From Chloroflexota bacterium (GTDB lineage: Bacteria > Chloroflexota > Anaerolineae > Aggregatilineales > Ch27), in NCBI GenBank assembly GCA_019873685.1, contig JAIOAT010000011.1, positions 19,353 to 83,352 on the forward strand: a stretch of 64,000 bases of DNA, given 5' to 3'. Under the pieces are notes generated by a model, which was given only the letters and a program-made list of their open reading frames with translations, searched no databases and was not told the DNA's origin. Shown in pieces: positions 1 through 64,000 of this stretch. Every line of letters begins with the position of its first letter. Within the stretch, counting starts at the first letter, position 1. A program made the translations under genes and the position numbers.

Positions 1-663
1 TGGAGCGCCCCCAATGATGGCTTCATCGCCCTCAATGTGGACACGGTTGGCTCCGCCGATGGGCGCTTTTCCATCGCCGATCTGGACAACGACCGGGTGC
101 AGGAGATCATGATCCAGGGCGGGGGCATCTCCAGCGCGATGAGCGCGGGCCCGCCGCGCAGTTCGACCACGATCTGGGACTGGAACGGCCTCAACTACGT
201 CCGTGCTCTAACACGCCTTGACCCGCCGCTGTACCGCATCCATGTGATCCACGACGCCGATCGGGCGCTGGAATCCGGCAACGGCGAGGAGGCCATCCGG
301 CTCTACCGCGAGGCGCTGGACAACCCCCGGCTGGGTACGTGGCAGGTGCCCAACGAGCAGTTCATGCTGCGTGGCTATGCCCAGTTCAAATTGATCGTGG
401 CTTACGCTTACCTGGAGGATGATCTGGCCGCGCTGGATGCGCATAGCGTATTGATGGCGGAGCATACGCCGGGGCTGCCCAGCTATGTGTATGCCCTGGT
501 TGGCGACGCCTTCTGGTCGGCGTACCAGGCCACCCACAATCTGCATACCGCCTGCGTGGCGGCGGCGACGGCAGCCTCCCAGAATCCGCAGGCAGTGCTC
601 TTCCTCAACAGTTACGGCCCGGCCAACCGCGCCTACCAGGTGCCGGACATCTGCACGTTTTGA
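1..663 (+). CDS. hypothetical protein, 5'-truncated by window edge; related in its TPR-like region to the lipoprotein at 42130-43602
   Basis: Frame is open from the window start to a TGA at 661-663; segment IHVIHDADRALESGNGEEAIRLYREAL resembles LYIYMLRRADQALRVNDLDDAITLYQEAM in the 42130-43602 protein. Confidence 0.7.
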   Translation, partial: WSAPNDGFIALNVDTVGSADGRFSIADLDNDRVQEIMIQGGGISSAMSAGPPRSSTTIWDWNGLNYVRALTRLDPPLYRIHVIHDADRALESGNGEEAIRLYREALDNPRLGTWQVPNEQFMLRGYAQFKLIVAYAYLEDDLAALDAHSVLMAEHTPGLPSYVYALVGDAFWSAYQATHNLHTACVAAATAASQNPQAVLFLNSYGPANRAYQVPDICTF

Positions 664-834
664 GGCAGGAGGGTACCAGCAGCAGGGGCGCCGCGCCGTT
701 CTGGGGTGCGGCGCCGGTGTTGAATCGGGCTGGACGCGCTACAATTCGCCGCCAGCCGGTTGCGGGAAATCCGGCGGTGTGGCCGGGAATGCGCTGCGGC
801 GGGGATGTCCGCCGCCGGGAGGAAAGGGTCGGGC

Positions 835-1974
835 ATGAGCGATCTGCTGACTTACTGCCGCGATCACGCCGGGAAGATGCTGGAACTGCTCCAGACGTTG
901 ATCGCGTACGAATCGTTTACCGCTGAGAAGGCGGCGGTAGACCGGCTGGCGACCTACCTGTTCGGGCAGTTGGAGGGTCTGGGCGCGGCGGTGGAGCGCA
1001 TCCCGCGCACGGAGGTAGGCGATATCCTGCTGGCCAGGTGGAATGGCGATGCACCCGGCAAGCCGATCACCTTCATCGGGCACATGGATACCGTCTGGCC
1101 GCTGGGAACGCTGGCCGAACGCCCGATTCGTATCGACGACGGGCGGCTGTACGGCCCCGGTGCGATTGACATGAAGGCCGGACTGGCGGTCATGCTCAGC
1201 GCGATCCGCGTTCTGCAGGAACGCGGCGAATTTCCGCAGCGACCGATCTGGGCGCTGCTGACCTCCGACGAGGAGATCGGCAGCGTGCATTCCCGCGAGA
1301 TCATCCTGGATGTGGCCCGGCAATCCGGCCTGTGCCTGATCATTGAGCCAGCCACGCCACAGGGCGCGCTCAAGACCTGGCGCAAAGGCGTGGCTGACTT
1401 CCAGGTGAAGGTCTACGGGCGGGCGTCCCATGCCGGCGGCGCGCCGGAAGCGGGCATCAACGCCGTGGTGGAACTGGCCCATCAGATTCTGCGCCTGAAC
1501 GCGCTCAATGACCTGCCCAATGGCACGTCCGTTTCGGTGACGGTTGTCCGTGGCGGGCACGCCACCAACGTGATCCCCGATTACGCTGAAGCGTACGCTG
1601 ATGTGCGCTTTCTGACCCACGCGGAGGCGGAGCGTGTCCAGCGGGCGGTGAGTGAACTGCATCCCGTGCTGCCCGGCGCCCGGCTGGAGATCATCGCCGG
1701 GGACAGGCGCCCGCCGCTGGAACGCGATGAGCGGATGCGGGCTGCCTTTGCCCAGGTTCAGCGCATCGGCGCCGGGCTGGGCCTGAGTATCATCGAGGAA
1801 GGCAGCGGCGGCGGCTCCGACGGCAACTTCACCGCTTCGGTAGGCACCCCTACACTGGATGGCATGGGGCCGACGGGCGACGGGTTGCACGCTGCCCACG
1901 AAAATGTGCTGATCAGCAGCGTTCCGGAAAAGACGGCCCTGCTGGCGGCCATCCTGCAACAGTGGCAGATGTAA
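835..1974 (+). CDS. M20 family metallopeptidase (glutamate carboxypeptidase-like)
   Basis: Motifs GHMDTVWPLG, GPGAIDMKAGL, TSDEEIGS; ATG at 835 preceded by GGAAAGG. Confidence 0.88.
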   Translation: MSDLLTYCRDHAGKMLELLQTLIAYESFTAEKAAVDRLATYLFGQLEGLGAAVERIPRTEVGDILLARWNGDAPGKPITFIGHMDTVWPLGTLAERPIRIDDGRLYGPGAIDMKAGLAVMLSAIRVLQERGEFPQRPIWALLTSDEEIGSVHSREIILDVARQSGLCLIIEPATPQGALKTWRKGVADFQVKVYGRASHAGGAPEAGINAVVELAHQILRLNALNDLPNGTSVSVTVVRGGHATNVIPDYAEAYADVRFLTHAEAERVQRAVSELHPVLPGARLEIIAGDRRPPLERDERMRAAFAQVQRIGAGLGLSIIEEGSGGGSDGNFTASVGTPTLDGMGPTGDGLHAAHENVLISSVPEKTALLAAILQQWQM

Positions 1975-2055
1975 ACTATTCCGTATAACCGCAACGAATC
2001 GGGCGGGGACGGCCTGCGGGTCGTCCCCGTATGCTGCCTGCAGCTAGCTACCGCC

Positions 2056-3360
2056 TCAGGGAGTGGGTGTGTTGGCCGCGGCCAGCAACGCCTCGCGGGT
2101 GGTGATGCCCCGGATGGCGACCAGAAAGCGGGCGATAGAGCCGCTTTGTGCCCGCAGGGCGGCGATGGCCGGGCCGATCGGGTCTTCGCCGGCGGTTCCG
2201 AGGTTGTTTTCGCCCTGGTAGCCGCCGTAGAAGGCGAAGTAAGCCTGGTTGATCTTGCGGATAGGGTAGCCGTTGGCGTGGAAGAAGGCCCGCCGTTCTG
2301 CCATGTACGCCTCAGCCTCGGTGACCCGGCCTTCCGCCAGCAGGGCGTCAACAGTCACGCGGGTCTTGTGCATCTCCGCCGCAAAGTCGAACGCAGTGGG
2401 ATCGGGCGTGGGCGTTGGGGCGGGCGGGGCAGCGTCTGGCGGCAGCAGATCCGGGTAGTAGCGGGCCAGCACCAGCCGCCCGATTTCCTTGCCCAGCACT
2501 TCGGCGGTGGTTTCGTTGATGATGCGTGTCTCCGGGTTGCCGCCATCGAAGTATTGCCAGCCCAGCGGGAAGAAGAACAGGTAATGGTGCACCCATTCAT
2601 GGGCGGTAGTCTCGATGGCCCAGGCCAGGGCGTCGGTCTCGCCGACCATGCTGGGGTAGAGGGCCATGCCGCCGATATCTACCACCAGCGAGGACACATC
2701 CAGATCGGCGTCAACTGCCGCCTCCAGCGCGTCCCGCCGATCGACGCTCAGCCCGTCCAGGCTGAGCGAGGCGTCCACACGGATGGCGTCCCGCGGGGAG
2801 ATGATCAGCACGTCCGGCAGGGGGCTGAAACGGATGGCGACCGGCGGCAGCACCTGGCCCAGGACGGCCAGCCCTTCGTCTACCAGCACAGCGGAGACCT
2901 GCTCCTCCAGGATGCTCTCGATCATGTCCTGCCGATTGCGCAGATCGGCTCGGCGGGCGTCGCGTTCGGCCCGCAGATCGGCGCTGGCTGCAGCGGGATC
3001 AGCAGTAGCTGGATCGCTGTAGATGGCTGCGATCTGCGCCTCAAGCCTGAGCACGGCGCTCAGGTCGGCCATGTAAGCGCGGACGAGATCGGCCCGGTGG
3101 GCTTCGTCCAGGTAGTCCTGCACACCGAACAGGCTGGCGAACGCCTTGGCCGCCAGCGCGTCAACTTCCCAGGCCACGTAGTTGAACAGGCTATCGCGGG
3201 CGTGAGCGGCGGCCCCGACGATCAGATCACCGGGCGGGGGCGTGCTGGTCTGCAGGATGATCAGCAGGGCGGCGCACAGGAGCATGACGCGCAGCAGCGC
3301 CCGAATCCGCCGCCAGGGGATGGGCCGCCGACGGTTGCTGACCTGTCCTGTCGTTGTCAC
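2056..3360 (-). CDS. membrane-anchored putative zincin-like metalloprotease
   Basis: 434-aa ORF, N-terminal hydrophobic segment, HEWVHH (HExxH) followed by NETTAE. Confidence 0.7.
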   Translation of the reverse strand: MTTTGQVSNRRRPIPWRRIRALLRVMLLCAALLIILQTSTPPPGDLIVGAAAHARDSLFNYVAWEVDALAAKAFASLFGVQDYLDEAHRADLVRAYMADLSAVLRLEAQIAAIYSDPATADPAAASADLRAERDARRADLRNRQDMIESILEEQVSAVLVDEGLAVLGQVLPPVAIRFSPLPDVLIISPRDAIRVDASLSLDGLSVDRRDALEAAVDADLDVSSLVVDIGGMALYPSMVGETDALAWAIETTAHEWVHHYLFFFPLGWQYFDGGNPETRIINETTAEVLGKEIGRLVLARYYPDLLPPDAAPPAPTPTPDPTAFDFAAEMHKTRVTVDALLAEGRVTEAEAYMAERRAFFHANGYPIRKINQAYFAFYGGYQGENNLGTAGEDPIGPAIAALRAQSGSIARFLVAIRGITTREALLAAANTPTP

Positions 3361-3460
3361 TCGATGCTCCTGCGCTGTAAGCAGTCAAAAACGCGGGGAC
3401 CCCCGTAGGCCCCCGCGTATTGTACCAGCTTCAGCTGGCAGCTTGGCCGCTTTTCAGCAC

Positions 3461-4732
3461 CTACTCATATCGAAAGCGCCGCACCCCCAGGGCGAAGAAC
3501 GCCGCGCCGACGGCTAGCAGTACCAGCACCGGCCCGATCACTTCCGGGATGCCGCCGCCATCGTACAGGATGGTATTGAAGGCGTCCATACACCAGGCAA
3601 TAGGTGAAAGGTGGCCCAGCACCTGCATAAATTGCGGCACGATCTCCAGCGGCCACCACGCTCCTCCCAGCGGCGCCAGGGTCATTGTGGCCAGCATACC
3701 CAGCCCGCTGGCCTGTTCCGGTGTGCGGGCCAGCGCCGCTAGAGCGATAGCCATCGCCGAGATCGTAAACACGTAGGCCAGCACGACCACGATCACCGCC
3801 GGGATGTTCCGGCCAAAATTGACACCCAGCAGCGCCCCGACAGCGAGCAGGATGGCGAACTGCAGCAGGCCCAGCAGGTAGCCCCGCAGAATCTTGCCGC
3901 CCAGAATCTGCGACCGGCTGATCGGCGTGACCATCAGGCGTGGCAACGTGCCATCCTGGCGCTCCTGGATCAGTACAGCGGCCAGCCCCAGGACGTTGAT
4001 CATGGCGTACATGGCGGCCATGCCCGCGGAAGATTGGGCGAAACCGGAGAAGCTGGCGGCGCCAGTCTGATCCTGTGGTTCTGCCTGCGCCGTTTCCACG
4101 GTCACTGTGATGGGCGCGGGCGGCCCCCAGGCGGCTTCCGCCTCAGCGTAGCGGGCGGCGTAGAAGGCGCCGCGGTTGTCCTCGTCAATGATATTGAGAT
4201 CGGCGGCGGCCTGGGCGCTCAGGCGAGCGGCAACGGTGGCTCCACCAAGCCGGGTGACCACCGCCGCGATGGTCTGGCGGGCGATGCCCGGCGCACTGAG
4301 CGCGGGATCGGCGCGGAAGACCAGCTCAACCGGCTCGCCTGCCTCCAGCGCCGTGCTGTACCCCGCCGGGATGGTCAGCGTGGCGTAGACGGTTCCAGCG
4401 GTCAGCCGTTCGGCGGCAAGCGCTTCGGTCAGGGTCTGGCCTTCGGCCAGCTCACAGTCCGGCGCGTCGGGCTGGCCGGTGGCGGCATAGGGGCAGACGA
4501 TCACGGTGGGGTTGGCGGTCAGCAGCGCCTCGACCAGCGCCGCCGAGGCAGGGCTACCGTCCTGATCGAGCACGTCGATCGGGATTACAGCGGGGCCACC
4601 CCCGCTGCCCCGGAACACCACGCCGATGATCAGCACGAAGATGATCGGCATGACGGTAACAAAGAACCAGTTGCTGCGGTCCTGAAAGTACAGGTGCAGG
4701 TCGTTCAGGGCAATGATGAAGACCTTGCGCAT
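3461..4732 (-). CDS. ABC-2 type transporter permease
   Basis: N-terminal TM, large extracytoplasmic domain, C-terminal TM cluster with ILGGKILRGYLLGLLQ; next to ABC ATPase. Confidence 0.88.
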   Translation of the reverse strand: MRKVFIIALNDLHLYFQDRSNWFFVTVMPIIFVLIIGVVFRGSGGGPAVIPIDVLDQDGSPASAALVEALLTANPTVIVCPYAATGQPDAPDCELAEGQTLTEALAAERLTAGTVYATLTIPAGYSTALEAGEPVELVFRADPALSAPGIARQTIAAVVTRLGGATVAARLSAQAAADLNIIDEDNRGAFYAARYAEAEAAWGPPAPITVTVETAQAEPQDQTGAASFSGFAQSSAGMAAMYAMINVLGLAAVLIQERQDGTLPRLMVTPISRSQILGGKILRGYLLGLLQFAILLAVGALLGVNFGRNIPAVIVVVLAYVFTISAMAIALAALARTPEQASGLGMLATMTLAPLGGAWWPLEIVPQFMQVLGHLSPIAWCMDAFNTILYDGGGIPEVIGPVLVLLAVGAAFFALGVRRFRYE

Positions 4733-4747
4733 GGCGTCTTCTCCCCC

Positions 4748-6115
4748 TTAGATGTCCAGGCGGCGGTTGAACTGGTACAGGCCAACGACGAAGAAGACCA
4801 CGCCCATGATCAGCAGCGCCGCGATGTTGGGCAGGACATCCCCCAGCGCCCCACCTTGGGACAGGATCGTGTAGCCGTTGCCTCCCCAGAAGTGAAACGT
4901 CAGGCGCGGCAGGAATTGCAGGAAGTCCGGCATCTGCATCGTTGGGAAGAAGATGCCGCCGGCCAGACCCATCACGAACAGGACAAACGCAGCCAGGTTA
5001 CCGGCCTGTTCTTCCGTCCGGGCGAAGCTGGCGATGGTGATCCCGACGCCAGTCGCGGCAGCGACTGCCGCCAGCGTCAGGGCGACGACAGCGGGCAGGT
5101 CGCTGCCCCAGATGTTCGTGCTTGGCCCCTGCAGGATCAGGCCGACCAGGCTCATGGCGATCATCAGGACGAACATCTGCAGCAGGCCGCCGACATACGT
5201 GCCCAGCAGCTTGCCGCCCAGGATGATCCCGCGCGGGGTGGGGGTGAGCGCCATGCGCTGCAGCGTCCACAGGCGTTGCTCGCGCAGGATAGTGGCGCTG
5301 CCGACCGTCACGGTAAAACCCATGAAGAAGATAGCAAACCCGGGGGAGAAAGTTGCCAGCGGGTCAAAAGCGTCCTGGGTCCGACCCGCCACATCTACCT
5401 GGCGGATGCGGATCGGGTTAGCGTCTGGCTGACTGGCGGCCTGCGCTATCCCGGTGAATGTCTCATTCAGACTACCTGAAGCCAGTTGCAGAGCCAGCAG
5501 CGGGTGGGCGGGGATAGCCTCCACTAGGCCGCTGACGGTGGCGCCGACGGCAATGTTGCCCGCGGCGATACCATCGGCGATACCCTGCACTACATCGCGG
5601 AAGATCGTCCAGCCGACAGTAGAGCGCGGGTTGCGGTAGAGGGTGAGGTTAGTGTGACCGACGAGGGTGAGTGGTTCATCGCCCCCTGCGGCAAAGGCTG
5701 CCGGGTCCGGGGTGAGGCTGGCGGAGAAATCCGGCGGGATGATCAGCGCGGCAGTCAGTTCGCCGCTGTCGACCAGGGCACGAGCTTCCGCTTCGTTGCT
5801 GATGGCGCGGGCTTTGAACAGGCGGTGCAGCGGGTTGTCCGCGTCAGGGCTAGCGGGATCGGACGGGATGAGCGCCTCGCTGAAGATTGCGCCGAGCGCT
5901 GTGCCCTGTGAGCCGCCTTCGTCCAGGTTGACGATGCCAACCGGGATATCCAGAACGGTCACGTCCTGCGGTCCGGTCATGCCGGAGAAAGCCAGGCCCA
6001 TGATGGCGGACATGACCAGTGGCACAAGAAACATGTAGATCGCGCCGGTGCGGTCGGTGAAGCGCTCGTAGTTTTCCTTCCAGAGAATCGCCCAGAGCTT
6101 GCGCATGGCCCTCAC
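4748..6115 (-). CDS. ABC-2 type transporter permease
   Basis: Same architecture as neighbour; overlaps the ABC ATPase stop by 4 nt. Confidence 0.88.
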   Translation of the reverse strand: MRAMRKLWAILWKENYERFTDRTGAIYMFLVPLVMSAIMGLAFSGMTGPQDVTVLDIPVGIVNLDEGGSQGTALGAIFSEALIPSDPASPDADNPLHRLFKARAISNEAEARALVDSGELTAALIIPPDFSASLTPDPAAFAAGGDEPLTLVGHTNLTLYRNPRSTVGWTIFRDVVQGIADGIAAGNIAVGATVSGLVEAIPAHPLLALQLASGSLNETFTGIAQAASQPDANPIRIRQVDVAGRTQDAFDPLATFSPGFAIFFMGFTVTVGSATILREQRLWTLQRMALTPTPRGIILGGKLLGTYVGGLLQMFVLMIAMSLVGLILQGPSTNIWGSDLPAVVALTLAAVAAATGVGITIASFARTEEQAGNLAAFVLFVMGLAGGIFFPTMQMPDFLQFLPRLTFHFWGGNGYTILSQGGALGDVLPNIAALLIMGVVFFVVGLYQFNRRLDI

Positions 6116-7068
6116 TCCCGCAGCGCCCGGCCGGTCAGGTGAAGGAAGACGGCTTCGAGGTCTGGCTCCTGGACCCTGACGGAGCTGATGTGCACGCCGG
6201 CGTTATTGGCGATGGTGATCAGGTCGGGCAAGGCCTTGCGCCCACGCCTGGCGCGAACGGTCAGTTCGCCGTCCTGCTGGTTGACGCTGGTCACGCCTTC
6301 TACGTTGCCAAACTGCTCCAGCATGGCCGGCGGGACCTGCTGGTTGTCCACCCGCAGGATGATCTGATCCAGTTCACCGATCATCTGGATGAGCTGGCCA
6401 GTCGTGCCCTCGGCGATGATCACGCCATGATCGATGATCCCGACGCGGTCGCTCAGTTCCTGGGCTTCCTCCATGTAATGGGTGGTGTAAAGGACGGTCA
6501 TGCCGTAGCGCTGCTTCAGTTCCAGCACGGCGTCCAGGATGCGGCGGCGGCTCTGCGGGTCGATGCCCACGGTCGGCTCATCCATGAAAACGATCCTGGG
6601 CCTGTGCAGGAGGCCAACGCCGATGTTGACCCGCCGTTTCATCCCGCCGGAATACTTTTCCACTTTTTCGTCGGCGCGGTCGCGCAGATCGATGAATTCC
6701 AGCACTTCGTCGATGGCGCTTTCCAGCGCCCTGCCACTGAGGCCGTACAGCTGACCAAAGAAGCGCAGGTTCTGGCGGCCGGTCAGGCGCGGGTAGAGGG
6801 CGATCTCCTGGGGAATGACGCCGATCACCTGCTTGGCCTTGATCGGATCCGTGGCGATGTTGTAGCCAGCGATGATCGCTTCCCCGCCACTGGGTTGCAG
6901 CAAGCCGCTAAGCATGGAGATGGTTGTCGTCTTGCCTGCGCCATTCGGCCCAAGCAGGCTGTAGACTTCGCCAGTCTCGATCACCAGGTCGACATCCCGG
7001 ACAGCCAGCGGGCCATCCGGCGGGTTGTACTGCTTCTTGAGGTCGCGGGTCTGGATAATAGGCGCCAT
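6112..7068 (-). CDS. ABC transporter ATP-binding protein (DrrA-like)
   Basis: Walker A GPNGAGKTT, signature YSGGMKRR, Walker B IVFMDEPT; start taken as MAPIIQTRDLKKQY, not the longer ORF. Confidence 0.93.
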   Translation of the reverse strand: MAPIIQTRDLKKQYNPPDGPLAVRDVDLVIETGEVYSLLGPNGAGKTTTISMLSGLLQPSGGEAIIAGYNIATDPIKAKQVIGVIPQEIALYPRLTGRQNLRFFGQLYGLSGRALESAIDEVLEFIDLRDRADEKVEKYSGGMKRRVNIGVGLLHRPRIVFMDEPTVGIDPQSRRRILDAVLELKQRYGMTVLYTTHYMEEAQELSDRVGIIDHGVIIAEGTTGQLIQMIGELDQIILRVDNQQVPPAMLEQFGNVEGVTSVNQQDGELTVRARRGRKALPDLITIANNAGVHISSVRVQEPDLEAVFLHLTGRALRE

Positions 7069-7326
7069 AGAAAGTTTCCCCCCCTTTTTTGGGCACTGAC
7101 GATTAGCGGAATTTCGTTGCGGATGGCGCGCAAGAGGCGTGGAAAAACTGGCCGGTTTTTTCTCCTGCAGTAGTTTTCCGGGGCATGCTGCTACAGGTGT
7201 ATCTGCGGGCACAACCCGCATATCCCTCAATCTGCTTATACGCAGGGGCCAGCACCCGGTTGCGCAGAAACTGGTACGCTCCGAAGAGGGCGGTACAATT
7301 GGCGGGCGAGATTGCGCCTGAGCAGG

Positions 7327-8568
7327 ATGAAACTTATGCCGGAAACAACCCTCACGTACGTGGAGCAGGAACTGACCATGGACGGCGTGCCGCTGGCGGA
7401 GATTGCCCGCTCGGTCGGCACGCCGGTGTACATCTACAGCCTGCGGCGGATCCTGGCCCAGCTTGAACGCCTGCGGGCGGCCTTTACGCCGCTGCAGCCC
7501 GCTTTCCACTACAGCCTGAAGGCCAATGGCAACAGCGCCATCATCCGGGCGCTGGTCGGCGCGGGCTGCGGCTGCGATGCAGTCAGCGCGGGCGAGATCT
7601 TCCTGGCGCGGCGGGCTGGCTGCCCGCCGGAACGGATCGTGTTCGCCGGCGTGGGCAAGACCCGCGCTGAGATCCGCTACGCGCTGGAGACAGGCATCGG
7701 CTGGCTCAACGTGGAAAATGCCGCCGAGCTGCGCCGTCTGGAGGCGCTGGCGGCGGAGCTGGGTCACCGCCCGCGGGCGGCGCTGCGGATCAACCCGGCG
7801 CTGCAGGCGGAGACTCACCGCCACATTGCGACCGGCCATGCCGGGTCCAAGTTCGGCATCCCTCTGGTGGAAGCGCGGATGCTGCTGGAGCACCGGGGTG
7901 ACTATCCCCATGTCGAAATCGCCGGACTGCATATGCACATTGGCTCGCAGCTGGGTCGCCCGGACGAAAGTGCGGCGGCGGCGCGGCTGGCCGTCGAGCT
8001 GGCCCGCGAGTTTCAGCTCAAGCATTTAAACCTGGGGGGCGGCTTCCCGGTGGCCTACGAAGGCGGGCACGCAGTGCCGGTGGAGGATTTCGCGGCGGCG
8101 CTCGTACCGGTTCTGGCCAAGCAGGGGATGAAAGTTGCCTTTGAACCGGGGCGCTTTCTGGTAGCGGAGGCCGGAGTGCTGGTGGCGGAAGTGCAGTATG
8201 TCAAGCGCGGCGGGCGCACGGTCGTGCTGGACACCGGGATGAATGATTTGCTGCGCCCGGCGTTGTATGAGGCGCGCCATCCCTTGCTGCCATTACGGGT
8301 TGGCGAAGCCGCCGCCCGGCCCGTGCAGGTGGTCGGCCCGATTTGCGAGAGCGCTGATGTCATCCACCCGGCGGCGGTCCTGCCGCCACTGGCTGAAGGC
8401 GATCTGGTGGCGATCGGCGTCGCCGGGGCCTACGGGATGAGCATGGCCTCCAACTACAATGCCCGGCCTCGCCCGGCGGAAGTGCTGGTCGAGGAAGGCG
8501 CCTGGCGCGTGATCCGCGCCCGTGAGACATTCGAAGACCTCATCCGCTATGAGCCAAAGGGGCAGTGA
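7327..8568 (+). CDS. lysA: diaminopimelate decarboxylase
   Basis: PLP-dependent decarboxylase motifs HYSLKAN, HMHIGSQLG, NLGGGFPV, EPGRFLVAEAG, GAYGMSMASNYN. Confidence 0.9.
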   Translation: MKLMPETTLTYVEQELTMDGVPLAEIARSVGTPVYIYSLRRILAQLERLRAAFTPLQPAFHYSLKANGNSAIIRALVGAGCGCDAVSAGEIFLARRAGCPPERIVFAGVGKTRAEIRYALETGIGWLNVENAAELRRLEALAAELGHRPRAALRINPALQAETHRHIATGHAGSKFGIPLVEARMLLEHRGDYPHVEIAGLHMHIGSQLGRPDESAAAARLAVELAREFQLKHLNLGGGFPVAYEGGHAVPVEDFAAALVPVLAKQGMKVAFEPGRFLVAEAGVLVAEVQYVKRGGRTVVLDTGMNDLLRPALYEARHPLLPLRVGEAAARPVQVVGPICESADVIHPAAVLPPLAEGDLVAIGVAGAYGMSMASNYNARPRPAEVLVEEGAWRVIRARETFEDLIRYEPKGQ

Positions 8569-8640
8569 GCAGCATCTAAGAAGGTGTGACAGGAGCGGCG
8601 TTACCCCTGCAGTGACGTAATGTACCGGAGAGGTCCGACA

Positions 8641-9024
8641 ATGAGAATCGCATTTGTGGCGGATGATGCGCAGACAATCAGCGCCCATTTTGGCCGGGCG
8701 CCATATGTGGTGGTGGTTACGCTGGAAAACGGGCAGGAAATTTCCCGCGAGGTGCGCGAAAAAGAGGCCCATGGTAGCCAGGAACACGATCATGGTCATG
8801 CGCATGAGCATAACCATCATCACCGCGACCATAGCAGCAAATTCGCAGCGCTGGCAGATTGCGATGTGATGATCGTGCGGGGCATCGGCAGTCCGGCGCT
8901 GGCCCACGCGCAAACCCTGGGGCTGGAAGTCTTTCTGACACGGGAAAGCAGCATCGATGCGGCGCTGGCGGCTTATCTGGCCGGTCAACTGGACAACGAT
9001 CCGCGCCGTATTCACCACCACTAG
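8641..9024 (+). CDS. NifX/NifB-family dinitrogenase Fe-Mo cofactor biosynthesis-like protein with His-rich insert
   Basis: Fold-typical segments MRIAFVADD..ISAHFGRAPYVVVV and LADCDVMIVRGIG; His-rich HDHGHAHEHNHHHRDH. Confidence 0.8.
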   Translation: MRIAFVADDAQTISAHFGRAPYVVVVTLENGQEISREVREKEAHGSQEHDHGHAHEHNHHHRDHSSKFAALADCDVMIVRGIGSPALAHAQTLGLEVFLTRESSIDAALAAYLAGQLDNDPRRIHHH

Positions 9025-9073
9025 AAGCGTTAACGGGCGCCGTGGTCAGCCACGACGCCCGTTTTCTTTTCCC

Positions 9074-9610
9074 TCACGGCTTGATCTCGATGTACTTCTT
9101 CCACGTATCCGGCCCGTGACTCATGGTGATGACGATATAGCTGGTGCGCGGGGTCTTTGGCTCCCAGCGCAGGCGCATCCCGGCCTCGCGATCAGTGCGG
9201 TCGCCTTTGCGGTGGTTACAGGCATAGCACGCGCAGGCCGTGTTGGTCCACGTATCCTTGCCGCCGCGGGAGCGGGGCACGATGTGATCGACGGTGAAAT
9301 CCTGTTTGCTCAGCAGCTTGCCACGGGGGGCATCTCCGGGCCGCGCCCCGCAGTAAATGCAGGTGTAATCGTCCCGCGCCAGTACCCCGCGCCGACTCCA
9401 TGCCGCATGACGGCGCGGCACATTGATGTATTGTTTGAGAGCGATGACGGATGGAACCGGAAATTCGCTGCGAACGCTGCGCAAAAAGCGCCCCGTCGCC
9501 TCGACCATCACGGCTTTATTGGCGATGAGCAGGTTGATCGCACGCGGCACGCTGATCACACACAGCGGCTCCCACGTGTTTCCGTTCAACAGCAAGACCT
9601 GCCCGTACAA
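9074..9610 (-). CDS. HNH endonuclease family protein
   Basis: CIYCGA..TVDHIVPRSRGG..NTACACYACNHRKGDR. Confidence 0.88.
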   Translation of the reverse strand: MYGQVLLLNGNTWEPLCVISVPRAINLLIANKAVMVEATGRFLRSVRSEFPVPSVIALKQYINVPRRHAAWSRRGVLARDDYTCIYCGARPGDAPRGKLLSKQDFTVDHIVPRSRGGKDTWTNTACACYACNHRKGDRTDREAGMRLRWEPKTPRTSYIVITMSHGPDTWKKYIEIKP

Positions 9611-9696
9611 CGATCACTCCTTCTCCCTCACGCGAACTCCACGTTTTACTATACATCCATTTTGTTCCGGCTGGCACAATTGCGCCGGAACCCGGA

Positions 9697-10926
9697 TCAA
9701 CGCCGGCGGCCTTTCTTGCCCTGTTTGCCCGACCGGCCCCCGCGCCGGCTCTTGTCCGGCGCCATCTTGACGATGCGCGGCTGGAATTCCGCCAGCGGCT
9801 CCACCAGATCGGCCTGGGCTTCCATCACGCGGTGGATGTCCTTGTAGGCGTAGGGGACTTCATCCAGACCGGCGGAGATCAGGTCGATCCGCTCCTGATC
9901 CAGCTTGCGGTCCACCTCCTCCCAGCTAAAACGGCGAATCGCCTCACCCCGGCTCATCTGACGACCAGCGCCATGGGCGGCGGAGTTGATGGCCTCCGCG
10001 CTGCCCTTGCCACGCACGATGTAGCCCGGCGCGCTCATGCTGCCGGGGATTACCCCCAGTGCTCCCGGCCCGGCGGGAGTGGCCCCCTTGCGGTGGACGA
10101 TAGCCTCCATGCCGTCGACCGTCTCCTTCCAGGCAAAGTTGTGGTGATTTTCCACACTGCCCAGCACCTCAAAGCGCAGGGCGTCAGCGATGCGTCGATG
10201 GATCACGGCATGGTTGGCGCTGGCGTAACGCCCGGCCAGCTCCATGATTGCCCAGTATTCATCACCCTCGCGGCCCAGTTCCAGCCAGGCCAGATTGAGG
10301 TAGTCCTTGGGCAGGCGGCCCTCATGCAAGCGTTTGGCGATCTGGGTGAAGTGGTTAGCCGCCTCAAAGCCAAAGCGCCGGCTGCCGCTGTGAGAAAGCA
10401 GGGCCAGGTAACTGCCGGGCGGAATGCGGTCGATCTTTTGCCAGACAGTCAGCGCCCCGAATTCAACGAAGTGGTTGCCTGCCCCGCTGGTGCCCAGTTG
10501 TCGCCAGGCCAGGTCGCGGCGCTCGCGGGCAAAGGGGATATCGCGCCAGGCAGGGTCATCCATGACCTCGTGGTGCTGGGGCGTCTCCCAGGTGGCGCCT
10601 TCGCCAAAGCGGGTGTTGTCCTCAATGGCCTGGCGCAACCGTTCGCGTTGCTCGTCGATGACGCGAGGGCTGGCATTGAAGATGGTCATCCGGACGCGGC
10701 AGGCGATATCCACGCCGACGGCGTAGGGGATCACGGCGTTGGCGGTCGCCAGCACGCCGCCGATAGGCAGGCCGTAACCGACATGCGCGTCAGCCATCAG
10801 CGCTCCGCGCAGGGCAATGGGTAGCCGGACGGCGCGCTCCATCTGCTGGATGGTCTCCGCGTCGATCTGGTCGCGGCCCCAGATTTTGTAAGGGACGGCG
10901 GTCTGCAGGTCATAAGGTTCGCTCAT
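9697..10926 (-). CDS. rtcB: RtcB-family RNA-splicing ligase
   Basis: DAHVGYGLPIGGVLAT, GVDIACRV, GNHFVEFG, HSGSRRFG, VENHHNFAW, HGAGRQMSR. Confidence 0.93.
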   Translation of the reverse strand: MSEPYDLQTAVPYKIWGRDQIDAETIQQMERAVRLPIALRGALMADAHVGYGLPIGGVLATANAVIPYAVGVDIACRVRMTIFNASPRVIDEQRERLRQAIEDNTRFGEGATWETPQHHEVMDDPAWRDIPFARERRDLAWRQLGTSGAGNHFVEFGALTVWQKIDRIPPGSYLALLSHSGSRRFGFEAANHFTQIAKRLHEGRLPKDYLNLAWLELGREGDEYWAIMELAGRYASANHAVIHRRIADALRFEVLGSVENHHNFAWKETVDGMEAIVHRKGATPAGPGALGVIPGSMSAPGYIVRGKGSAEAINSAAHGAGRQMSRGEAIRRFSWEEVDRKLDQERIDLISAGLDEVPYAYKDIHRVMEAQADLVEPLAEFQPRIVKMAPDKSRRGGRSGKQGKKGRRR

Positions 10927-11364
10927 GCTGTCCTCCTGCGCTGAACGCCGGTGAAAGGTAAGTTTCGGCCCAGAAAGGAGCCAACACTCTTAAGTGGCCG
11001 GGCATCTGCCTCACCCGTATACTTTCTGGGCCGCTGGCAGGCCGATTCGGTTTGCACGGTAAAGTTCGTTTTCTCTGTGTTGTTTCCCGTGTACGCGTGT
11101 TTTCTACCGGTAAGCCTGTGCCGCTGCAACGCGCCTCAGCGATGCGGTTGGATGCTCTTCGGTCAGGGTGGCCTGGAACTTGCTCAGGCTGGCGCGCCAT
11201 CAGGCGCGGGTGCAACCCGGTCCAGCCACCCCGACCGCTGCAAAGCGTCAGGAGCAGGGTGGCGGCCCGGACGATAGGGCTGGCGCTCGCTGGCTGGCGG
11301 TGGCCAGTCTCCGGCGGGCGGTGAGCCAGGATGATGCCGCCACGTGCTGTCTCTCCTCTCTATT

Positions 11365-11427
11365 GGCCCCGCAACAGGGGCCGCGAAAGCGCAGGGGCGT
11401 GAGCACCGGTTGCCCCACGCCCCTGCG
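11365..11427. other. two stable hairpins in a long intergenic region
   Basis: GGCCCC-gcaaca-GGGGCC (11365-11382) and 12-bp arms CGCAGGGGCGTG (11390-11401) / CACGCCCCTGCG (11416-11427). Confidence 0.6.
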
Positions 11428-11451
11428 GAATCGTCCGTAGGAAGTCAGTCC

Positions 11452-11640
11452 TCAGGTGCTGCCGCCAGGCGGCGGGGAGCGCCTCAGGGACACCGGGGCG
11501 TAAGCCGGGTGCTGCCGGGCTGCCAGGCTGCCGGATAGCGTCCGGTTCAGCCTGCGAACGATCGGCCAGGCCAGTTCCTGCGCATAGCGCAGGACGGCGG
11601 GCAAAGGATGATGTGTCCGGCGAACCGTTGACCGGTTCAT
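11452..11640 (-). CDS. small hypothetical protein, overlapping the upstream HTH gene by ATGA
   Basis: 62-aa ORF whose ATG overlaps the stop of 11637-11849; weak evidence otherwise. Confidence 0.35.
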   Translation of the reverse strand: MNRSTVRRTHHPLPAVLRYAQELAWPIVRRLNRTLSGSLAARQHPAYAPVSLRRSPPPGGST

Positions 11641-11849
11641 GACACCCGCTCCACTTCAGTCGCGTCGAGCATGGCCAGGATGCTTTCCCCTTTGATGAAG
11701 ATGCGGCGCATGCCGGGTGGCCTGCTCACTCTCAGGTAGCCGTTGTTGATCAGTTTCTTGAGGGTGCTGAGGCTGATGCCCAGCAAGCGGGCCGCTTCCT
11801 GCCGGGAATAGATGGCATTGGGATCGATGCCGGCGCGTTCCAGAGCCAT
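11637..11849 (-). CDS. excisionase/MerR-like helix-turn-helix DNA-binding protein
   Basis: YSRQEAARLLGISLSTLKKLINNGYLRVSR. Confidence 0.8.
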   Translation of the reverse strand: MALERAGIDPNAIYSRQEAARLLGISLSTLKKLINNGYLRVSRPPGMRRIFIKGESILAMLDATEVERVS

Positions 11850-12060
11850 GAACCCCTCTCCTGATCACTGGCATTTTCAGCGTAGCATGGGTTGCAGAAT
11901 GGTGTCAAGAGGTGAAAATGAGGTATTGGTGGTTATCAATGGGTGTTTATCGATGTAGAGGGTAATGGCGGGTGTGACCGGTGAAGGACAGAGGGTACAC
12001 GGTGGCAGACGGGCGGAGGGCTGCATCCTGCCCGGTGAGCTTGCGCCTCCGGCGACATCA

Positions 12061-12089
12061 TTGACAGCGCCGCGCTCCTCCGGCATAAT
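12061..12089 (+). promoter_or_regulatory. sigma70-like promoter for pheS leader
   Basis: TTGACA (12061-12066), 17 nt, CATAAT (12084-12089). Confidence 0.75.
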
Positions 12090-12114
12090 GTGACCAGCAT
12101 CATGACACCTGCAT

Positions 12115-12431
12115 AGCGTGCCAAAGGCGTTGACGGAGACAAGTAAACGAGTCCCGCACCGCACAGGGAGTCCGGGTCTGAGACTGCAAGCCCGGGCCGG
12201 TTGCCCTCGTTGAAATTCCCTCCTGAGCCGACAGGTGAAGGGCCAGCGGTGACGTTGGCCTGGGTAGTCTGCTCCGCAGGCCCAGCGTTAACGGGGCAGC
12301 CGGTCTCGCAGCTGGATGTAGCGGCTGCGCCGCCGGTGATCTGAGCGGCTGCTTTCCGGTGATCCGGGGGCGGCAAGCAGGGTGGTACCGCGCGAGTCGG
12401 ACTCGCGTCCCTGAAGGGGCGCGGGTTTTTT
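12115..12431 (+). promoter_or_regulatory. T-box leader (Phe-specific) with terminator
   Basis: T-box AGGGTGGTACCGCG at 12379-12392; stem I signatures AGGGAG, CTGCAAGC and GAAATTCCCTCCTGAGCC (specifier TTC 12216-12218); 8-bp hairpin 12404-12423 plus T6; immediately upstream of pheS. Confidence 0.93.
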
Positions 12432-12450
12432 GTTTATGGCGAGGGATGTG

Positions 12451-13491
12451 ATGACGATGCTGGATAGGCTGGAAACACTGTACCAACAGGCATCCGCCGA
12501 GCTGGCGCAGATCGCTTCCTCCGAAGCGCTGGCTGACTGGGAGCGACGGGTGATCGGGCGCAAAGGCGAGGTCACGCTGCTGCTGCGTCAGACCGGCCAG
12601 TTGCCGCCAGAAGAGCGGGCAGCGTTTGGCAAGCGAGCGAATGAGATTAAAGCGCTGCTCAGCGAGGCGTTCGCCCGCCGGGAGGAGGAAATCCGCGAGC
12701 AGGAACTGGCCCGCAGTATGGAGGAGGGACAGGTCGACGTGACCCTGCCGGGGCGGAAGGTGGCCCGCGGGCGGTTGCACCCGGCCACACAGACGTTGCG
12801 GGAAGTGTACGCCATCTGGGCGGAAATGGGCTTTCAGGTCTATCGCAGCCGCGATGTGGAGACTGACGAGGTTAACTTCGGGCTGCTCAACATGCCTCCT
12901 TACCACCCGGCCCGCGATATGTGGGATACGTTCTACACGACCGAGCCGGGCGTGATCCTGCGCACGCACACTTCGCCGGGGCAGATCCACGCCATGCGCG
13001 AGTATGGCGAGAACGGCACGAAGCCGATCCGAGTGATCCTGCCGGGCATGTGCTACCGCTACGAGCAGATCACCGCCCGCAGCGAGGTGCAGTTTCACCA
13101 GGTGGAGGGGCTGGCCATTGGTCGGGGTATCCGTATGACCGACCTCAAGGGCACGCTGACCGAATTCGCCCGGCGCATGTATGGCGCTGAACGTCGCCTG
13201 CGCTTCCGCGCCTCGCACTTCCCGTTCACGGAGCCGAGCGCCGAGGTGGACGTGGACTGCATCCTGTGCGGCGGGGCGGGCTGCAACGTGTGCAAGTATT
13301 CTGGCTGGCTGGAAATTGCTGGCTGTGGCATGGTGCATCCGGTTGTCCTGCGCAATGGCGGCTATGACCCGACGGTCTGGAGCGGCTTCGCCTTTGGCAT
13401 GGGGCCGGAGCGAATCACCATGCTCAAGCATGGCATCCGCGACATCCGCTACTTCTGGGGCAATGACCTGCGCTTCTTGAACCAGTTCTGA
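12451..13491 (+). CDS. pheS: phenylalanine--tRNA ligase subunit alpha
   Basis: Class II aaRS motifs LRTHTSPGQI, FHQVEGL, GCGMVHP, GFAFGMGPERI; start chosen after GAGGG at 12441. Confidence 0.95.
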   Translation: MTMLDRLETLYQQASAELAQIASSEALADWERRVIGRKGEVTLLLRQTGQLPPEERAAFGKRANEIKALLSEAFARREEEIREQELARSMEEGQVDVTLPGRKVARGRLHPATQTLREVYAIWAEMGFQVYRSRDVETDEVNFGLLNMPPYHPARDMWDTFYTTEPGVILRTHTSPGQIHAMREYGENGTKPIRVILPGMCYRYEQITARSEVQFHQVEGLAIGRGIRMTDLKGTLTEFARRMYGAERRLRFRASHFPFTEPSAEVDVDCILCGGAGCNVCKYSGWLEIAGCGMVHPVVLRNGGYDPTVWSGFAFGMGPERITMLKHGIRDIRYFWGNDLRFLNQF

Positions 13492-13494
13492 GTA

Positions 13495-14016
13495 GAGACA
13501 AGAGGCCAGAGGCCAGAGGCAAGAGGGAAGAGGTAGGAGATAAGAAGGAAGGTAGCAGGATAAGTGGTCAGAAAGCGAGGAAGGTGGTAACGCAGATGGC
13601 TGACTTCCGTAGCATGTTGGCCTGGAAGAAGGCGGATGATCTGGTTGTCAGAGTCTATCAACTAACCGGTGATTTTCCGCCTGAAGAACGCTACGGTCTG
13701 ACGAGTCAGTTCAGACGGGCAGCGATGAGCGTTGCCGCCAATATCGCCGAAGGTTCTGGCAGGCAAACCCTGAAGGATTTTCGCCAGTTTCTGTTTGCCG
13801 CACAGGGTTCACTGAATGAGGTTCAGTATTACATTCACCTGAGCTGTCGGCTGAACTTCCTGACCGAAGAATCAGCCAGGCAACTCGAACAGGATCGGCA
13901 AGAGGTAGGAATGACCTTGCAGGGGCTGATCAAGTGGGCGACCAGGGAAATCGAGAATGGTCGAACGGCGCTATAAGTCGGCTCTCTCTTGCCACTTGGC
14001 TCTTGCCTCTTGTCTC
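13495..14016. mobile_element. candidate inverted-repeat-bounded cassette carrying a four-helix-bundle gene
   Basis: GAGACAAGAGGC (13495-13506) perfectly inverted as GCCTCTTGTCTC (14005-14016); the repeat extends imperfectly to about 32 nt. Confidence 0.6.
13596..13976 (+). CDS. four-helix bundle protein (S23 / 23S rRNA intervening-sequence protein family)
   Basis: FRSMLAWKKADDLVVRVYQLTGDFPPEERYGLTSQFRRAAMSVAANIAEGSGR..LKDFRQFLFAAQGSLNEVQYYIHLS is characteristic of the family. Confidence 0.93.
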   Translation: MADFRSMLAWKKADDLVVRVYQLTGDFPPEERYGLTSQFRRAAMSVAANIAEGSGRQTLKDFRQFLFAAQGSLNEVQYYIHLSCRLNFLTEESARQLEQDRQEVGMTLQGLIKWATREIENGRTAL

Positions 14017-14040
14017 CGTAAAGAGGAGTAACTATACAAC

Positions 14041-16617
14041 ATGCTCATCCCGATCAGTTGGCTGAAGGACTACGTGGATATCCCGGCAGACATGCCGGTT
14101 GAGTTGCTGGCCGAGCGCCTGACGCTGGCCGGGTTGGAAGTCGGGAAGATCAATTACATCGGCGTGCCACAGAACCATGTCCCCGGTGTGACGGTTCCGC
14201 CCTCCGATCACCTGGTCTGGGACCGCCAGAAGATCGTCCTGGGCAAGATCGTTGAGGTCAAATCCCATCCCAACGCTGACCGCCTGGTCATTGCCGTAGT
14301 GGATTACGGCGGCGCGGCCCTGGAGGAATGCGTCACCGGAGCGCCGAATCTGTTCCAGTACAAGGATACTGGCCCGCTGGCCACGCCGCTGTGGTCGCCG
14401 TTTGCCATGGAAGGCGCCGAACTCTGGGACGGCCACAGCGATGAGCCGAAGCGCATGATCCTCAAGGGTCGTCCGCTGCGCGGTATCTACAACAAAGCGA
14501 TGGTCTGCTCGGAAAAAGAGCTGGGCCTCAGCGACGATCACGAAGGGATCATGCTGCTGGAAGAGGAACTGGTGGCCGGGCATGCGCCAGGCACGCCATT
14601 GCAGGACGTGCTGGGCGATGTCGTGCTGGATATCGAATTGACGCCCAACCTGGCCCGCGCCTGGAGCGTCGTCGGCGTGGCGCGGGAGATCGCCGCGCTG
14701 CTCGATCTGGAGCTGCGGCTCCCGCCGACTGAGGTGCTGATGAGCGGCCCGCCCATCGCCGGGCGGGTGGGCATTACCATCACCAACCCCGAACTCAACC
14801 CGCGCTTCACCCTGACACTGATCGAAGGCGTGACCATCCGCCCCTCGCCGCAGTGGATGCAGCTGCGGTTGCGCAAAGCCGGGATGCGCCCGATCAACAA
14901 CATTGTCGACATCACCAACTATGTCATGCTGGAAACCGGCCAGCCGCTGCATGCCTTTGACTGGGACATCATCCAGCGTCGTGCCGCCGAATCTGGCGCC
15001 AACATCCCGACCATCATCACCCGCCTGCCTGAGCCAGGAGAATCGCTGACGCTGCTCGATGGCTCCGTCCACCAGCTTGATGCGCACAATCTGCTGGTGG
15101 CGGATACCGCCGGGGCGCTCAGCCTGGCCGGGATCATGGGCGGGCTGGAAAGCGAGGTTCAGCCGGATAGCCGCAACATCCTGCTGGAGGCGGCGAACTG
15201 GAACTTCATCAACATCCGCCGCACCATGCAGTCACGCAAGATCACTTCGGAAGCGGGCCAGCGCTTCAGCCGGGGTGTTCACCCGGCCCAGGCGGAAGTG
15301 GGGCTGCGCCGCGCCACGGAATTGATGCGTGTGCTGGGCGGCGGGACAGTCGCCAGCGGGATCGTGGATAACTACCCGCTCAGGCCGGAGCCAGTCGTTG
15401 TTGACCTGCCGGTGAGCGAGGTCAGGCGGATCACCGGGATGGACTTCACGGCAACGGAGATCGCGGCCATTCTGCGCCGCCTGCAGTTCGGCGTGGAGGA
15501 ACACGCTGACGGCCTGCGCGTGACTGTCCCTGATCACCGGCTGGACATCGGCACGGGCGTGATCGGCCAGGCCGACCTGATCGAGGAGATTACCCGCATC
15601 TACGGTTACGACCGCATCCCCGACACGGTCATGGATGATCTATTGCCGCCGCAACGCGGCAATGTGGCGTTGCAGCGCGAGGAATGGGCGCGCGATCTGC
15701 TGGTTGGCGCCGGGCTGAACGAGGTGATCAACTATCGCCTGACCACGCCGGAGCGCGAGGCGCTGCTCACGCCGCCCGGCGCAGCTTCCAGCCTGCCAGC
15801 GGTGGGCTATGTCACCCTGGCCAACCCGATCTCCCAGGATAAGACGGTCATGCGCCACACGCTGCTGGCTGGGCTGCTGGAGGTAGCCGCCCGCAACCTG
15901 CGCCACACTGACCGCCTGCGCCTGTTCGAGATCGGTAGCATTTACCTGCCGGTGAGCGGGCAGGCATTGCCCGCCGAACCGCGGCGGTTGGGCCTGTTGC
16001 TGGCCGGCCCGCGCGATGTCGCCAGCTGGGACCTGCCCGCGCGGGAAGGATTACACGATTTCTTTGATCTCAAGGGTGTGGTGGAAACCTTGCTGGAAGG
16101 GTTACACGTCCGGCGGGTTGCCTTCGCGCCGACGACGCATGGTACGTTCTTCCCCGGTCGTACCGCCGAACTAACGGTGAATGGCCGCTCTGCCGGCGTG
16201 CTGGGGGAGGCGCATCCCAAGGTGTTGCGTGCCTTTGACCTGCCGGAAGGGCTGCCGGTCATGCTGGCCGAGCTGGACCTGGACGCGATCCTTGACTATG
16301 CGGATGAAATGCATGTTGTCCAGCCGGTGCCCACACAGCCAGCGGTTTACCAGGACCTGGCTCTGGTGGTCAACCGGGAGGTTCCCGCTGCTGAGGTCGA
16401 GGCAGTGATCCGCGCGGCTGGCGGCGAGCTGCTGGAAGACGTGCGGCTGTTCGACGTTTACACCGGCGATCCCATCCCCGTCGGGCAGAAGAGCCTGGCC
16501 TACGCCCTGACCTTCCGTGCTCCCGATCGCACGTTGACCGAGGGGCCGGTCAACAAGCTGCGCCAGAAGATCGTCAAAGCGGCGCAGCAAAAACTGGGGG
16601 CAAAGCTGCGGGAGTAG
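14041..16617 (+). CDS. pheT: phenylalanine--tRNA ligase subunit beta
   Basis: 858-aa ORF with MLIPISWLKDYVDIP, tRNA-binding, B3/B4 and C-terminal anticodon-binding-like segments. Confidence 0.95.
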   Translation: MLIPISWLKDYVDIPADMPVELLAERLTLAGLEVGKINYIGVPQNHVPGVTVPPSDHLVWDRQKIVLGKIVEVKSHPNADRLVIAVVDYGGAALEECVTGAPNLFQYKDTGPLATPLWSPFAMEGAELWDGHSDEPKRMILKGRPLRGIYNKAMVCSEKELGLSDDHEGIMLLEEELVAGHAPGTPLQDVLGDVVLDIELTPNLARAWSVVGVAREIAALLDLELRLPPTEVLMSGPPIAGRVGITITNPELNPRFTLTLIEGVTIRPSPQWMQLRLRKAGMRPINNIVDITNYVMLETGQPLHAFDWDIIQRRAAESGANIPTIITRLPEPGESLTLLDGSVHQLDAHNLLVADTAGALSLAGIMGGLESEVQPDSRNILLEAANWNFINIRRTMQSRKITSEAGQRFSRGVHPAQAEVGLRRATELMRVLGGGTVASGIVDNYPLRPEPVVVDLPVSEVRRITGMDFTATEIAAILRRLQFGVEEHADGLRVTVPDHRLDIGTGVIGQADLIEEITRIYGYDRIPDTVMDDLLPPQRGNVALQREEWARDLLVGAGLNEVINYRLTTPEREALLTPPGAASSLPAVGYVTLANPISQDKTVMRHTLLAGLLEVAARNLRHTDRLRLFEIGSIYLPVSGQALPAEPRRLGLLLAGPRDVASWDLPAREGLHDFFDLKGVVETLLEGLHVRRVAFAPTTHGTFFPGRTAELTVNGRSAGVLGEAHPKVLRAFDLPEGLPVMLAELDLDAILDYADEMHVVQPVPTQPAVYQDLALVVNREVPAAEVEAVIRAAGGELLEDVRLFDVYTGDPIPVGQKSLAYALTFRAPDRTLTEGPVNKLRQKIVKAAQQKLGAKLRE

Positions 16618-16625
16618 GCGCATAG

Positions 16626-16745
16626 AGGCCAGGAGACCGGGAGACCAGAGACCAAGAGGTCAACAAGACCGGAGGCCGGGGGACGCTGACAGGAAACGCT
16701 GTCCCCCCACTCTGCCGACCTCCTGACGTCCCGGTCTCCTGGCCT
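16626..16745. repeat. nested inverted repeat (MITE-like, no ORF)
   Basis: AGGCCAGGAGACCGGGA (16626-16642) / TCCCGGTCTCCTGGCCT (16729-16745), with internal GAGGTC/GACCTC and GGGGGAC/GTCCCCC arms. Confidence 0.85.
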
Positions 16746-16832
16746 TGTCTTTGGATATCGGCCTTGTCAGGGGGCGCTTCCTGTGGTCAAATAGCGCCGG
16801 TTTGCCGCCGGTGCTGAGGAGCATTTACCCTG

Positions 16833-17384
16833 ATGGATGTCGCCGTGACCCAGCCGAAGAAACGTAACCCGCTTGATGCGCTGATCTGGTGGATCGCCAG
16901 CCATTTCGGCGGGCGGGCGCGGGAAGTTGACCGCTTCCTCAAATTCGCCATCGTTGGCACGATTGGCGCTGTGGTGGACTTTTCCGTGCTCAACGTGCTG
17001 GAGCGCACGGCGCTTGTGCCCACCCCTCCGGATGTTGACGTCAAAGTGGCGCTGGCGACCGGCATCGCCTTCTGTACAGCGGTTCTCAGCAACTACCTGT
17101 GGAACCGCTACTGGACTTTCCCCGATTCGCGCTCGCGCAGCGCTGGCCAGCAACTGGTGCAGTTCTTCATTGTCAGTGTCGTCGGCCTGGGTTTCCGGCT
17201 GGTGTTCGTCGGGACGCTGTATGGCTTCTTTGGGCGGCTGGGCGATTCGATTCTCCCCGGCGCGATGGAGGAGACAGCGGTGAACCAGCTCGGCAGCAAT
17301 ATCGCCCAGGCCATCTCCATCGGCATTGTGATGTTCTGGAACTATTTCGCCAACCGCTACTGGACGTACAACGACGTCCAGTAG
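16833..17384 (+). CDS. GtrA family membrane protein
   Basis: FLKFAIVGTIGAVVDFSVLNVLER..NYLWNRYWTFPDS..FWNYFANRYWTYN. Confidence 0.9.
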   Translation: MDVAVTQPKKRNPLDALIWWIASHFGGRAREVDRFLKFAIVGTIGAVVDFSVLNVLERTALVPTPPDVDVKVALATGIAFCTAVLSNYLWNRYWTFPDSRSRSAGQQLVQFFIVSVVGLGFRLVFVGTLYGFFGRLGDSILPGAMEETAVNQLGSNIAQAISIGIVMFWNYFANRYWTYNDVQ

Positions 17385-17463
17385 TGGTTTTCTGCGCTTC
17401 CCCATCCCGCGCTACAATTAGCAGACTGACAGGAGTGCTGGACTGCCGCGGGGGTGAGGGGGC

Positions 17464-18816
17464 ATGGCTGATTTGTTTGACTTCGCACGGGAGCAACGCA
17501 CCGAACGCAACGCGCCGCTGGCGGCGCGGATGCGCCCGCGCACGCTGGAGGAATTTGTCGGTCAGGAGGATATCGTCGGGCGCGGGCGGCTGCTACGGCG
17601 GGCCATCGAGGCCGACCGCCTGACCTCGATCATCCTCTGGGGGCCGCCGGGCGTGGGTAAGACGGCCCTGGCGAACGTCATCGCCAATACCACACAGCGG
17701 CACTTCACCACCCTCAACGCGGTTACTTCCGGTATCCAGGACCTGCGCCGGGTCATTGACGAAGCCAAGGAGCGCCTGGGGATGTACAACCAGCGCACCG
17801 TCCTCTTTGTCGATGAGATTCACCGCTGGAACAAGGCCCAGCAGGACGCGCTGTTGCCCCATGTGGAGAACAACACGGTTGTCCTGATCGGCGCGACCAC
17901 GGAAAACCCGTTTTTCAGCCTGGTTGGGCCGCTGCTCTCCCGCAGTCGGGTCTTCCGGCTGTCGCCCCTCAGCGATGATCATGTCAAGCTGCTGGTGCGC
18001 CGCGCCCTGACTGACTCCGAGCGCGGGTACGGCGACCGCAAAATCCTGCTGGATGACGACGCCCTGGATCATCTGGTGCGCGTGGCCGGCGGGGACGCTC
18101 GCAGCGCCCTCAACGCGCTGGAACTGGCCGTAGAAACCACTGACCCGGACGAACACGGCATCATCCGCATCACGCTGGAGGTGGCTCAGGAAAGCATCCA
18201 GAAGCGGGCGGTGCGCTACGACCGGGGTGGCGACGAGCACTACGACACGATCAGCGCCTTCATCAAATCGGTGCGCGGTTCCGACCCGGACGCTGCGCTG
18301 TACTGGATGGCCAAGATGATCCACGCCGGGGAGGATCCACGCTTTATCCTGCGGCGGATGATGATCCTGGCCAGCGAAGACATTGGCCTGGCTGACCCGC
18401 AGGCGCTGGTGGTCGTTGCCGCGGCGGCGCAGGCTTTCGAGTGGGTGGGGATGCCGGAGGGTACGTACTTTCTGTCGGAGGCGTGCCTGTACCTGGCGAC
18501 CGCGCCCAAGAGCAACAGCGCCGGGGCGATCTGGTCAGCGCTGGCCCATGTGGAGCAACACGGCACGGGAGAAGTGCCGCCTTACCTGCGCGACAAATCC
18601 GATACGTTCCACGGCACGACGCGCGACCGCTACAAAGAGACGATGGGCGACATGGGCGCGTACAAATACCCGCATGACTATCCCGGCGGCTGGGTGGAGC
18701 AACGCTATCTGCCGTTCGATATGGAGCCGCCGGGCTGGTACCAGCCCAAAGACATCGGCTACGAGCGCGAGATTCTGCGCCGCCTGGCTGAGCGACACAG
18801 GACAGGGCGCAGGTGA
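17464..18816 (+). CDS. rarA: replication-associated recombination protein A (AAA+ ATPase)
   Basis: LAARMRPRTLEEFVGQEDI, GPPGVGKTALA, DEIHRWNKAQQDALLPHVE, ATTENPFF. Confidence 0.95.
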   Translation: MADLFDFAREQRTERNAPLAARMRPRTLEEFVGQEDIVGRGRLLRRAIEADRLTSIILWGPPGVGKTALANVIANTTQRHFTTLNAVTSGIQDLRRVIDEAKERLGMYNQRTVLFVDEIHRWNKAQQDALLPHVENNTVVLIGATTENPFFSLVGPLLSRSRVFRLSPLSDDHVKLLVRRALTDSERGYGDRKILLDDDALDHLVRVAGGDARSALNALELAVETTDPDEHGIIRITLEVAQESIQKRAVRYDRGGDEHYDTISAFIKSVRGSDPDAALYWMAKMIHAGEDPRFILRRMMILASEDIGLADPQALVVVAAAAQAFEWVGMPEGTYFLSEACLYLATAPKSNSAGAIWSALAHVEQHGTGEVPPYLRDKSDTFHGTTRDRYKETMGDMGAYKYPHDYPGGWVEQRYLPFDMEPPGWYQPKDIGYEREILRRLAERHRTGRR

Positions 18817-18953
18817 GTCGGCGGCGATCAGGGGGTAAGCTGCCTCAATCACACGCCGGGGGCGCGCTTCTATGAAGGCAGTATCCTGAGTTCCATTTTC
18901 GAGAAAGCGGACTATAATACGATTCAGAGCGGTCTTAGACGAAAGGAAAGACC

Positions 18954-19127
18954 ATGGAACTCAGTGCGCCCAAGCAGGTTACGTTCTGGATTTCGGTCAT
19001 CCTCGCCGTCCTCGCCGTATTGACTGTGCTCATTCCGGGCCTGGTGTTCTTCGATCTACAGGCGTTCGTGCTCGCGCTGGCGGCCTTTGTCGTCCTTGGG
19101 CTGGGTGTTTTGCTCAAGGATCTGTAG
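18954..19127 (+). CDS. small two-TM membrane protein (57 aa), below the ORF-track cutoff on this strand
   Basis: ATG preceded by GAAAGGAAAGACC; MELSAPKQVTFWISVILAVLAVLTVLIPGLVFFDLQAFVLALAAFVVLGLGVLLKDL*. Confidence 0.72.
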   Translation: MELSAPKQVTFWISVILAVLAVLTVLIPGLVFFDLQAFVLALAAFVVLGLGVLLKDL

Positions 19128-19218
19128 TGCTGGCGGCTGCCGGTTGTTCGTCCGGCAGGTCGATCGCTGGATGCAGGGGCGTGCGTTGAGCCGCCCCTGT
19201 TGTTTTTGGGGCGGTCTG

Positions 19219-19869
19219 TTACGTACAGATAACCGGCCGGATTCCGTCGAGGCGCTCGATAGCGGCCAGCGGCAGGGCTACAAGCCGCGCTTCAGCGTGA
19301 TAGTCCAGCGCCAGCGTGGTCAGCGGTGGGACGCGCGGCCAACCGCTCAGCAGGCGCAGCGGCGGCGCGGTGGCGACCATCAGCACAATTGCCTCCATCA
19401 CCTGCCAGTCGGCGACGCTGGTATAGGGTGCGGCCAGGACAATCTGGCCGCTGTTACGGCGCGTTCCAGGCGCGGCGCGGTCGGCGATCTGCTTCCAGCG
19501 CCCCCAGGAAAGCCGCCGCCCGGCTTCCTGGCGGGCGGCCTCCGGCAGCATCGCCAGACGCAGCGCCAGGGCGTCCAGGTAGTCGGCGGCGTCAAGGACG
19601 GTGATCTCCGCGCGGCGGATGCCCTGCCGTCCGGTTTCATCCTGCTGGTCGGTCACGATCACATCGGCCAGCGCCGCCTGGCGCCCATCGTCCAGCGGGA
19701 AACCTTTGAGCGCCCGCGCGCCGGGATAGTGACGCCAGCCAGTGCCACGTGGCAGGGCGTTCTGCCAGATGATCTTGAGCGCCGTGGCATCCAGGCCGTC
19801 CCCCGGTGTGGTGAAGGTATAGCCGGGGTGCGGACCGTCCAGGATGTACTCCAGGATCAGGCGGGTCAT
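19219..19869 (-). CDS. uncharacterised protein encoded with a small GTPase
   Basis: MTRLILEYILDGPHPGYTF...; start overlaps the stop of the GTPase gene by 4 nt. Confidence 0.7.
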   Translation of the reverse strand: MTRLILEYILDGPHPGYTFTTPGDGLDATALKIIWQNALPRGTGWRHYPGARALKGFPLDDGRQAALADVIVTDQQDETGRQGIRRAEITVLDAADYLDALALRLAMLPEAARQEAGRRLSWGRWKQIADRAAPGTRRNSGQIVLAAPYTSVADWQVMEAIVLMVATAPPLRLLSGWPRVPPLTTLALDYHAEARLVALPLAAIERLDGIRPVICT

Positions 19870-20603
19870 GCGCTGGCGGGCGGGGTAGCCGTCGGCTGGC
19901 GGCGCGGACGGGGACGGATGCCGTTGAAGAACTGGGTCAGGGCGCTGGTGACGCCCGCGCCAGTGATCAGGCTGGCGCTGGCGATGGCATAACGGTAGCC
20001 CAGGCGCTCTGCCTGGGACTTGAGCCGTCGCGTCTCGTTGCGGTAGTCGCCAAGCAATTCGTCCAGCGTGCGGCTGCCGCTCCACAGGTCGGACTTGTTA
20101 ACCAGTAGCATGAACATCCGCAGGCTCTTGCGGGCGGCTGGTTCGTCGTCGATCATCTGCAGGACGAAGTTGAGCGCATCCTTGTGCTGGTGGACGCTGG
20201 TGTGATCGATCAGGAAGAGGATGCCGCGCGGTTTGGCCTCCCGGAACAGGTCTACCCAGTCGGTCTCCCACATGGCGTATTCTCCGCCGACATCGCGGCG
20301 CGGCCTGACGCGCAGGGTCTCGTCGCCGACCTGCGCCCCAAACGCGCCGACTGCCTGACCGCCCGCTGCTGTCGGCTCCGGGTCAAAGTCGCCCAGGTAG
20401 GCTGTGTCGCGGCGCAGCCATTCCAGCAGTGTGGTCTTGCCGGTCTGGCGGTAGCCCAGCACAATGAAGGGCAGGCCCAGCACGCGGACGTAGGCGAAGT
20501 CGATCACGCCCCCGACAGCGTTGCTGATTCCGCTGGGCACCAGGTTGCCCAGCGTGCCGGTGATGATCGAGAGGATGCGGTCGCCCAGGGTTTTCTGGCT
20601 CAT
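19866..20603 (-). CDS. small GTPase-like P-loop protein
   Basis: G1 GYRQTGKTT, G3-like DVGG, G4 NKSD, G5-like SAS; N-terminal hydrophobic/amphipathic region. Confidence 0.8.
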   Translation of the reverse strand: MSQKTLGDRILSIITGTLGNLVPSGISNAVGGVIDFAYVRVLGLPFIVLGYRQTGKTTLLEWLRRDTAYLGDFDPEPTAAGGQAVGAFGAQVGDETLRVRPRRDVGGEYAMWETDWVDLFREAKPRGILFLIDHTSVHQHKDALNFVLQMIDDEPAARKSLRMFMLLVNKSDLWSGSRTLDELLGDYRNETRRLKSQAERLGYRYAIASASLITGAGVTSALTQFFNGIRPRPRRQPTATPPASA

Positions 20604-20768
20604 GTCTACCTGCTTTCCGGTAAATCTGTGACTCGTACGGTCCTGCTTGATTCTACGCAGCGGGTGCGACCCGGTTGCAGGAAGGCAAAACACACGGCAT
20701 CCGCCAACAGGAGCGCGGATGCCGCGTAAGTCAGGCCGGTGATGAGCGGGTACTGCTTGCCGGTCGCC

Positions 20769-22064
20769 TTACCCGCCGAAGAACTGGCGTAGCATATTGC
20801 TGGCCAGCAGGCCGATGGTCATCAGCACCCCGGCCACCAGGTGCAGCCGGATTGTGGCGGCGTTGGCCTGTACCAGGCTGCGATCGGCGTAGTGACGCAG
20901 GGCGATACGGACAGCCCGCACCGCCAGCGGCAACCCGCCGAGGATCAGCGCCGCGCCCACCGGGAATATCCCGCTGAGCGTCCAGTAGAGGGTCAGGGCA
21001 AACGCGCCTGCCAGCAGGAGCAGATAGCCCCACCGGGCGCGTTCCTTGCCGAGGACGACAACCAGATTGTGCTTACCGGCTGCCCGATCGCTCTCTTCGT
21101 CCGGGAACTGGTTGATCCAGAGGATGGCGATGACCAGCAGGCCGATCGGCACCCCGATCAGGAAGTCGACCGCCGCCGCCTGGCCGGTTAGGGCGTAAAC
21201 CGTCCCGGCGGTGGCCAGCGGGCCAAAGTTGAGGCCGACGAGCAATTCGCCCAGACCTCGCCGCGCCGCCAGTCGCAGGGGCGGGGCCGTGTAGAAGTAG
21301 GCGGAAAGCGCCCCGATCAGCCCGAAAAGCAGGATGCCGGGGCCGCTGAGGATCGTCAGCACCAGACCGATCAGCGCCGACCCGCCCAGGGCGGCGAAAG
21401 CCAGGCGGCGTAGCGCCCCCTCGCTGATCAGGCCCAGTTCAATGGATCGGCTGCCGCCAGAGTAGGGCAGGAAGTAGTTGTTGTTGATCGGGTCGGTGCC
21501 GCTGGTCCAGTCGAAATAGTCGTTGAAGGTGTTGGCGGCGACGTGCAACAGCATGCCGGCCAGCAGTGCCAGGATGAAACGCCCCCAGGCAAACGGCCCG
21601 CCCTGCACGGCCACCCACGCCGCGCCGATCAACACCGGCACGATCATGGCCGTCAGGAAGGGGGCGCGGGTGATGACCAGCCAGCGGAAGAGCCGCGTGG
21701 CCGGGCTGATGCGGGGCATAGCCTGCGCCGGGTCCACCTCTTCCAGCACTTCGGTCACGCCGCAGTAGCCGATGTGCTGGCCGTGCTTGAAGGTCGGCGT
21801 GATGCGGATGCGGGCGGCGAACGGCGTCCCGTCGCGGCGCACAAAGACGGTCTCCCCGCGGAATTCGCCCGTCTCACGGGCGACCTTGAGCCAGCTCGGG
21901 ACATGTTCCAGGACGACTTCGCCCGGCGAGAACAGCGAGACCCGCTTCTTGCCGATGATGTCTTCCTGCGTGTAGCCGAAGATCTCCGCCGCGGCGTCAT
22001 TGAACGTCTCGATGCGGCCTTCCAGATCACAGGTGATCACGCTTTTCTTTGAGCTGCCGCTCAT
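20769..22064 (-). CDS. PAS domain-UbiA prenyltransferase fusion (MenA/1,4-dihydroxy-2-naphthoate prenyltransferase-like)
   Basis: PAS segment FNDAAAEIFGYTQEDIIGKKRVSLFSP..VRRDGTPFAARIRITP, then UbiA motifs NTFNDYFDWTSGTDPINN and NQFPDEESDRAAGK; start follows TCAGGAGGG. Confidence 0.88.
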   Translation of the reverse strand: MSGSSKKSVITCDLEGRIETFNDAAAEIFGYTQEDIIGKKRVSLFSPGEVVLEHVPSWLKVARETGEFRGETVFVRRDGTPFAARIRITPTFKHGQHIGYCGVTEVLEEVDPAQAMPRISPATRLFRWLVITRAPFLTAMIVPVLIGAAWVAVQGGPFAWGRFILALLAGMLLHVAANTFNDYFDWTSGTDPINNNYFLPYSGGSRSIELGLISEGALRRLAFAALGGSALIGLVLTILSGPGILLFGLIGALSAYFYTAPPLRLAARRGLGELLVGLNFGPLATAGTVYALTGQAAAVDFLIGVPIGLLVIAILWINQFPDEESDRAAGKHNLVVVLGKERARWGYLLLLAGAFALTLYWTLSGIFPVGAALILGGLPLAVRAVRIALRHYADRSLVQANAATIRLHLVAGVLMTIGLLASNMLRQFFGG

Positions 22065-22146
22065 AGTAGTACCCTCCTGAGGTGAGTGACGAACGGGATG
22101 GGCGCCCCCGGCAGGGGGATACGGGCGCAGGGTGGGCAACAAACGC

Positions 22147-23094
22147 CTAAATGATAGCAGCGATGCAGATCATCAGCAGCACCAGCGCCAGGTAGATGTT
22201 GGACGCTTTGAACAGGGTCATGGCCTGACGGCCTTCTTCCCCTTCGCTGCCCTGCTGATGAGCACGCAGCAGCCCGATCGAGTCGCGGCCCAGCCACAAC
22301 GTGGCCGCCAGTATCGGGGCGAAGTAGGCCCAGCCCAGCGCCGGATGCACCGCCAGCAACAGGCCGATGGCCGCCGTGACGGCCATGTGGACGAGCGTCC
22401 ACAGCACTGCCCGCCGCCGTTCCATCACCACCGGCAGCATGGGGAAGCTGGCGCTGGCATAGTCCTTGCGGTAGACCAGCGCCAGACTCCAGAAGTGGCT
22501 GGGACTCCAGGTGAAGAGCAACGCCGCCAGCAGCAGCGCGCCTGAATCGGCCCAGTGGCCCACCGCAGCCGAGCCGCTCAGGACGGCGGCGCTGCCTGCC
22601 GCCCCGCCGATCACAACGTTGAGCAGCGTGCGCGGCTTGAGCCACAGGGTGTAGATGCCAATATAGATGAACGCCCCCAGCGCCAGGAAGAACGCCAGCG
22701 CCAGGTTACCGGCCAGCAGGGCCAACCCCACCGCGGCGACAACGCTACCTGCACCGCCAACCAACACCCAGACCGGGCGGACCTGGCCGGTGGCCAGCGG
22801 GCGGCGGCGGGTGCGCTTCATGCGGGCGTCCTGATCGCGTTCCAGGTACTGGTTGATGGCGCCGGAACCGCCAGCGGCCAGCGCACCGGTGATGGTCAAC
22901 AGCAGCAGATCGGCAGCTGCAGGACGCCCGCCGCTGGCCAGCATTGCGCCGCCCCAGGCCGCCGCCAGCAGCAGCGTGACGATCCGCAGCTTGGCCAGCA
23001 CGACGATCAGCGCCAGAACCTGGCGCACAGAGACGCTCCGGGTGGAGACAACGGGCGTTGCGATCACGTCTTCAGTTCGGATGGTCATCAGCAA
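22147..23094 (-). CDS. ctaB: protoheme IX farnesyltransferase (heme O synthase)
   Basis: GSGAINQYLERDQDARMKRTRRRPLATGQV, YTLWLKPRTLLNVVIGG. Confidence 0.93.
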   Translation of the reverse strand: MLMTIRTEDVIATPVVSTRSVSVRQVLALIVVLAKLRIVTLLLAAAWGGAMLASGGRPAAADLLLLTITGALAAGGSGAINQYLERDQDARMKRTRRRPLATGQVRPVWVLVGGAGSVVAAVGLALLAGNLALAFFLALGAFIYIGIYTLWLKPRTLLNVVIGGAAGSAAVLSGSAAVGHWADSGALLLAALLFTWSPSHFWSLALVYRKDYASASFPMLPVVMERRRAVLWTLVHMAVTAAIGLLLAVHPALGWAYFAPILAATLWLGRDSIGLLRAHQQGSEGEEGRQAMTLFKASNIYLALVLLMICIAAII

Positions 23095-23328
23095 GTTTTC
23101 CTGCGGTGAGCAAAAGTCTCATGGTCAGGCACGCCCCGGAGCAACGTGGAAGGCTGAGACGGCAAGAGCAGGCGTGGCGTAATCAGGTAAATCAGGGCGA
23201 TTATATCATGTTTTGTTCAATTCGCCAGACCTGTGGATTAGCGTCTGATCAGAGAACGCTCCTGCCCGGTGTCGTTCCCGCGCCGGGCAGGGGTAGGTGG
23301 GGGATCAAGATGCTGTTTGAGGCAGTCG

Positions 23329-25200
23329 TCAGGGGCGACCGGGCACGCCCAGCGCGTCGATCACCTCGGCGACCAGCTCGTAATGGCCGAAGGCCGGGAT
23401 GAGGTACGCGCCCTGAACCATGCCCCGGATCGCCAGCAGCAATTCGCGAGCGATCCGCACGCCTTCCGCCGGGGCGTCGTCCGCCGTTTCGATTCGGCGC
23501 AGGATGGCCTCCGGGATGGTGATGCCGGGGATTTCATTGTGCAGGAAGTGGGCGTGCCGCGCGCCATAGAGGGGCAACACACCCATCAGCACTGGCAACG
23601 TGAAGTCTTCGCCGGTGACTTCGCGGTAGCGGCGATGGAATCGTTCGATATCCGCCGGGTCAAAGACCGGTTGCCCCAGCGCGAAATCCGCGCCGGCTTC
23701 GATCTTGCGGCGCGTCACCTTGATCTCGTGATCAAGGTCCTGCGCGCCCATGTTCAGGGCGCAGCCGACGGTGAAAGCGGTTGGCTGGCCGATGGAGTTG
23801 CCCGCCTGGTCAACGCCCCGGTTCATCTGCTGCTTGATCAGCTTGATCAGGCCGGAGGGGGTGACGTCGTAGTTGTCCATGGCATTTGGATAGTCGCCGA
23901 TGTGGGTTGGATCGCCCATGACCACGAACAGGTTGCGCAGGCCCAGGGCGTGCGCGGCCAGCAGATCGCCCTGGATGCGCAGCAGGTTGCGGCCACGGGT
24001 GGGGAAGTGCAGTACCGTCTCGATCCCCAGGCGAGTGTGCAGCAGGTGGCAGACGGCCCAGGGACTCATCCGCATGCGGGCAGTAGGACTGTCGGCAACA
24101 TCAACCAGATCAGCTCCCGCTGATTGCAGCAGTTCGGCGGCAGCCAGCAGCTTCTGGGCAGTGTAACTGCGCGGCGGATGCATCTCCACCGTGACAACGA
24201 ACTGGCCGCTGGCCAGCTTGCGGGTCAGTTCGGTGGGCTGCTCCTGCACGGTGAGCAGTTCGTCGTTGACGGGTTCGGTGATGCTCAAGTCGGGCAGGGG
24301 GCTGGCGGCGCTGTCCATTGCCTGGCGCATGGCAGCGATATGCTCCGGCGTTGTCCCACAGCAACCGCCGATGATCCGCGCGCCCCGGGCGTGGAAGGTG
24401 CGGGCATAGTCGGCGAAATAGGCCGCGGTGGCCGGGTACATCATCCGCCCGCCGACGGCTTCCGGGAATCCAGCGTTGGGTACGGCGGCGCAGGCGGCTT
24501 CCGGCACAGCCTGACGCATGGCGGCCAGGATGCGGGCAATCTGGGCCGGGCCGCCGCCGCAGTTGACGCCAATCACATCCGCGCCAGCAGCGTGCAGATC
24601 GCGGGCGACGCGCACCGGCAGGTCGCCGAGCAGCGTCCGGTCGTCTTCGGCAAAGGTCATGTTGGCGATGACCGGCAGCTCCGGGGCAGCCTCCCGCGCG
24701 GCGGCCAACGCCTCCAGAATCTCCAGGCGATCAGTGAAGGTTTCCAGCAGGATGGCGTCTACGCCGACCCCGGCCAGAGCGGTGATTTGCTCGCGGAAGG
24801 CGGCGCGGGCGTCTTCCGGGCTGACCCGCCCGTAGGGCCGCAGGCGCACGCCCAGCGGCCCGACCGAACCCGCGATGTAGGTCTCCGGGCGACCGGCTTC
24901 TGTGGCGGCCTGCCGGGCCAGGGTGACTCCCGCGGCGTTGATGGCGCTGACCTGCGCTTCCAGCCCGAAGCGGGCCAGCTTATAGCGGTTAGCGCCAAAG
25001 GTGTTGGTCTTGAGCAGTTCCGCCCCGGCTGCCAGAAAGCTTACGTGAATCGACTTGATCAATTCCGGGCGGCTCAGGTTTAGCTCATCAAAGCAGGCAT
25101 CGATCGGGATGCCGTGCTGGTGCAGGGTGGTGCCCATCGCGCCGTCCGTCAGGATAGGAGTGTCGGCGGCAAGACGTTCGCGAAAAGGTCTGGCAGGCAT
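23329..25200 (-). CDS. bifunctional homocysteine S-methyltransferase / methylenetetrahydrofolate reductase
   Basis: N-terminal DGAMGTTLHQHG and GGCCGTTPEHI; C-terminal MTHFR segment VTVEMHPPRS..ADLVDVADSPTARMRMS. Confidence 0.92.
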   Translation of the reverse strand: MPARPFRERLAADTPILTDGAMGTTLHQHGIPIDACFDELNLSRPELIKSIHVSFLAAGAELLKTNTFGANRYKLARFGLEAQVSAINAAGVTLARQAATEAGRPETYIAGSVGPLGVRLRPYGRVSPEDARAAFREQITALAGVGVDAILLETFTDRLEILEALAAAREAAPELPVIANMTFAEDDRTLLGDLPVRVARDLHAAGADVIGVNCGGGPAQIARILAAMRQAVPEAACAAVPNAGFPEAVGGRMMYPATAAYFADYARTFHARGARIIGGCCGTTPEHIAAMRQAMDSAASPLPDLSITEPVNDELLTVQEQPTELTRKLASGQFVVTVEMHPPRSYTAQKLLAAAELLQSAGADLVDVADSPTARMRMSPWAVCHLLHTRLGIETVLHFPTRGRNLLRIQGDLLAAHALGLRNLFVVMGDPTHIGDYPNAMDNYDVTPSGLIKLIKQQMNRGVDQAGNSIGQPTAFTVGCALNMGAQDLDHEIKVTRRKIEAGADFALGQPVFDPADIERFHRRYREVTGEDFTLPVLMGVLPLYGARHAHFLHNEIPGITIPEAILRRIETADDAPAEGVRIARELLLAIRGMVQGAYLIPAFGHYELVAEVIDALGVPGRP

Positions 25201-25264
25201 GGAGTCTGTCCTCCGGGTTACGAAGACGAAGCAGCGAAGCAACAGGGGGCGGACAGGCGCACCC

Positions 25265-25663
25265 TTACTGCATGCAGGTGCCGTGCAGGATGATCTGGCT
25301 GCCTGATCCCTCCTGCGCGGGGTCGACGACCCACTCGCCGCGCCCCCACTGGAAGAACGGATTGTTGACGTTAGCACGCAGGGTTTCGCCAGTATGGCGG
25401 GCGTACCATTCACGCACGGTCGCCGGCGGGTCGGGGGCGGTCAGCATCATGACCGTCTCGCCCATACCAAACGGTGTCAGCAGGTTGTGACGCTCCCAGA
25501 CCACGGTTGCGCCGGGATATTGCGGCAGGCGCAGGGTCAGGTTGGCCACGCAAATGCGGTCGACGGTCAGCGCCAGCCCGCCCAGGCAGGTCGCCATCAG
25601 GGCGATCACCAGTACCGTGCTCAGGACGGCGCGCCGGGAGCATCCGACGGTTTCACGATCCAT
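25265..25663 (-). CDS. hypothetical membrane-anchored protein
   Basis: 132-aa ORF with N-terminal TM between metH and the BHMT-MTHFR gene. Confidence 0.6.
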   Translation of the reverse strand: MDRETVGCSRRAVLSTVLVIALMATCLGGLALTVDRICVANLTLRLPQYPGATVVWERHNLLTPFGMGETVMMLTAPDPPATVREWYARHTGETLRANVNNPFFQWGRGEWVVDPAQEGSGSQIILHGTCMQ

Positions 25664-25794
25664 GTCCGGAATCCTTACTAAGCCAGTGGATACAGGGTTG
25701 ACTGGCCCACAGAGAGTTCCACGCCTCGTGTCCGGGTCACAGTATAGTCCGGTCAGCGTCGATCAGGCAGGGCGAATCCGGGTCTCAGAAGCGG

Positions 25795-28700
25795 TCATGC
25801 TTCCTTCTCCCCCAGAATCTCCTTTACCCGGTCGATCTCCACGCTGTAGTATTTGGCCTCCGGATGGTGGACGACGATAGCAGCGGTGCTCTGCTCCGGC
25901 ACGAGCTGGTAAGCCGGGGTGAGCGTCATGCCCAGCTCATGGGTCACGGCGGGCAGCAGGGCGAAGACCAGGGCGTGATCGGCCAGTTCCGGGCAGGCCG
26001 GATAGCCCCAGCTATAGCGCTTACCCTGCGCCTCCGCCAGCCGCAACTCACGGCGGATGTGCTCGTGAACGAAGCTGGCGGTGGCCTCGGCGGTCTGGAC
26101 GGCCAGGCCGTGGAAGAAGTAAGCTTCGCTGTAGTTGTCGGCGGCCTGCAGGCGCTCGAATTCGGCGCTGGCTTCCCGTCCGACGGTGACCACCTGCAGC
26201 GCGGCTACATCCACCTGCTCGCCCGTCGCCGGGGCGAAGTAATCGCTCAGGCACAGGAATTCGCCCTTGTTCTGGCGCGGGAAGCGGAAGCGACCTGCCT
26301 CCACCCGCTGGCGGGTCGTGGCGAAGCGCTCCCAGTCCCATACGATCAGATCATCGCCGTCGCTGTTGACGGGGAAGTAGCCGTAGACCGCCTGCGGGAT
26401 GAGTGTACGCCGGGCCAGGGCGTCCTTCTGCATCCGGGCCAGCCGCGCCTCAAACTGCGCCTGTAGCGCCTCCCATTCCTCGCCGTGGGCGTTTTTGGCT
26501 CCCCACGACAGGCGGAACAGTTCCGGCCTGTGCAGGTGCTGGAAGATGATCTCCAGCGGCATCTGGCGGATGGTCTTTGGCCCCCAGAAAGGCGGGTCAG
26601 GGATAACAGAGGCGGGCTTAACCCCACTGCGGTGGGCGCCGCCGGTGATGGCCGGGCGCGGCTCCTGGCCGATCTCGGCGTAACCCTCGGCCACGATCTG
26701 GCTCAGCAGCTCAGCGCGGCGGGCTGGATCGACCAGACGGTCCATCACGGCCAATCCCTCAAAGGCGTCCTTGCAGTAGAACACGCCGCCTGCATACGGC
26801 TGGCCGCTATCGTCCAGGAACAGAGCGCGCCGCCCGAAGCGGCGGTTGATTGCCGCCCCGCCAACCAGCACAGGGATGGCCAACCCGCGCCGCGCCAGCT
26901 CGTTGACGACCAGCGGCATCTGCTTCGATGTGCTGACCAGCAGCGCGCTGAGGCCGATGGCGTCGGCATGGTGCGCGATCGCTGCGTCGATGATCGTGCT
27001 GGCGGGGACCTGTTTGCCCAGGTCGTGGACGGTGTAGCCATTGTTGCTGAGGATGGTCTTGACCAGATTCTTGCCAATGTCGTGGACATCCCCGTAGACG
27101 GTGGCCAGGACGACTGTGCCTTTGCTGGCGCCTTCTACCTTTTCCATGAACTGCTCCAGGTAGCCGACGGCTTTCTTCATCACCTCGGCGCTCTGCAGCA
27201 CAAAGGGCAGGATCAATTCGCCTGCGCCAAACCTGTCGCCGACCTCCTTCATGGCCGGTAGCAGGACGTTGTTCAGCACGCTGACGGCATCCTGGCGGGT
27301 CAGGCAGGCGTCGATCAGGGCTTCTACGCCGTCCTTTTTGCGGTGGACGATCTGCCAGTGCAACGCTTCCTCCGCGGTCATCGCTGCGGTGGGGTCGGCG
27401 GCTTCCGCCGCGCTGGCTTCAACTTCGTGCTCGGCGAAGTACTGGATGAAGCGCGGCAGGGCATCGGGGTCGGTGTTGAAGATCAGGTCCTCGGCCAGCT
27501 TGCGCTGTTCCGGCGGAATCTCAGCGTAAGGGGTGATGTGCGCCGGGTTGACGATGGCCATATCCAGCCCGGCCTGGACAGCGTGGTAGAGGAAGACGCT
27601 GTTGAGCACGCCGCGCGCGGCGGGTTGCACGCCGAAACTGACGTTGCTCACCCCCAGGCAGGTGAAAACGCCCGGCAGGTTCTCCTTGATCAGGCGGATG
27701 GCGGCCAGAGTCTCCCTGGCGTCGTTACGCAGTTCAGGCTGCCCGGTGGTCAGGGGGAAGGTGAGCGTATCGAAGATCAGGTCTTCGCGGGCCAGGCCGT
27801 ATTCCTCGGTAGCGATGCGGGTGATGCGCTGTGCGATCTCGAACTTCTTTTCCCGGTCGTGGGCCATGCCCTCTTCGTCAATGGTCATGGAGAGCACTGC
27901 CGCGCCGTGCTTGCGGGCGACGGGCAGGATACGGTCAATGCGCTCCCGGCCATTTTCCAGGTTGTTGCCGTTGATGATCGCCCGTCCGGGGTAGACAGCC
28001 AGCGCGGCCTCGGCCACATCGGCCTCGGTCGTGTCGATGATCAATGGCACGTCGACGGCCATGGCCAGTTTCTTCACCAGCGTGACCATCTGCTCGCGCT
28101 CATCATCGCGCTCGGTGAGGGCGACACACACGTCGAGCATGTGCGCGCCGCTGGCGACCTGTTCAATCGCGATCTGGACAATGCTGTCGTAATCTTCCTC
28201 CAGCAGCAGGCGCTTGACCTTGCGGCTGCCCTGGCTGTTGATCCGCTCGCCGATCAGGGTCGGGCCAGGGTTTTGCAGCAGGGAGGTAGCCTTCATGTTG
28301 CTGCTGACCTGGGGGGTGTGCTCCGGGCGGCGCCGGGCAGGGGGGCGCCGCTGACGGGTTTGCAGAACGACATCGACCGGCTGGCCGTGCACGGCTTCGT
28401 AGAGGCGGGCAATATGCTCCGGACGTGTGCCGCAGCACCCGCCAACCACGCTGACGCCCCACTCGGCGAACTCAGCCACCATGCGGCTGAACGGATCCGG
28501 CTCCAGCGGGTAGACGGCCTCGCCATCGACGTTGATCGGCAGACCGGCATTGGGCAGGACGCTGACCGGCAGCGTGCTGTGCTCGACCAGGTAGCGGATC
28601 GGCGCACGCATATGCTCCGGGCCGGTGGAGCAGTTGAGGCCGATCACGTCGATGGGCAGCGCTTCCAGCGTGGCCAGCGCGGCATCAATCTCCGTCCCGA

Positions 28701-29346
28701 AGAGCATCCGGCCTGACACGTCCAGCGTGACCTGTACCTGCAATGGGATGCGCAGGCCAGCGTCGGCGAAGTAGCGATTGATGCCAACAACGGCCGCTTT
28801 CACTTCAAGGATGTCCTGGCTGGTTTCGACCAGCAACAGGTCAGCGCCGCCTTCCACCAGGCCCTGCGCCTGCTCGTAGAAGAGATCGGCCAGCGCATCA
28901 AAAGTGATGCTCAGGTCAGGGTCATTGCCGCTGGGCAGCTTGCCGGAGGGGCCAATACTCCCGGCAACGAAGCGCGGGATGCCGGTCTCAGCGGCGAAGC
29001 GGTCGCAGACCCGGCGGGCGATCCGGGCGGCGGCGCGGTTGATCTCCAGCACACGGTCGGCCAGGCCGTACTCGCCCAGCGTCAGGCGGTTGGCGCGGAA
29101 AGTATTAGTTTCCACCGCTTCTGCGCCTGCTGCCAGGAACGAGGCGTGAATGGCCTCGATCACGTCCGGACGGGTGATTGACAGGTAGTCGTTACAGCCG
29201 TTGTACTGCTCCCCGCCGAAGTCAGCGGCGGTCAGGCCGCGTTGCTGGATGCTGGTGCCCATCGCGCCGTCAAAGACTACGACATGGTCGGCGATGGCGT
29301 CCAGATAGCGACAGTTGGTGTAGGTCAGGGTATGGCGATGGGGCAT
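25795..29346 (-). CDS. metH: cobalamin-dependent methionine synthase
   Basis: Hcy-methyltransferase, pterin-binding, B12-binding (DVHDIGKNLVKTILSNNGY) and activation (YSWGYPACPELADH) domains. Confidence 0.96.
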   Translation of the reverse strand: MPHRHTLTYTNCRYLDAIADHVVVFDGAMGTSIQQRGLTAADFGGEQYNGCNDYLSITRPDVIEAIHASFLAAGAEAVETNTFRANRLTLGEYGLADRVLEINRAAARIARRVCDRFAAETGIPRFVAGSIGPSGKLPSGNDPDLSITFDALADLFYEQAQGLVEGGADLLLVETSQDILEVKAAVVGINRYFADAGLRIPLQVQVTLDVSGRMLFGTEIDAALATLEALPIDVIGLNCSTGPEHMRAPIRYLVEHSTLPVSVLPNAGLPINVDGEAVYPLEPDPFSRMVAEFAEWGVSVVGGCCGTRPEHIARLYEAVHGQPVDVVLQTRQRRPPARRRPEHTPQVSSNMKATSLLQNPGPTLIGERINSQGSRKVKRLLLEEDYDSIVQIAIEQVASGAHMLDVCVALTERDDEREQMVTLVKKLAMAVDVPLIIDTTEADVAEAALAVYPGRAIINGNNLENGRERIDRILPVARKHGAAVLSMTIDEEGMAHDREKKFEIAQRITRIATEEYGLAREDLIFDTLTFPLTTGQPELRNDARETLAAIRLIKENLPGVFTCLGVSNVSFGVQPAARGVLNSVFLYHAVQAGLDMAIVNPAHITPYAEIPPEQRKLAEDLIFNTDPDALPRFIQYFAEHEVEASAAEAADPTAAMTAEEALHWQIVHRKKDGVEALIDACLTRQDAVSVLNNVLLPAMKEVGDRFGAGELILPFVLQSAEVMKKAVGYLEQFMEKVEGASKGTVVLATVYGDVHDIGKNLVKTILSNNGYTVHDLGKQVPASTIIDAAIAHHADAIGLSALLVSTSKQMPLVVNELARRGLAIPVLVGGAAINRRFGRRALFLDDSGQPYAGGVFYCKDAFEGLAVMDRLVDPARRAELLSQIVAEGYAEIGQEPRPAITGGAHRSGVKPASVIPDPPFWGPKTIRQMPLEIIFQHLHRPELFRLSWGAKNAHGEEWEALQAQFEARLARMQKDALARRTLIPQAVYGYFPVNSDGDDLIVWDWERFATTRQRVEAGRFRFPRQNKGEFLCLSDYFAPATGEQVDVAALQVVTVGREASAEFERLQAADNYSEAYFFHGLAVQTAEATASFVHEHIRRELRLAEAQGKRYSWGYPACPELADHALVFALLPAVTHELGMTLTPAYQLVPEQSTAAIVVHHPEAKYYSVEIDRVKEILGEKEA

Positions 29347-29391
29347 AAGCGCCTTGCCTTTCTGGGAGACGCAAACGGTGCGAGACGGGTT

Positions 29392-29946
29392 CTAGCGAGA
29401 TTCAGGGTTTTCCCGGTCGAAAGCCCAGTGTGCCGGGTTGAATAAGATGTACTCCCGGATGGCATTCAGGGCGCGGTCGTTGCGGACGATATGCTCGTAG
29501 TAGTTGCGCTGCCAGATCCGCTTGCCGGGTGTCTGGTGGCAGGCGTTGATCTGGTTGGCGACAGCCGATTTGTAGGAGCGCACGATGGCGCTGAGCGAAC
29601 CGGACTGTACTACGTGTGGGTGGGTTCGTAGGGGCGCAGCATGCTGCGCCCCTACACCATCCCCCTGTGCAGATTCCATCGTGCTATCCGGTGTATCGAT
29701 CAGGATGATCCCGTGAACGTGATTCGGCATCACGACAAATGCGTCCAGTTTCACCGCAGCGAAATGATTCGGGATGGCCTGCCAGCACGCCGCTGCGATC
29801 TCCCCGCACCAGTTACGTTGCATTTCCTCGCCAACAATCTCGCCGAACAGGCAACGGCGTTGATAAGTGCAGATCGTGACAAAATACGCGCCGTTCTGCG
29901 TGTAGTCGTACCCAGCCAGTCGGATTGACCGCCGTCTATGCAGCAT
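29392..29946 (-). mobile_element. REP-associated tyrosine transposase (RAYT, Y1/IS200-like) gene
   Basis: RRRSIRLAGYDYTQNGAYFVTICTYQRR..FVVMPNHVHGIILI..RNYYEHIVRNDRALNAIREYILFNPAHW. Confidence 0.9.
29628..29655. repeat. 28-bp perfect REP-like palindrome within the RAYT gene
   Basis: GTAGGGGCGCAGCATGCTGCGCCCCTAC, verified base by base. Confidence 0.95.
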
Positions 29947-29978
29947 GAATCGGTCTCCCGCTCTATGCTTCGTTACAC

Positions 29979-30779
29979 TTACAGCCGCAGCGCGGCTTCC
30001 ACCGCCAGCCAGAACAGCTTCTCGCGGATGGTGGCGCGGTTGTTCCAGCGACGCGAATCCCATTCCGCGCCGCTGACGTCATCCCCGCCATACAGGATTT
30101 GCCCGAATTCAACGCCCCGGAACTGAGCCACGGCAAAGAACGCCGCCGCTTCCATCTCTACCGTCAGGCAGCCCTCGGCGCGACGGCGGGCGACCTTATC
30201 CGCTGTCTCCCGGAAGATGGCATCGGTGGTCCAGGTCTTGCCTTTCGTATAGTCTACCCCGGCGGCACTCAGGGCAGCTTCAATGGCCGCCACCGCCGCC
30301 GGAGAAGGGCTGACCTCGCGGCCCGGCGGCAGGTAGTGGTAGGACGTACCCTCGTCGCGGACGGCGCTGATCGGCACAACAAGGTGGCCGACGACCAGCT
30401 CGCGCTGCAACACGCCCGCGCCGCCGCAGGCGATAAACTTGCTGACGCCCAGCGCGATCAGTTCCTCAAGGAAGCCCGCCGCCAGCGGCGCGCCTACGCC
30501 GGGATGGCATACCGCCAGCCGCTGCCCTTCGACGATGATCTCGTAGACCGGATTGGGGCCAATCTCGCTGCTCAGGCGGTACAGCAACCGGGCTTTTCCG
30601 TCTCCACAGACAGCGGTGATCACCTCATTGAAGAAGCACAGCACCGCCCGCTCAGGCACATCTCTCCGCGCGATCAGCTTGCCTGGCTCCAGGATGGCCT
30701 GCGGGGCCGGGTCGAATTCCAGAATCGGGTAGGGTTGCTGCACTGCTTTTCCGCCTGCCTTTCCGCCGTGGCTTGCCAC
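29979..30779 (-). CDS. nucleoside phosphorylase (PNP/UDP family)
   Basis: VEGQRLAVCHPGVGAPLAAGFLEELIALGVSKFIACGGAGVL and MEAAAFFAVA; GTG start at 30779 or about 30743, exact start uncertain. Confidence 0.88.
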   Translation of the reverse strand: MASHGGKAGGKAVQQPYPILEFDPAPQAILEPGKLIARRDVPERAVLCFFNEVITAVCGDGKARLLYRLSSEIGPNPVYEIIVEGQRLAVCHPGVGAPLAAGFLEELIALGVSKFIACGGAGVLQRELVVGHLVVPISAVRDEGTSYHYLPPGREVSPSPAAVAAIEAALSAAGVDYTKGKTWTTDAIFRETADKVARRRAEGCLTVEMEAAAFFAVAQFRGVEFGQILYGGDDVSGAEWDSRRWNNRATIREKLFWLAVEAALRL

Positions 30780-30787
30780 AACAAAAA

Positions 30788-30813
30788 CGCTTCTCCTGGT
30801 CAGGGGAGAAGCG
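30788..30813 (-). terminator. intrinsic terminator of the riboswitch expression platform
   Basis: Minus strand CGCTTCTCC...GGAGAAGCG followed by TTTTTGTTG. Confidence 0.85.
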
Positions 30814-30832
30814 CGTACGTGACGGTGTGCGC

Positions 30833-30936
30833 GGTCTCATCTGCCCAGTTGCCTGGTCGGACTTGGCACCTACCCGGCGCTCCGGGGGTTGCCGCGGGTT
30901 CACAGGGCCGTTCCCTCCCCCGCTCGTGATGAGGCG
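30833..30936 (-). promoter_or_regulatory. SAM-I (S-box) riboswitch aptamer
   Basis: Minus strand CTCATCACGAG..GGGGGAGGGAACGGCCCTGTGAACCCGCGGCAACC..CCGGGTAGGTGCCAAGTCC..GATGAG, with P1 pairing CTCATC/GATGAG. Confidence 0.93.
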
Positions 30937-31117
30937 TAATGCCGCTCTATAAGGTTGTGCGGAGCATCGTAGCATACCTGAGCGAAGGCGTCAAGTTTTT
31001 TGTGCCGGTTCGGGTGTGGGCTACCTGACTTGAAGCCTCTGGCGCTTTGCGCCTATAGTGTATCCAGACCGGGGGTTGCCCGGCGCCGGGAATGGGGCGA
31101 AGGATGGAGGGCGGCCT

Positions 31118-34100
31118 GTGACAAGAGCAAGCAGGATCTGGGCGCGGCTCCGGTGGGCGGCTCTGGTGGCATGCCTGACCGGGTTAACGTTGCCGGTACT
31201 GGCCCAGGGGGACGGAACGCCGTCCGCGCAAGGGGTGCACGTGGTTGGCGGGATGGGGGGCCTCACGCGGGCGATGGTCGCGCTGCCCGATGGGGTACTG
31301 CTGGCGGAAGGCGATGCGCTCCTGCAGCTGGACGAGACGGGTAGAACGCTGCGGCGTGTGCAACCGGGGCGGGGGCAGGTGCAGGACCTGGCCGTGCATG
31401 GCGGAATGGTTTACCTGCTGACCGAACAGGGTCTGGCTCTGCTGGAGGTGACTGATCTGACGGAACGCAGCTTCCTCTCCGGTGGCGGGCAGGCGCTGGC
31501 TGTCAGCGATCTTGCCGTCTACGTGGCGGCCCGGCAGGCCGGAATCCGGGTTGCGGTGTTTGACCGGCGCGATGGCCTGCGCGGGCCGTGGCGCGAGATC
31601 GTGACCGCGGCTGCTGCTCGCGATTTGGCGGTTGATCCATCCGGGCGGGCGCTTTTTGTGGCGCTGGGCGAAGCTGGCGTGGCTCTCTACGATCTGGCTG
31701 ACCCCGCCCAGCCACGACTGGCGGCTCAACTGGCTGAGGCCGTACCGGCCCGCACAGTGACCATCGAGGCCGGGCGGCTGCTGGTCGGCTGCGACTACCG
31801 CCTGCTGATCTATGGCCTGACTGATCCGCTCATGCCGCGCCTGCTGAGCACGTACGACCCTCTCCATGATGGTGTCGATGTGTTGCTGCGCCGGGAATGG
31901 GCTTATGTCGCCGACCGCGCCAGTGGCCTGAAGCGCTACGCCGTCGCCGACCTGCGGACGGTGCGCCTGGTTGATGCAGTGTGGCCGGGGCCAGTCTATG
32001 CCCTGGCCGATGACGAGCGTTATGTCTACGCGGCGGCGGGTCGGGAGGGGGTGTTGCTCTTTGATGCCGGGCATCCTGATGCGCTGGCGTTGCGGGCGCG
32101 GGTAGCTCTCCCCGGACAGGCCGTGGCGGTTGCGCTGGGCGGAGACGCAGCCAATCGCTGGGTAGTCGCAGGGATGGCGGAGACCGGCCTGGCGGTGATT
32201 GACTGGCGGAACGCGGATCATCCTGTTGTGCGGGCGACGCTGGCGCTGGGGGGGACGGTGCGCGATCTGGCCGTGCGCGACGCGATCGGCGTGGCGGCGC
32301 TGGAAGAGGGCGAGGTTGTTCTGATCAGTCTGGCCCGGCGGGAGTCGCCGCGGATTATCGCCCGCCTGTCGCTTGGTGGGATGCCACAGGCGATTGCCGT
32401 TGATGGCGTGCTGGCTTATGTTGCCGCCGGGGAGGCCGGGCTGTATGTGCTGGATACGACTCGCCCGCTGGCTCCGATAGTGCTTGGCCACCTCCCACCG
32501 CCGCAGGAAGCCCCCTCAGTGACCGGCGTGACGCTGGAAGGCGGCAAGCGCCTTTACCTGAGCGCGGGTGCGGCGCTGGTCATCGTTGATGTGGACGCGC
32601 CGAACGATCCACAACCGCTGGCCATCCTCCCGATTCCGGCGCAAGCGACGGCGGCCCGCAACTTCATCGTCTATGCGGTGGGCGGCCCGGCTTTGACCAC
32701 GGTCAATGCGTCTTCCAGCAATGCGCCGGAAGTGCTGGGGCGTTACCTCGCCGTCGAGGCAATCCGCGCTGTTGCCGGGCGTGGCGATCGCGTCTGGCTG
32801 GCCGGGGAGGGTGCTGGCGCGGCTGCAGTGGGGCTGGCGCTGGATGCTGCTGGCAGGCCGCAGGAATTGCTGGCGGCAGGCCGGGGAGGTCAGGGGGCGG
32901 CATTGGACTGGATGGCGGACGGCACGCCGTTGCTGGCGCAATCCGATGGGACGCTGCTGCGGCTGGACGGGGCGAGGCCGGTGACGTTACGGATCGGGTT
33001 GTCGCCGGGACTGGCTCTGACTAGCGCCGGAGACGGGCAGCTGGCGCTGGGCGGGCAGGGCTGGGCTGTGCTGGATGTGGCTGACCCGTTGCGCCCGGTT
33101 GTCCTGCAAACAGGAGATGCGCCGGGTGGGATCGAGAGCGTGGTCAGCGCCGGGTCGACAACCTTTCTGGCGCTGGGTGAGCAGGGCATCCAGGCAGTCG
33201 GGGCGCGGGCAGGGCACTGGCAGCCCGATACCACCGCCGGAGCCACGCGCCAGCTGGCGGTTGAAGGCAGGTTCCTCTATGCAGCAGAAGACGGGCCAGG
33301 GCAGGGGGGAAGTCTGCGGGTCCTGGCGACGGATCCGCTGGGGACGGTGACAGCAGTGCCTCTGCCGGGGCCGGCGCAGCGCGTTGCCATCAGCGAGGGG
33401 CGAGCCTATGCAGGGTATCGGAACGGTGTGAACGGCGCGGGTGGGCTGGCGGTGATCGACGTGAGCGCGCCGACGGCTGGTCTGGAACTGGCCGGGCAGG
33501 TGGCAGTACCAGCGGACGATCTGGCGGTTTTGCCGGATGGCCGCATTGTTTACGGTGTGCACGGAACCACTTTGAGTGTGTTTGACGTGACTGCGTGGCC
33601 AACGCTGCGGATCGCCAGTACCGTCACATTGCCGGTTCCGGCGTCCCGGCTGGTCCTGCTGGATACCCGCTATCTGGCCGCCCTGCAACCCGGTCAGAGT
33701 GGCCTGTTGCTGGACCTGCGTGATCCCTGGCAGCCGATCCCGGTGGTGGCGCTGCCGGTTGGTGTGCTGGATGCTGCCGGAGGATCAGCGGCGCTGTACC
33801 TGGCTGCAGGTGATAGCGGTGTGCAGGTCGCATCGCTGGCGACGCTGGTCGATCTCCCGGCGCGATCAGTCACGTTCGATCCGGCTCCCGCGACGGCGTT
33901 GGGGGTGGCGGGCCGCTGGCTCTATGCCGTCGGCGGGGGGAAGCTGCGGCTGTATGATCTGACCGATCCGCTGGCTCCGGCGCTGGCGGCGTCTGTCGAC
34001 CTGCCGGGCACGGCGGCAGATCGGCTGGTGGTCCGTGAGACGCGCCGGGATGGCTGCTGGCTGTACCTGAGCGCGGCGGATGGCGTCCAGGCCGTTCACC

Positions 34101-35239
34101 ATGCGGCGGATGGTTCCCTGATCGGGCCGCTGCTGTTGGTCAACGGGAGCGGCCAACCGCTGGCAGCAGCGGAGTCCTGGCTATACCTGGGTGGTGCGGA
34201 TCGGGCGCTGTACGCTGCCCTGCTGGCGGATCCGGCGGCTATCGACTGGCGGATCGCTTACCCGCTGGCGGCAGGGCGTCCGCGGGCAGTGGCAGCCTGG
34301 GATAATCGTGTTCTGGTAGCGTCCGGGGAAGGTATCACCGCGTTGACGTGGGCGACAACGACCGCCAGGCCGCCGAGTTTGCTCAGCCTGCTGGAAGGGT
34401 TGCCCGCTGCGCCGCAGAGCCTGGTCACCGGGGAGGATCGCCTGTGGATGGCGGGCGAAGGGTTGCTCTGGCAGGTCGATGTTCGCGACCCTGCCGCGCC
34501 ATCGCTGGGCTGGACATTGAGTCTCCCTGGCGCGGGCGGCAGTCTGGCGGTGTTGCCGGAAGCCAGTCGGCTGGTGGTAGCCGCCGGGCAGTGCGGTCTG
34601 TGGCTGCTGGACGTGAGCGGGGAGTCGCCGCACATCGCTGGCTGGTGGCGCGGGGAGACTGTTGAGGCGGTGGCAGCCGTTGGCAAGACCGTGGCGGCGC
34701 TGGGGGAGGGCAGCCTGACGCTGTTGCAGGTGGAACCGGACGCCTCCGTGACTCTGCCGCTGGCGTCGGCTCCCTGGCCGCCGGATGGGGCAGTCGGGAT
34801 TGCCGGGGAGGCGCTGACCCTGCGCTGGGAACTGCCGCCTGAGCCGTGCAGCGCCTGGCGCTATGAGGTCTGGCTGGCCACTGGCGATGGTCCCTTTGTC
34901 CGGCTGGAGGCCGTCGAGGGCGCGCGGGTTGACGTCCCGGCGCTCCCGGCTGGCGTGGAAGTCACCTGGCGGGTCGATACGATCGCGGTATCGGGAGAAG
35001 TGCGAACAGGGTCGCCCTGGCGCTTTCAGACTGGCCCGCTGGCGACTGTGGAGTCTGGCAGTGTGCTGGCCCTGCCGGTTCTGGAAGCGACGCAGGTGCT
35101 GCAACCCGATCCCGGAGGTGTTCTAGCAGCAACGGGGCTGGATGCGCGGCAATTGCTCCCGGCGCTGGTTGGCGGCCTCCTGTTGGAAGCGGCGCTGGTG
35201 GTAGGGCTGCTGTGGTGGTGGCGGCGCGGGCGGCGCTGA
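31118..35239 (+). CDS. large secreted LVIVD/beta-propeller-like repeat protein with C-terminal TM anchor
   Basis: Signal peptide, many VYVAD/LRVLDVTDPLAP-type repeats, C-terminal LLPALVGGLLLEAALVVGLLWWWRRGRR; GTG start after GGAGGG. Confidence 0.85.
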   Translation: MTRASRIWARLRWAALVACLTGLTLPVLAQGDGTPSAQGVHVVGGMGGLTRAMVALPDGVLLAEGDALLQLDETGRTLRRVQPGRGQVQDLAVHGGMVYLLTEQGLALLEVTDLTERSFLSGGGQALAVSDLAVYVAARQAGIRVAVFDRRDGLRGPWREIVTAAAARDLAVDPSGRALFVALGEAGVALYDLADPAQPRLAAQLAEAVPARTVTIEAGRLLVGCDYRLLIYGLTDPLMPRLLSTYDPLHDGVDVLLRREWAYVADRASGLKRYAVADLRTVRLVDAVWPGPVYALADDERYVYAAAGREGVLLFDAGHPDALALRARVALPGQAVAVALGGDAANRWVVAGMAETGLAVIDWRNADHPVVRATLALGGTVRDLAVRDAIGVAALEEGEVVLISLARRESPRIIARLSLGGMPQAIAVDGVLAYVAAGEAGLYVLDTTRPLAPIVLGHLPPPQEAPSVTGVTLEGGKRLYLSAGAALVIVDVDAPNDPQPLAILPIPAQATAARNFIVYAVGGPALTTVNASSSNAPEVLGRYLAVEAIRAVAGRGDRVWLAGEGAGAAAVGLALDAAGRPQELLAAGRGGQGAALDWMADGTPLLAQSDGTLLRLDGARPVTLRIGLSPGLALTSAGDGQLALGGQGWAVLDVADPLRPVVLQTGDAPGGIESVVSAGSTTFLALGEQGIQAVGARAGHWQPDTTAGATRQLAVEGRFLYAAEDGPGQGGSLRVLATDPLGTVTAVPLPGPAQRVAISEGRAYAGYRNGVNGAGGLAVIDVSAPTAGLELAGQVAVPADDLAVLPDGRIVYGVHGTTLSVFDVTAWPTLRIASTVTLPVPASRLVLLDTRYLAALQPGQSGLLLDLRDPWQPIPVVALPVGVLDAAGGSAALYLAAGDSGVQVASLATLVDLPARSVTFDPAPATALGVAGRWLYAVGGGKLRLYDLTDPLAPALAASVDLPGTAADRLVVRETRRDGCWLYLSAADGVQAVHHAADGSLIGPLLLVNGSGQPLAAAESWLYLGGADRALYAALLADPAAIDWRIAYPLAAGRPRAVAAWDNRVLVASGEGITALTWATTTARPPSLLSLLEGLPAAPQSLVTGEDRLWMAGEGLLWQVDVRDPAAPSLGWTLSLPGAGGSLAVLPEASRLVVAAGQCGLWLLDVSGESPHIAGWWRGETVEAVAAVGKTVAALGEGSLTLLQVEPDASVTLPLASAPWPPDGAVGIAGEALTLRWELPPEPCSAWRYEVWLATGDGPFVRLEAVEGARVDVPALPAGVEVTWRVDTIAVSGEVRTGSPWRFQTGPLATVESGSVLALPVLEATQVLQPDPGGVLAATGLDARQLLPALVGGLLLEAALVVGLLWWWRRGRR

Positions 35240-35258
35240 GGGGCAACAAAACACCCGC

Positions 35259-35310
35259 CGCGGCGGGTGCTGGCAGCTCCACAGGTAGGACTCGAACCTA
35301 AAACCCATTG
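35259..35310. repeat. displaced copy of tRNA-Asn 3' end (putative att site)
   Basis: 52 bp direct repeat of 36282-36333 with 2 mismatches; flanked by terminator-like ACCCGCCGCGGCGGGTGTTTT on the minus strand. Confidence 0.9.
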
Positions 35311-35541
35311 ACGCGGACCCAGCGGAAGCACTTGTGAATGACGGGCGCTGCGGTCTTGTCAAGAAACCAAACGTAGGCAGGAGCAGTTTCGCAGTACGCT
35401 GTCGGTGCGCACCAAATGATTAGCATGCTGGGTGTGACGGATATTTTTTGTTTTGTCAATCCTTATTGCCATTAGACAGAACTTATGCTTAACTAAGAAT
35501 GTATACTGATTACTGAATAAGTTGTCAAGAAAGGTATCACT

Positions 35542-36081
35542 ATGAGACAACTAGCGCTTGTGATCTCGTTGCTGGTATTCCTGGTCTTCGGCGGCTCAAC
35601 ACTACTGGCTCAGGAGCCGCCCCTGGCCTGCAGCCAGGAAGACCTGACGGCCACTATTGAGGCCATCGCCGCATCGCTGGCAGATGCGCAGGCCGCACTG
35701 GCAAACGATCCAGCACGCGCTGTGATGTTGTTGCAAGGAGTGGGTCGCACTGCGGAGCGACAGCAAGCGGCGTGCTCCGGCCTTGCCTGGAGCGGTGAGG
35801 AGGACTTCAATAATATTGTCGAGGCAGAGCTGGAAAAGGGGGTTTACATCCTTGAATATGAGTTCACTGGCGCCGAAGGCCATGCGCTCGGTGGCATTAT
35901 GACTATTGGGTTCTCGAACTTGGTAGGAATTAGGAATCCGATGGGTCTATTGGAGATGAATGATCCTGGTGAGACTAGTTCCGGGCGCACGCGGATCAAC
36001 ATCTACGACAGTGGCCCGCATCTGATCGAGTTGGATATTTCTGGCACTAGTGCTTGGAAAGCATGGCTCTATAGACCGTAA
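35542..36081 (+). CDS. secreted hypothetical protein
   Basis: 179-aa ORF with signal peptide MRQLALVISLLVFLVFGGSTLLA; inside the island. Confidence 0.7.
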   Translation: MRQLALVISLLVFLVFGGSTLLAQEPPLACSQEDLTATIEAIAASLADAQAALANDPARAVMLLQGVGRTAERQQAACSGLAWSGEEDFNNIVEAELEKGVYILEYEFTGAEGHALGGIMTIGFSNLVGIRNPMGLLEMNDPGETSSGRTRINIYDSGPHLIELDISGTSAWKAWLYRP

Positions 36082-36227
36082 GGATCAAGTTCTGCCGAAG
36101 ATTCCGTCGCTTCTTGTGCTGGTGGCGAGGGAAATCTGCTGCATGGCGGACATCGATTACGGTGCTTTGGCCAAGATATTTTCCCAGCTATGAACATCAA
36201 AACGGAGAACTGCTGGGGAATCAACAT

Positions 36228-36291
36228 GGGCTACCCAGCTGAGGGTAGCCCGACGCTTTACCCGCCGCGATGCAGACGCATCGCGGCGGGT
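36228..36291. other. two perfect hairpins at the island/tRNA boundary
   Basis: GGGCTACCC/GGGTAGCCC (36228-36251) and 14-bp stem ACCCGCCGCGATGC/GCATCGCGGCGGGT (36260-36291). Confidence 0.8.
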
Positions 36292-36299
36292 GCTGGCAG

Positions 36300-36372
36300 C
36301 TCCACAGGTAGGACTCGAACCTACAACCCATCGGTTAACAGCCGATTGCTCTGCCGATTGAGCTACTGTGGA
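36300..36372 (-). tRNA. tRNA-Asn (GTT)
   Basis: Cloverleaf TCCACAG..AGCTCAATCGGCAGAGC..GGCTGTTAACC..GTAGGTTCGAGTCCTAC..CTGTGGA; anticodon at 36337-36339. Confidence 0.96.
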
Positions 36373-36739
36373 AGATTGTGCCAGCATGATACCAATCGGC
36401 CCGGTCGTTGTCAAGCATGAATCGGCCCTGCAGACCGGGTTTGCCCCTGCATTTTGAGCGGAAAATTCCCTTCATGGGGTTGGGAAAAATGCCTGTTTCG
36501 CGTAGAATATAGGGGTCAGGTCTGGGAGCGTTGGGCTAGCGCATCCCCTTCAAAGAAGGGAACAATGTATGCCCGGCCTCCGGGCAGGCGATGACTGACT
36601 CCGCTGGCAGGCTGGTGTGGTTCTGAAAAGAGGCGGCCGCCGGGGATTCGGAATTGACTGCCCTGCCTGACTATGATACACTTTGGCGCTGAGGCGCCGT
36701 TTATCCGGCCCTTTTATTAGTTAGCGAGGGAATAAAGCA

Positions 36740-37267
36740 ATAGGCGCGACACAGTACCGCATAAATCAGGAAATTCGGGCTCGCGAGGTGCGCCTGATCA
36801 CGGAGGACAACGAGAACATCGGTGTCGTGCCCACCCGTGACGCCCTGGAACGGGCCATCCGCGTCGGCCTCGACCTGGTCGAGGTAGCTCCGAACGCGGA
36901 GCCGCCGGTTTGCCGGATCATGGATTTTGGCAAGTTCCAGTACGCCCGCGCTAAGAAGGAACGCGAAGCCCGCCGGCAGCAAAAGCAGATCGAGGTTAAG
37001 GAGATTCGGCTCCGCCCCAAGACCTCTGACCATCACCTGGAGATCAAGGTGCGCAGCGCGCGCCGCTGGCTGAGTGAAGGCATGAAGGTCAAGGTCCGCA
37101 TCCAGTTCCGCGCCCGCGAGATCACCTACCCGGAGATCGGGCGCGAGATGCTGGATCAGATCGCCGGGGCGGTGGACGACATCGCTATTGTGGAGCAGCA
37201 GCCCAGCATGGAAGGGGCAACCATGTTGATGGTGCTGGCTCCGTCACCGGACAAGAAAAAGAAGTAA
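36740..37267 (+). CDS. infC: translation initiation factor IF-3, probable AUA start
   Basis: (M)GATQYRINQEIRAREVRLITEDNENIGVVPTRDAL; frame closes upstream at TAG 36722-36724 with no ATG/GTG/TTG before GTG 36788; GAGGG at 36726-36730. Confidence 0.9.
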   Translation: MGATQYRINQEIRAREVRLITEDNENIGVVPTRDALERAIRVGLDLVEVAPNAEPPVCRIMDFGKFQYARAKKEREARRQQKQIEVKEIRLRPKTSDHHLEIKVRSARRWLSEGMKVKVRIQFRAREITYPEIGREMLDQIAGAVDDIAIVEQQPSMEGATMLMVLAPSPDKKKK

Positions 37268-37293
37268 TCGCCACGCAAGCAGGGGAGCACTTC

Positions 37294-37539
37294 GTGACCA
37301 AGAAGACCAAGAAGTTCAAACTGAAGACGTACAAGGCAGCCTCCAAGCGCTTTCGCGTCACGGGCACCGGCAAGATCATGCGCACCAAGGGCGGCAAGAG
37401 CCACCTGCGCCGTCGCCGTTCCAAGCGCACCAAGCAGATGTTGGACCGCATGCAGGAAGTGACGACCGGCGGCGAGCGCCGTCGTATCAGCCGGCTGGCC
37501 CCGTACATGAGCAAGTTCCGGGCTAACCCGCCCGGCTGA
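37294..37539 (+). CDS. rpmI: 50S ribosomal protein L35
   Basis: KLKTYKAASKRFRVTGTGKIMR..SHLRRRRSKRTKQ. Confidence 0.95.
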   Translation: MTKKTKKFKLKTYKAASKRFRVTGTGKIMRTKGGKSHLRRRRSKRTKQMLDRMQEVTTGGERRRISRLAPYMSKFRANPPG

Positions 37540-37625
37540 TCGGGCCGGGAGCCGCGACCATCGAACGACCTTGATCATCAGACCCGCGCCGCTGGGCCGG
37601 GTCATGTTTTGCAGGAGAAAAGACC

Positions 37626-37970
37626 GTGCGCGTAAAGAGAGGCTACACTTCCCGCCAGCGCCATAAGAAGGTGCTCAAGCGGACTGAAGGGCAGTGGGGG
37701 ACCAAGCATCGCCTGTTCCGTCGGGCCAATGAGGCCATGATGAAGAGCCTGTGGTACAGCTACCGCGACCGCCGCAACCGCCGGCGCGACCTGCGGAGCC
37801 TGTGGATCACCCGCATCAACGCCGCGGCTCGCCTCAATGGTCTGAGCTACAGCCGGCTGATGCACGGCCTCCGCCAGGCGCAGATCGATCTGGACCGCAA
37901 GGTGCTGGCTGACATCGCTGTGCGCGATCCGCAGACCTTCACCCACATTGTGGAAGCTGCCCGCAGCTAG
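37626..37970 (+). CDS. rplT: 50S ribosomal protein L20
   Basis: [49 protein letters not shown]. Confidence 0.96.
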
Positions 37971-38077
37971 GCGGACTGCGCCAGCGGGGCGCCCTGCGCC
38001 AACGAGACGAGGTTCCGCCGACGGGCCTCGTTTTGTTTTCCAGGCCCGGCGCAGGATAACGGGGGATGGGAGGGCCT

Positions 38078-38881
38078 ATGACTGATATCGCCAGCCCGCG
38101 TAACGAGCGGGTCAAACTGGTTAAGGCGTTGCAGAGCCGCGCCCGTCAGCGCCGCCGCGAGGGCAAGATCGTCCTGGAGGGCGTGCGCCTGATCGCCGAC
38201 GCCCTCGCCTGTGGCCTGACCCCGGAATTCGTGCTCTATACGGTGGATGAAGTCACCCTGGGCCGCCCGGCGTACCGGCTGTTTCAGCAGCTGGCGGAGT
38301 TGCACATCCCCCTGTTGTCGATCAGCCAGGGGATCATGGAGCAGATCAGTGACACGGAAACCCCGCCGGGGTTGCTGGCGGTTGTGCCGTTGCCACAGGT
38401 AGCCGTGCCGGAAGCAGTCAGTCTGGCGCTGGTGCTGGACGCCATGAACAATCCCGGCAATCTGGGCAGTGCGCTGCGCACTGCCGCCGCTGCTGGCGTC
38501 GATGTGGTCATTCTGACCCCGAACACGGTCGACCCCTACAATCCCAAGGCGCTGCGCGGCGGCATGGGGGCGCAGTTCCGCCTGCCGATTCTGGAACTGG
38601 ACTGGACGGAAATTGCGCTGCGTTTTGGCCAGTTGAACGCTTACCTGGCGGCGGCGGACGGGGCATTGCCTTACTACGCCGTGGACTGGCTGCGTCCCTC
38701 GCTGGTCATCATCGGCGGGGAGGCGCACGGGCCGACCGCACCCGCCCGCGCCCTGGCCGCCGCGACGATCGCGATCCCGATGGCCGGGCAGACCGAGTCG
38801 CTCAATGCGGCTGTAGCGACGGGTGTGATCCTCTATGAAGCCCGGCGGCAGCGCACGCTTTCCGCACAGAAAGGCGCATGA
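38078..38881 (+). CDS. TrmH/SpoU-family RNA 2'-O-methyltransferase
   Basis: SPRNERVKLVKALQSRARQRRREGKIVLEG; NPGNLGSALRTAAAAGVD; GGEAHGPT; IPMAGQTESLNAAVATGV. Confidence 0.93.
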   Translation: MTDIASPRNERVKLVKALQSRARQRRREGKIVLEGVRLIADALACGLTPEFVLYTVDEVTLGRPAYRLFQQLAELHIPLLSISQGIMEQISDTETPPGLLAVVPLPQVAVPEAVSLALVLDAMNNPGNLGSALRTAAAAGVDVVILTPNTVDPYNPKALRGGMGAQFRLPILELDWTEIALRFGQLNAYLAAADGALPYYAVDWLRPSLVIIGGEAHGPTAPARALAAATIAIPMAGQTESLNAAVATGVILYEARRQRTLSAQKGA

Positions 38882-40119
38882 GGATGAAAATCCGTTCTGT
38901 GACGGCGTTTGTCAACCTTTCGCTGGCGGAGCCGGAACTGGGGCTGGCGCAGGCCGCTAACTTCCTGCATAACGCCGTCCCGGCTTTTGAAAAGGCGGGC
39001 TTTGCCGTACAAACGCGGCGCGTGGCGTCCCAGCCTTTCCCGCGCATTCTGGCGCCCATCGGGCCGCAGGCCGCCGTGCCCTATGCTGCACGGGTTGCCG
39101 AACTGGCTAAGAGCTACGGGATCGACTACGTCGCGCTTGGTCCCGTCCACGCCAGCGACGATCCGGAGTATCTGGATACTATCCCGGCGATGATCGCGGC
39201 AACTGACTCGCTGTTCTTTGCTGTCAGCCTGGGCGATCCGGTGCATGGCGTCGACCTGGCGCTGGCCCGGCGGACGGCGGCACTGATCCAGCAGGTCAGC
39301 CAGTTGAGCGAGGACGGGCTGCGTAACCTCCACCTGGCGGCCATCGCCAATTGCGGCCCCGGCGCGCCGTTCTTCCCGGCGGCTTACCACACTGACGGCG
39401 AACCCATGAGCTTTGCCCTGGCGATTCAGGCCGCCGATCTGGCGGTGCAGGCGTTTTCTGAAGCTGAGTCGCTGGTGGACGCGGAAGATCGCCTGGTGCA
39501 GCTGGTGATGGCTGCGGCGAACGACCTCACAGCGGTGAGCGAGGCCTTGGCCGCTGATTTCGACATCGTGCCGGGTGGGATCGACTTCTCGCTGGCGCCC
39601 TTCCCGGAGGATGCGATCAGCCTGGGTGGAGCGATGGAGCGCCTGGGGATGACCCTGGGCGGCAGCGGCGGAGCGGCAGCCGCCGCCGTGATCATGAGCG
39701 CGCTCGACCGCGTCCCATTCAAGCGGGCGGGCTTCAACGGCCTGATGTTGCCGGTGCTGGAGGATAGCGTCCTCGCCCGGCGGGCGGCTTCTGGCCAGCT
39801 CAGCACCACCGATCTGTTGCTCTACAGCGCGATCTGCGGCACCGGCCTGGACACCATCCCGCTGCCCGGCGATATCCCGGTTGAGGCGCTCACCGGCCTG
39901 TTGCTGGATGTTGCTGCGCTGGCCCTGCGGCTGGATAAGCCGCTCACGGCGCGGCTGATGCCGCTTCCCGGCAAGGCCGCCGGAGACCCGACCGGCCTGG
40001 AACACTTCGAGTACTTCGCACCGGGGCGGGTGATGGCCGCGCCGGCGGGGTTGACTCCCGGCGGGCTGCTGCTGGGCAGGGATGTGTTGCGTGTGCGGTC
40101 ACGGCTGCGGCATGCCTGA
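38878..40119 (+). CDS. DUF711 family protein
   Basis: IRSVTAFVNLSL..GTGLDTIPLPGDIP and the overall family pattern; overlaps trmH stop. Confidence 0.85.
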   Translation: MRMKIRSVTAFVNLSLAEPELGLAQAANFLHNAVPAFEKAGFAVQTRRVASQPFPRILAPIGPQAAVPYAARVAELAKSYGIDYVALGPVHASDDPEYLDTIPAMIAATDSLFFAVSLGDPVHGVDLALARRTAALIQQVSQLSEDGLRNLHLAAIANCGPGAPFFPAAYHTDGEPMSFALAIQAADLAVQAFSEAESLVDAEDRLVQLVMAAANDLTAVSEALAADFDIVPGGIDFSLAPFPEDAISLGGAMERLGMTLGGSGGAAAAAVIMSALDRVPFKRAGFNGLMLPVLEDSVLARRAASGQLSTTDLLLYSAICGTGLDTIPLPGDIPVEALTGLLLDVAALALRLDKPLTARLMPLPGKAAGDPTGLEHFEYFAPGRVMAAPAGLTPGGLLLGRDVLRVRSRLRHA

Positions 40120-40128
40120 GGAAGCGGC

Positions 40129-40157
40129 TTGGAGCTTTCACTCCCGGCTGCTATACT
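40129..40157 (+). promoter_or_regulatory. promoter for hisS leader
   Basis: TTGGAG (40129-40134), 17 nt, TATACT (40152-40157). Confidence 0.6.
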
Positions 40158-40179
40158 GTCTGGCGCAGGAGCCAGGATA

Positions 40180-40230
40180 ATGACCACGGCTATGATGGTT
40201 TTGCACGCTCATCACGCCCGGAGACGATAG
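40180..40230 (+). CDS. putative His-rich leader peptide of hisS
   Basis: ATG..TAG encoding MTTAMMVLHAHHARRR*, AGGAG upstream. Confidence 0.65.
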   Translation: MTTAMMVLHAHHARRR

Positions 40231-40261
40231 CGTTCACCCGCTCGTTGCACCGGTTCACCCA

Positions 40262-40287
40262 GGCGCAGACGCGGGTCTGCGCCTTTT
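40262..40287 (+). terminator. intrinsic terminator/attenuator upstream of hisS
   Basis: GGCGCAGAC-gcgg-GTCTGCGCC followed by TTTT. Confidence 0.8.
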
Positions 40288-40335
40288 GATTGCCCGTAAC
40301 CATGCGATAAGGTGTTGGCCCAGGAGGAACCCCCG

Positions 40336-41664
40336 ATGCCCCAGGTGATGCAGCCCCGCCCCCCGAAGGGGATGCGCGACTTCCTGCCGGATGACCTGAT
40401 CCGGCGGCAGTATGTCTTCAATACCGTGATTGAGGTCTTTGAGACCTTTGGCTTTGAGCCGCTGCAAACCCCGGCGCTGGAACTGCGCCAGACGCTCCAC
40501 GGCAACCTGGGCGAGGAGGCCGAGAAGCAGATCTTCTACGCCCAGCATCCCCAGGGCAAGGAGGAGCTGGCGCTGCGCTATGACCTGACTGTGCCGCTGG
40601 CGCGGGTGGTGGCTCAATACGAGGGGCAGCTCAGCTTCCCCTTCAAGCGTTATCACATCGCCCCGGTCTGGCGCTCGGAGCGGCCTCAGCGCGGGCGCTA
40701 CCGCGAATTCTACCAGTGCGACGCCGATATCGTCGGGGTGGCGGAGATGACCGCCGACGCGGAGATCATCAGTCTGGTGGTCACGGCGCTGCGGCGGCTG
40801 GGCTTCCGGGACTTTGAGGTGCAGATCAACAACCGCAAGATTCTGACCGGCATCGCTGAGTATGTAGGCGTCCCGGCGGAGCAGCGCGGCGGGCTGTACC
40901 GCAGCATCGACAAGCTGGACAAGATCGGCGCCGACGGCGTGCGCCGGGAACTGGCTGAAAACGGCCTGGCGCCGGAGCCGATCGCTCGCCTGATGGCCCT
41001 GCTCGACCTGCGCGGGGCCGGGCTGGAAGGGCTGACTCATCTGCGTGACGCGCTGCGCGATATTCCTACTGTGCAGGAGGGCGTCCGCGAACTGTTCGAG
41101 CTGGCCGAACACCTGGAAGCCTTTGGCGTCCCGGCGTCGAATTATGCCTTTGACCTGGCCATGGTGCGCGGACTGGGCTACTACACCGGGCCGGTCTTTG
41201 AGACGATCATCACCGAGCCGAACCTGGGCAGCGTGACCGGCGGCGGACGCTACGACGGCCTGATCGGGATGTTCCGCAAGGAAAGCCTGCCAACGACCGG
41301 CTCGTCGCTGGGCATCGAGCGGATTATCGACCTGATGGACGAGCTAAACCTGTACCCGCCGGGGCTGGGCCGGACGGTGGTACAGGTGCTGGTCACGGTG
41401 TTTGATGAGCACACACGGCCCGCTTCTGAACGGCTGGCCAGCCAGTTGCGCGAACAGGGGGTGCGCACGGAGGTTGTGCTGGAAGATCGTAAGATCGGGC
41501 GGCAGGCCGCTTACGCCGACCGTAAGGGCATCCCGATTGCGGCCTTCCTGGGGCCGGATGAGATCGCGGCGGGGGAGGTGACGCTCAAGCGGCTGGCTGA
41601 CGGGGAAACACGCCGTGTGCCTCAGTCAGAGGCCGCGGCGACCATCCGCTCGCTCCTGCCCTGA
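40336..41664 (+). CDS. hisS: histidine--tRNA ligase
   Basis: PRPPKGMRDFLPDD, ALRYDLTVPLARVVAQ, RGRYREFYQCDADIVG, GGGRYDGLIG. Confidence 0.96.
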   Translation: MPQVMQPRPPKGMRDFLPDDLIRRQYVFNTVIEVFETFGFEPLQTPALELRQTLHGNLGEEAEKQIFYAQHPQGKEELALRYDLTVPLARVVAQYEGQLSFPFKRYHIAPVWRSERPQRGRYREFYQCDADIVGVAEMTADAEIISLVVTALRRLGFRDFEVQINNRKILTGIAEYVGVPAEQRGGLYRSIDKLDKIGADGVRRELAENGLAPEPIARLMALLDLRGAGLEGLTHLRDALRDIPTVQEGVRELFELAEHLEAFGVPASNYAFDLAMVRGLGYYTGPVFETIITEPNLGSVTGGGRYDGLIGMFRKESLPTTGSSLGIERIIDLMDELNLYPPGLGRTVVQVLVTVFDEHTRPASERLASQLREQGVRTEVVLEDRKIGRQAAYADRKGIPIAAFLGPDEIAAGEVTLKRLADGETRRVPQSEAAATIRSLLP

Positions 41665-41724
41665 TCGGATGCATGGGATTCGCCTCAGGGTCGCCCCATG
41701 ACGGGCGGCCCTGTTTTTTTGCCT

Positions 41725-42114
41725 TCACCCGCCGCGGGATACGCGCAGCGGCGTCTGGGCGGCGTGGTGATCGGGGATGGAAGCCTCCAGGATGTAGAGG
41801 CCGAGCTGGCTCAGGCGCATGCGTAGCTGCAATACAAAGTCGAGGTTCTTGCCCTCATGCAGGGTAAAGGCGCGGGCAGGCAGGCTTTGCAGGGAGCCTT
41901 CGGGGTCTTCAAGGTGGTACAGCCGCAGGTCGAGTGTATAGCGGCCCGGCGGCCCCATGATCTGGGCGAAGACGGTGATGGCGACATCGACCGGCAGGCG
42001 CGGCGTAGCGATCTCGCTGATGGGCTGGATCACCCAGCGCCCGGATTGCTCGTCAGCGTGGGCGGCGGCGCATAGCAGCAGGCTGTAGATGCGTGGCTTG
42101 AACTGAAAGTCCAT
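41725..42114 (-). CDS. hypothetical protein (DUF6941-like)
   Basis: 129-aa ORF, conserved-looking beta-rich sequence. Confidence 0.65.
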   Translation of the reverse strand: MDFQFKPRIYSLLLCAAAHADEQSGRWVIQPISEIATPRLPVDVAITVFAQIMGPPGRYTLDLRLYHLEDPEGSLQSLPARAFTLHEGKNLDFVLQLRMRLSQLGLYILEASIPDHHAAQTPLRVSRGG

Positions 42115-42129
42115 GGTCGTTCCCCGGCT

Positions 42130-43602
42130 TCACTGGAACGGGCACAGGTCTTCGACGGTGTAATCGTTCAACACCACGCCGAAGTAGGCCGGATCGCCCA
42201 GGAATTCGTAGGTGCGCGGGGCCTGCACCTGCGCGTCCTGGCGGACACGCTCGCAGGCGATGCGCAGGGCGTTTTCGGCGCTGTTGGCGCTGCTGACAGC
42301 GACGAAGGTCTGGTAGAAGCTGGTGGCCAGCAGGGTGTAGTGCGAGGGCAGATCGGTCAGTTGCCAGGGGCGTTCCTGCTGCATGGCAGTCAGCGTCTGG
42401 CGGGCCAGATCGCTGCGCAGGGCCGTGTAGGCCAGTACCAGCCGGTAGCGAGCATAAGCGTCCAGCATGGCTTTCTCCATCGCCCGGTTGGCGTCGGAGT
42501 CGGCCACACCGCCCCACAGCGTCCCGCGCTGCATGGCTTCCTGGTAAAGGGTGATGGCGTCATCCAGATCGTTGACACGCAGGGCCTGGTCGGCGCGGCG
42601 CAGCATGTAAATGTACAGGCTGGCGTAGGGATGATCCAGCAGCGGGTCGGCGGCAGTGTAGACGTACTGGAAGCCGTTCCAGGTCCAGGTGTGACGGGTA
42701 GGCAGGAACGGCCCGAACTCGCGCTGCGGGGCGTTCTGAGCCACGCCGCTGTCGTAGAGGTCGCCTTCCTCGATGACCAGTTCCGGCGGTCGGGCGTCGC
42801 TGAAGGCCACCAGAGTGATCCCGGCGTTGGGCAGTCCGCGCACAGGCCGGCGCAGGTCGTCGGTGTAGCGGTACATCACGGTGAAGGGATCGCTGAGCGT
42901 ATGGAAGCGGGCGCTGGCCCGATCCCAGGTCAGGATGATCGGCTCACGGAAGCAGGCCAGGCGCGTGCATTGCTCCACCCAGAAGATGATCTCCGGCAGG
43001 CCGTCCAGCGTGATGTCGCGGATGCTGTCTGAGGTTTGCTCTTTGACGCCGGAAGCGGTGGCCTGCTCAATCCGGTAGCTGATCTGGGGCATGCTCTGCG
43101 CGCTGCCGGGGGCGCTGGCGTAGCCGTAAAGCACCTGGTAAGGCTGGCCGGGCACCTGGCAACCGAAGATCAGGAGCATGCCAGGCGGTTGCGGCGCGGC
43201 AGCCGTGACCGGGTAGTGCAGCGTGATCAGCACATCCAGCAGGCGATCGCCGTTGAGATCATGGCCGTAATCGACCCGCCCGCCCAGGTGATCGTCGATC
43301 ACCCCCCAGGCGCGCAGCATCCCCTCCAGGTCGGCGGGGGAACCGCCCCGGTTGAGAAAATCGCGGATGACCGTCTGATAACCAGCGGGATCGTCAGGGC
43401 GGGCAGCCTGCGGGCGGATGCCGCTGAAAGGCAGGCAGTATTGCGGCTGGGGCGTGGCGGTAGGCTGGGGAGTGGGCTGGGGTTGCATGTTGCAGGCCAG
43501 GCTCACGCTGACCAGCAGGCCGACCAGCCACATCAGCCATCCGCCGGACTGTCGCCATAGAGGTCGCATCTGTGCTGCCCACTCCTGCCTGTAGCACTGC
43601 AC
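42130..43602 (-). CDS. putative lipoprotein with TPR-like region
   Basis: Lipobox-like LLVSVSLACNMQPQPTPQPT; paralog of CDS 1-663. Confidence 0.75.
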   Translation of the reverse strand: MQCYRQEWAAQMRPLWRQSGGWLMWLVGLLVSVSLACNMQPQPTPQPTATPQPQYCLPFSGIRPQAARPDDPAGYQTVIRDFLNRGGSPADLEGMLRAWGVIDDHLGGRVDYGHDLNGDRLLDVLITLHYPVTAAAPQPPGMLLIFGCQVPGQPYQVLYGYASAPGSAQSMPQISYRIEQATASGVKEQTSDSIRDITLDGLPEIIFWVEQCTRLACFREPIILTWDRASARFHTLSDPFTVMYRYTDDLRRPVRGLPNAGITLVAFSDARPPELVIEEGDLYDSGVAQNAPQREFGPFLPTRHTWTWNGFQYVYTAADPLLDHPYASLYIYMLRRADQALRVNDLDDAITLYQEAMQRGTLWGGVADSDANRAMEKAMLDAYARYRLVLAYTALRSDLARQTLTAMQQERPWQLTDLPSHYTLLATSFYQTFVAVSSANSAENALRIACERVRQDAQVQAPRTYEFLGDPAYFGVVLNDYTVEDLCPFQ

Positions 43603-43682
43603 ACCCGCTGCTGTGCCGGGCTGTTCTCTATTATGCGCCTGCCCTTCACCGGCGGCAACCAGCGCCCCGGCCAGACGCCGGT

Positions 43683-45080
43683 TCAGCTGGCCCTGGCGGC
43701 AGGTGAAGGACCGGCCATGGCCGCCTGATCATCACCCGGCGGGCAGGGATCGGGCAGCCGTTCCTCCGGGCCAACTGGCAGCATGACCAGGCCGGAGACC
43801 ATCTTGGGGTAGAAGTCCGTGCTCTTCTGAGGCATTTTCTCGCCGTGGGCGGCTACCGCTTTAATCTGGGCCATGGTGGTTGGGCTGAGAAAGATGGCGA
43901 ACTCCCCCCGGCCAGCGTTGATGTTCTCCACCGGGCGCCGCGGATCGCGGTGATAGCGAATCTGGGACTTGTCCTCGATGCCTGCCGCGGGAACACCGGC
44001 GGCCTGCTCCAGCAGCAGGCGGTGGGCGATGGTCACGGCCAGCGAGCGCCATGCCGGTGAACGGTCAGGCGCCAGAGCGTCCAGGATGGCTTCGTCGCGC
44101 AGGGTCAGGACGTGAAAGCCGACCTCTGGCCCGCCGTAGAAACCAAAGGCATGGCCGCGCGGATGGACGTTGACGGCGGCCAGCATCGTTTCCAGATCGG
44201 CGGCGGGCGCAATGGCGAAGTGCGTCGCAGCGCGGGTCAATACATCAGCCGGGCTAACCGCGCCGAAATCGTGAATCTCGCGGTGGGTGGGCAGGATGAT
44301 CAGCCCCGGATCGTCCATGCTGACCAGTGTCGCGCTGATGAAGCTGGCGGCGGCATCCGCAGGCAATGCCTGCTGTTCCCGTCGGTAGGCCAGGGCAGTC
44401 TCGTAACGATGATGCCCGTCGGCGATGATCAGGCCGCGCAGCGGGGCGAGGACGCCCTGCACGGCATGGATGACCTCTGGATCGCTGATGACCCAGACGC
44501 GCTGGCGCACCTGGTCCTCGAACAGTTCGGTTGCGTCGATGGCTGGAGCGCGATCGGCGATAGCGGCGCGAAGCAGGGCGTTAACGCGATTCTCCGGATC
44601 GGGGTAGAGGACAAAGATTTGCTCCGGTTGCACCTGCAGGGCATGTAGCAGGCGCAGGCGATCGGCTTTAGGGCCGCGGTGGGTACGCTCGTGGGGCAGG
44701 ATGACGCCATCCTCAAACTCATGCAGGCCCAGCGCGGCAATCAGGCCCAGCCGCACATGTGTCCGGCCAGCGATGGGGAAGGTCTGCTCGTAGACGTACA
44801 GGGCCGGGCGGTCCTCCCGGATCAGGATTCCTTCGGCCAGCCAGTGCTCATAACGCTGGCGGGCGCAGCGGTAATCGCCGTTGACAGCGCAGGGGCCGGG
44901 TAGGCCGGTGTCTTCATTGTGGCCGAGGATGATCCCGGTGATGTTGTAGGGACTGAGTTGCTGGTAACGGGCCGCCAGATCGGGGCCGATCCGGTCGTAG
45001 GGCTGGCTGAGCACGTCGTCCAGCCGGGGGATGCGGGCAGGGTTGTAGCGAACCCCACGGAACGGTTTGATCACCGCCAT
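43683..45080 (-). CDS. DUF1015 family protein
   Basis: MAVIKPFRGVRYNPARIPRLDDVLSQPYDRIGP..IADGHHRYETALAYR. Confidence 0.93.
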   Translation of the reverse strand: MAVIKPFRGVRYNPARIPRLDDVLSQPYDRIGPDLAARYQQLSPYNITGIILGHNEDTGLPGPCAVNGDYRCARQRYEHWLAEGILIREDRPALYVYEQTFPIAGRTHVRLGLIAALGLHEFEDGVILPHERTHRGPKADRLRLLHALQVQPEQIFVLYPDPENRVNALLRAAIADRAPAIDATELFEDQVRQRVWVISDPEVIHAVQGVLAPLRGLIIADGHHRYETALAYRREQQALPADAAASFISATLVSMDDPGLIILPTHREIHDFGAVSPADVLTRAATHFAIAPAADLETMLAAVNVHPRGHAFGFYGGPEVGFHVLTLRDEAILDALAPDRSPAWRSLAVTIAHRLLLEQAAGVPAAGIEDKSQIRYHRDPRRPVENINAGRGEFAIFLSPTTMAQIKAVAAHGEKMPQKSTDFYPKMVSGLVMLPVGPEERLPDPCPPGDDQAAMAGPSPAARAS

Positions 45081-45207
45081 AGCCAATCCCTTTCACAGCA
45101 GGCCGCCCCGGGGCAGGGGCGGGTGAGGCGCGAAAGCTCCGCCGACGCGCGGCCCGCGATCGGCGGAGCACAGGTGCGGCGAGGCAGGGCGCAATCCGCA
45201 CTGGAAG

Positions 45208-46608
<1,401 letters not shown>

Positions 46609-46731
46609 GTGTTGCTCCATCGCTGGGGCGGGCAGGACGCCCGCCAGCCTGTCAGATGCGCCGAGTCTAGCGCCTTTTGGGGCCAGACTCAACCGGATAA
46701 GAAAACTCCGTGATTGGTACTTTCGGTGTCT

Positions 46732-47394
46732 CTATGGCTGCTCGTCTTCCGTTGCCGGGACCCATACTGCAAAGTCATCGACGGTGAACGTGGCTGGAGC
46801 TTCTCCGGCGGAGAAGGCGATTCCGCCCGGCGGCAGCGGGCCATCCGGCGCGGTATCCGCCAGCGAGAACATCTCTTTGCCGTCCACATCGACCACCAGC
46901 TGATTCCCGAAGACGCCGAAGCGGATGGTGTGCCAGGCCGGGCCGCTGATCACGGCATCAGCGTATTCCTCGCTCAGGATGCTCTCGTTACGGTACAGGC
47001 GGACGCGCCCGGTAGGGCCGAGGCCGACGGCGTAACTGCCCGCTTCCCCGGCGCGGAGGTGCAGCCGCCCCTCGCCTTCTTCCACCCATAACCGCACCTG
47101 CACCACCACATCCCCGAATACGTGGTCACCGTAGCGGGTTGGCTCCGGGCGGCCGCTGGCGACCAGGGCGGGCGTCATCCCCGGCCCACCGGCAGGGCGA
47201 TGCTCCCAGCCGTGACCGAGCTGCCAGTCCAGCTGGAAGCTCTCGAAGTCGTCGGCACCAAAGGCAACCAGCGGTGGCTCCTCGAAGCCGCGCAGGCCGA
47301 TGAAGCGGCTGAAGATCACATAGCCCGCTGCGATCACCAGCACCGGGATAACCAGCGTGCCGACGACAATAGCGGTGGTGCGGTTGATACCCAT
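46732..47394 (-). CDS. hypothetical membrane-anchored protein
   Basis: N-terminal TM; beta-rich domain resembling LamG/DUF1080-type folds. Confidence 0.6.
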   Translation of the reverse strand: MGINRTTAIVVGTLVIPVLVIAAGYVIFSRFIGLRGFEEPPLVAFGADDFESFQLDWQLGHGWEHRPAGGPGMTPALVASGRPEPTRYGDHVFGDVVVQVRLWVEEGEGRLHLRAGEAGSYAVGLGPTGRVRLYRNESILSEEYADAVISGPAWHTIRFGVFGNQLVVDVDGKEMFSLADTAPDGPLPPGGIAFSAGEAPATFTVDDFAVWVPATEDEQP

Positions 47395-47404
47395 GGCAGA
47401 CTCC

Positions 47405-49450
<2,046 letters not shown>

Positions 49451-49604
49451 CTGCCTCCTTGATCAGGTGGCGGGCGCGTAGCGCGAGGGACTGGTTTCAG
49501 TCTACACAGAGAGGCGGGGTGGTACAAACGGGCAGACAGGGAGGCAGGTATCGGGAGACGGATGGTTGCAAAGTCAGGAGCGCAGGAAAGATCGGTGGGC
49601 AGCC

Positions 49605-50540
49605 TCAGGTCTGGACGGGAGTGTCGTTTGTGTGTGTCTCGTCGGCAGGAGGCGTCGGCGGGGCCGGGGACGCCGGTTTCGCCCCAAAGTCAGGGCCGAG
49701 CACCATCAGCATGGTGTCGTTGACCAGCCGCTCGATCTCGCTTTCCGGCAAGGGCTGGGTGTGATCGTCGGTCCCACCGGCGGAGCGTGAATAGGCGATC
49801 AGCAGTTCCTCGGTATCCTGGATCGTGATCGGCGGTGGCTCGCTGATCTGCGGTTCCTTCATTGGCTCAGGTGGGCGCTGGCCCTGAGCGTAGACGAAGA
49901 AGGCCAGTTCCGTCATCTGTTCGGTGCTCTGGACGTGTAAGCGGCTGCCGCTGAGGGTGACGAAGTCGGCGGCCAGCTTCAGCTCAAGGGCGGTATCCTC
50001 CAGCCGCCAGTTGCCCTGCAGCCGCGCCAGTATTTCCTCCAGACTGCGCGGGCCGGGCTGGTCGCCGGTGTGGCCGAAGCGAACGCGAAACCACATCCCG
50101 TTCGTCAAACTCTGCACCACCAGGTGGACGTTGGGGCCAAGCGTAAAAGCCGCTGAATAAAGTAGCAGCAGCGCTTCCTGCAGCGCCTCCCGGTTGCTTT
50201 CCAGGGTCAGGTTTTCCTCGGCGTGCAGCGGTGTGACCAGTTCAAGCTGCCCGCTCAGCCAGTCCAGCAGGTCCTGTACCGGGAAGGGGCGGATGTGCTG
50301 GCGCGGCAACAATTCGCCGAGCTTGTAGCGAATCAGAGCCTGCCAGGCGTTGAGCAGGTTGAGCACGCCCAGCACCTCACTGGTGGCGCGGGCCTGCCAG
50401 TAGGCGCGGGGTTTGCCTGCCGCGGTGGGCAGGTGCACCAGGCTGATGGCCGCCAGACCGGAGTTCAATGGCTCGATCAGACGGCGCATCAGCAAGAATT
50501 GCAGTTGTCCCAGGGATTCCCAGTCGGGTTCTCGGGACAT
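49605..50540 (-). CDS. hypothetical protein, degenerate histidine-kinase-like
   Basis: Helical DHp-like start, HATPase-like C-terminus; no clear catalytic motif. Confidence 0.45.
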   Translation of the reverse strand: MSREPDWESLGQLQFLLMRRLIEPLNSGLAAISLVHLPTAAGKPRAYWQARATSEVLGVLNLLNAWQALIRYKLGELLPRQHIRPFPVQDLLDWLSGQLELVTPLHAEENLTLESNREALQEALLLLYSAAFTLGPNVHLVVQSLTNGMWFRVRFGHTGDQPGPRSLEEILARLQGNWRLEDTALELKLAADFVTLSGSRLHVQSTEQMTELAFFVYAQGQRPPEPMKEPQISEPPPITIQDTEELLIAYSRSAGGTDDHTQPLPESEIERLVNDTMLMVLGPDFGAKPASPAPPTPPADETHTNDTPVQT

Positions 50541-50580
50541 GGACGATCTCCCTGTTGGGATGGTCTACGTTGGCCCCGGA

Positions 50581-50955
50581 TCAGGCTGCTTCGCCCATCT
50601 CGGCGTAGTCCGGCGTCTCTGTTGCCTCGGTTAGCGGCTGGCGGTCAGCCAGCCGTTCACGGAGATCGCTGAGCGCCTGCTCGTAGATGCGGATCAGGTC
50701 GCGGTCTGGCCCCTTGTAGCGGCGCAGGGTCTGGATGGCGCAAGCGGCGCAGCCGCGCATAGCCCGGTAGCTGTCGGTCTCGCAGGCCAGGCAGCCGTTG
50801 AGGCGGATCATCATCAGGCAAAAACCCAGCACTTCTTCGTGCGCTTCGGGGAGCTGCAGGATACGGTCGACCAGGGCGCGCCATTCGCTGCCGCGCAGGT
50901 CACGTAATTGGCGCGTCACACTGTGCGGGTATAGCAGTTCATTCTGCGTATACAT
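50581..50955 (-). CDS. hypothetical Cys-containing protein
   Basis: 124-aa ORF with LNGCLACETDSYRAMRGCAACAIQTLRRYKG. Confidence 0.65.
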   Translation of the reverse strand: MYTQNELLYPHSVTRQLRDLRGSEWRALVDRILQLPEAHEEVLGFCLMMIRLNGCLACETDSYRAMRGCAACAIQTLRRYKGPDRDLIRIYEQALSDLRERLADRQPLTEATETPDYAEMGEAA

Positions 50956-51269
50956 ACGTCATAAATCCTTGAGCAATCTTGCCGATCACGCGGTTCCCGG
51001 CCAGCGGCGGAATTCCGCGCTCTCTGGCTCCGGGAAACGCGCATTCCGGAAACTATAAATATGCAAGTGTGGCACTGTCGCGTTCGTTTCTAGCATAGGA
51101 GGGCTTGGGGCAGGCATGATATAGGGCATGGGTACTAATTGGCAGTTTCCCGGTCTCTGCTTCTGGCAGCGGGTGTGCTTGGTGGCAGGGCGGGGAATGG
51201 TATACTGACAGGCAGGCGCCGATCGGCGCGAGCGCTTCTGGCCGCAGTTGGAGTACCGGGAGAACGCCT

Positions 51270-52445
51270 GTGAGACGGGTGCTGTTGGTGGGACTGCTGT
51301 TGATCCTGACCGGCTGCGCGGTGCTGGAGGGGCCTCCCGCGCCCGCCACGCCGGACCTCAGCCGGACATACACCCACCCCGGCGGTGTGTTCTCCCTGGC
51401 CCTGCCGCCGTCCTGGATCGCGGGCGACCTCAGCAACGGGGAGACGCTGCTGATGACCTTTGCCCCGCCGGAGGCGACACGCCCGCCGTTGACCGTGTAT
51501 GTGGTGCGGCTGGCCAGCCCGCTGGATGGCACGGCCTTCGGTGCGGCGATGGGATCGTATCTGCGCTCGCCGCAGAACTGGACGCTGGACGTGGTTGACC
51601 AGCAGGCGATGGGTGACGGGAGCTGGCGCGTGGCCGGCGTCCGCCAGGTGCGCGGGCAGGCGCTGCCGGTGAACCTCTTCATGTTGCGGGAAGGGGCCTT
51701 CTTTTCCGCGCTGGAAGTTGTCGTGCCGTCCAGCGATCCCTTCCTGGCTTCGCTGCTGACCATGATGGTCAACACCTACCGGATTAACCCGGAAGCCGCC
51801 TGGCCGGTCGGAACGGTGGGCGACTTCCCGCCGCTGGATGAGAACCTGCTGGTAGCGGGTGGAAATCTCTCGTTCAGCGCACTGGCGGCATGGTCTGACG
51901 GCGAGGGTGGTTTTCACATCAGCGGGCAGGTCGCCAACCGCGCTCCGTACCCGGTGGAAGCGGTAACGATCCAGGCCGTCCTGCTGGACGCTGCCGGGAA
52001 CGCTCTGGCTGAAGGCAGCGCCGCGATGCCGCTGTTCATCCTGCCGGATGGGGAACTGGGGCCGTTTGATGTGCGCTTTCCGGATGGGCGGCCTCGTGGC
52101 GTGGCCCGCTACCGGCTGGAGGCGCGGGCGCAATATGCCGCGCAGCCGGGGGCGCTTCTGGGCGCGGGGACGTTTGACTGGGAAGACCGCGCCGAATATG
52201 ACGACCAGGGCCAGTTGCACATCCGGGGGACGCTCTGGCATACCGGCGACGCGCCAGCCTATGATCTGCAGGCGGTGATCACCCTGTTTGACAGCGCTGA
52301 CCGGGTCATCGGTGTGGCGGCGGCGAGCATTGGTGATGGCCCGCTGCAGCCCGGCGGATCGTTGCGCTTTGATGTGCCCGTTCCGCCTGGCGGCGCGGAA
52401 GCGGTGCACTATCAATTAACCATCCAGGCCCGTCGTCAGTCTTAG
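51270..52445 (+). CDS. putative lipoprotein with FxLYD-like repeats
   Basis: Lipobox LLILTGCAVLEG; C-terminal repeats HISGQVANRAPYPVEAVTIQAVLLDAAGN and HIRGTLWHTGDAPAYDLQAVITLFDSADR. Confidence 0.75.
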   Translation: MRRVLLVGLLLILTGCAVLEGPPAPATPDLSRTYTHPGGVFSLALPPSWIAGDLSNGETLLMTFAPPEATRPPLTVYVVRLASPLDGTAFGAAMGSYLRSPQNWTLDVVDQQAMGDGSWRVAGVRQVRGQALPVNLFMLREGAFFSALEVVVPSSDPFLASLLTMMVNTYRINPEAAWPVGTVGDFPPLDENLLVAGGNLSFSALAAWSDGEGGFHISGQVANRAPYPVEAVTIQAVLLDAAGNALAEGSAAMPLFILPDGELGPFDVRFPDGRPRGVARYRLEARAQYAAQPGALLGAGTFDWEDRAEYDDQGQLHIRGTLWHTGDAPAYDLQAVITLFDSADRVIGVAAASIGDGPLQPGGSLRFDVPVPPGGAEAVHYQLTIQARRQS

Positions 52446-52480
52446 GGGTGGGGGTTAGCGGCAGGTGGAAGCAGGCCAAG

Positions 52481-53398
52481 ATGATTGTCACGATCCTGGG
52501 ATCGGGGGGCGGTACGGGCATCCCTAACCCGTTTTGCCAGTGCCCGACGTGCGAGACAGCGCGGCAGCACGGCGGCCGGGACCGCCGCAATGCGCCAGCA
52601 GTGCTGATCAACGACGATCTGTTGATCGACTGCGGCCCCGACGTGATCAACAGCGCCCGGCAACTGGGACTGTCGCTGGCTTCTCTGCAGGCGCTGGTGA
52701 TCACGCACCGGCACAGTGATCATCTCGATCCCTGGTTCTTTCGCTCTCGGCGAAGCGTCAAGAATACGGAATTGCCGCTGCTGACCGTCTACGGCCCACG
52801 CGACGCTCTCGATTCTGTCTTTGACTTTTATGCGCGGACGTTCGGCTGGAACCGGCCCATGCTGGAACAGGAAACGCGCACTATCTGGCATCCGGTGGAA
52901 AGCGGAAGCCGCAAACTGATCGGGCGCTACCGGTTGCAGTTTTTCCCTGCCACCCATGGCGACGCGATGCTCCAGGCAGTACTCGTCGGCGTGCGGGATG
53001 CGCAGGCGGGCTATTTTCACTGCTATGACAGCGGTCCGTTGACAGAGGAAGCATGGGCAATGCTGAGTGATCAGCGCTTCGATGCAGCGGCTATCGACGC
53101 TACCATCGGGCGGCAGGACGACTTTGCCAGCACCGAGCACATGACTGCTGCCCAGGCGATCGAGACAGCGCAACGTCTGCGCGAGATGGGCATTCTGGCT
53201 CCGGAAGGGTACGCGCTGGCAACGCACTTCGTCCATCAGGATGCCGGCAGCCACGAAGAGAAGGCGGCTTTCTACGCGCCGCAGGGCATGACCCCCGCTT
53301 ATGATGGGCTGCGGCTGACGCTGGGCGAAGGAGCGGAGACTCCGCCGGAGGAGATCGACTCGGCTGAGGACTGGGAAGCATCCGGGATGCAGGAATGA
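52481..53398 (+). CDS. MBL-fold metal-dependent hydrolase
   Basis: LGSGGGTGIPNPFCQCPTC..LLIDCGPD..ITHRHSDHLDP. Confidence 0.9.
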   Translation: MIVTILGSGGGTGIPNPFCQCPTCETARQHGGRDRRNAPAVLINDDLLIDCGPDVINSARQLGLSLASLQALVITHRHSDHLDPWFFRSRRSVKNTELPLLTVYGPRDALDSVFDFYARTFGWNRPMLEQETRTIWHPVESGSRKLIGRYRLQFFPATHGDAMLQAVLVGVRDAQAGYFHCYDSGPLTEEAWAMLSDQRFDAAAIDATIGRQDDFASTEHMTAAQAIETAQRLREMGILAPEGYALATHFVHQDAGSHEEKAAFYAPQGMTPAYDGLRLTLGEGAETPPEEIDSAEDWEASGMQE

Positions 53399-53438
53399 CG
53401 CTGGCAGCAGGCGCGATGGCGGCGGACAGGGGAGAGCC

Positions 53439-53903
53439 ATGATCGAGATCGATATTCCTGGCAAAGAGGTGTTGCGGCTGGAACACGCCGTTTTTGATGT
53501 CAACGGTACGCTGGCGCTGGATGGGGAGTTGTTACCCGGTGTGGCGGAGCGACTGGCTGCGCTGGGCCAGCGCCTGACACTGCACATGCTCACCGCCGAC
53601 ACACATGGCCGGCAGGCTGCCATTGATGCGGTGCTGGGCTTCCGGGCGACGATTGTCAGCCGCGGCTCGGTGGAGAAGGCGGCTTATGTGCTCTCGCTGG
53701 GCGGGCAGGGGGTGGTCGCCATTGGCAACGGCGCCAACGACGCCCACATGTTCCAGGCTGCCGCCCTGAGTATCGCCGTCCTCGGCCCGGAAGGGCTGGC
53801 CTTTGACGCGATCAAGAGCGCGGACGTGATCACCGGCTCAATCCTGGACGCGCTGGATTTGCTGCTGAAGCCGGATCGCCTGCGGGCGACCCTGCGCCGT
53901 TAG
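53439..53903 (+). CDS. HAD-family hydrolase (soluble P-type ATPase-like)
   Basis: FDVNGTLALDGELLPGV..GNGANDAHMFQAAALSIAVLG. Confidence 0.85.
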   Translation: MIEIDIPGKEVLRLEHAVFDVNGTLALDGELLPGVAERLAALGQRLTLHMLTADTHGRQAAIDAVLGFRATIVSRGSVEKAAYVLSLGGQGVVAIGNGANDAHMFQAAALSIAVLGPEGLAFDAIKSADVITGSILDALDLLLKPDRLRATLRR

Positions 53904-54031
53904 CATCTGATGGCTCCGCTGAGACGCAGGTTCAAATCTGTGGGGATGCCGGGGTGGACTTGCCCCCCGGCGTTCTTGTTGCCGTTGCCCCGTTTTTTAT
54001 CCTGTTATCTTGTGTGCACCGGGAGGACCCT

Positions 54032-54367
54032 GTGGCGCTCTTTCTGATCAAGTTCTTTCACAGCATCGTCTTTGTCGTAGAAAGCGCCGCGATTCTCTAC
54101 CTCCTCTACAGCGGCCTGTTCAACGTTCGCAGCCCCTGGCTGGGGGTAGCGGTGGTGCTGGTACTGGCCGAGGTGGTGGTATACGTTGGCAATGGTACAC
54201 GCTGCCCGCTGACCAGGCTGGCCCGCCAGATGGGCGACAAAACCGGCGATGACTTCATCGCCGATATCTTCCTGCCTGCCTGGTTCACGCCGCTGATCCC
54301 GCGTATTTGCGGCTCGTTGGCTGCGGTCGGGATGATACTGGTTGTGGTGCGCCTGCTGATCGGATGA
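54032..54367 (+). CDS. small membrane protein
   Basis: GTG start MALFLIKFFHSIVFVVESAAILYLLYSGLF..; multiple TM segments. Confidence 0.75.
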   Translation: MALFLIKFFHSIVFVVESAAILYLLYSGLFNVRSPWLGVAVVLVLAEVVVYVGNGTRCPLTRLARQMGDKTGDDFIADIFLPAWFTPLIPRICGSLAAVGMILVVVRLLIG

Positions 54368-54393
54368 TCGCGCTGGTGTGACCAGCACCCCGG

Positions 54394-54440
54394 TTGACGT
54401 CGTACCGGGGTGACTTATAATCAAATCATTGTTTGATTAT
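54394..54440 (+). promoter_or_regulatory. near-consensus promoter overlapping palindromic operator
   Basis: TTGACG (54394-54399), 16 nt, TATAAT (54416-54421); palindrome ATAATCAAA-tcattg-TTTGATTAT (54417-54440). Confidence 0.85.
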
Positions 54441-54461
54441 CGCCATCTGGAGTGTGAGATT

Positions 54462-55061
54462 ATGGCGCGGAGACCCGCCAGCCAGACGGTCAGCCGCCGG
54501 GCCATTCTGGAGGCCGCGGCGCGCGTTTTTCATGAGCGTGGCTATCACGGGGCGACGATGCAGGACATCAGCGGCGCTGTTGGCCTAACGGCCGGCAGCC
54601 TGTACCACCATTTCAGCGGCGGCAAGGAGGCTATCTTCCTGGCGGTGCTGGAAGCCGGGCTGGCGCAGGTGACCGCTGATCTCAAGGCTATCGTGGCGCT
54701 GCCGTTGCCGCCGGATGAGAAGTTGCGCCGCGCCATCTGCGCCCATGTTCTCAGCGTAACCGAGCACGTGGCGGTCGCCGCGCTGATGGTTTTTGAGATG
54801 CGCACGGCGCTCAGCCTGCCGGAGGCACCAGCCCGTTACCTGACCGCCCGCGACGCCTTTGAAGGACTGTACCGCCAGATGATCGCCGAGGGCATTGCTG
54901 CGGGGGTATTCCGCCCGGTGGATGTCGGGGTGTTTACCCGCACGCTGCTGGGCGCGGCCAATTGGGTCAGCGTGTGGTACCGCCCGGAAGGGCGGTTGAC
55001 TGGCGTTGACATCGCCGGGCAGATCGCCGATATTTTTCTCAACGCATTGCGAGCAGGGTAG
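54462..55061 (+). CDS. TetR/AcrR-family transcriptional regulator
   Basis: SRRAILEAAARVFHERGYHGATMQDISGAVGLTAGSLYHHFSGGKEAIF. Confidence 0.93.
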   Translation: MARRPASQTVSRRAILEAAARVFHERGYHGATMQDISGAVGLTAGSLYHHFSGGKEAIFLAVLEAGLAQVTADLKAIVALPLPPDEKLRRAICAHVLSVTEHVAVAALMVFEMRTALSLPEAPARYLTARDAFEGLYRQMIAEGIAAGVFRPVDVGVFTRTLLGAANWVSVWYRPEGRLTGVDIAGQIADIFLNALRAG

Positions 55062-55092
55062 ACCTGTTCACCGCTGGAGTGGAGGGGGAATC

Positions 55093-55326
55093 GTGTCACC
55101 ATCATCACCGCGTACATCACTGCTCATGGTGGATCGGGACAGGTGCGGCATCTGTGGGTGCTGCGTGCCGGTATGCGCCACAGTCGCCCTGGTGCTGCAC
55201 GACGCGTATCTGGAAGTCATCAACGACCGCTGTACCTCCTGCCAGAAGTGCATCGTGGTCTGTCCAACCCATGCGCTTTCTGAGGTTGCGCTGACGGCAA
55301 TGGCAACGCAGGGAGGGGGGCGGTGA
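55093..55326 (+). CDS. 4Fe-4S ferredoxin-like protein
   Basis: CGICGCCVPVCA and CTSCQKCIVVCP; start GTG 55093 or ATG 55126. Confidence 0.85.
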   Translation: MSPSSPRTSLLMVDRDRCGICGCCVPVCATVALVLHDAYLEVINDRCTSCQKCIVVCPTHALSEVALTAMATQGGGR

Positions 55327-56510
55327 AACTGCAGGAAGCTTACGATATCGTTGTGGTCGGCGGCGGGCCGGGCGGCGCGGCAGCGGCGATCACAGCGGCC
55401 CGGCGCGGCTTGAGCGTGCTCCTGATTGAAAAGCGACAGGAGATCGGCACGCCCGTCCGCTGCGCGGAAGCGATTGGCCGCGACCAGGTAGCGCCGTTCA
55501 TTGCCCTGGACCCGGCCTGGATCGCTGCGGAGATCGACGCTTTTCGCATCTTCGGGCCATCCGGCCAGTCGGTGCGGGTCCCGCCGACATCGCCCACGAT
55601 TGTGGTGGAGCGCAAGATTTTCGACCGGGAGCTGGTCAATGCGGCAGTGCGGGCCGGGGCGACCGCGCGGGCCATGACGCGGGCCACCGGCCTGATCATC
55701 GAAGATGGCTTTGTGCGCGGGGTGAAGATGATCAGCCTGGGCCGGGAGGAAACGGTGCGGGCCAGAGTCGTCATCGGCGCGGACGGGCCAGAATCGCAGG
55801 TAGGGCTATGGGCCGGGCTGAGCACCATGCCGCGCATGGCCGACTACTATACCGCTGTCCAGTACCTGCTGGCCGGAATTCCGCTGGACGACCCCCGCGA
55901 ATGCCAGTACCACATCGGCAACGATCTCGCGCCGGGGGGGTATGCCTGGGTCTTTCCCAAAGGGCCGGATAAAGCCAATGTTGGACTGGTGATCACGGCC
56001 ACCCATGAGAAGAACGGTCGGAGCGCGCAGGAGTACCTGGACGCTTTTGTTGAGCGACGTTTCCCCGGCGCGTCTGTCCTGGCCCTGATTCTGGGCGGCA
56101 TCCCGGTTGGCGGTACGGTCAAAGAACTGGTCGGGAACGGCGTGATGTTGGTTGGCGATGCGGCCCACCAGGCTGAGCCGATCACCGGCGGCGGGATCAA
56201 CCTGGCGATCTTCGCCGGGGAGATGGCTGCCAGCGTCGCCGCTGATGCCATCGCCGCCGGGGACTGGTCAAAGAAAGCGCTGGAAGCTTATCCTCGCCGC
56301 TGGCATCAGGAGCACGGGCGCGCCATCAAGAGCATGGCGGCGCTGCGCCACAGTGTGCTGAAGTTCTCTGACGAGCGTTACGACCGGCTGGTGGCCCTGG
56401 CGGCGGAACTACCGCTGGCGGAGATGAGTGTGTTTGACATCATCCTCCGCGTGCTACGCCATGATCCCGGTCTGTTGCTGGCAGCGCGGGAGTTCCTCAT
56501 CCCGACCTGA
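55323..56510 (+). CDS. geranylgeranyl reductase-family FAD-dependent oxidoreductase
   Basis: DIVVVGGGPGGAAAAITAARRGLSVLLIEKR; LVGDAAHQAEPITGGGINLA. Confidence 0.88.
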   Translation: MKLQEAYDIVVVGGGPGGAAAAITAARRGLSVLLIEKRQEIGTPVRCAEAIGRDQVAPFIALDPAWIAAEIDAFRIFGPSGQSVRVPPTSPTIVVERKIFDRELVNAAVRAGATARAMTRATGLIIEDGFVRGVKMISLGREETVRARVVIGADGPESQVGLWAGLSTMPRMADYYTAVQYLLAGIPLDDPRECQYHIGNDLAPGGYAWVFPKGPDKANVGLVITATHEKNGRSAQEYLDAFVERRFPGASVLALILGGIPVGGTVKELVGNGVMLVGDAAHQAEPITGGGINLAIFAGEMAASVAADAIAAGDWSKKALEAYPRRWHQEHGRAIKSMAALRHSVLKFSDERYDRLVALAAELPLAEMSVFDIILRVLRHDPGLLLAAREFLIPT

Positions 56511-56743
56511 GTGTCGTTAGGCGGGGGGCTGTCCGCCAGGGCGGGCCTCCCGTCTGCAGTGTAGATCAAGCAGGGGGGCGCATGCTGGAAAGATGAGTGC
56601 GTTTGACATCATCCTCCGCGTGCTACGCCATGATCCCGGTTTGTTGCTGGCAGCGCGGGAGTTCCTCATCCCGACCTGAGTGTCGTTAGGCGGGGGGCCT
56701 GTCCGCCAGGGCGGGCCTCCCGTCTGCAGTGTAGATCAAGCAG
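56422..56743 (+). repeat. tandem direct duplication, two ~152-bp copies
   Basis: Copies 56422-56573 and 56591-56743, nearly identical (about two substitutions and one 1-nt indel). Confidence 0.95.
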
Positions 56744-56786
56744 CGGCGTTCCCGCTGGAAGAGAGGCCGAGAAGGAGCAGCCCGGA

Positions 56787-57878
56787 ATGGTGTCGTTTAC
56801 CCCCACTGAAGAGCAGCAGATGTTGATCGAGACGATTCATCGCTATGCCGAGGCGCAGGTGCGACCAATCGCCCACGAGGCGGATGAAACGGGCGAAATC
56901 CCCGCCGGGGTGCTGCGGGCTGGCTGGGAGATCGGCCTGATCCCGGCGGCGCTGCCGGAGGCGTACGGCGGCCTGGGCGAGCACGAAGCGCTGACCGGCG
57001 TCCTGGCGGCGGAGGAACTGGCCTGGGGCGACCTGGCTGTAGCGCTCAAAGTGCTGGCTCCGGCCCTCTTCGCCTATCCGGTGCTGATGGCCGGGACGGC
57101 GGCGCAACAGGCTGAACTACTGCCGCTTTTCGCCGGTGATTATATTCCCGTGACCGCTGCGCTGGCTGAGCCAGGGCTGTTCTTTGATCCTCGCGCCCTG
57201 GCGACGACGGCCACTGCTCAGGGTGACGGCTACATCCTCAACGGGCTTAAGCGCAATGTCCCGCTGGCAGCTGAGGCGCAAAAGCTGCTCATCTACGCCC
57301 GTGAGGACAGCGGGACGGTCGGGGCGTACATCGTCGATGCCGGGGCGGACGGGCTGACGATCGGAGAACGGGAGAAGCTGATGGGCATCCGCGCCCTGCC
57401 GACGTACCCGGTCACGCTTTCCGGCGTGCGCGTCGACGCGGCGCGGCGGCTGGGCGGGGAGGCTCCGCTGCCGTATGAGGCGATTCTCAACCGCCAGCAG
57501 GTCGCCCTGGCGGCGCTGGCGGTTGGTGTGGCGCGGGCGGCTTTTGAGTATGCACGCGACTATGCCAAAGGACGCGTGCAGTTTGGCGCGCCAATTGCCA
57601 CCAAACAGGCCATCGCTTTCATGCTGGCCGAGATGGCGATCGAGGTCGACGCAGCGCGGCTGATGGCCTGGGAAGCGGCCTGGAAGCTTGACCAGGGGCA
57701 AGACGCCACGCGCGAGGCTTACCTGGCGAGTCGCTACGCCGCCGATACAGTCGTTTTCGTGGCGGATAGCGCCGTGCAAACGCTGGGCGGCTACGGCTTC
57801 ATCCGTGAATATCCGGTGGAGCGCTGGCTGCGGGATGGGCGGGGATTTGCCATGTTCTGCGGCCTGGCAATTGTTTGA
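56787..57878 (+). CDS. acyl-CoA dehydrogenase family protein
   Basis: ACAD N- and C-terminal segments; AVQTLGGYGFIREYPVERWLRDGR. Confidence 0.92.
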   Translation: MVSFTPTEEQQMLIETIHRYAEAQVRPIAHEADETGEIPAGVLRAGWEIGLIPAALPEAYGGLGEHEALTGVLAAEELAWGDLAVALKVLAPALFAYPVLMAGTAAQQAELLPLFAGDYIPVTAALAEPGLFFDPRALATTATAQGDGYILNGLKRNVPLAAEAQKLLIYAREDSGTVGAYIVDAGADGLTIGEREKLMGIRALPTYPVTLSGVRVDAARRLGGEAPLPYEAILNRQQVALAALAVGVARAAFEYARDYAKGRVQFGAPIATKQAIAFMLAEMAIEVDAARLMAWEAAWKLDQGQDATREAYLASRYAADTVVFVADSAVQTLGGYGFIREYPVERWLRDGRGFAMFCGLAIV

Positions 57879-57919
57879 GTGGTGCGTATCGGGTCTTGAA
57901 TGGGGCAGGAGCGCGAACG

Positions 57920-59173
57920 ATGGCAATCAGCTTTGCAATGCCTGAGCGCGTGGAGCGCGAGCGGATGATGGCCCAGGCGCTGGCCGAAGGGATCATGCGC
58001 CCGGTTTCCCGCCAGCTGGACGAGAACGAACATGAGCGCCCGGTCGATTTCATCAAGCTGATCTGGCCGGTGATGCGCGATCAACAGGCCCGCGCCCTTG
58101 ACCGGCTCAAAGCGCCGCCGGACCCCGAAAAGGAAAAGAAGCCGCGCAGCACCTACCTGGCCATGATGGTACAGATCGAGGCGCTCTCCTGGGGCGACGC
58201 CGGGCAGTACCTGTGCATCCCGTCGCCGCTGTTGGCCGGGGCGGCCATCGAAGCGGTTGGTACACCGGAGCAGAAGGAGCGCTTCCTGCGGCGCTTCGCC
58301 GAGGGCGATGCTCCCAGATGGGGCGCGATGGCCATGACCGAGCCAAACGCTGGCTCTGACACGAAAGCCATCGAAACGACGGCGGTGCTCGACCCGGAAA
58401 CCCGTGAGTGGATCCTCAACGGTGAGAAGATCTTCATCACCAGCGGAGGGCTGGCGCTCAGGGAATCGGATGGCATCGTGGTCGTCTGGGCGACGATCGA
58501 CCGGTCGGCGGGCCGGGCCGGGATGCGCCCGTTTGTCGTGGAAGCCGGGACGCCCGGCGTGACAGTCTCCAAGCCGGAGATCAAGCACGGTATCCGCGCC
58601 AGCGATACGGTTTCGATCAAGTTCGAGAACTGCCGCATTCCGTATGACAATTTGCTGGGCGATCCGGAAGTCCGGCGGGAGGGCAGCCGCGAGGGCTTCC
58701 GGGGAGCGATGGCGACATTCGATGCTTCCCGACCGCTGGTGGCTGCCAGCGCACTGGGCGTGGGCCGCGCCGCGCTGGAGTTCGTCAAAGAGACGCTTCA
58801 CCAGCACGGCATCGACATCCCTTATGACCAGCCCTATCACCGGCTGAGCGCCATCCAGCGCGATGTACTGGAAATGGAGGCGCAACTGAAAGCGGCCTAC
58901 CTGCTCACACTGCGGGCTACCGCCATGCTGGACGAAGGGCTGCGCAACAACCTGGAAGCGTCTATGGCCAAAGCTAAGGCCGGTAAAGCAGTCACGAAGG
59001 TGACACAAAAGGCCGTCGAACTGCTGGGCATGATGGGCTACAGCCGCGAGTGGCTGGTGGAGAAGTGGATGCGCGACGCCCGGATCAACGACATCTACGA
59101 GGGTACCGGGCAGATCAATTTGCTGATTGTGGCCCGCCGTATCCTGGGCTATAGCAGCAGCGAGTTGAGTTAA
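57920..59173 (+). CDS. acyl-CoA dehydrogenase family protein
   Basis: AMTEPNAGSDTKAIETTA, LNGEKIFITSGG, KWMRDARINDIYEGTGQI. Confidence 0.94.
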   Translation: MAISFAMPERVERERMMAQALAEGIMRPVSRQLDENEHERPVDFIKLIWPVMRDQQARALDRLKAPPDPEKEKKPRSTYLAMMVQIEALSWGDAGQYLCIPSPLLAGAAIEAVGTPEQKERFLRRFAEGDAPRWGAMAMTEPNAGSDTKAIETTAVLDPETREWILNGEKIFITSGGLALRESDGIVVVWATIDRSAGRAGMRPFVVEAGTPGVTVSKPEIKHGIRASDTVSIKFENCRIPYDNLLGDPEVRREGSREGFRGAMATFDASRPLVAASALGVGRAALEFVKETLHQHGIDIPYDQPYHRLSAIQRDVLEMEAQLKAAYLLTLRATAMLDEGLRNNLEASMAKAKAGKAVTKVTQKAVELLGMMGYSREWLVEKWMRDARINDIYEGTGQINLLIVARRILGYSSSELS

Positions 59174-59224
59174 GCCGTCCGGCGGGATGTAGTCTGTAAC
59201 CCTGGATCATCTGGAGGGAGGGCG

Positions 59225-61618
59225 ATGAGCTATCAGATTCGCCGGGCGGCAGTGATCGGTTCCGGTACTATGGGCAGCGGTATCGCTGCCCTGCTGGCGG
59301 GTGTGGGCATCCCGGTGCTGTTACTGGATGTCCCTGCGCCGGGGACACAGCCCGGCGATCCGCCAGAGGCGCGGAATGCCATCGTACGGAGGAGCCTGGA
59401 GGCACTCGGCAAGAGCCGCCCGGCCCAGCTCTTTGCCCCGGAGGACGCCGATCTGATCATCCCCGGCAACGTGGACGATGACCTGGCCCGCCTGGCTGAA
59501 GCCGACTGGATCATCGAGGCCATCGTCGAGCGGCTGGAGGCCAAGCAGGAACTGATGGCGCGTATCGCCGCTGTCCGGCGACCGGAGGCAATCGTCAGCA
59601 CCAATACCTCCGGCCTGAGCATCAACGCTATCGCCGCCGGGCAGGATGCTGGTTTCCGGCGGTGCTTTCTGGGCACGCATTTCTTCAACCCGCCGCGCTA
59701 TATGCAACTCCTGGAAATCATCCCCGGCGTGGAAACCGACCCGGCGCTGGTGGCGTTCATGGCCGCGTTTGGACGCGATGTACTGGGCAAGGGCGTGGTG
59801 ATCGGCAGGGATACGCCCAACTTCATCGCGAATCGGGTGCTGAATATCGTCGGCGCCTTTACGGTGGCCTATGCCGTTGAGCACGGCTTCACCGTAGGAG
59901 AGATCGACGCCCTGACCGGCCCCCTGATCGGACGCCCCAAGACGGCGACCTTCCGCCTGCTGGATCTGGTGGGCATCGACGTGCTGGCGCATGTCAGCCG
60001 CAACCTGTACGAGGCCATCCCGGATGACCCGGCCCGCGAGGTGCTGGTGGACGCCGGGCTAACCCGCGTCCTGGATCGGCTGGTCGCCGAAGGCTGGCTG
60101 GGCGGCAAGACTGACCAGGGCTTTTACAGGAAGGTCTTTGTCGATGGTGAACGCCAGTTCTGGGAGTTGAACCTGCAGACGTTTGAGTATGCGCCGCCGG
60201 TGAGCGTCCGCTTTGAGAGTGTGGGCAAACACCGCAAGATCGAGGATACCGGCGCGCGCATCCGGGCGCTGATCGCGGAGGAGGATCGCGCCGGGCGGTT
60301 CCTGTGGGCGCTGCACGCCTTCTACCTCGCATACGCCGCGCGGATGGTCGGCGTGATCGCCGATGACCTGCCCAGTCTGGATCGTGCGGCGCGGTGGGGC
60401 TTCGGGCATGAGCTTGGCCCGTTTGAAATCTGGGACGCCATCGGCGTCGCTGAGTCCGTTCCGCGCATGGAGGCGGATGGCTACGCGGTGCCGGACTGGG
60501 TGAAGGAGATGCTAGCCGGCGGCGGCGCGACCTTCTACCGCCGCGACGGGCGTGGGATCGTGACCGGCGTTTACGATCCGGTGGCGAAGGGATACCGCGA
60601 TCTGAACCCTGATCGGCAGGTGGTGGTCATCGCCGATCTGAAGGCGGCGGGCAGGGTCGTGGAGGAGAACGCCGGAGCCAGCCTGATCGACATGGGCGAT
60701 GGTGCGCTGCTGGTGGAATTTCACACCAAGGCCAACGCCTTTGACGCGGATATCCTGGCCATGCTGCAGCGCGGGCTGGCCCGGCTGGAAAACGACTTTG
60801 ACGCGCTGGTGATCGGCAACCAGGGCCAGCACTTTTCGCTGGGGGCCAACATCATGCTGATCGCCATGATGGCCCAGGCCGGGCAGTGGGACGAGCTGGA
60901 TCGGGTGATCCGCGAGGGGCAGGCGATCATGGAGGCGCTGCGCCATGCCCCGAAGCCGGTAGTGACCGCGCCCTTTGGTATGGCGCTGGGCGCAGGCGCA
61001 GAGGTGACGATGGCCTGTACCGCCTGCGTCGCTCATGCTGAACTGTACATTGGCCTGGTGGAGTTCGGACTGGGCCTGATCGCCGCCTGGACGGGCACCA
61101 AGGAGATGCTGCGGCGGGTGATCAACCCGGTTATGCGCACGCCTGGCGCTGATGTGTTGCCGCACCTGCAGCAAGTCTTCGAGCAGATCGCGCTGGCCAA
61201 AGTCAGCGAAAGCGCCAAACAGGCGCGGACGATGGGTTTCCTCGGGCCGGCGGACCGGATCGTGATGCACCGCGATCAGCACCTGGCAGAAGCCAAGCGC
61301 ATGGCCCTGGCGCTGGCGCCCGGTTACCGCCCATCTCCGCCGGGCAAGGTCTGGGCGGCGGGTCGGGATGCGCTGGCGGCGCTCAGGCTGGCCGTGTGGC
61401 AGATGGCCCAGGGCGGCTATGCCAGCGAACATGACGCTAAAGTCGCTGGCAAGCTGGCTTATGTCCTGACCGGCGGCGATCTCAGCGCGCCGGGGTGGGT
61501 GGATGAGCGGGTCATCCTCGACCTGGAACGGGAGGCCTTCCTGAGCCTGGCCGGGGAGCCGAAGACGCAGGAGCGCCTGTGGTACATGCTCCAGCACAAC
61601 AAACCGCTGCGCAACTGA
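59225..61618 (+). CDS. 3-hydroxyacyl-CoA dehydrogenase / enoyl-CoA hydratase fusion (FadB/FadN-like)
   Basis: GSGTMGSGIAALLAGVGIPVLLLD, GTHFFNPPRYMQLLEIIPG, then crotonase segment. Confidence 0.93.
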   Translation: MSYQIRRAAVIGSGTMGSGIAALLAGVGIPVLLLDVPAPGTQPGDPPEARNAIVRRSLEALGKSRPAQLFAPEDADLIIPGNVDDDLARLAEADWIIEAIVERLEAKQELMARIAAVRRPEAIVSTNTSGLSINAIAAGQDAGFRRCFLGTHFFNPPRYMQLLEIIPGVETDPALVAFMAAFGRDVLGKGVVIGRDTPNFIANRVLNIVGAFTVAYAVEHGFTVGEIDALTGPLIGRPKTATFRLLDLVGIDVLAHVSRNLYEAIPDDPAREVLVDAGLTRVLDRLVAEGWLGGKTDQGFYRKVFVDGERQFWELNLQTFEYAPPVSVRFESVGKHRKIEDTGARIRALIAEEDRAGRFLWALHAFYLAYAARMVGVIADDLPSLDRAARWGFGHELGPFEIWDAIGVAESVPRMEADGYAVPDWVKEMLAGGGATFYRRDGRGIVTGVYDPVAKGYRDLNPDRQVVVIADLKAAGRVVEENAGASLIDMGDGALLVEFHTKANAFDADILAMLQRGLARLENDFDALVIGNQGQHFSLGANIMLIAMMAQAGQWDELDRVIREGQAIMEALRHAPKPVVTAPFGMALGAGAEVTMACTACVAHAELYIGLVEFGLGLIAAWTGTKEMLRRVINPVMRTPGADVLPHLQQVFEQIALAKVSESAKQARTMGFLGPADRIVMHRDQHLAEAKRMALALAPGYRPSPPGKVWAAGRDALAALRLAVWQMAQGGYASEHDAKVAGKLAYVLTGGDLSAPGWVDERVILDLEREAFLSLAGEPKTQERLWYMLQHNKPLRN

Positions 61619-61638
61619 CGACGTGCCCGGAGCGAACC

Positions 61639-62295
61639 ATGACCGACCGCTTTGACCGTTTCATCGCGCATCTAGCGGAGGCGGAAGTCGCCACCGATGC
61701 CTGTAACCAGTACGCCTATGCGGATGGTTTCAATGCTGTCCGGCGCGAGAACCTGCGCCTGTACCTGCACCAGATGGCGGCCCGCGACCCGCAGGTGCTG
61801 CTGGTGGGAGAAGCTCCCGGCTACCAGGGCTGCCGCCGTTCCGGCCTGAACTTCACCAGCGACCATCTGATGCTCAACCCACCAGCCGGCGTGCCGATCC
61901 TCGGCGCGGCGGCGGGCTACCGCATGTCGCCGGAATACGACCGCCCGCGCAAGGAGCCGAGCGCGACGATCGTCTGGGAGGCCATCGCAAGCACCGGTCT
62001 CCTGCCCGTGATCTTCGCCGCGTATCCGTTCCATCCCTTTCAGGCGGGCAATCCGCTTTCCAACCGCGCACCGCGGGCGGATGAACTGGCCCAGGGGCGC
62101 ATCTTTCTGGCGGAGATGCTGGATCTGTTCGACTTCACGATGGTGCTGGCGGTAGGCAATCTGGCTGAGCGATCGCTTTCTGCGCTGGGCGTGGACTTCA
62201 TCAAGCTGCGCCATCCGTCGCATGGCGGCAAGCCGGCGTTCATGGCTGGTTTCCAGGCAGTGGCCCGGCAGATGGGCAAGGAGTATGACCGATGA
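61639..62295 (+). CDS. uracil-DNA glycosylase-superfamily protein
   Basis: VLLVGEAPGYQGCRRSGLNFTS..KLRHPSHGGKPAF. Confidence 0.78.
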   Translation: MTDRFDRFIAHLAEAEVATDACNQYAYADGFNAVRRENLRLYLHQMAARDPQVLLVGEAPGYQGCRRSGLNFTSDHLMLNPPAGVPILGAAAGYRMSPEYDRPRKEPSATIVWEAIASTGLLPVIFAAYPFHPFQAGNPLSNRAPRADELAQGRIFLAEMLDLFDFTMVLAVGNLAERSLSALGVDFIKLRHPSHGGKPAFMAGFQAVARQMGKEYDR

Positions 62296-63476
62296 GAGAG
62301 GCGGTGATTGTCGCGCTGACACGGACAGCGGTAGGCCGCGCCAGGAAAGGCGCGACCCGCAACGCCCGGCCCGATGACCTGGCGGCGGCGGTGATCCGCG
62401 AACTGCTCCACCAGACGGAAGGACGGCTTGACCCGGCGCTGATTGATGATGTGGTGCTGGGCTGCGCCTTCCCGGAAGGCCCGCAGGGGCTGAACATCGC
62501 CCGTGTGGTGAGCATCCTGGCCGGGTTGCCGGTGAGCGTCCCGGCGCAGACGATCAATCGCTTTTGCGCCAGCGGCCTGCAGGCCATCGCCAGCGCAGCG
62601 GAGCGGATCGTCGCTGGCGGCGCGGATGTCATCATTGCCGGTGGGGTGGAATCGATGAGCGCCGTGCCCATGACCGGCTTCCGGCTCAGCCCCAGCCTCA
62701 GGCTGGTGGAGGAGCATCCGGAGGCGTATATCAGCATGGGCCTGACAGCGGAGCGCGTGGCCGAGGAATACCATGTGACCCGCGAGGAGCAGGATGCGTT
62801 TGCCTACGACAGCCATCGCAAGGCGGTCGCTGCGCAGGCAGCGGGCAAATTCGCGGCGGAGATCGTGCCCGTCGAGCTTGAGGAGGTCACCGTCGGACCG
62901 GACGGCCATCTGCAGCGCCAGCGGGTCATCTTTGACCGCGACGAGCATCCCCGCCCGGATACCTCCCCCGAGGCGCTGGCGGCGCTCAAGCCGGTGTTCA
63001 AGGAAGGCGGCACGGTCACGGCGGGCAATTCCTCGCCGCTGAGCGACGGCGCAGCAGGCGTAGTCGTCATGGAGGCGGCGATGGCTGCCCGGCTGGGCCT
63101 GACGCCGCTGGCGCGCTTCGTGGCCTTTGACGTGGTCGGGGTGCACCCGGAAGTGATGGGTATCGGGCCGGTAGAAGCGGCGCCGCGCGCCCTCAGACGG
63201 GCCGGACTGACCCTGGCTGATATTGACCTGATCGAGCTAAACGAAGCCTTTGCCGCGCAGAGCGTGGCCGTCATCCGCGAGCTGGGTCTGAACCCGGCGA
63301 TCGTCAATGTCAACGGCGGGGCGATCGCCCTGGGGCATCCGCTGGGCGCGACCGGGGCCAAGTTGACGGTTCAACTGCTGCATGAACTGCGGCGGCGCGG
63401 CGGCAGGTACGGTCTGGTCACCATGTGTATCGGCGGCGGAATGGGCGCGGCGGGCATTTTCGAGCGCCTGAACTGA
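62292..63476 (+). CDS. acetyl-CoA acyltransferase (thiolase)
   Basis: FCASGLQAIASAAERI, GGVESMSAVPM, NVNGGAIALGHPLGATGAK, MCIGGGMGAAGIFE. Confidence 0.95.
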   Translation: MREAVIVALTRTAVGRARKGATRNARPDDLAAAVIRELLHQTEGRLDPALIDDVVLGCAFPEGPQGLNIARVVSILAGLPVSVPAQTINRFCASGLQAIASAAERIVAGGADVIIAGGVESMSAVPMTGFRLSPSLRLVEEHPEAYISMGLTAERVAEEYHVTREEQDAFAYDSHRKAVAAQAAGKFAAEIVPVELEEVTVGPDGHLQRQRVIFDRDEHPRPDTSPEALAALKPVFKEGGTVTAGNSSPLSDGAAGVVVMEAAMAARLGLTPLARFVAFDVVGVHPEVMGIGPVEAAPRALRRAGLTLADIDLIELNEAFAAQSVAVIRELGLNPAIVNVNGGAIALGHPLGATGAKLTVQLLHELRRRGGRYGLVTMCIGGGMGAAGIFERLN

Positions 63477-63637
63477 ACGCATCCGTCATGCACACGCGAC
63501 TCTGCAACCCGGCGGTCGTGGGTGCGTAATATTCTGTAAGTGCTGGCAGAAAATCACCGTAGCGCGGGAGCGAGGGCACGTTGGCCTGTCGTTCTCGTGC
63601 GCTTCGTGCGCTGTATGGCGGGGGGAAAGGATCATCG

Positions 63638-63985
63638 ATGCGCGACCGTGACCGGCTGTGGATCACCATGGCGATCTGGGTGATCTTTGGCGCGATAATC
63701 GTGTTGTTCTTCGGAATCGCCCTTGGCCCGGCTTCAAAGCCGCTTGGCCAGGATACATTCTTTGCCATCGTTGCCGCCCTGGCAGCGGCGGCAACGCTCT
63801 CCACAGCGGCGGTCTGGGGCCGGCTGGGGAACCCTGGTGAAGGGAACCGGGAAGCGCAGGATAGCGGCAAACTGAAGCGTGCCGACCCGGCCCGTATCGC
63901 CCGGCTGATCGAGAGCCTGAACGAAGATGAGATGGTTGAACTGGAAACCCTGCTGCTGACCCGTCGGGATCAGGATGTCTCCTGA
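63638..63985 (+). CDS. hypothetical membrane protein
   Basis: Two TM segments; ATG after GGGGGAAAGG. Confidence 0.65.
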   Translation: MRDRDRLWITMAIWVIFGAIIVLFFGIALGPASKPLGQDTFFAIVAALAAAATLSTAAVWGRLGNPGEGNREAQDSGKLKRADPARIARLIESLNEDEMVELETLLLTRRDQDVS

Positions 63986-64000
63986 GTCTGTTGAGAGACC

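Follow-up and report, generated by a model that had tools for sequence, protein, structure and literature searches.

Comparison with a sister species gives good support to the insertion of a DNA segment of about 1 kb, with both of its endpoints, at the tRNA-Asn gene of a Chloroflexota bacterium. The best explanation, which we consider fairly probable, is that the segment was gained by tRNA-targeted integration of the tyrosine-recombinase type. The insertion lies in a 64,000-nucleotide stretch (the window) of a 4.1-Mb draft genome in 109 contigs (G000), and the sister species (G001) belongs to the same genus. The features of the locus, in window coordinates, are as follows.

31058-35239, plus strand: flanking beta-propeller (LVIVD) gene, syntenic with G001.
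35245-35269, minus strand: ancestral tRNA terminator, now on the outer side; palindrome CACCCGCCGCGGCGGGTG followed by TTTTGTT, with an identical hairpin after the uninterrupted tRNA-Asn of G001.
35259-35308, minus strand: outer (attR-like) copy of a 50-bp direct repeat, the displaced tRNA-Asn 3' end.
35309-36281: inserted interior, absent from the same locus in G001.
35542-36081, plus strand: single intact cargo gene for a 179-aa predicted secreted protein with an N-terminal hydrophobic, signal-peptide-like start.
36228-36251, strand not assigned: second hairpin (stem of 9 bp), located in the stretch from the cargo gene to the tRNA.
36260-36291, minus strand: new hairpin (14-bp stem, 4-nt loop) that follows the intact tRNA, has no T-run and is absent in G001.
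36282-36331, minus strand: inner (attL-like) copy of the repeat, the tRNA 3' part plus 17 nt past its end.
36299-36372, minus strand: intact tRNA-Asn (gtt), the target gene (ARAGORN; Rfam RF00005, 70.5 bits).
36788-37267, plus strand: infC-like flanking gene, a locus marker whose product is 99% identical in G001.

The two copies of the direct repeat are identical at 49 of 50 positions with an offset of 1023 bp, and their longest exact run is 42 nt; the sole mismatch is A at 35301 against C at 36324. An earlier reading made without database searches (the sequence-only reading) had described 52 bp with two mismatches at the same offset, the inner copy being the 3' part of an intact tRNA-Asn, and re-measurement reproduced this (50/52), the stretch to 52 bp gaining the second mismatch. 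Read along the tRNA, the repeat starts with the final two anticodon-stem bases and takes in the variable loop and both the T and the acceptor arms, and its 3' edge reaches into the terminator. When the tRNA body was compared with the 10 kb downstream, the longest exact match was 25 nt, whereas 100 shuffles gave at most 12 nt. As no other tRNA in the genome shows such a repeat either, it is not a product of chance. The tRNA part of the inner copy is identical to that of G001, and only in the outer copy does the mismatch (35301) disrupt a T-stem pair. A functional inner copy and an outer copy with a broken T-stem pair are expected for a freed fragment, which favors integration. The displaced fragment lies downstream of the intact tRNA in the same orientation, and this agreement with published tDNA islands (PMC4383910) also argues for it.

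In G001, one uninterrupted tRNA-Asn is followed by ACCCGCCGCGGCGGGTGTTTTATTG and then by the same beta-propeller gene. An uninterrupted tRNA with its terminator, which had been proposed as a check in relatives, was thus found directly beside that gene. The Blast blocks from the two insertion flanks have 50 bp of this empty site in common (L035 7208-7257), and in 200-bp steps the left flank is 84-89% identical to G001 and the right flank 83-97%. The att core occurs twice in G000 and once each in G001, G002 and G003. Both the 50 bp common to the two junctions and the two core copies versus one support integration at this site. The arrangement was sought in G001, G002 and G003 and is lacking in all three; the cargo gene is absent from G001 and G002, and G003 has a distant relative of it elsewhere. 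Vertical conservation of the arrangement and the gene, named beforehand as a ground for abandoning the insertion, was therefore not what these genomes showed. Given the single core in the three genomes, the simplest history, which is well supported, is that the window's lineage gained the segment once it had separated from G001. Precise loss in the other genomes instead of gain is possible and would need more events.

The terminator on the outer side consists of a 9-bp hairpin within the perfect palindrome, together with TTTTGTT, and its predicted energy is the same as in G001. The match with the sister genome bears out the suggestion that the outer copy keeps the original minus-strand terminator. 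The hairpin now found behind the intact tRNA was probably supplied by the inserted DNA, because it is absent in G001. Such a change behind the tRNA would follow from inserted DNA that carried a tRNA 3' end of its own together with a terminator-like hairpin. Farther out, a SAM riboswitch (RF00162, 82.9 bits; 30834-30935, minus strand) borders the left side of the beta-propeller gene and is oriented opposite to it.

The G+C content of the interior is 52.9%, as against 64.8% in the window and 63.0% in a 539-kb genome sample, and falls within the lowest 1.7% of same-size windows; the interior is thus AT-richer, as had been noted from the letters. Its one open reading frame of 179 aa with a signal-peptide-like start had been called an orphan secreted protein. 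The secretion signal still holds, but the protein is rare rather than orphan: two other Aggregatilineales genomes, G003 and G054, and no others gave full-length relatives (31-32% identity). With partial, weaker matches counted as well, 14 of 154 genomes of the order are matched, and relatives occur in Aggregatilineales and Anaerolineae (Chloroflexota) records. The unusual base composition of the interior and the patchy distribution of the cargo are in favor of integration. No family in Pfam, PHROG or NCBIfam scored above threshold, and phage and plasmid collections searched with the cargo protein and the interior DNA gave no match. The structure predicted from three sequences has two helices and a beta-sandwich (mean pLDDT 76.5, moderate). 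The folds that match it best, carbohydrate-binding modules and other domains of jelly-roll type, reach TM-scores of ~0.3-0.4 by query length, low enough that only a general fold statement is safe. From this model, we weakly infer that the cargo is probably a secreted binding protein with a jelly-roll-like domain. The relative in G003 (L038 6306-7576) lies near a contig end, ~0.7 kb behind a tRNA-Gly and beside a Cro/C1-type HTH regulator. No displaced end of a tRNA was seen at this place, and the same cargo at another tRNA was rejected as an interpretation. Arm-type integrase sites were likewise rejected: TTGTCAAGAAA occurs twice in the interior and is missing from the 539-kb genome sample, yet chance alone can produce an 11-nt repeat within 1 kb.

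In the proposed mechanism, a segment of ~1023 bp would have been gained at the 3' half of tRNA-Asn after the split from the sister species. As a circle or in excised form, it would have undergone a site-specific crossover with the tRNA gene within the T-arm/anticodon-stem region of that gene. Since the segment would have come with a tRNA 3' end of its own plus a replacement hairpin, the tRNA stays whole. The displaced copy and the old terminator, an arrangement seen directly in the sequence, would have been left at the far side, the direction of the change being read from the empty site. As the repeat starts 3' of the anticodon loop, the crossover point is not pinned down. A tyrosine recombinase may have acted in trans or may since have been lost.

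The sequence-only reading had likewise proposed tyrosine-recombinase integration, with the locus as either a remnant or a satellite mobilised in trans. Its insertion at tRNA-Asn with a displaced 3' end is strongly supported by the empty site in G001, whereas the recombinase as agent, and with it the choice between remnant and mobilisation in trans, is something we infer from the geometry of the junctions. The interior open reading frames include no integrase or recognisable integrase fragment, as had been stated from the outset. Four tyrosine recombinases (Pfam PF00589) are encoded in G000, all outside the interior; Xer-type models give them their highest scores, which stay under the curated cut-offs, and no tRNA was found within 6-16 kb around them. 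The att core, searched for elsewhere in G000 with up to 3 mismatches, occurs only at the two described sites, and the expectation that it might be found beside integrase genes elsewhere in the genome failed. These observations count against integration by a tyrosine recombinase, as does the length of ~1 kb, far below the usual island size. What remains would be a stripped island or else a minimal cargo element with one gene. Two of the Xer-like recombinases, on different contigs of G000 (L055 230-1138 and L056 7088-7999), are nearly identical and have large ATPase- or helicase-like genes downstream, possibly as mobile defence-type clusters.

The insertion could also be explained by a RecA-type single crossover, in which a small circle or concatemer carrying the tRNA 3' end and spacer would have entered via 50-bp homology. 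We regard this as unlikely. The repeat does include non-tRNA spacer, and one spacer base is common to both copies and different in G001, which indicates that the inserted copy came from this lineage or was later homogenised. This is less expected for an element from afar and, together with the failure to find a dedicated recombinase, suits a crossover that needs none. However, such a circle must already carry the tRNA-Asn 3' end, and the edge of the repeat lies within the tRNA, as in tDNA islands.

Somewhat less likely still is illegitimate insertion, by which a staggered break in the tRNA-Asn region would have been filled around a captured fragment to give a 50-bp target duplication. Single-gene differences beside tRNAs, with no displaced tRNA end, are common between the sister genomes, and this speaks for such an origin. 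The other examined insertions nevertheless lack a duplication of this kind, and the different hairpin right behind the tRNA is better accounted for by a supplied end. Known target duplications are much shorter than 50 bp, which we also count against illegitimate insertion. An artefact of assembly is very improbable. The genome is a draft for which reads are lacking, and repeats can mislead assemblers, but on either side of the insert synteny with G001 is kept (84-92% identity), the assembly contains the insert a single time, and a 50-bp repeat is rather short to break an assembly. A decayed second tRNA-Asn from tandem duplication, raised earlier as a way to explain the repeat, would suit its direct orientation and its tRNA sequence but can practically be dismissed, since the outer copy has no 5' half, its identity stops sharply at 35308 and it runs into the ancestral terminator and flank, with one core in each of G001, G002 and G003.

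Integration targeted to tRNA genes by tyrosine recombinases is a known principle, and in tDNA islands a 3' fragment lies downstream of the intact tRNA in the same orientation; the Islander search for them requires an integrase and a length of at least 2 kb (PMC4383910). Like these islands, the insertion is bounded by an intact tRNA and a displaced 3' fragment in that orientation, with a foreign segment between them and an uninterrupted site in G001. Unlike them, it is 1023 bp long with no tyrosine integrase inside or overlapping, so that a standard tRNA-island search would discard it on both filters. With no integrase and about half the minimum length, it is not filed here as a full tDNA-island member. 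Tycheposons and phage satellites at tRNA sites also carry cargo beside a tRNA and may be mobilised by a helper, but tycheposons span 4-200 kb and the examined ones have a tyrosine recombinase (PMC10872708, PMC11389934), and the insertion has no satellite gene. Gene-turnover hotspots without an integrase resemble the insertion in holding accessory genes without mobility genes; in one study, only 45% of hotspots encoded an integrase (PMC5635113). They have been attributed there to homologous recombination in flanking core genes, which alone would not leave a 50-bp displaced tRNA end. The insertion is a small, well-mapped case of a kind already known, and nothing observed points to a new element family. 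Integron gene cassettes are not known to insert via a 50-bp tRNA repeat. The value of the locus is that an insertion is cleanly mapped against a sister-species empty site in a lineage known mostly from metagenome assemblies.

Downstream flanks, mostly of 9 kb and shorter at contig ends, were surveyed for 47 tRNAs of G000 and 45 of G001. A displaced tRNA 3' end was found at the tRNA-Asn of G000 only, and the only other long match was between two intact tandem tRNA-Thr genes. A recurrent class of small tRNA islands was rejected on this single case among the surveyed tRNAs of the two genomes. Across 154 genomes of the order, the tRNA-Asn core has many second matches with 2-3 mismatches and no clear second case; G067 has the core on two contigs (0 and 1 mismatch), both times near contig ends. 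We consider it improbable that Aggregatilineales harbor minimal elements of one gene that lack a recombinase, insert at the 3' ends of tRNAs together with a replacement terminator of their own and rely on a helper recombinase for movement. Further cases would make such very small cargo elements accessible to study as a class, which one case does not establish.

The 3' sides of tRNAs as insertion hotspots were also rejected. With contig ends left out, synteny breaks within ~75 bp were counted at five 3' sides versus four 5' sides, which is no clear enrichment. Because breaks are about as frequent on the 5' side, tRNA-linked differences are taken as ordinary gene turnover until shown otherwise. 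At tRNA-Asp (L082/L129), synteny between the two genomes stops one base past the tRNA and does not resume within 9 kb. One-gene segments at synteny breaks follow tRNA-Lys and tRNA-Leu in G000 and tRNA-His in G001. The segment behind tRNA-Lys (L083, G000:C13, 9031-11552) is ~2.5 kb with a UvrD-like helicase, and G001 has an unrelated ~0.3 kb there; that behind tRNA-Leu (L107, G000:C34, 9120-9765) holds a 145-aa gene, ferritin/Dps-like by eye, that is missing there in G001. The segment behind tRNA-His (L139, G001:C32, ~9151-10570) is ~1.3 kb, encodes a 4Fe-4S protein and is absent in G000. The ancestral terminator is found at the far end of this segment, the tRNA itself is followed by a different terminator hairpin, and the segment is a possible, weaker parallel without a tRNA fragment.
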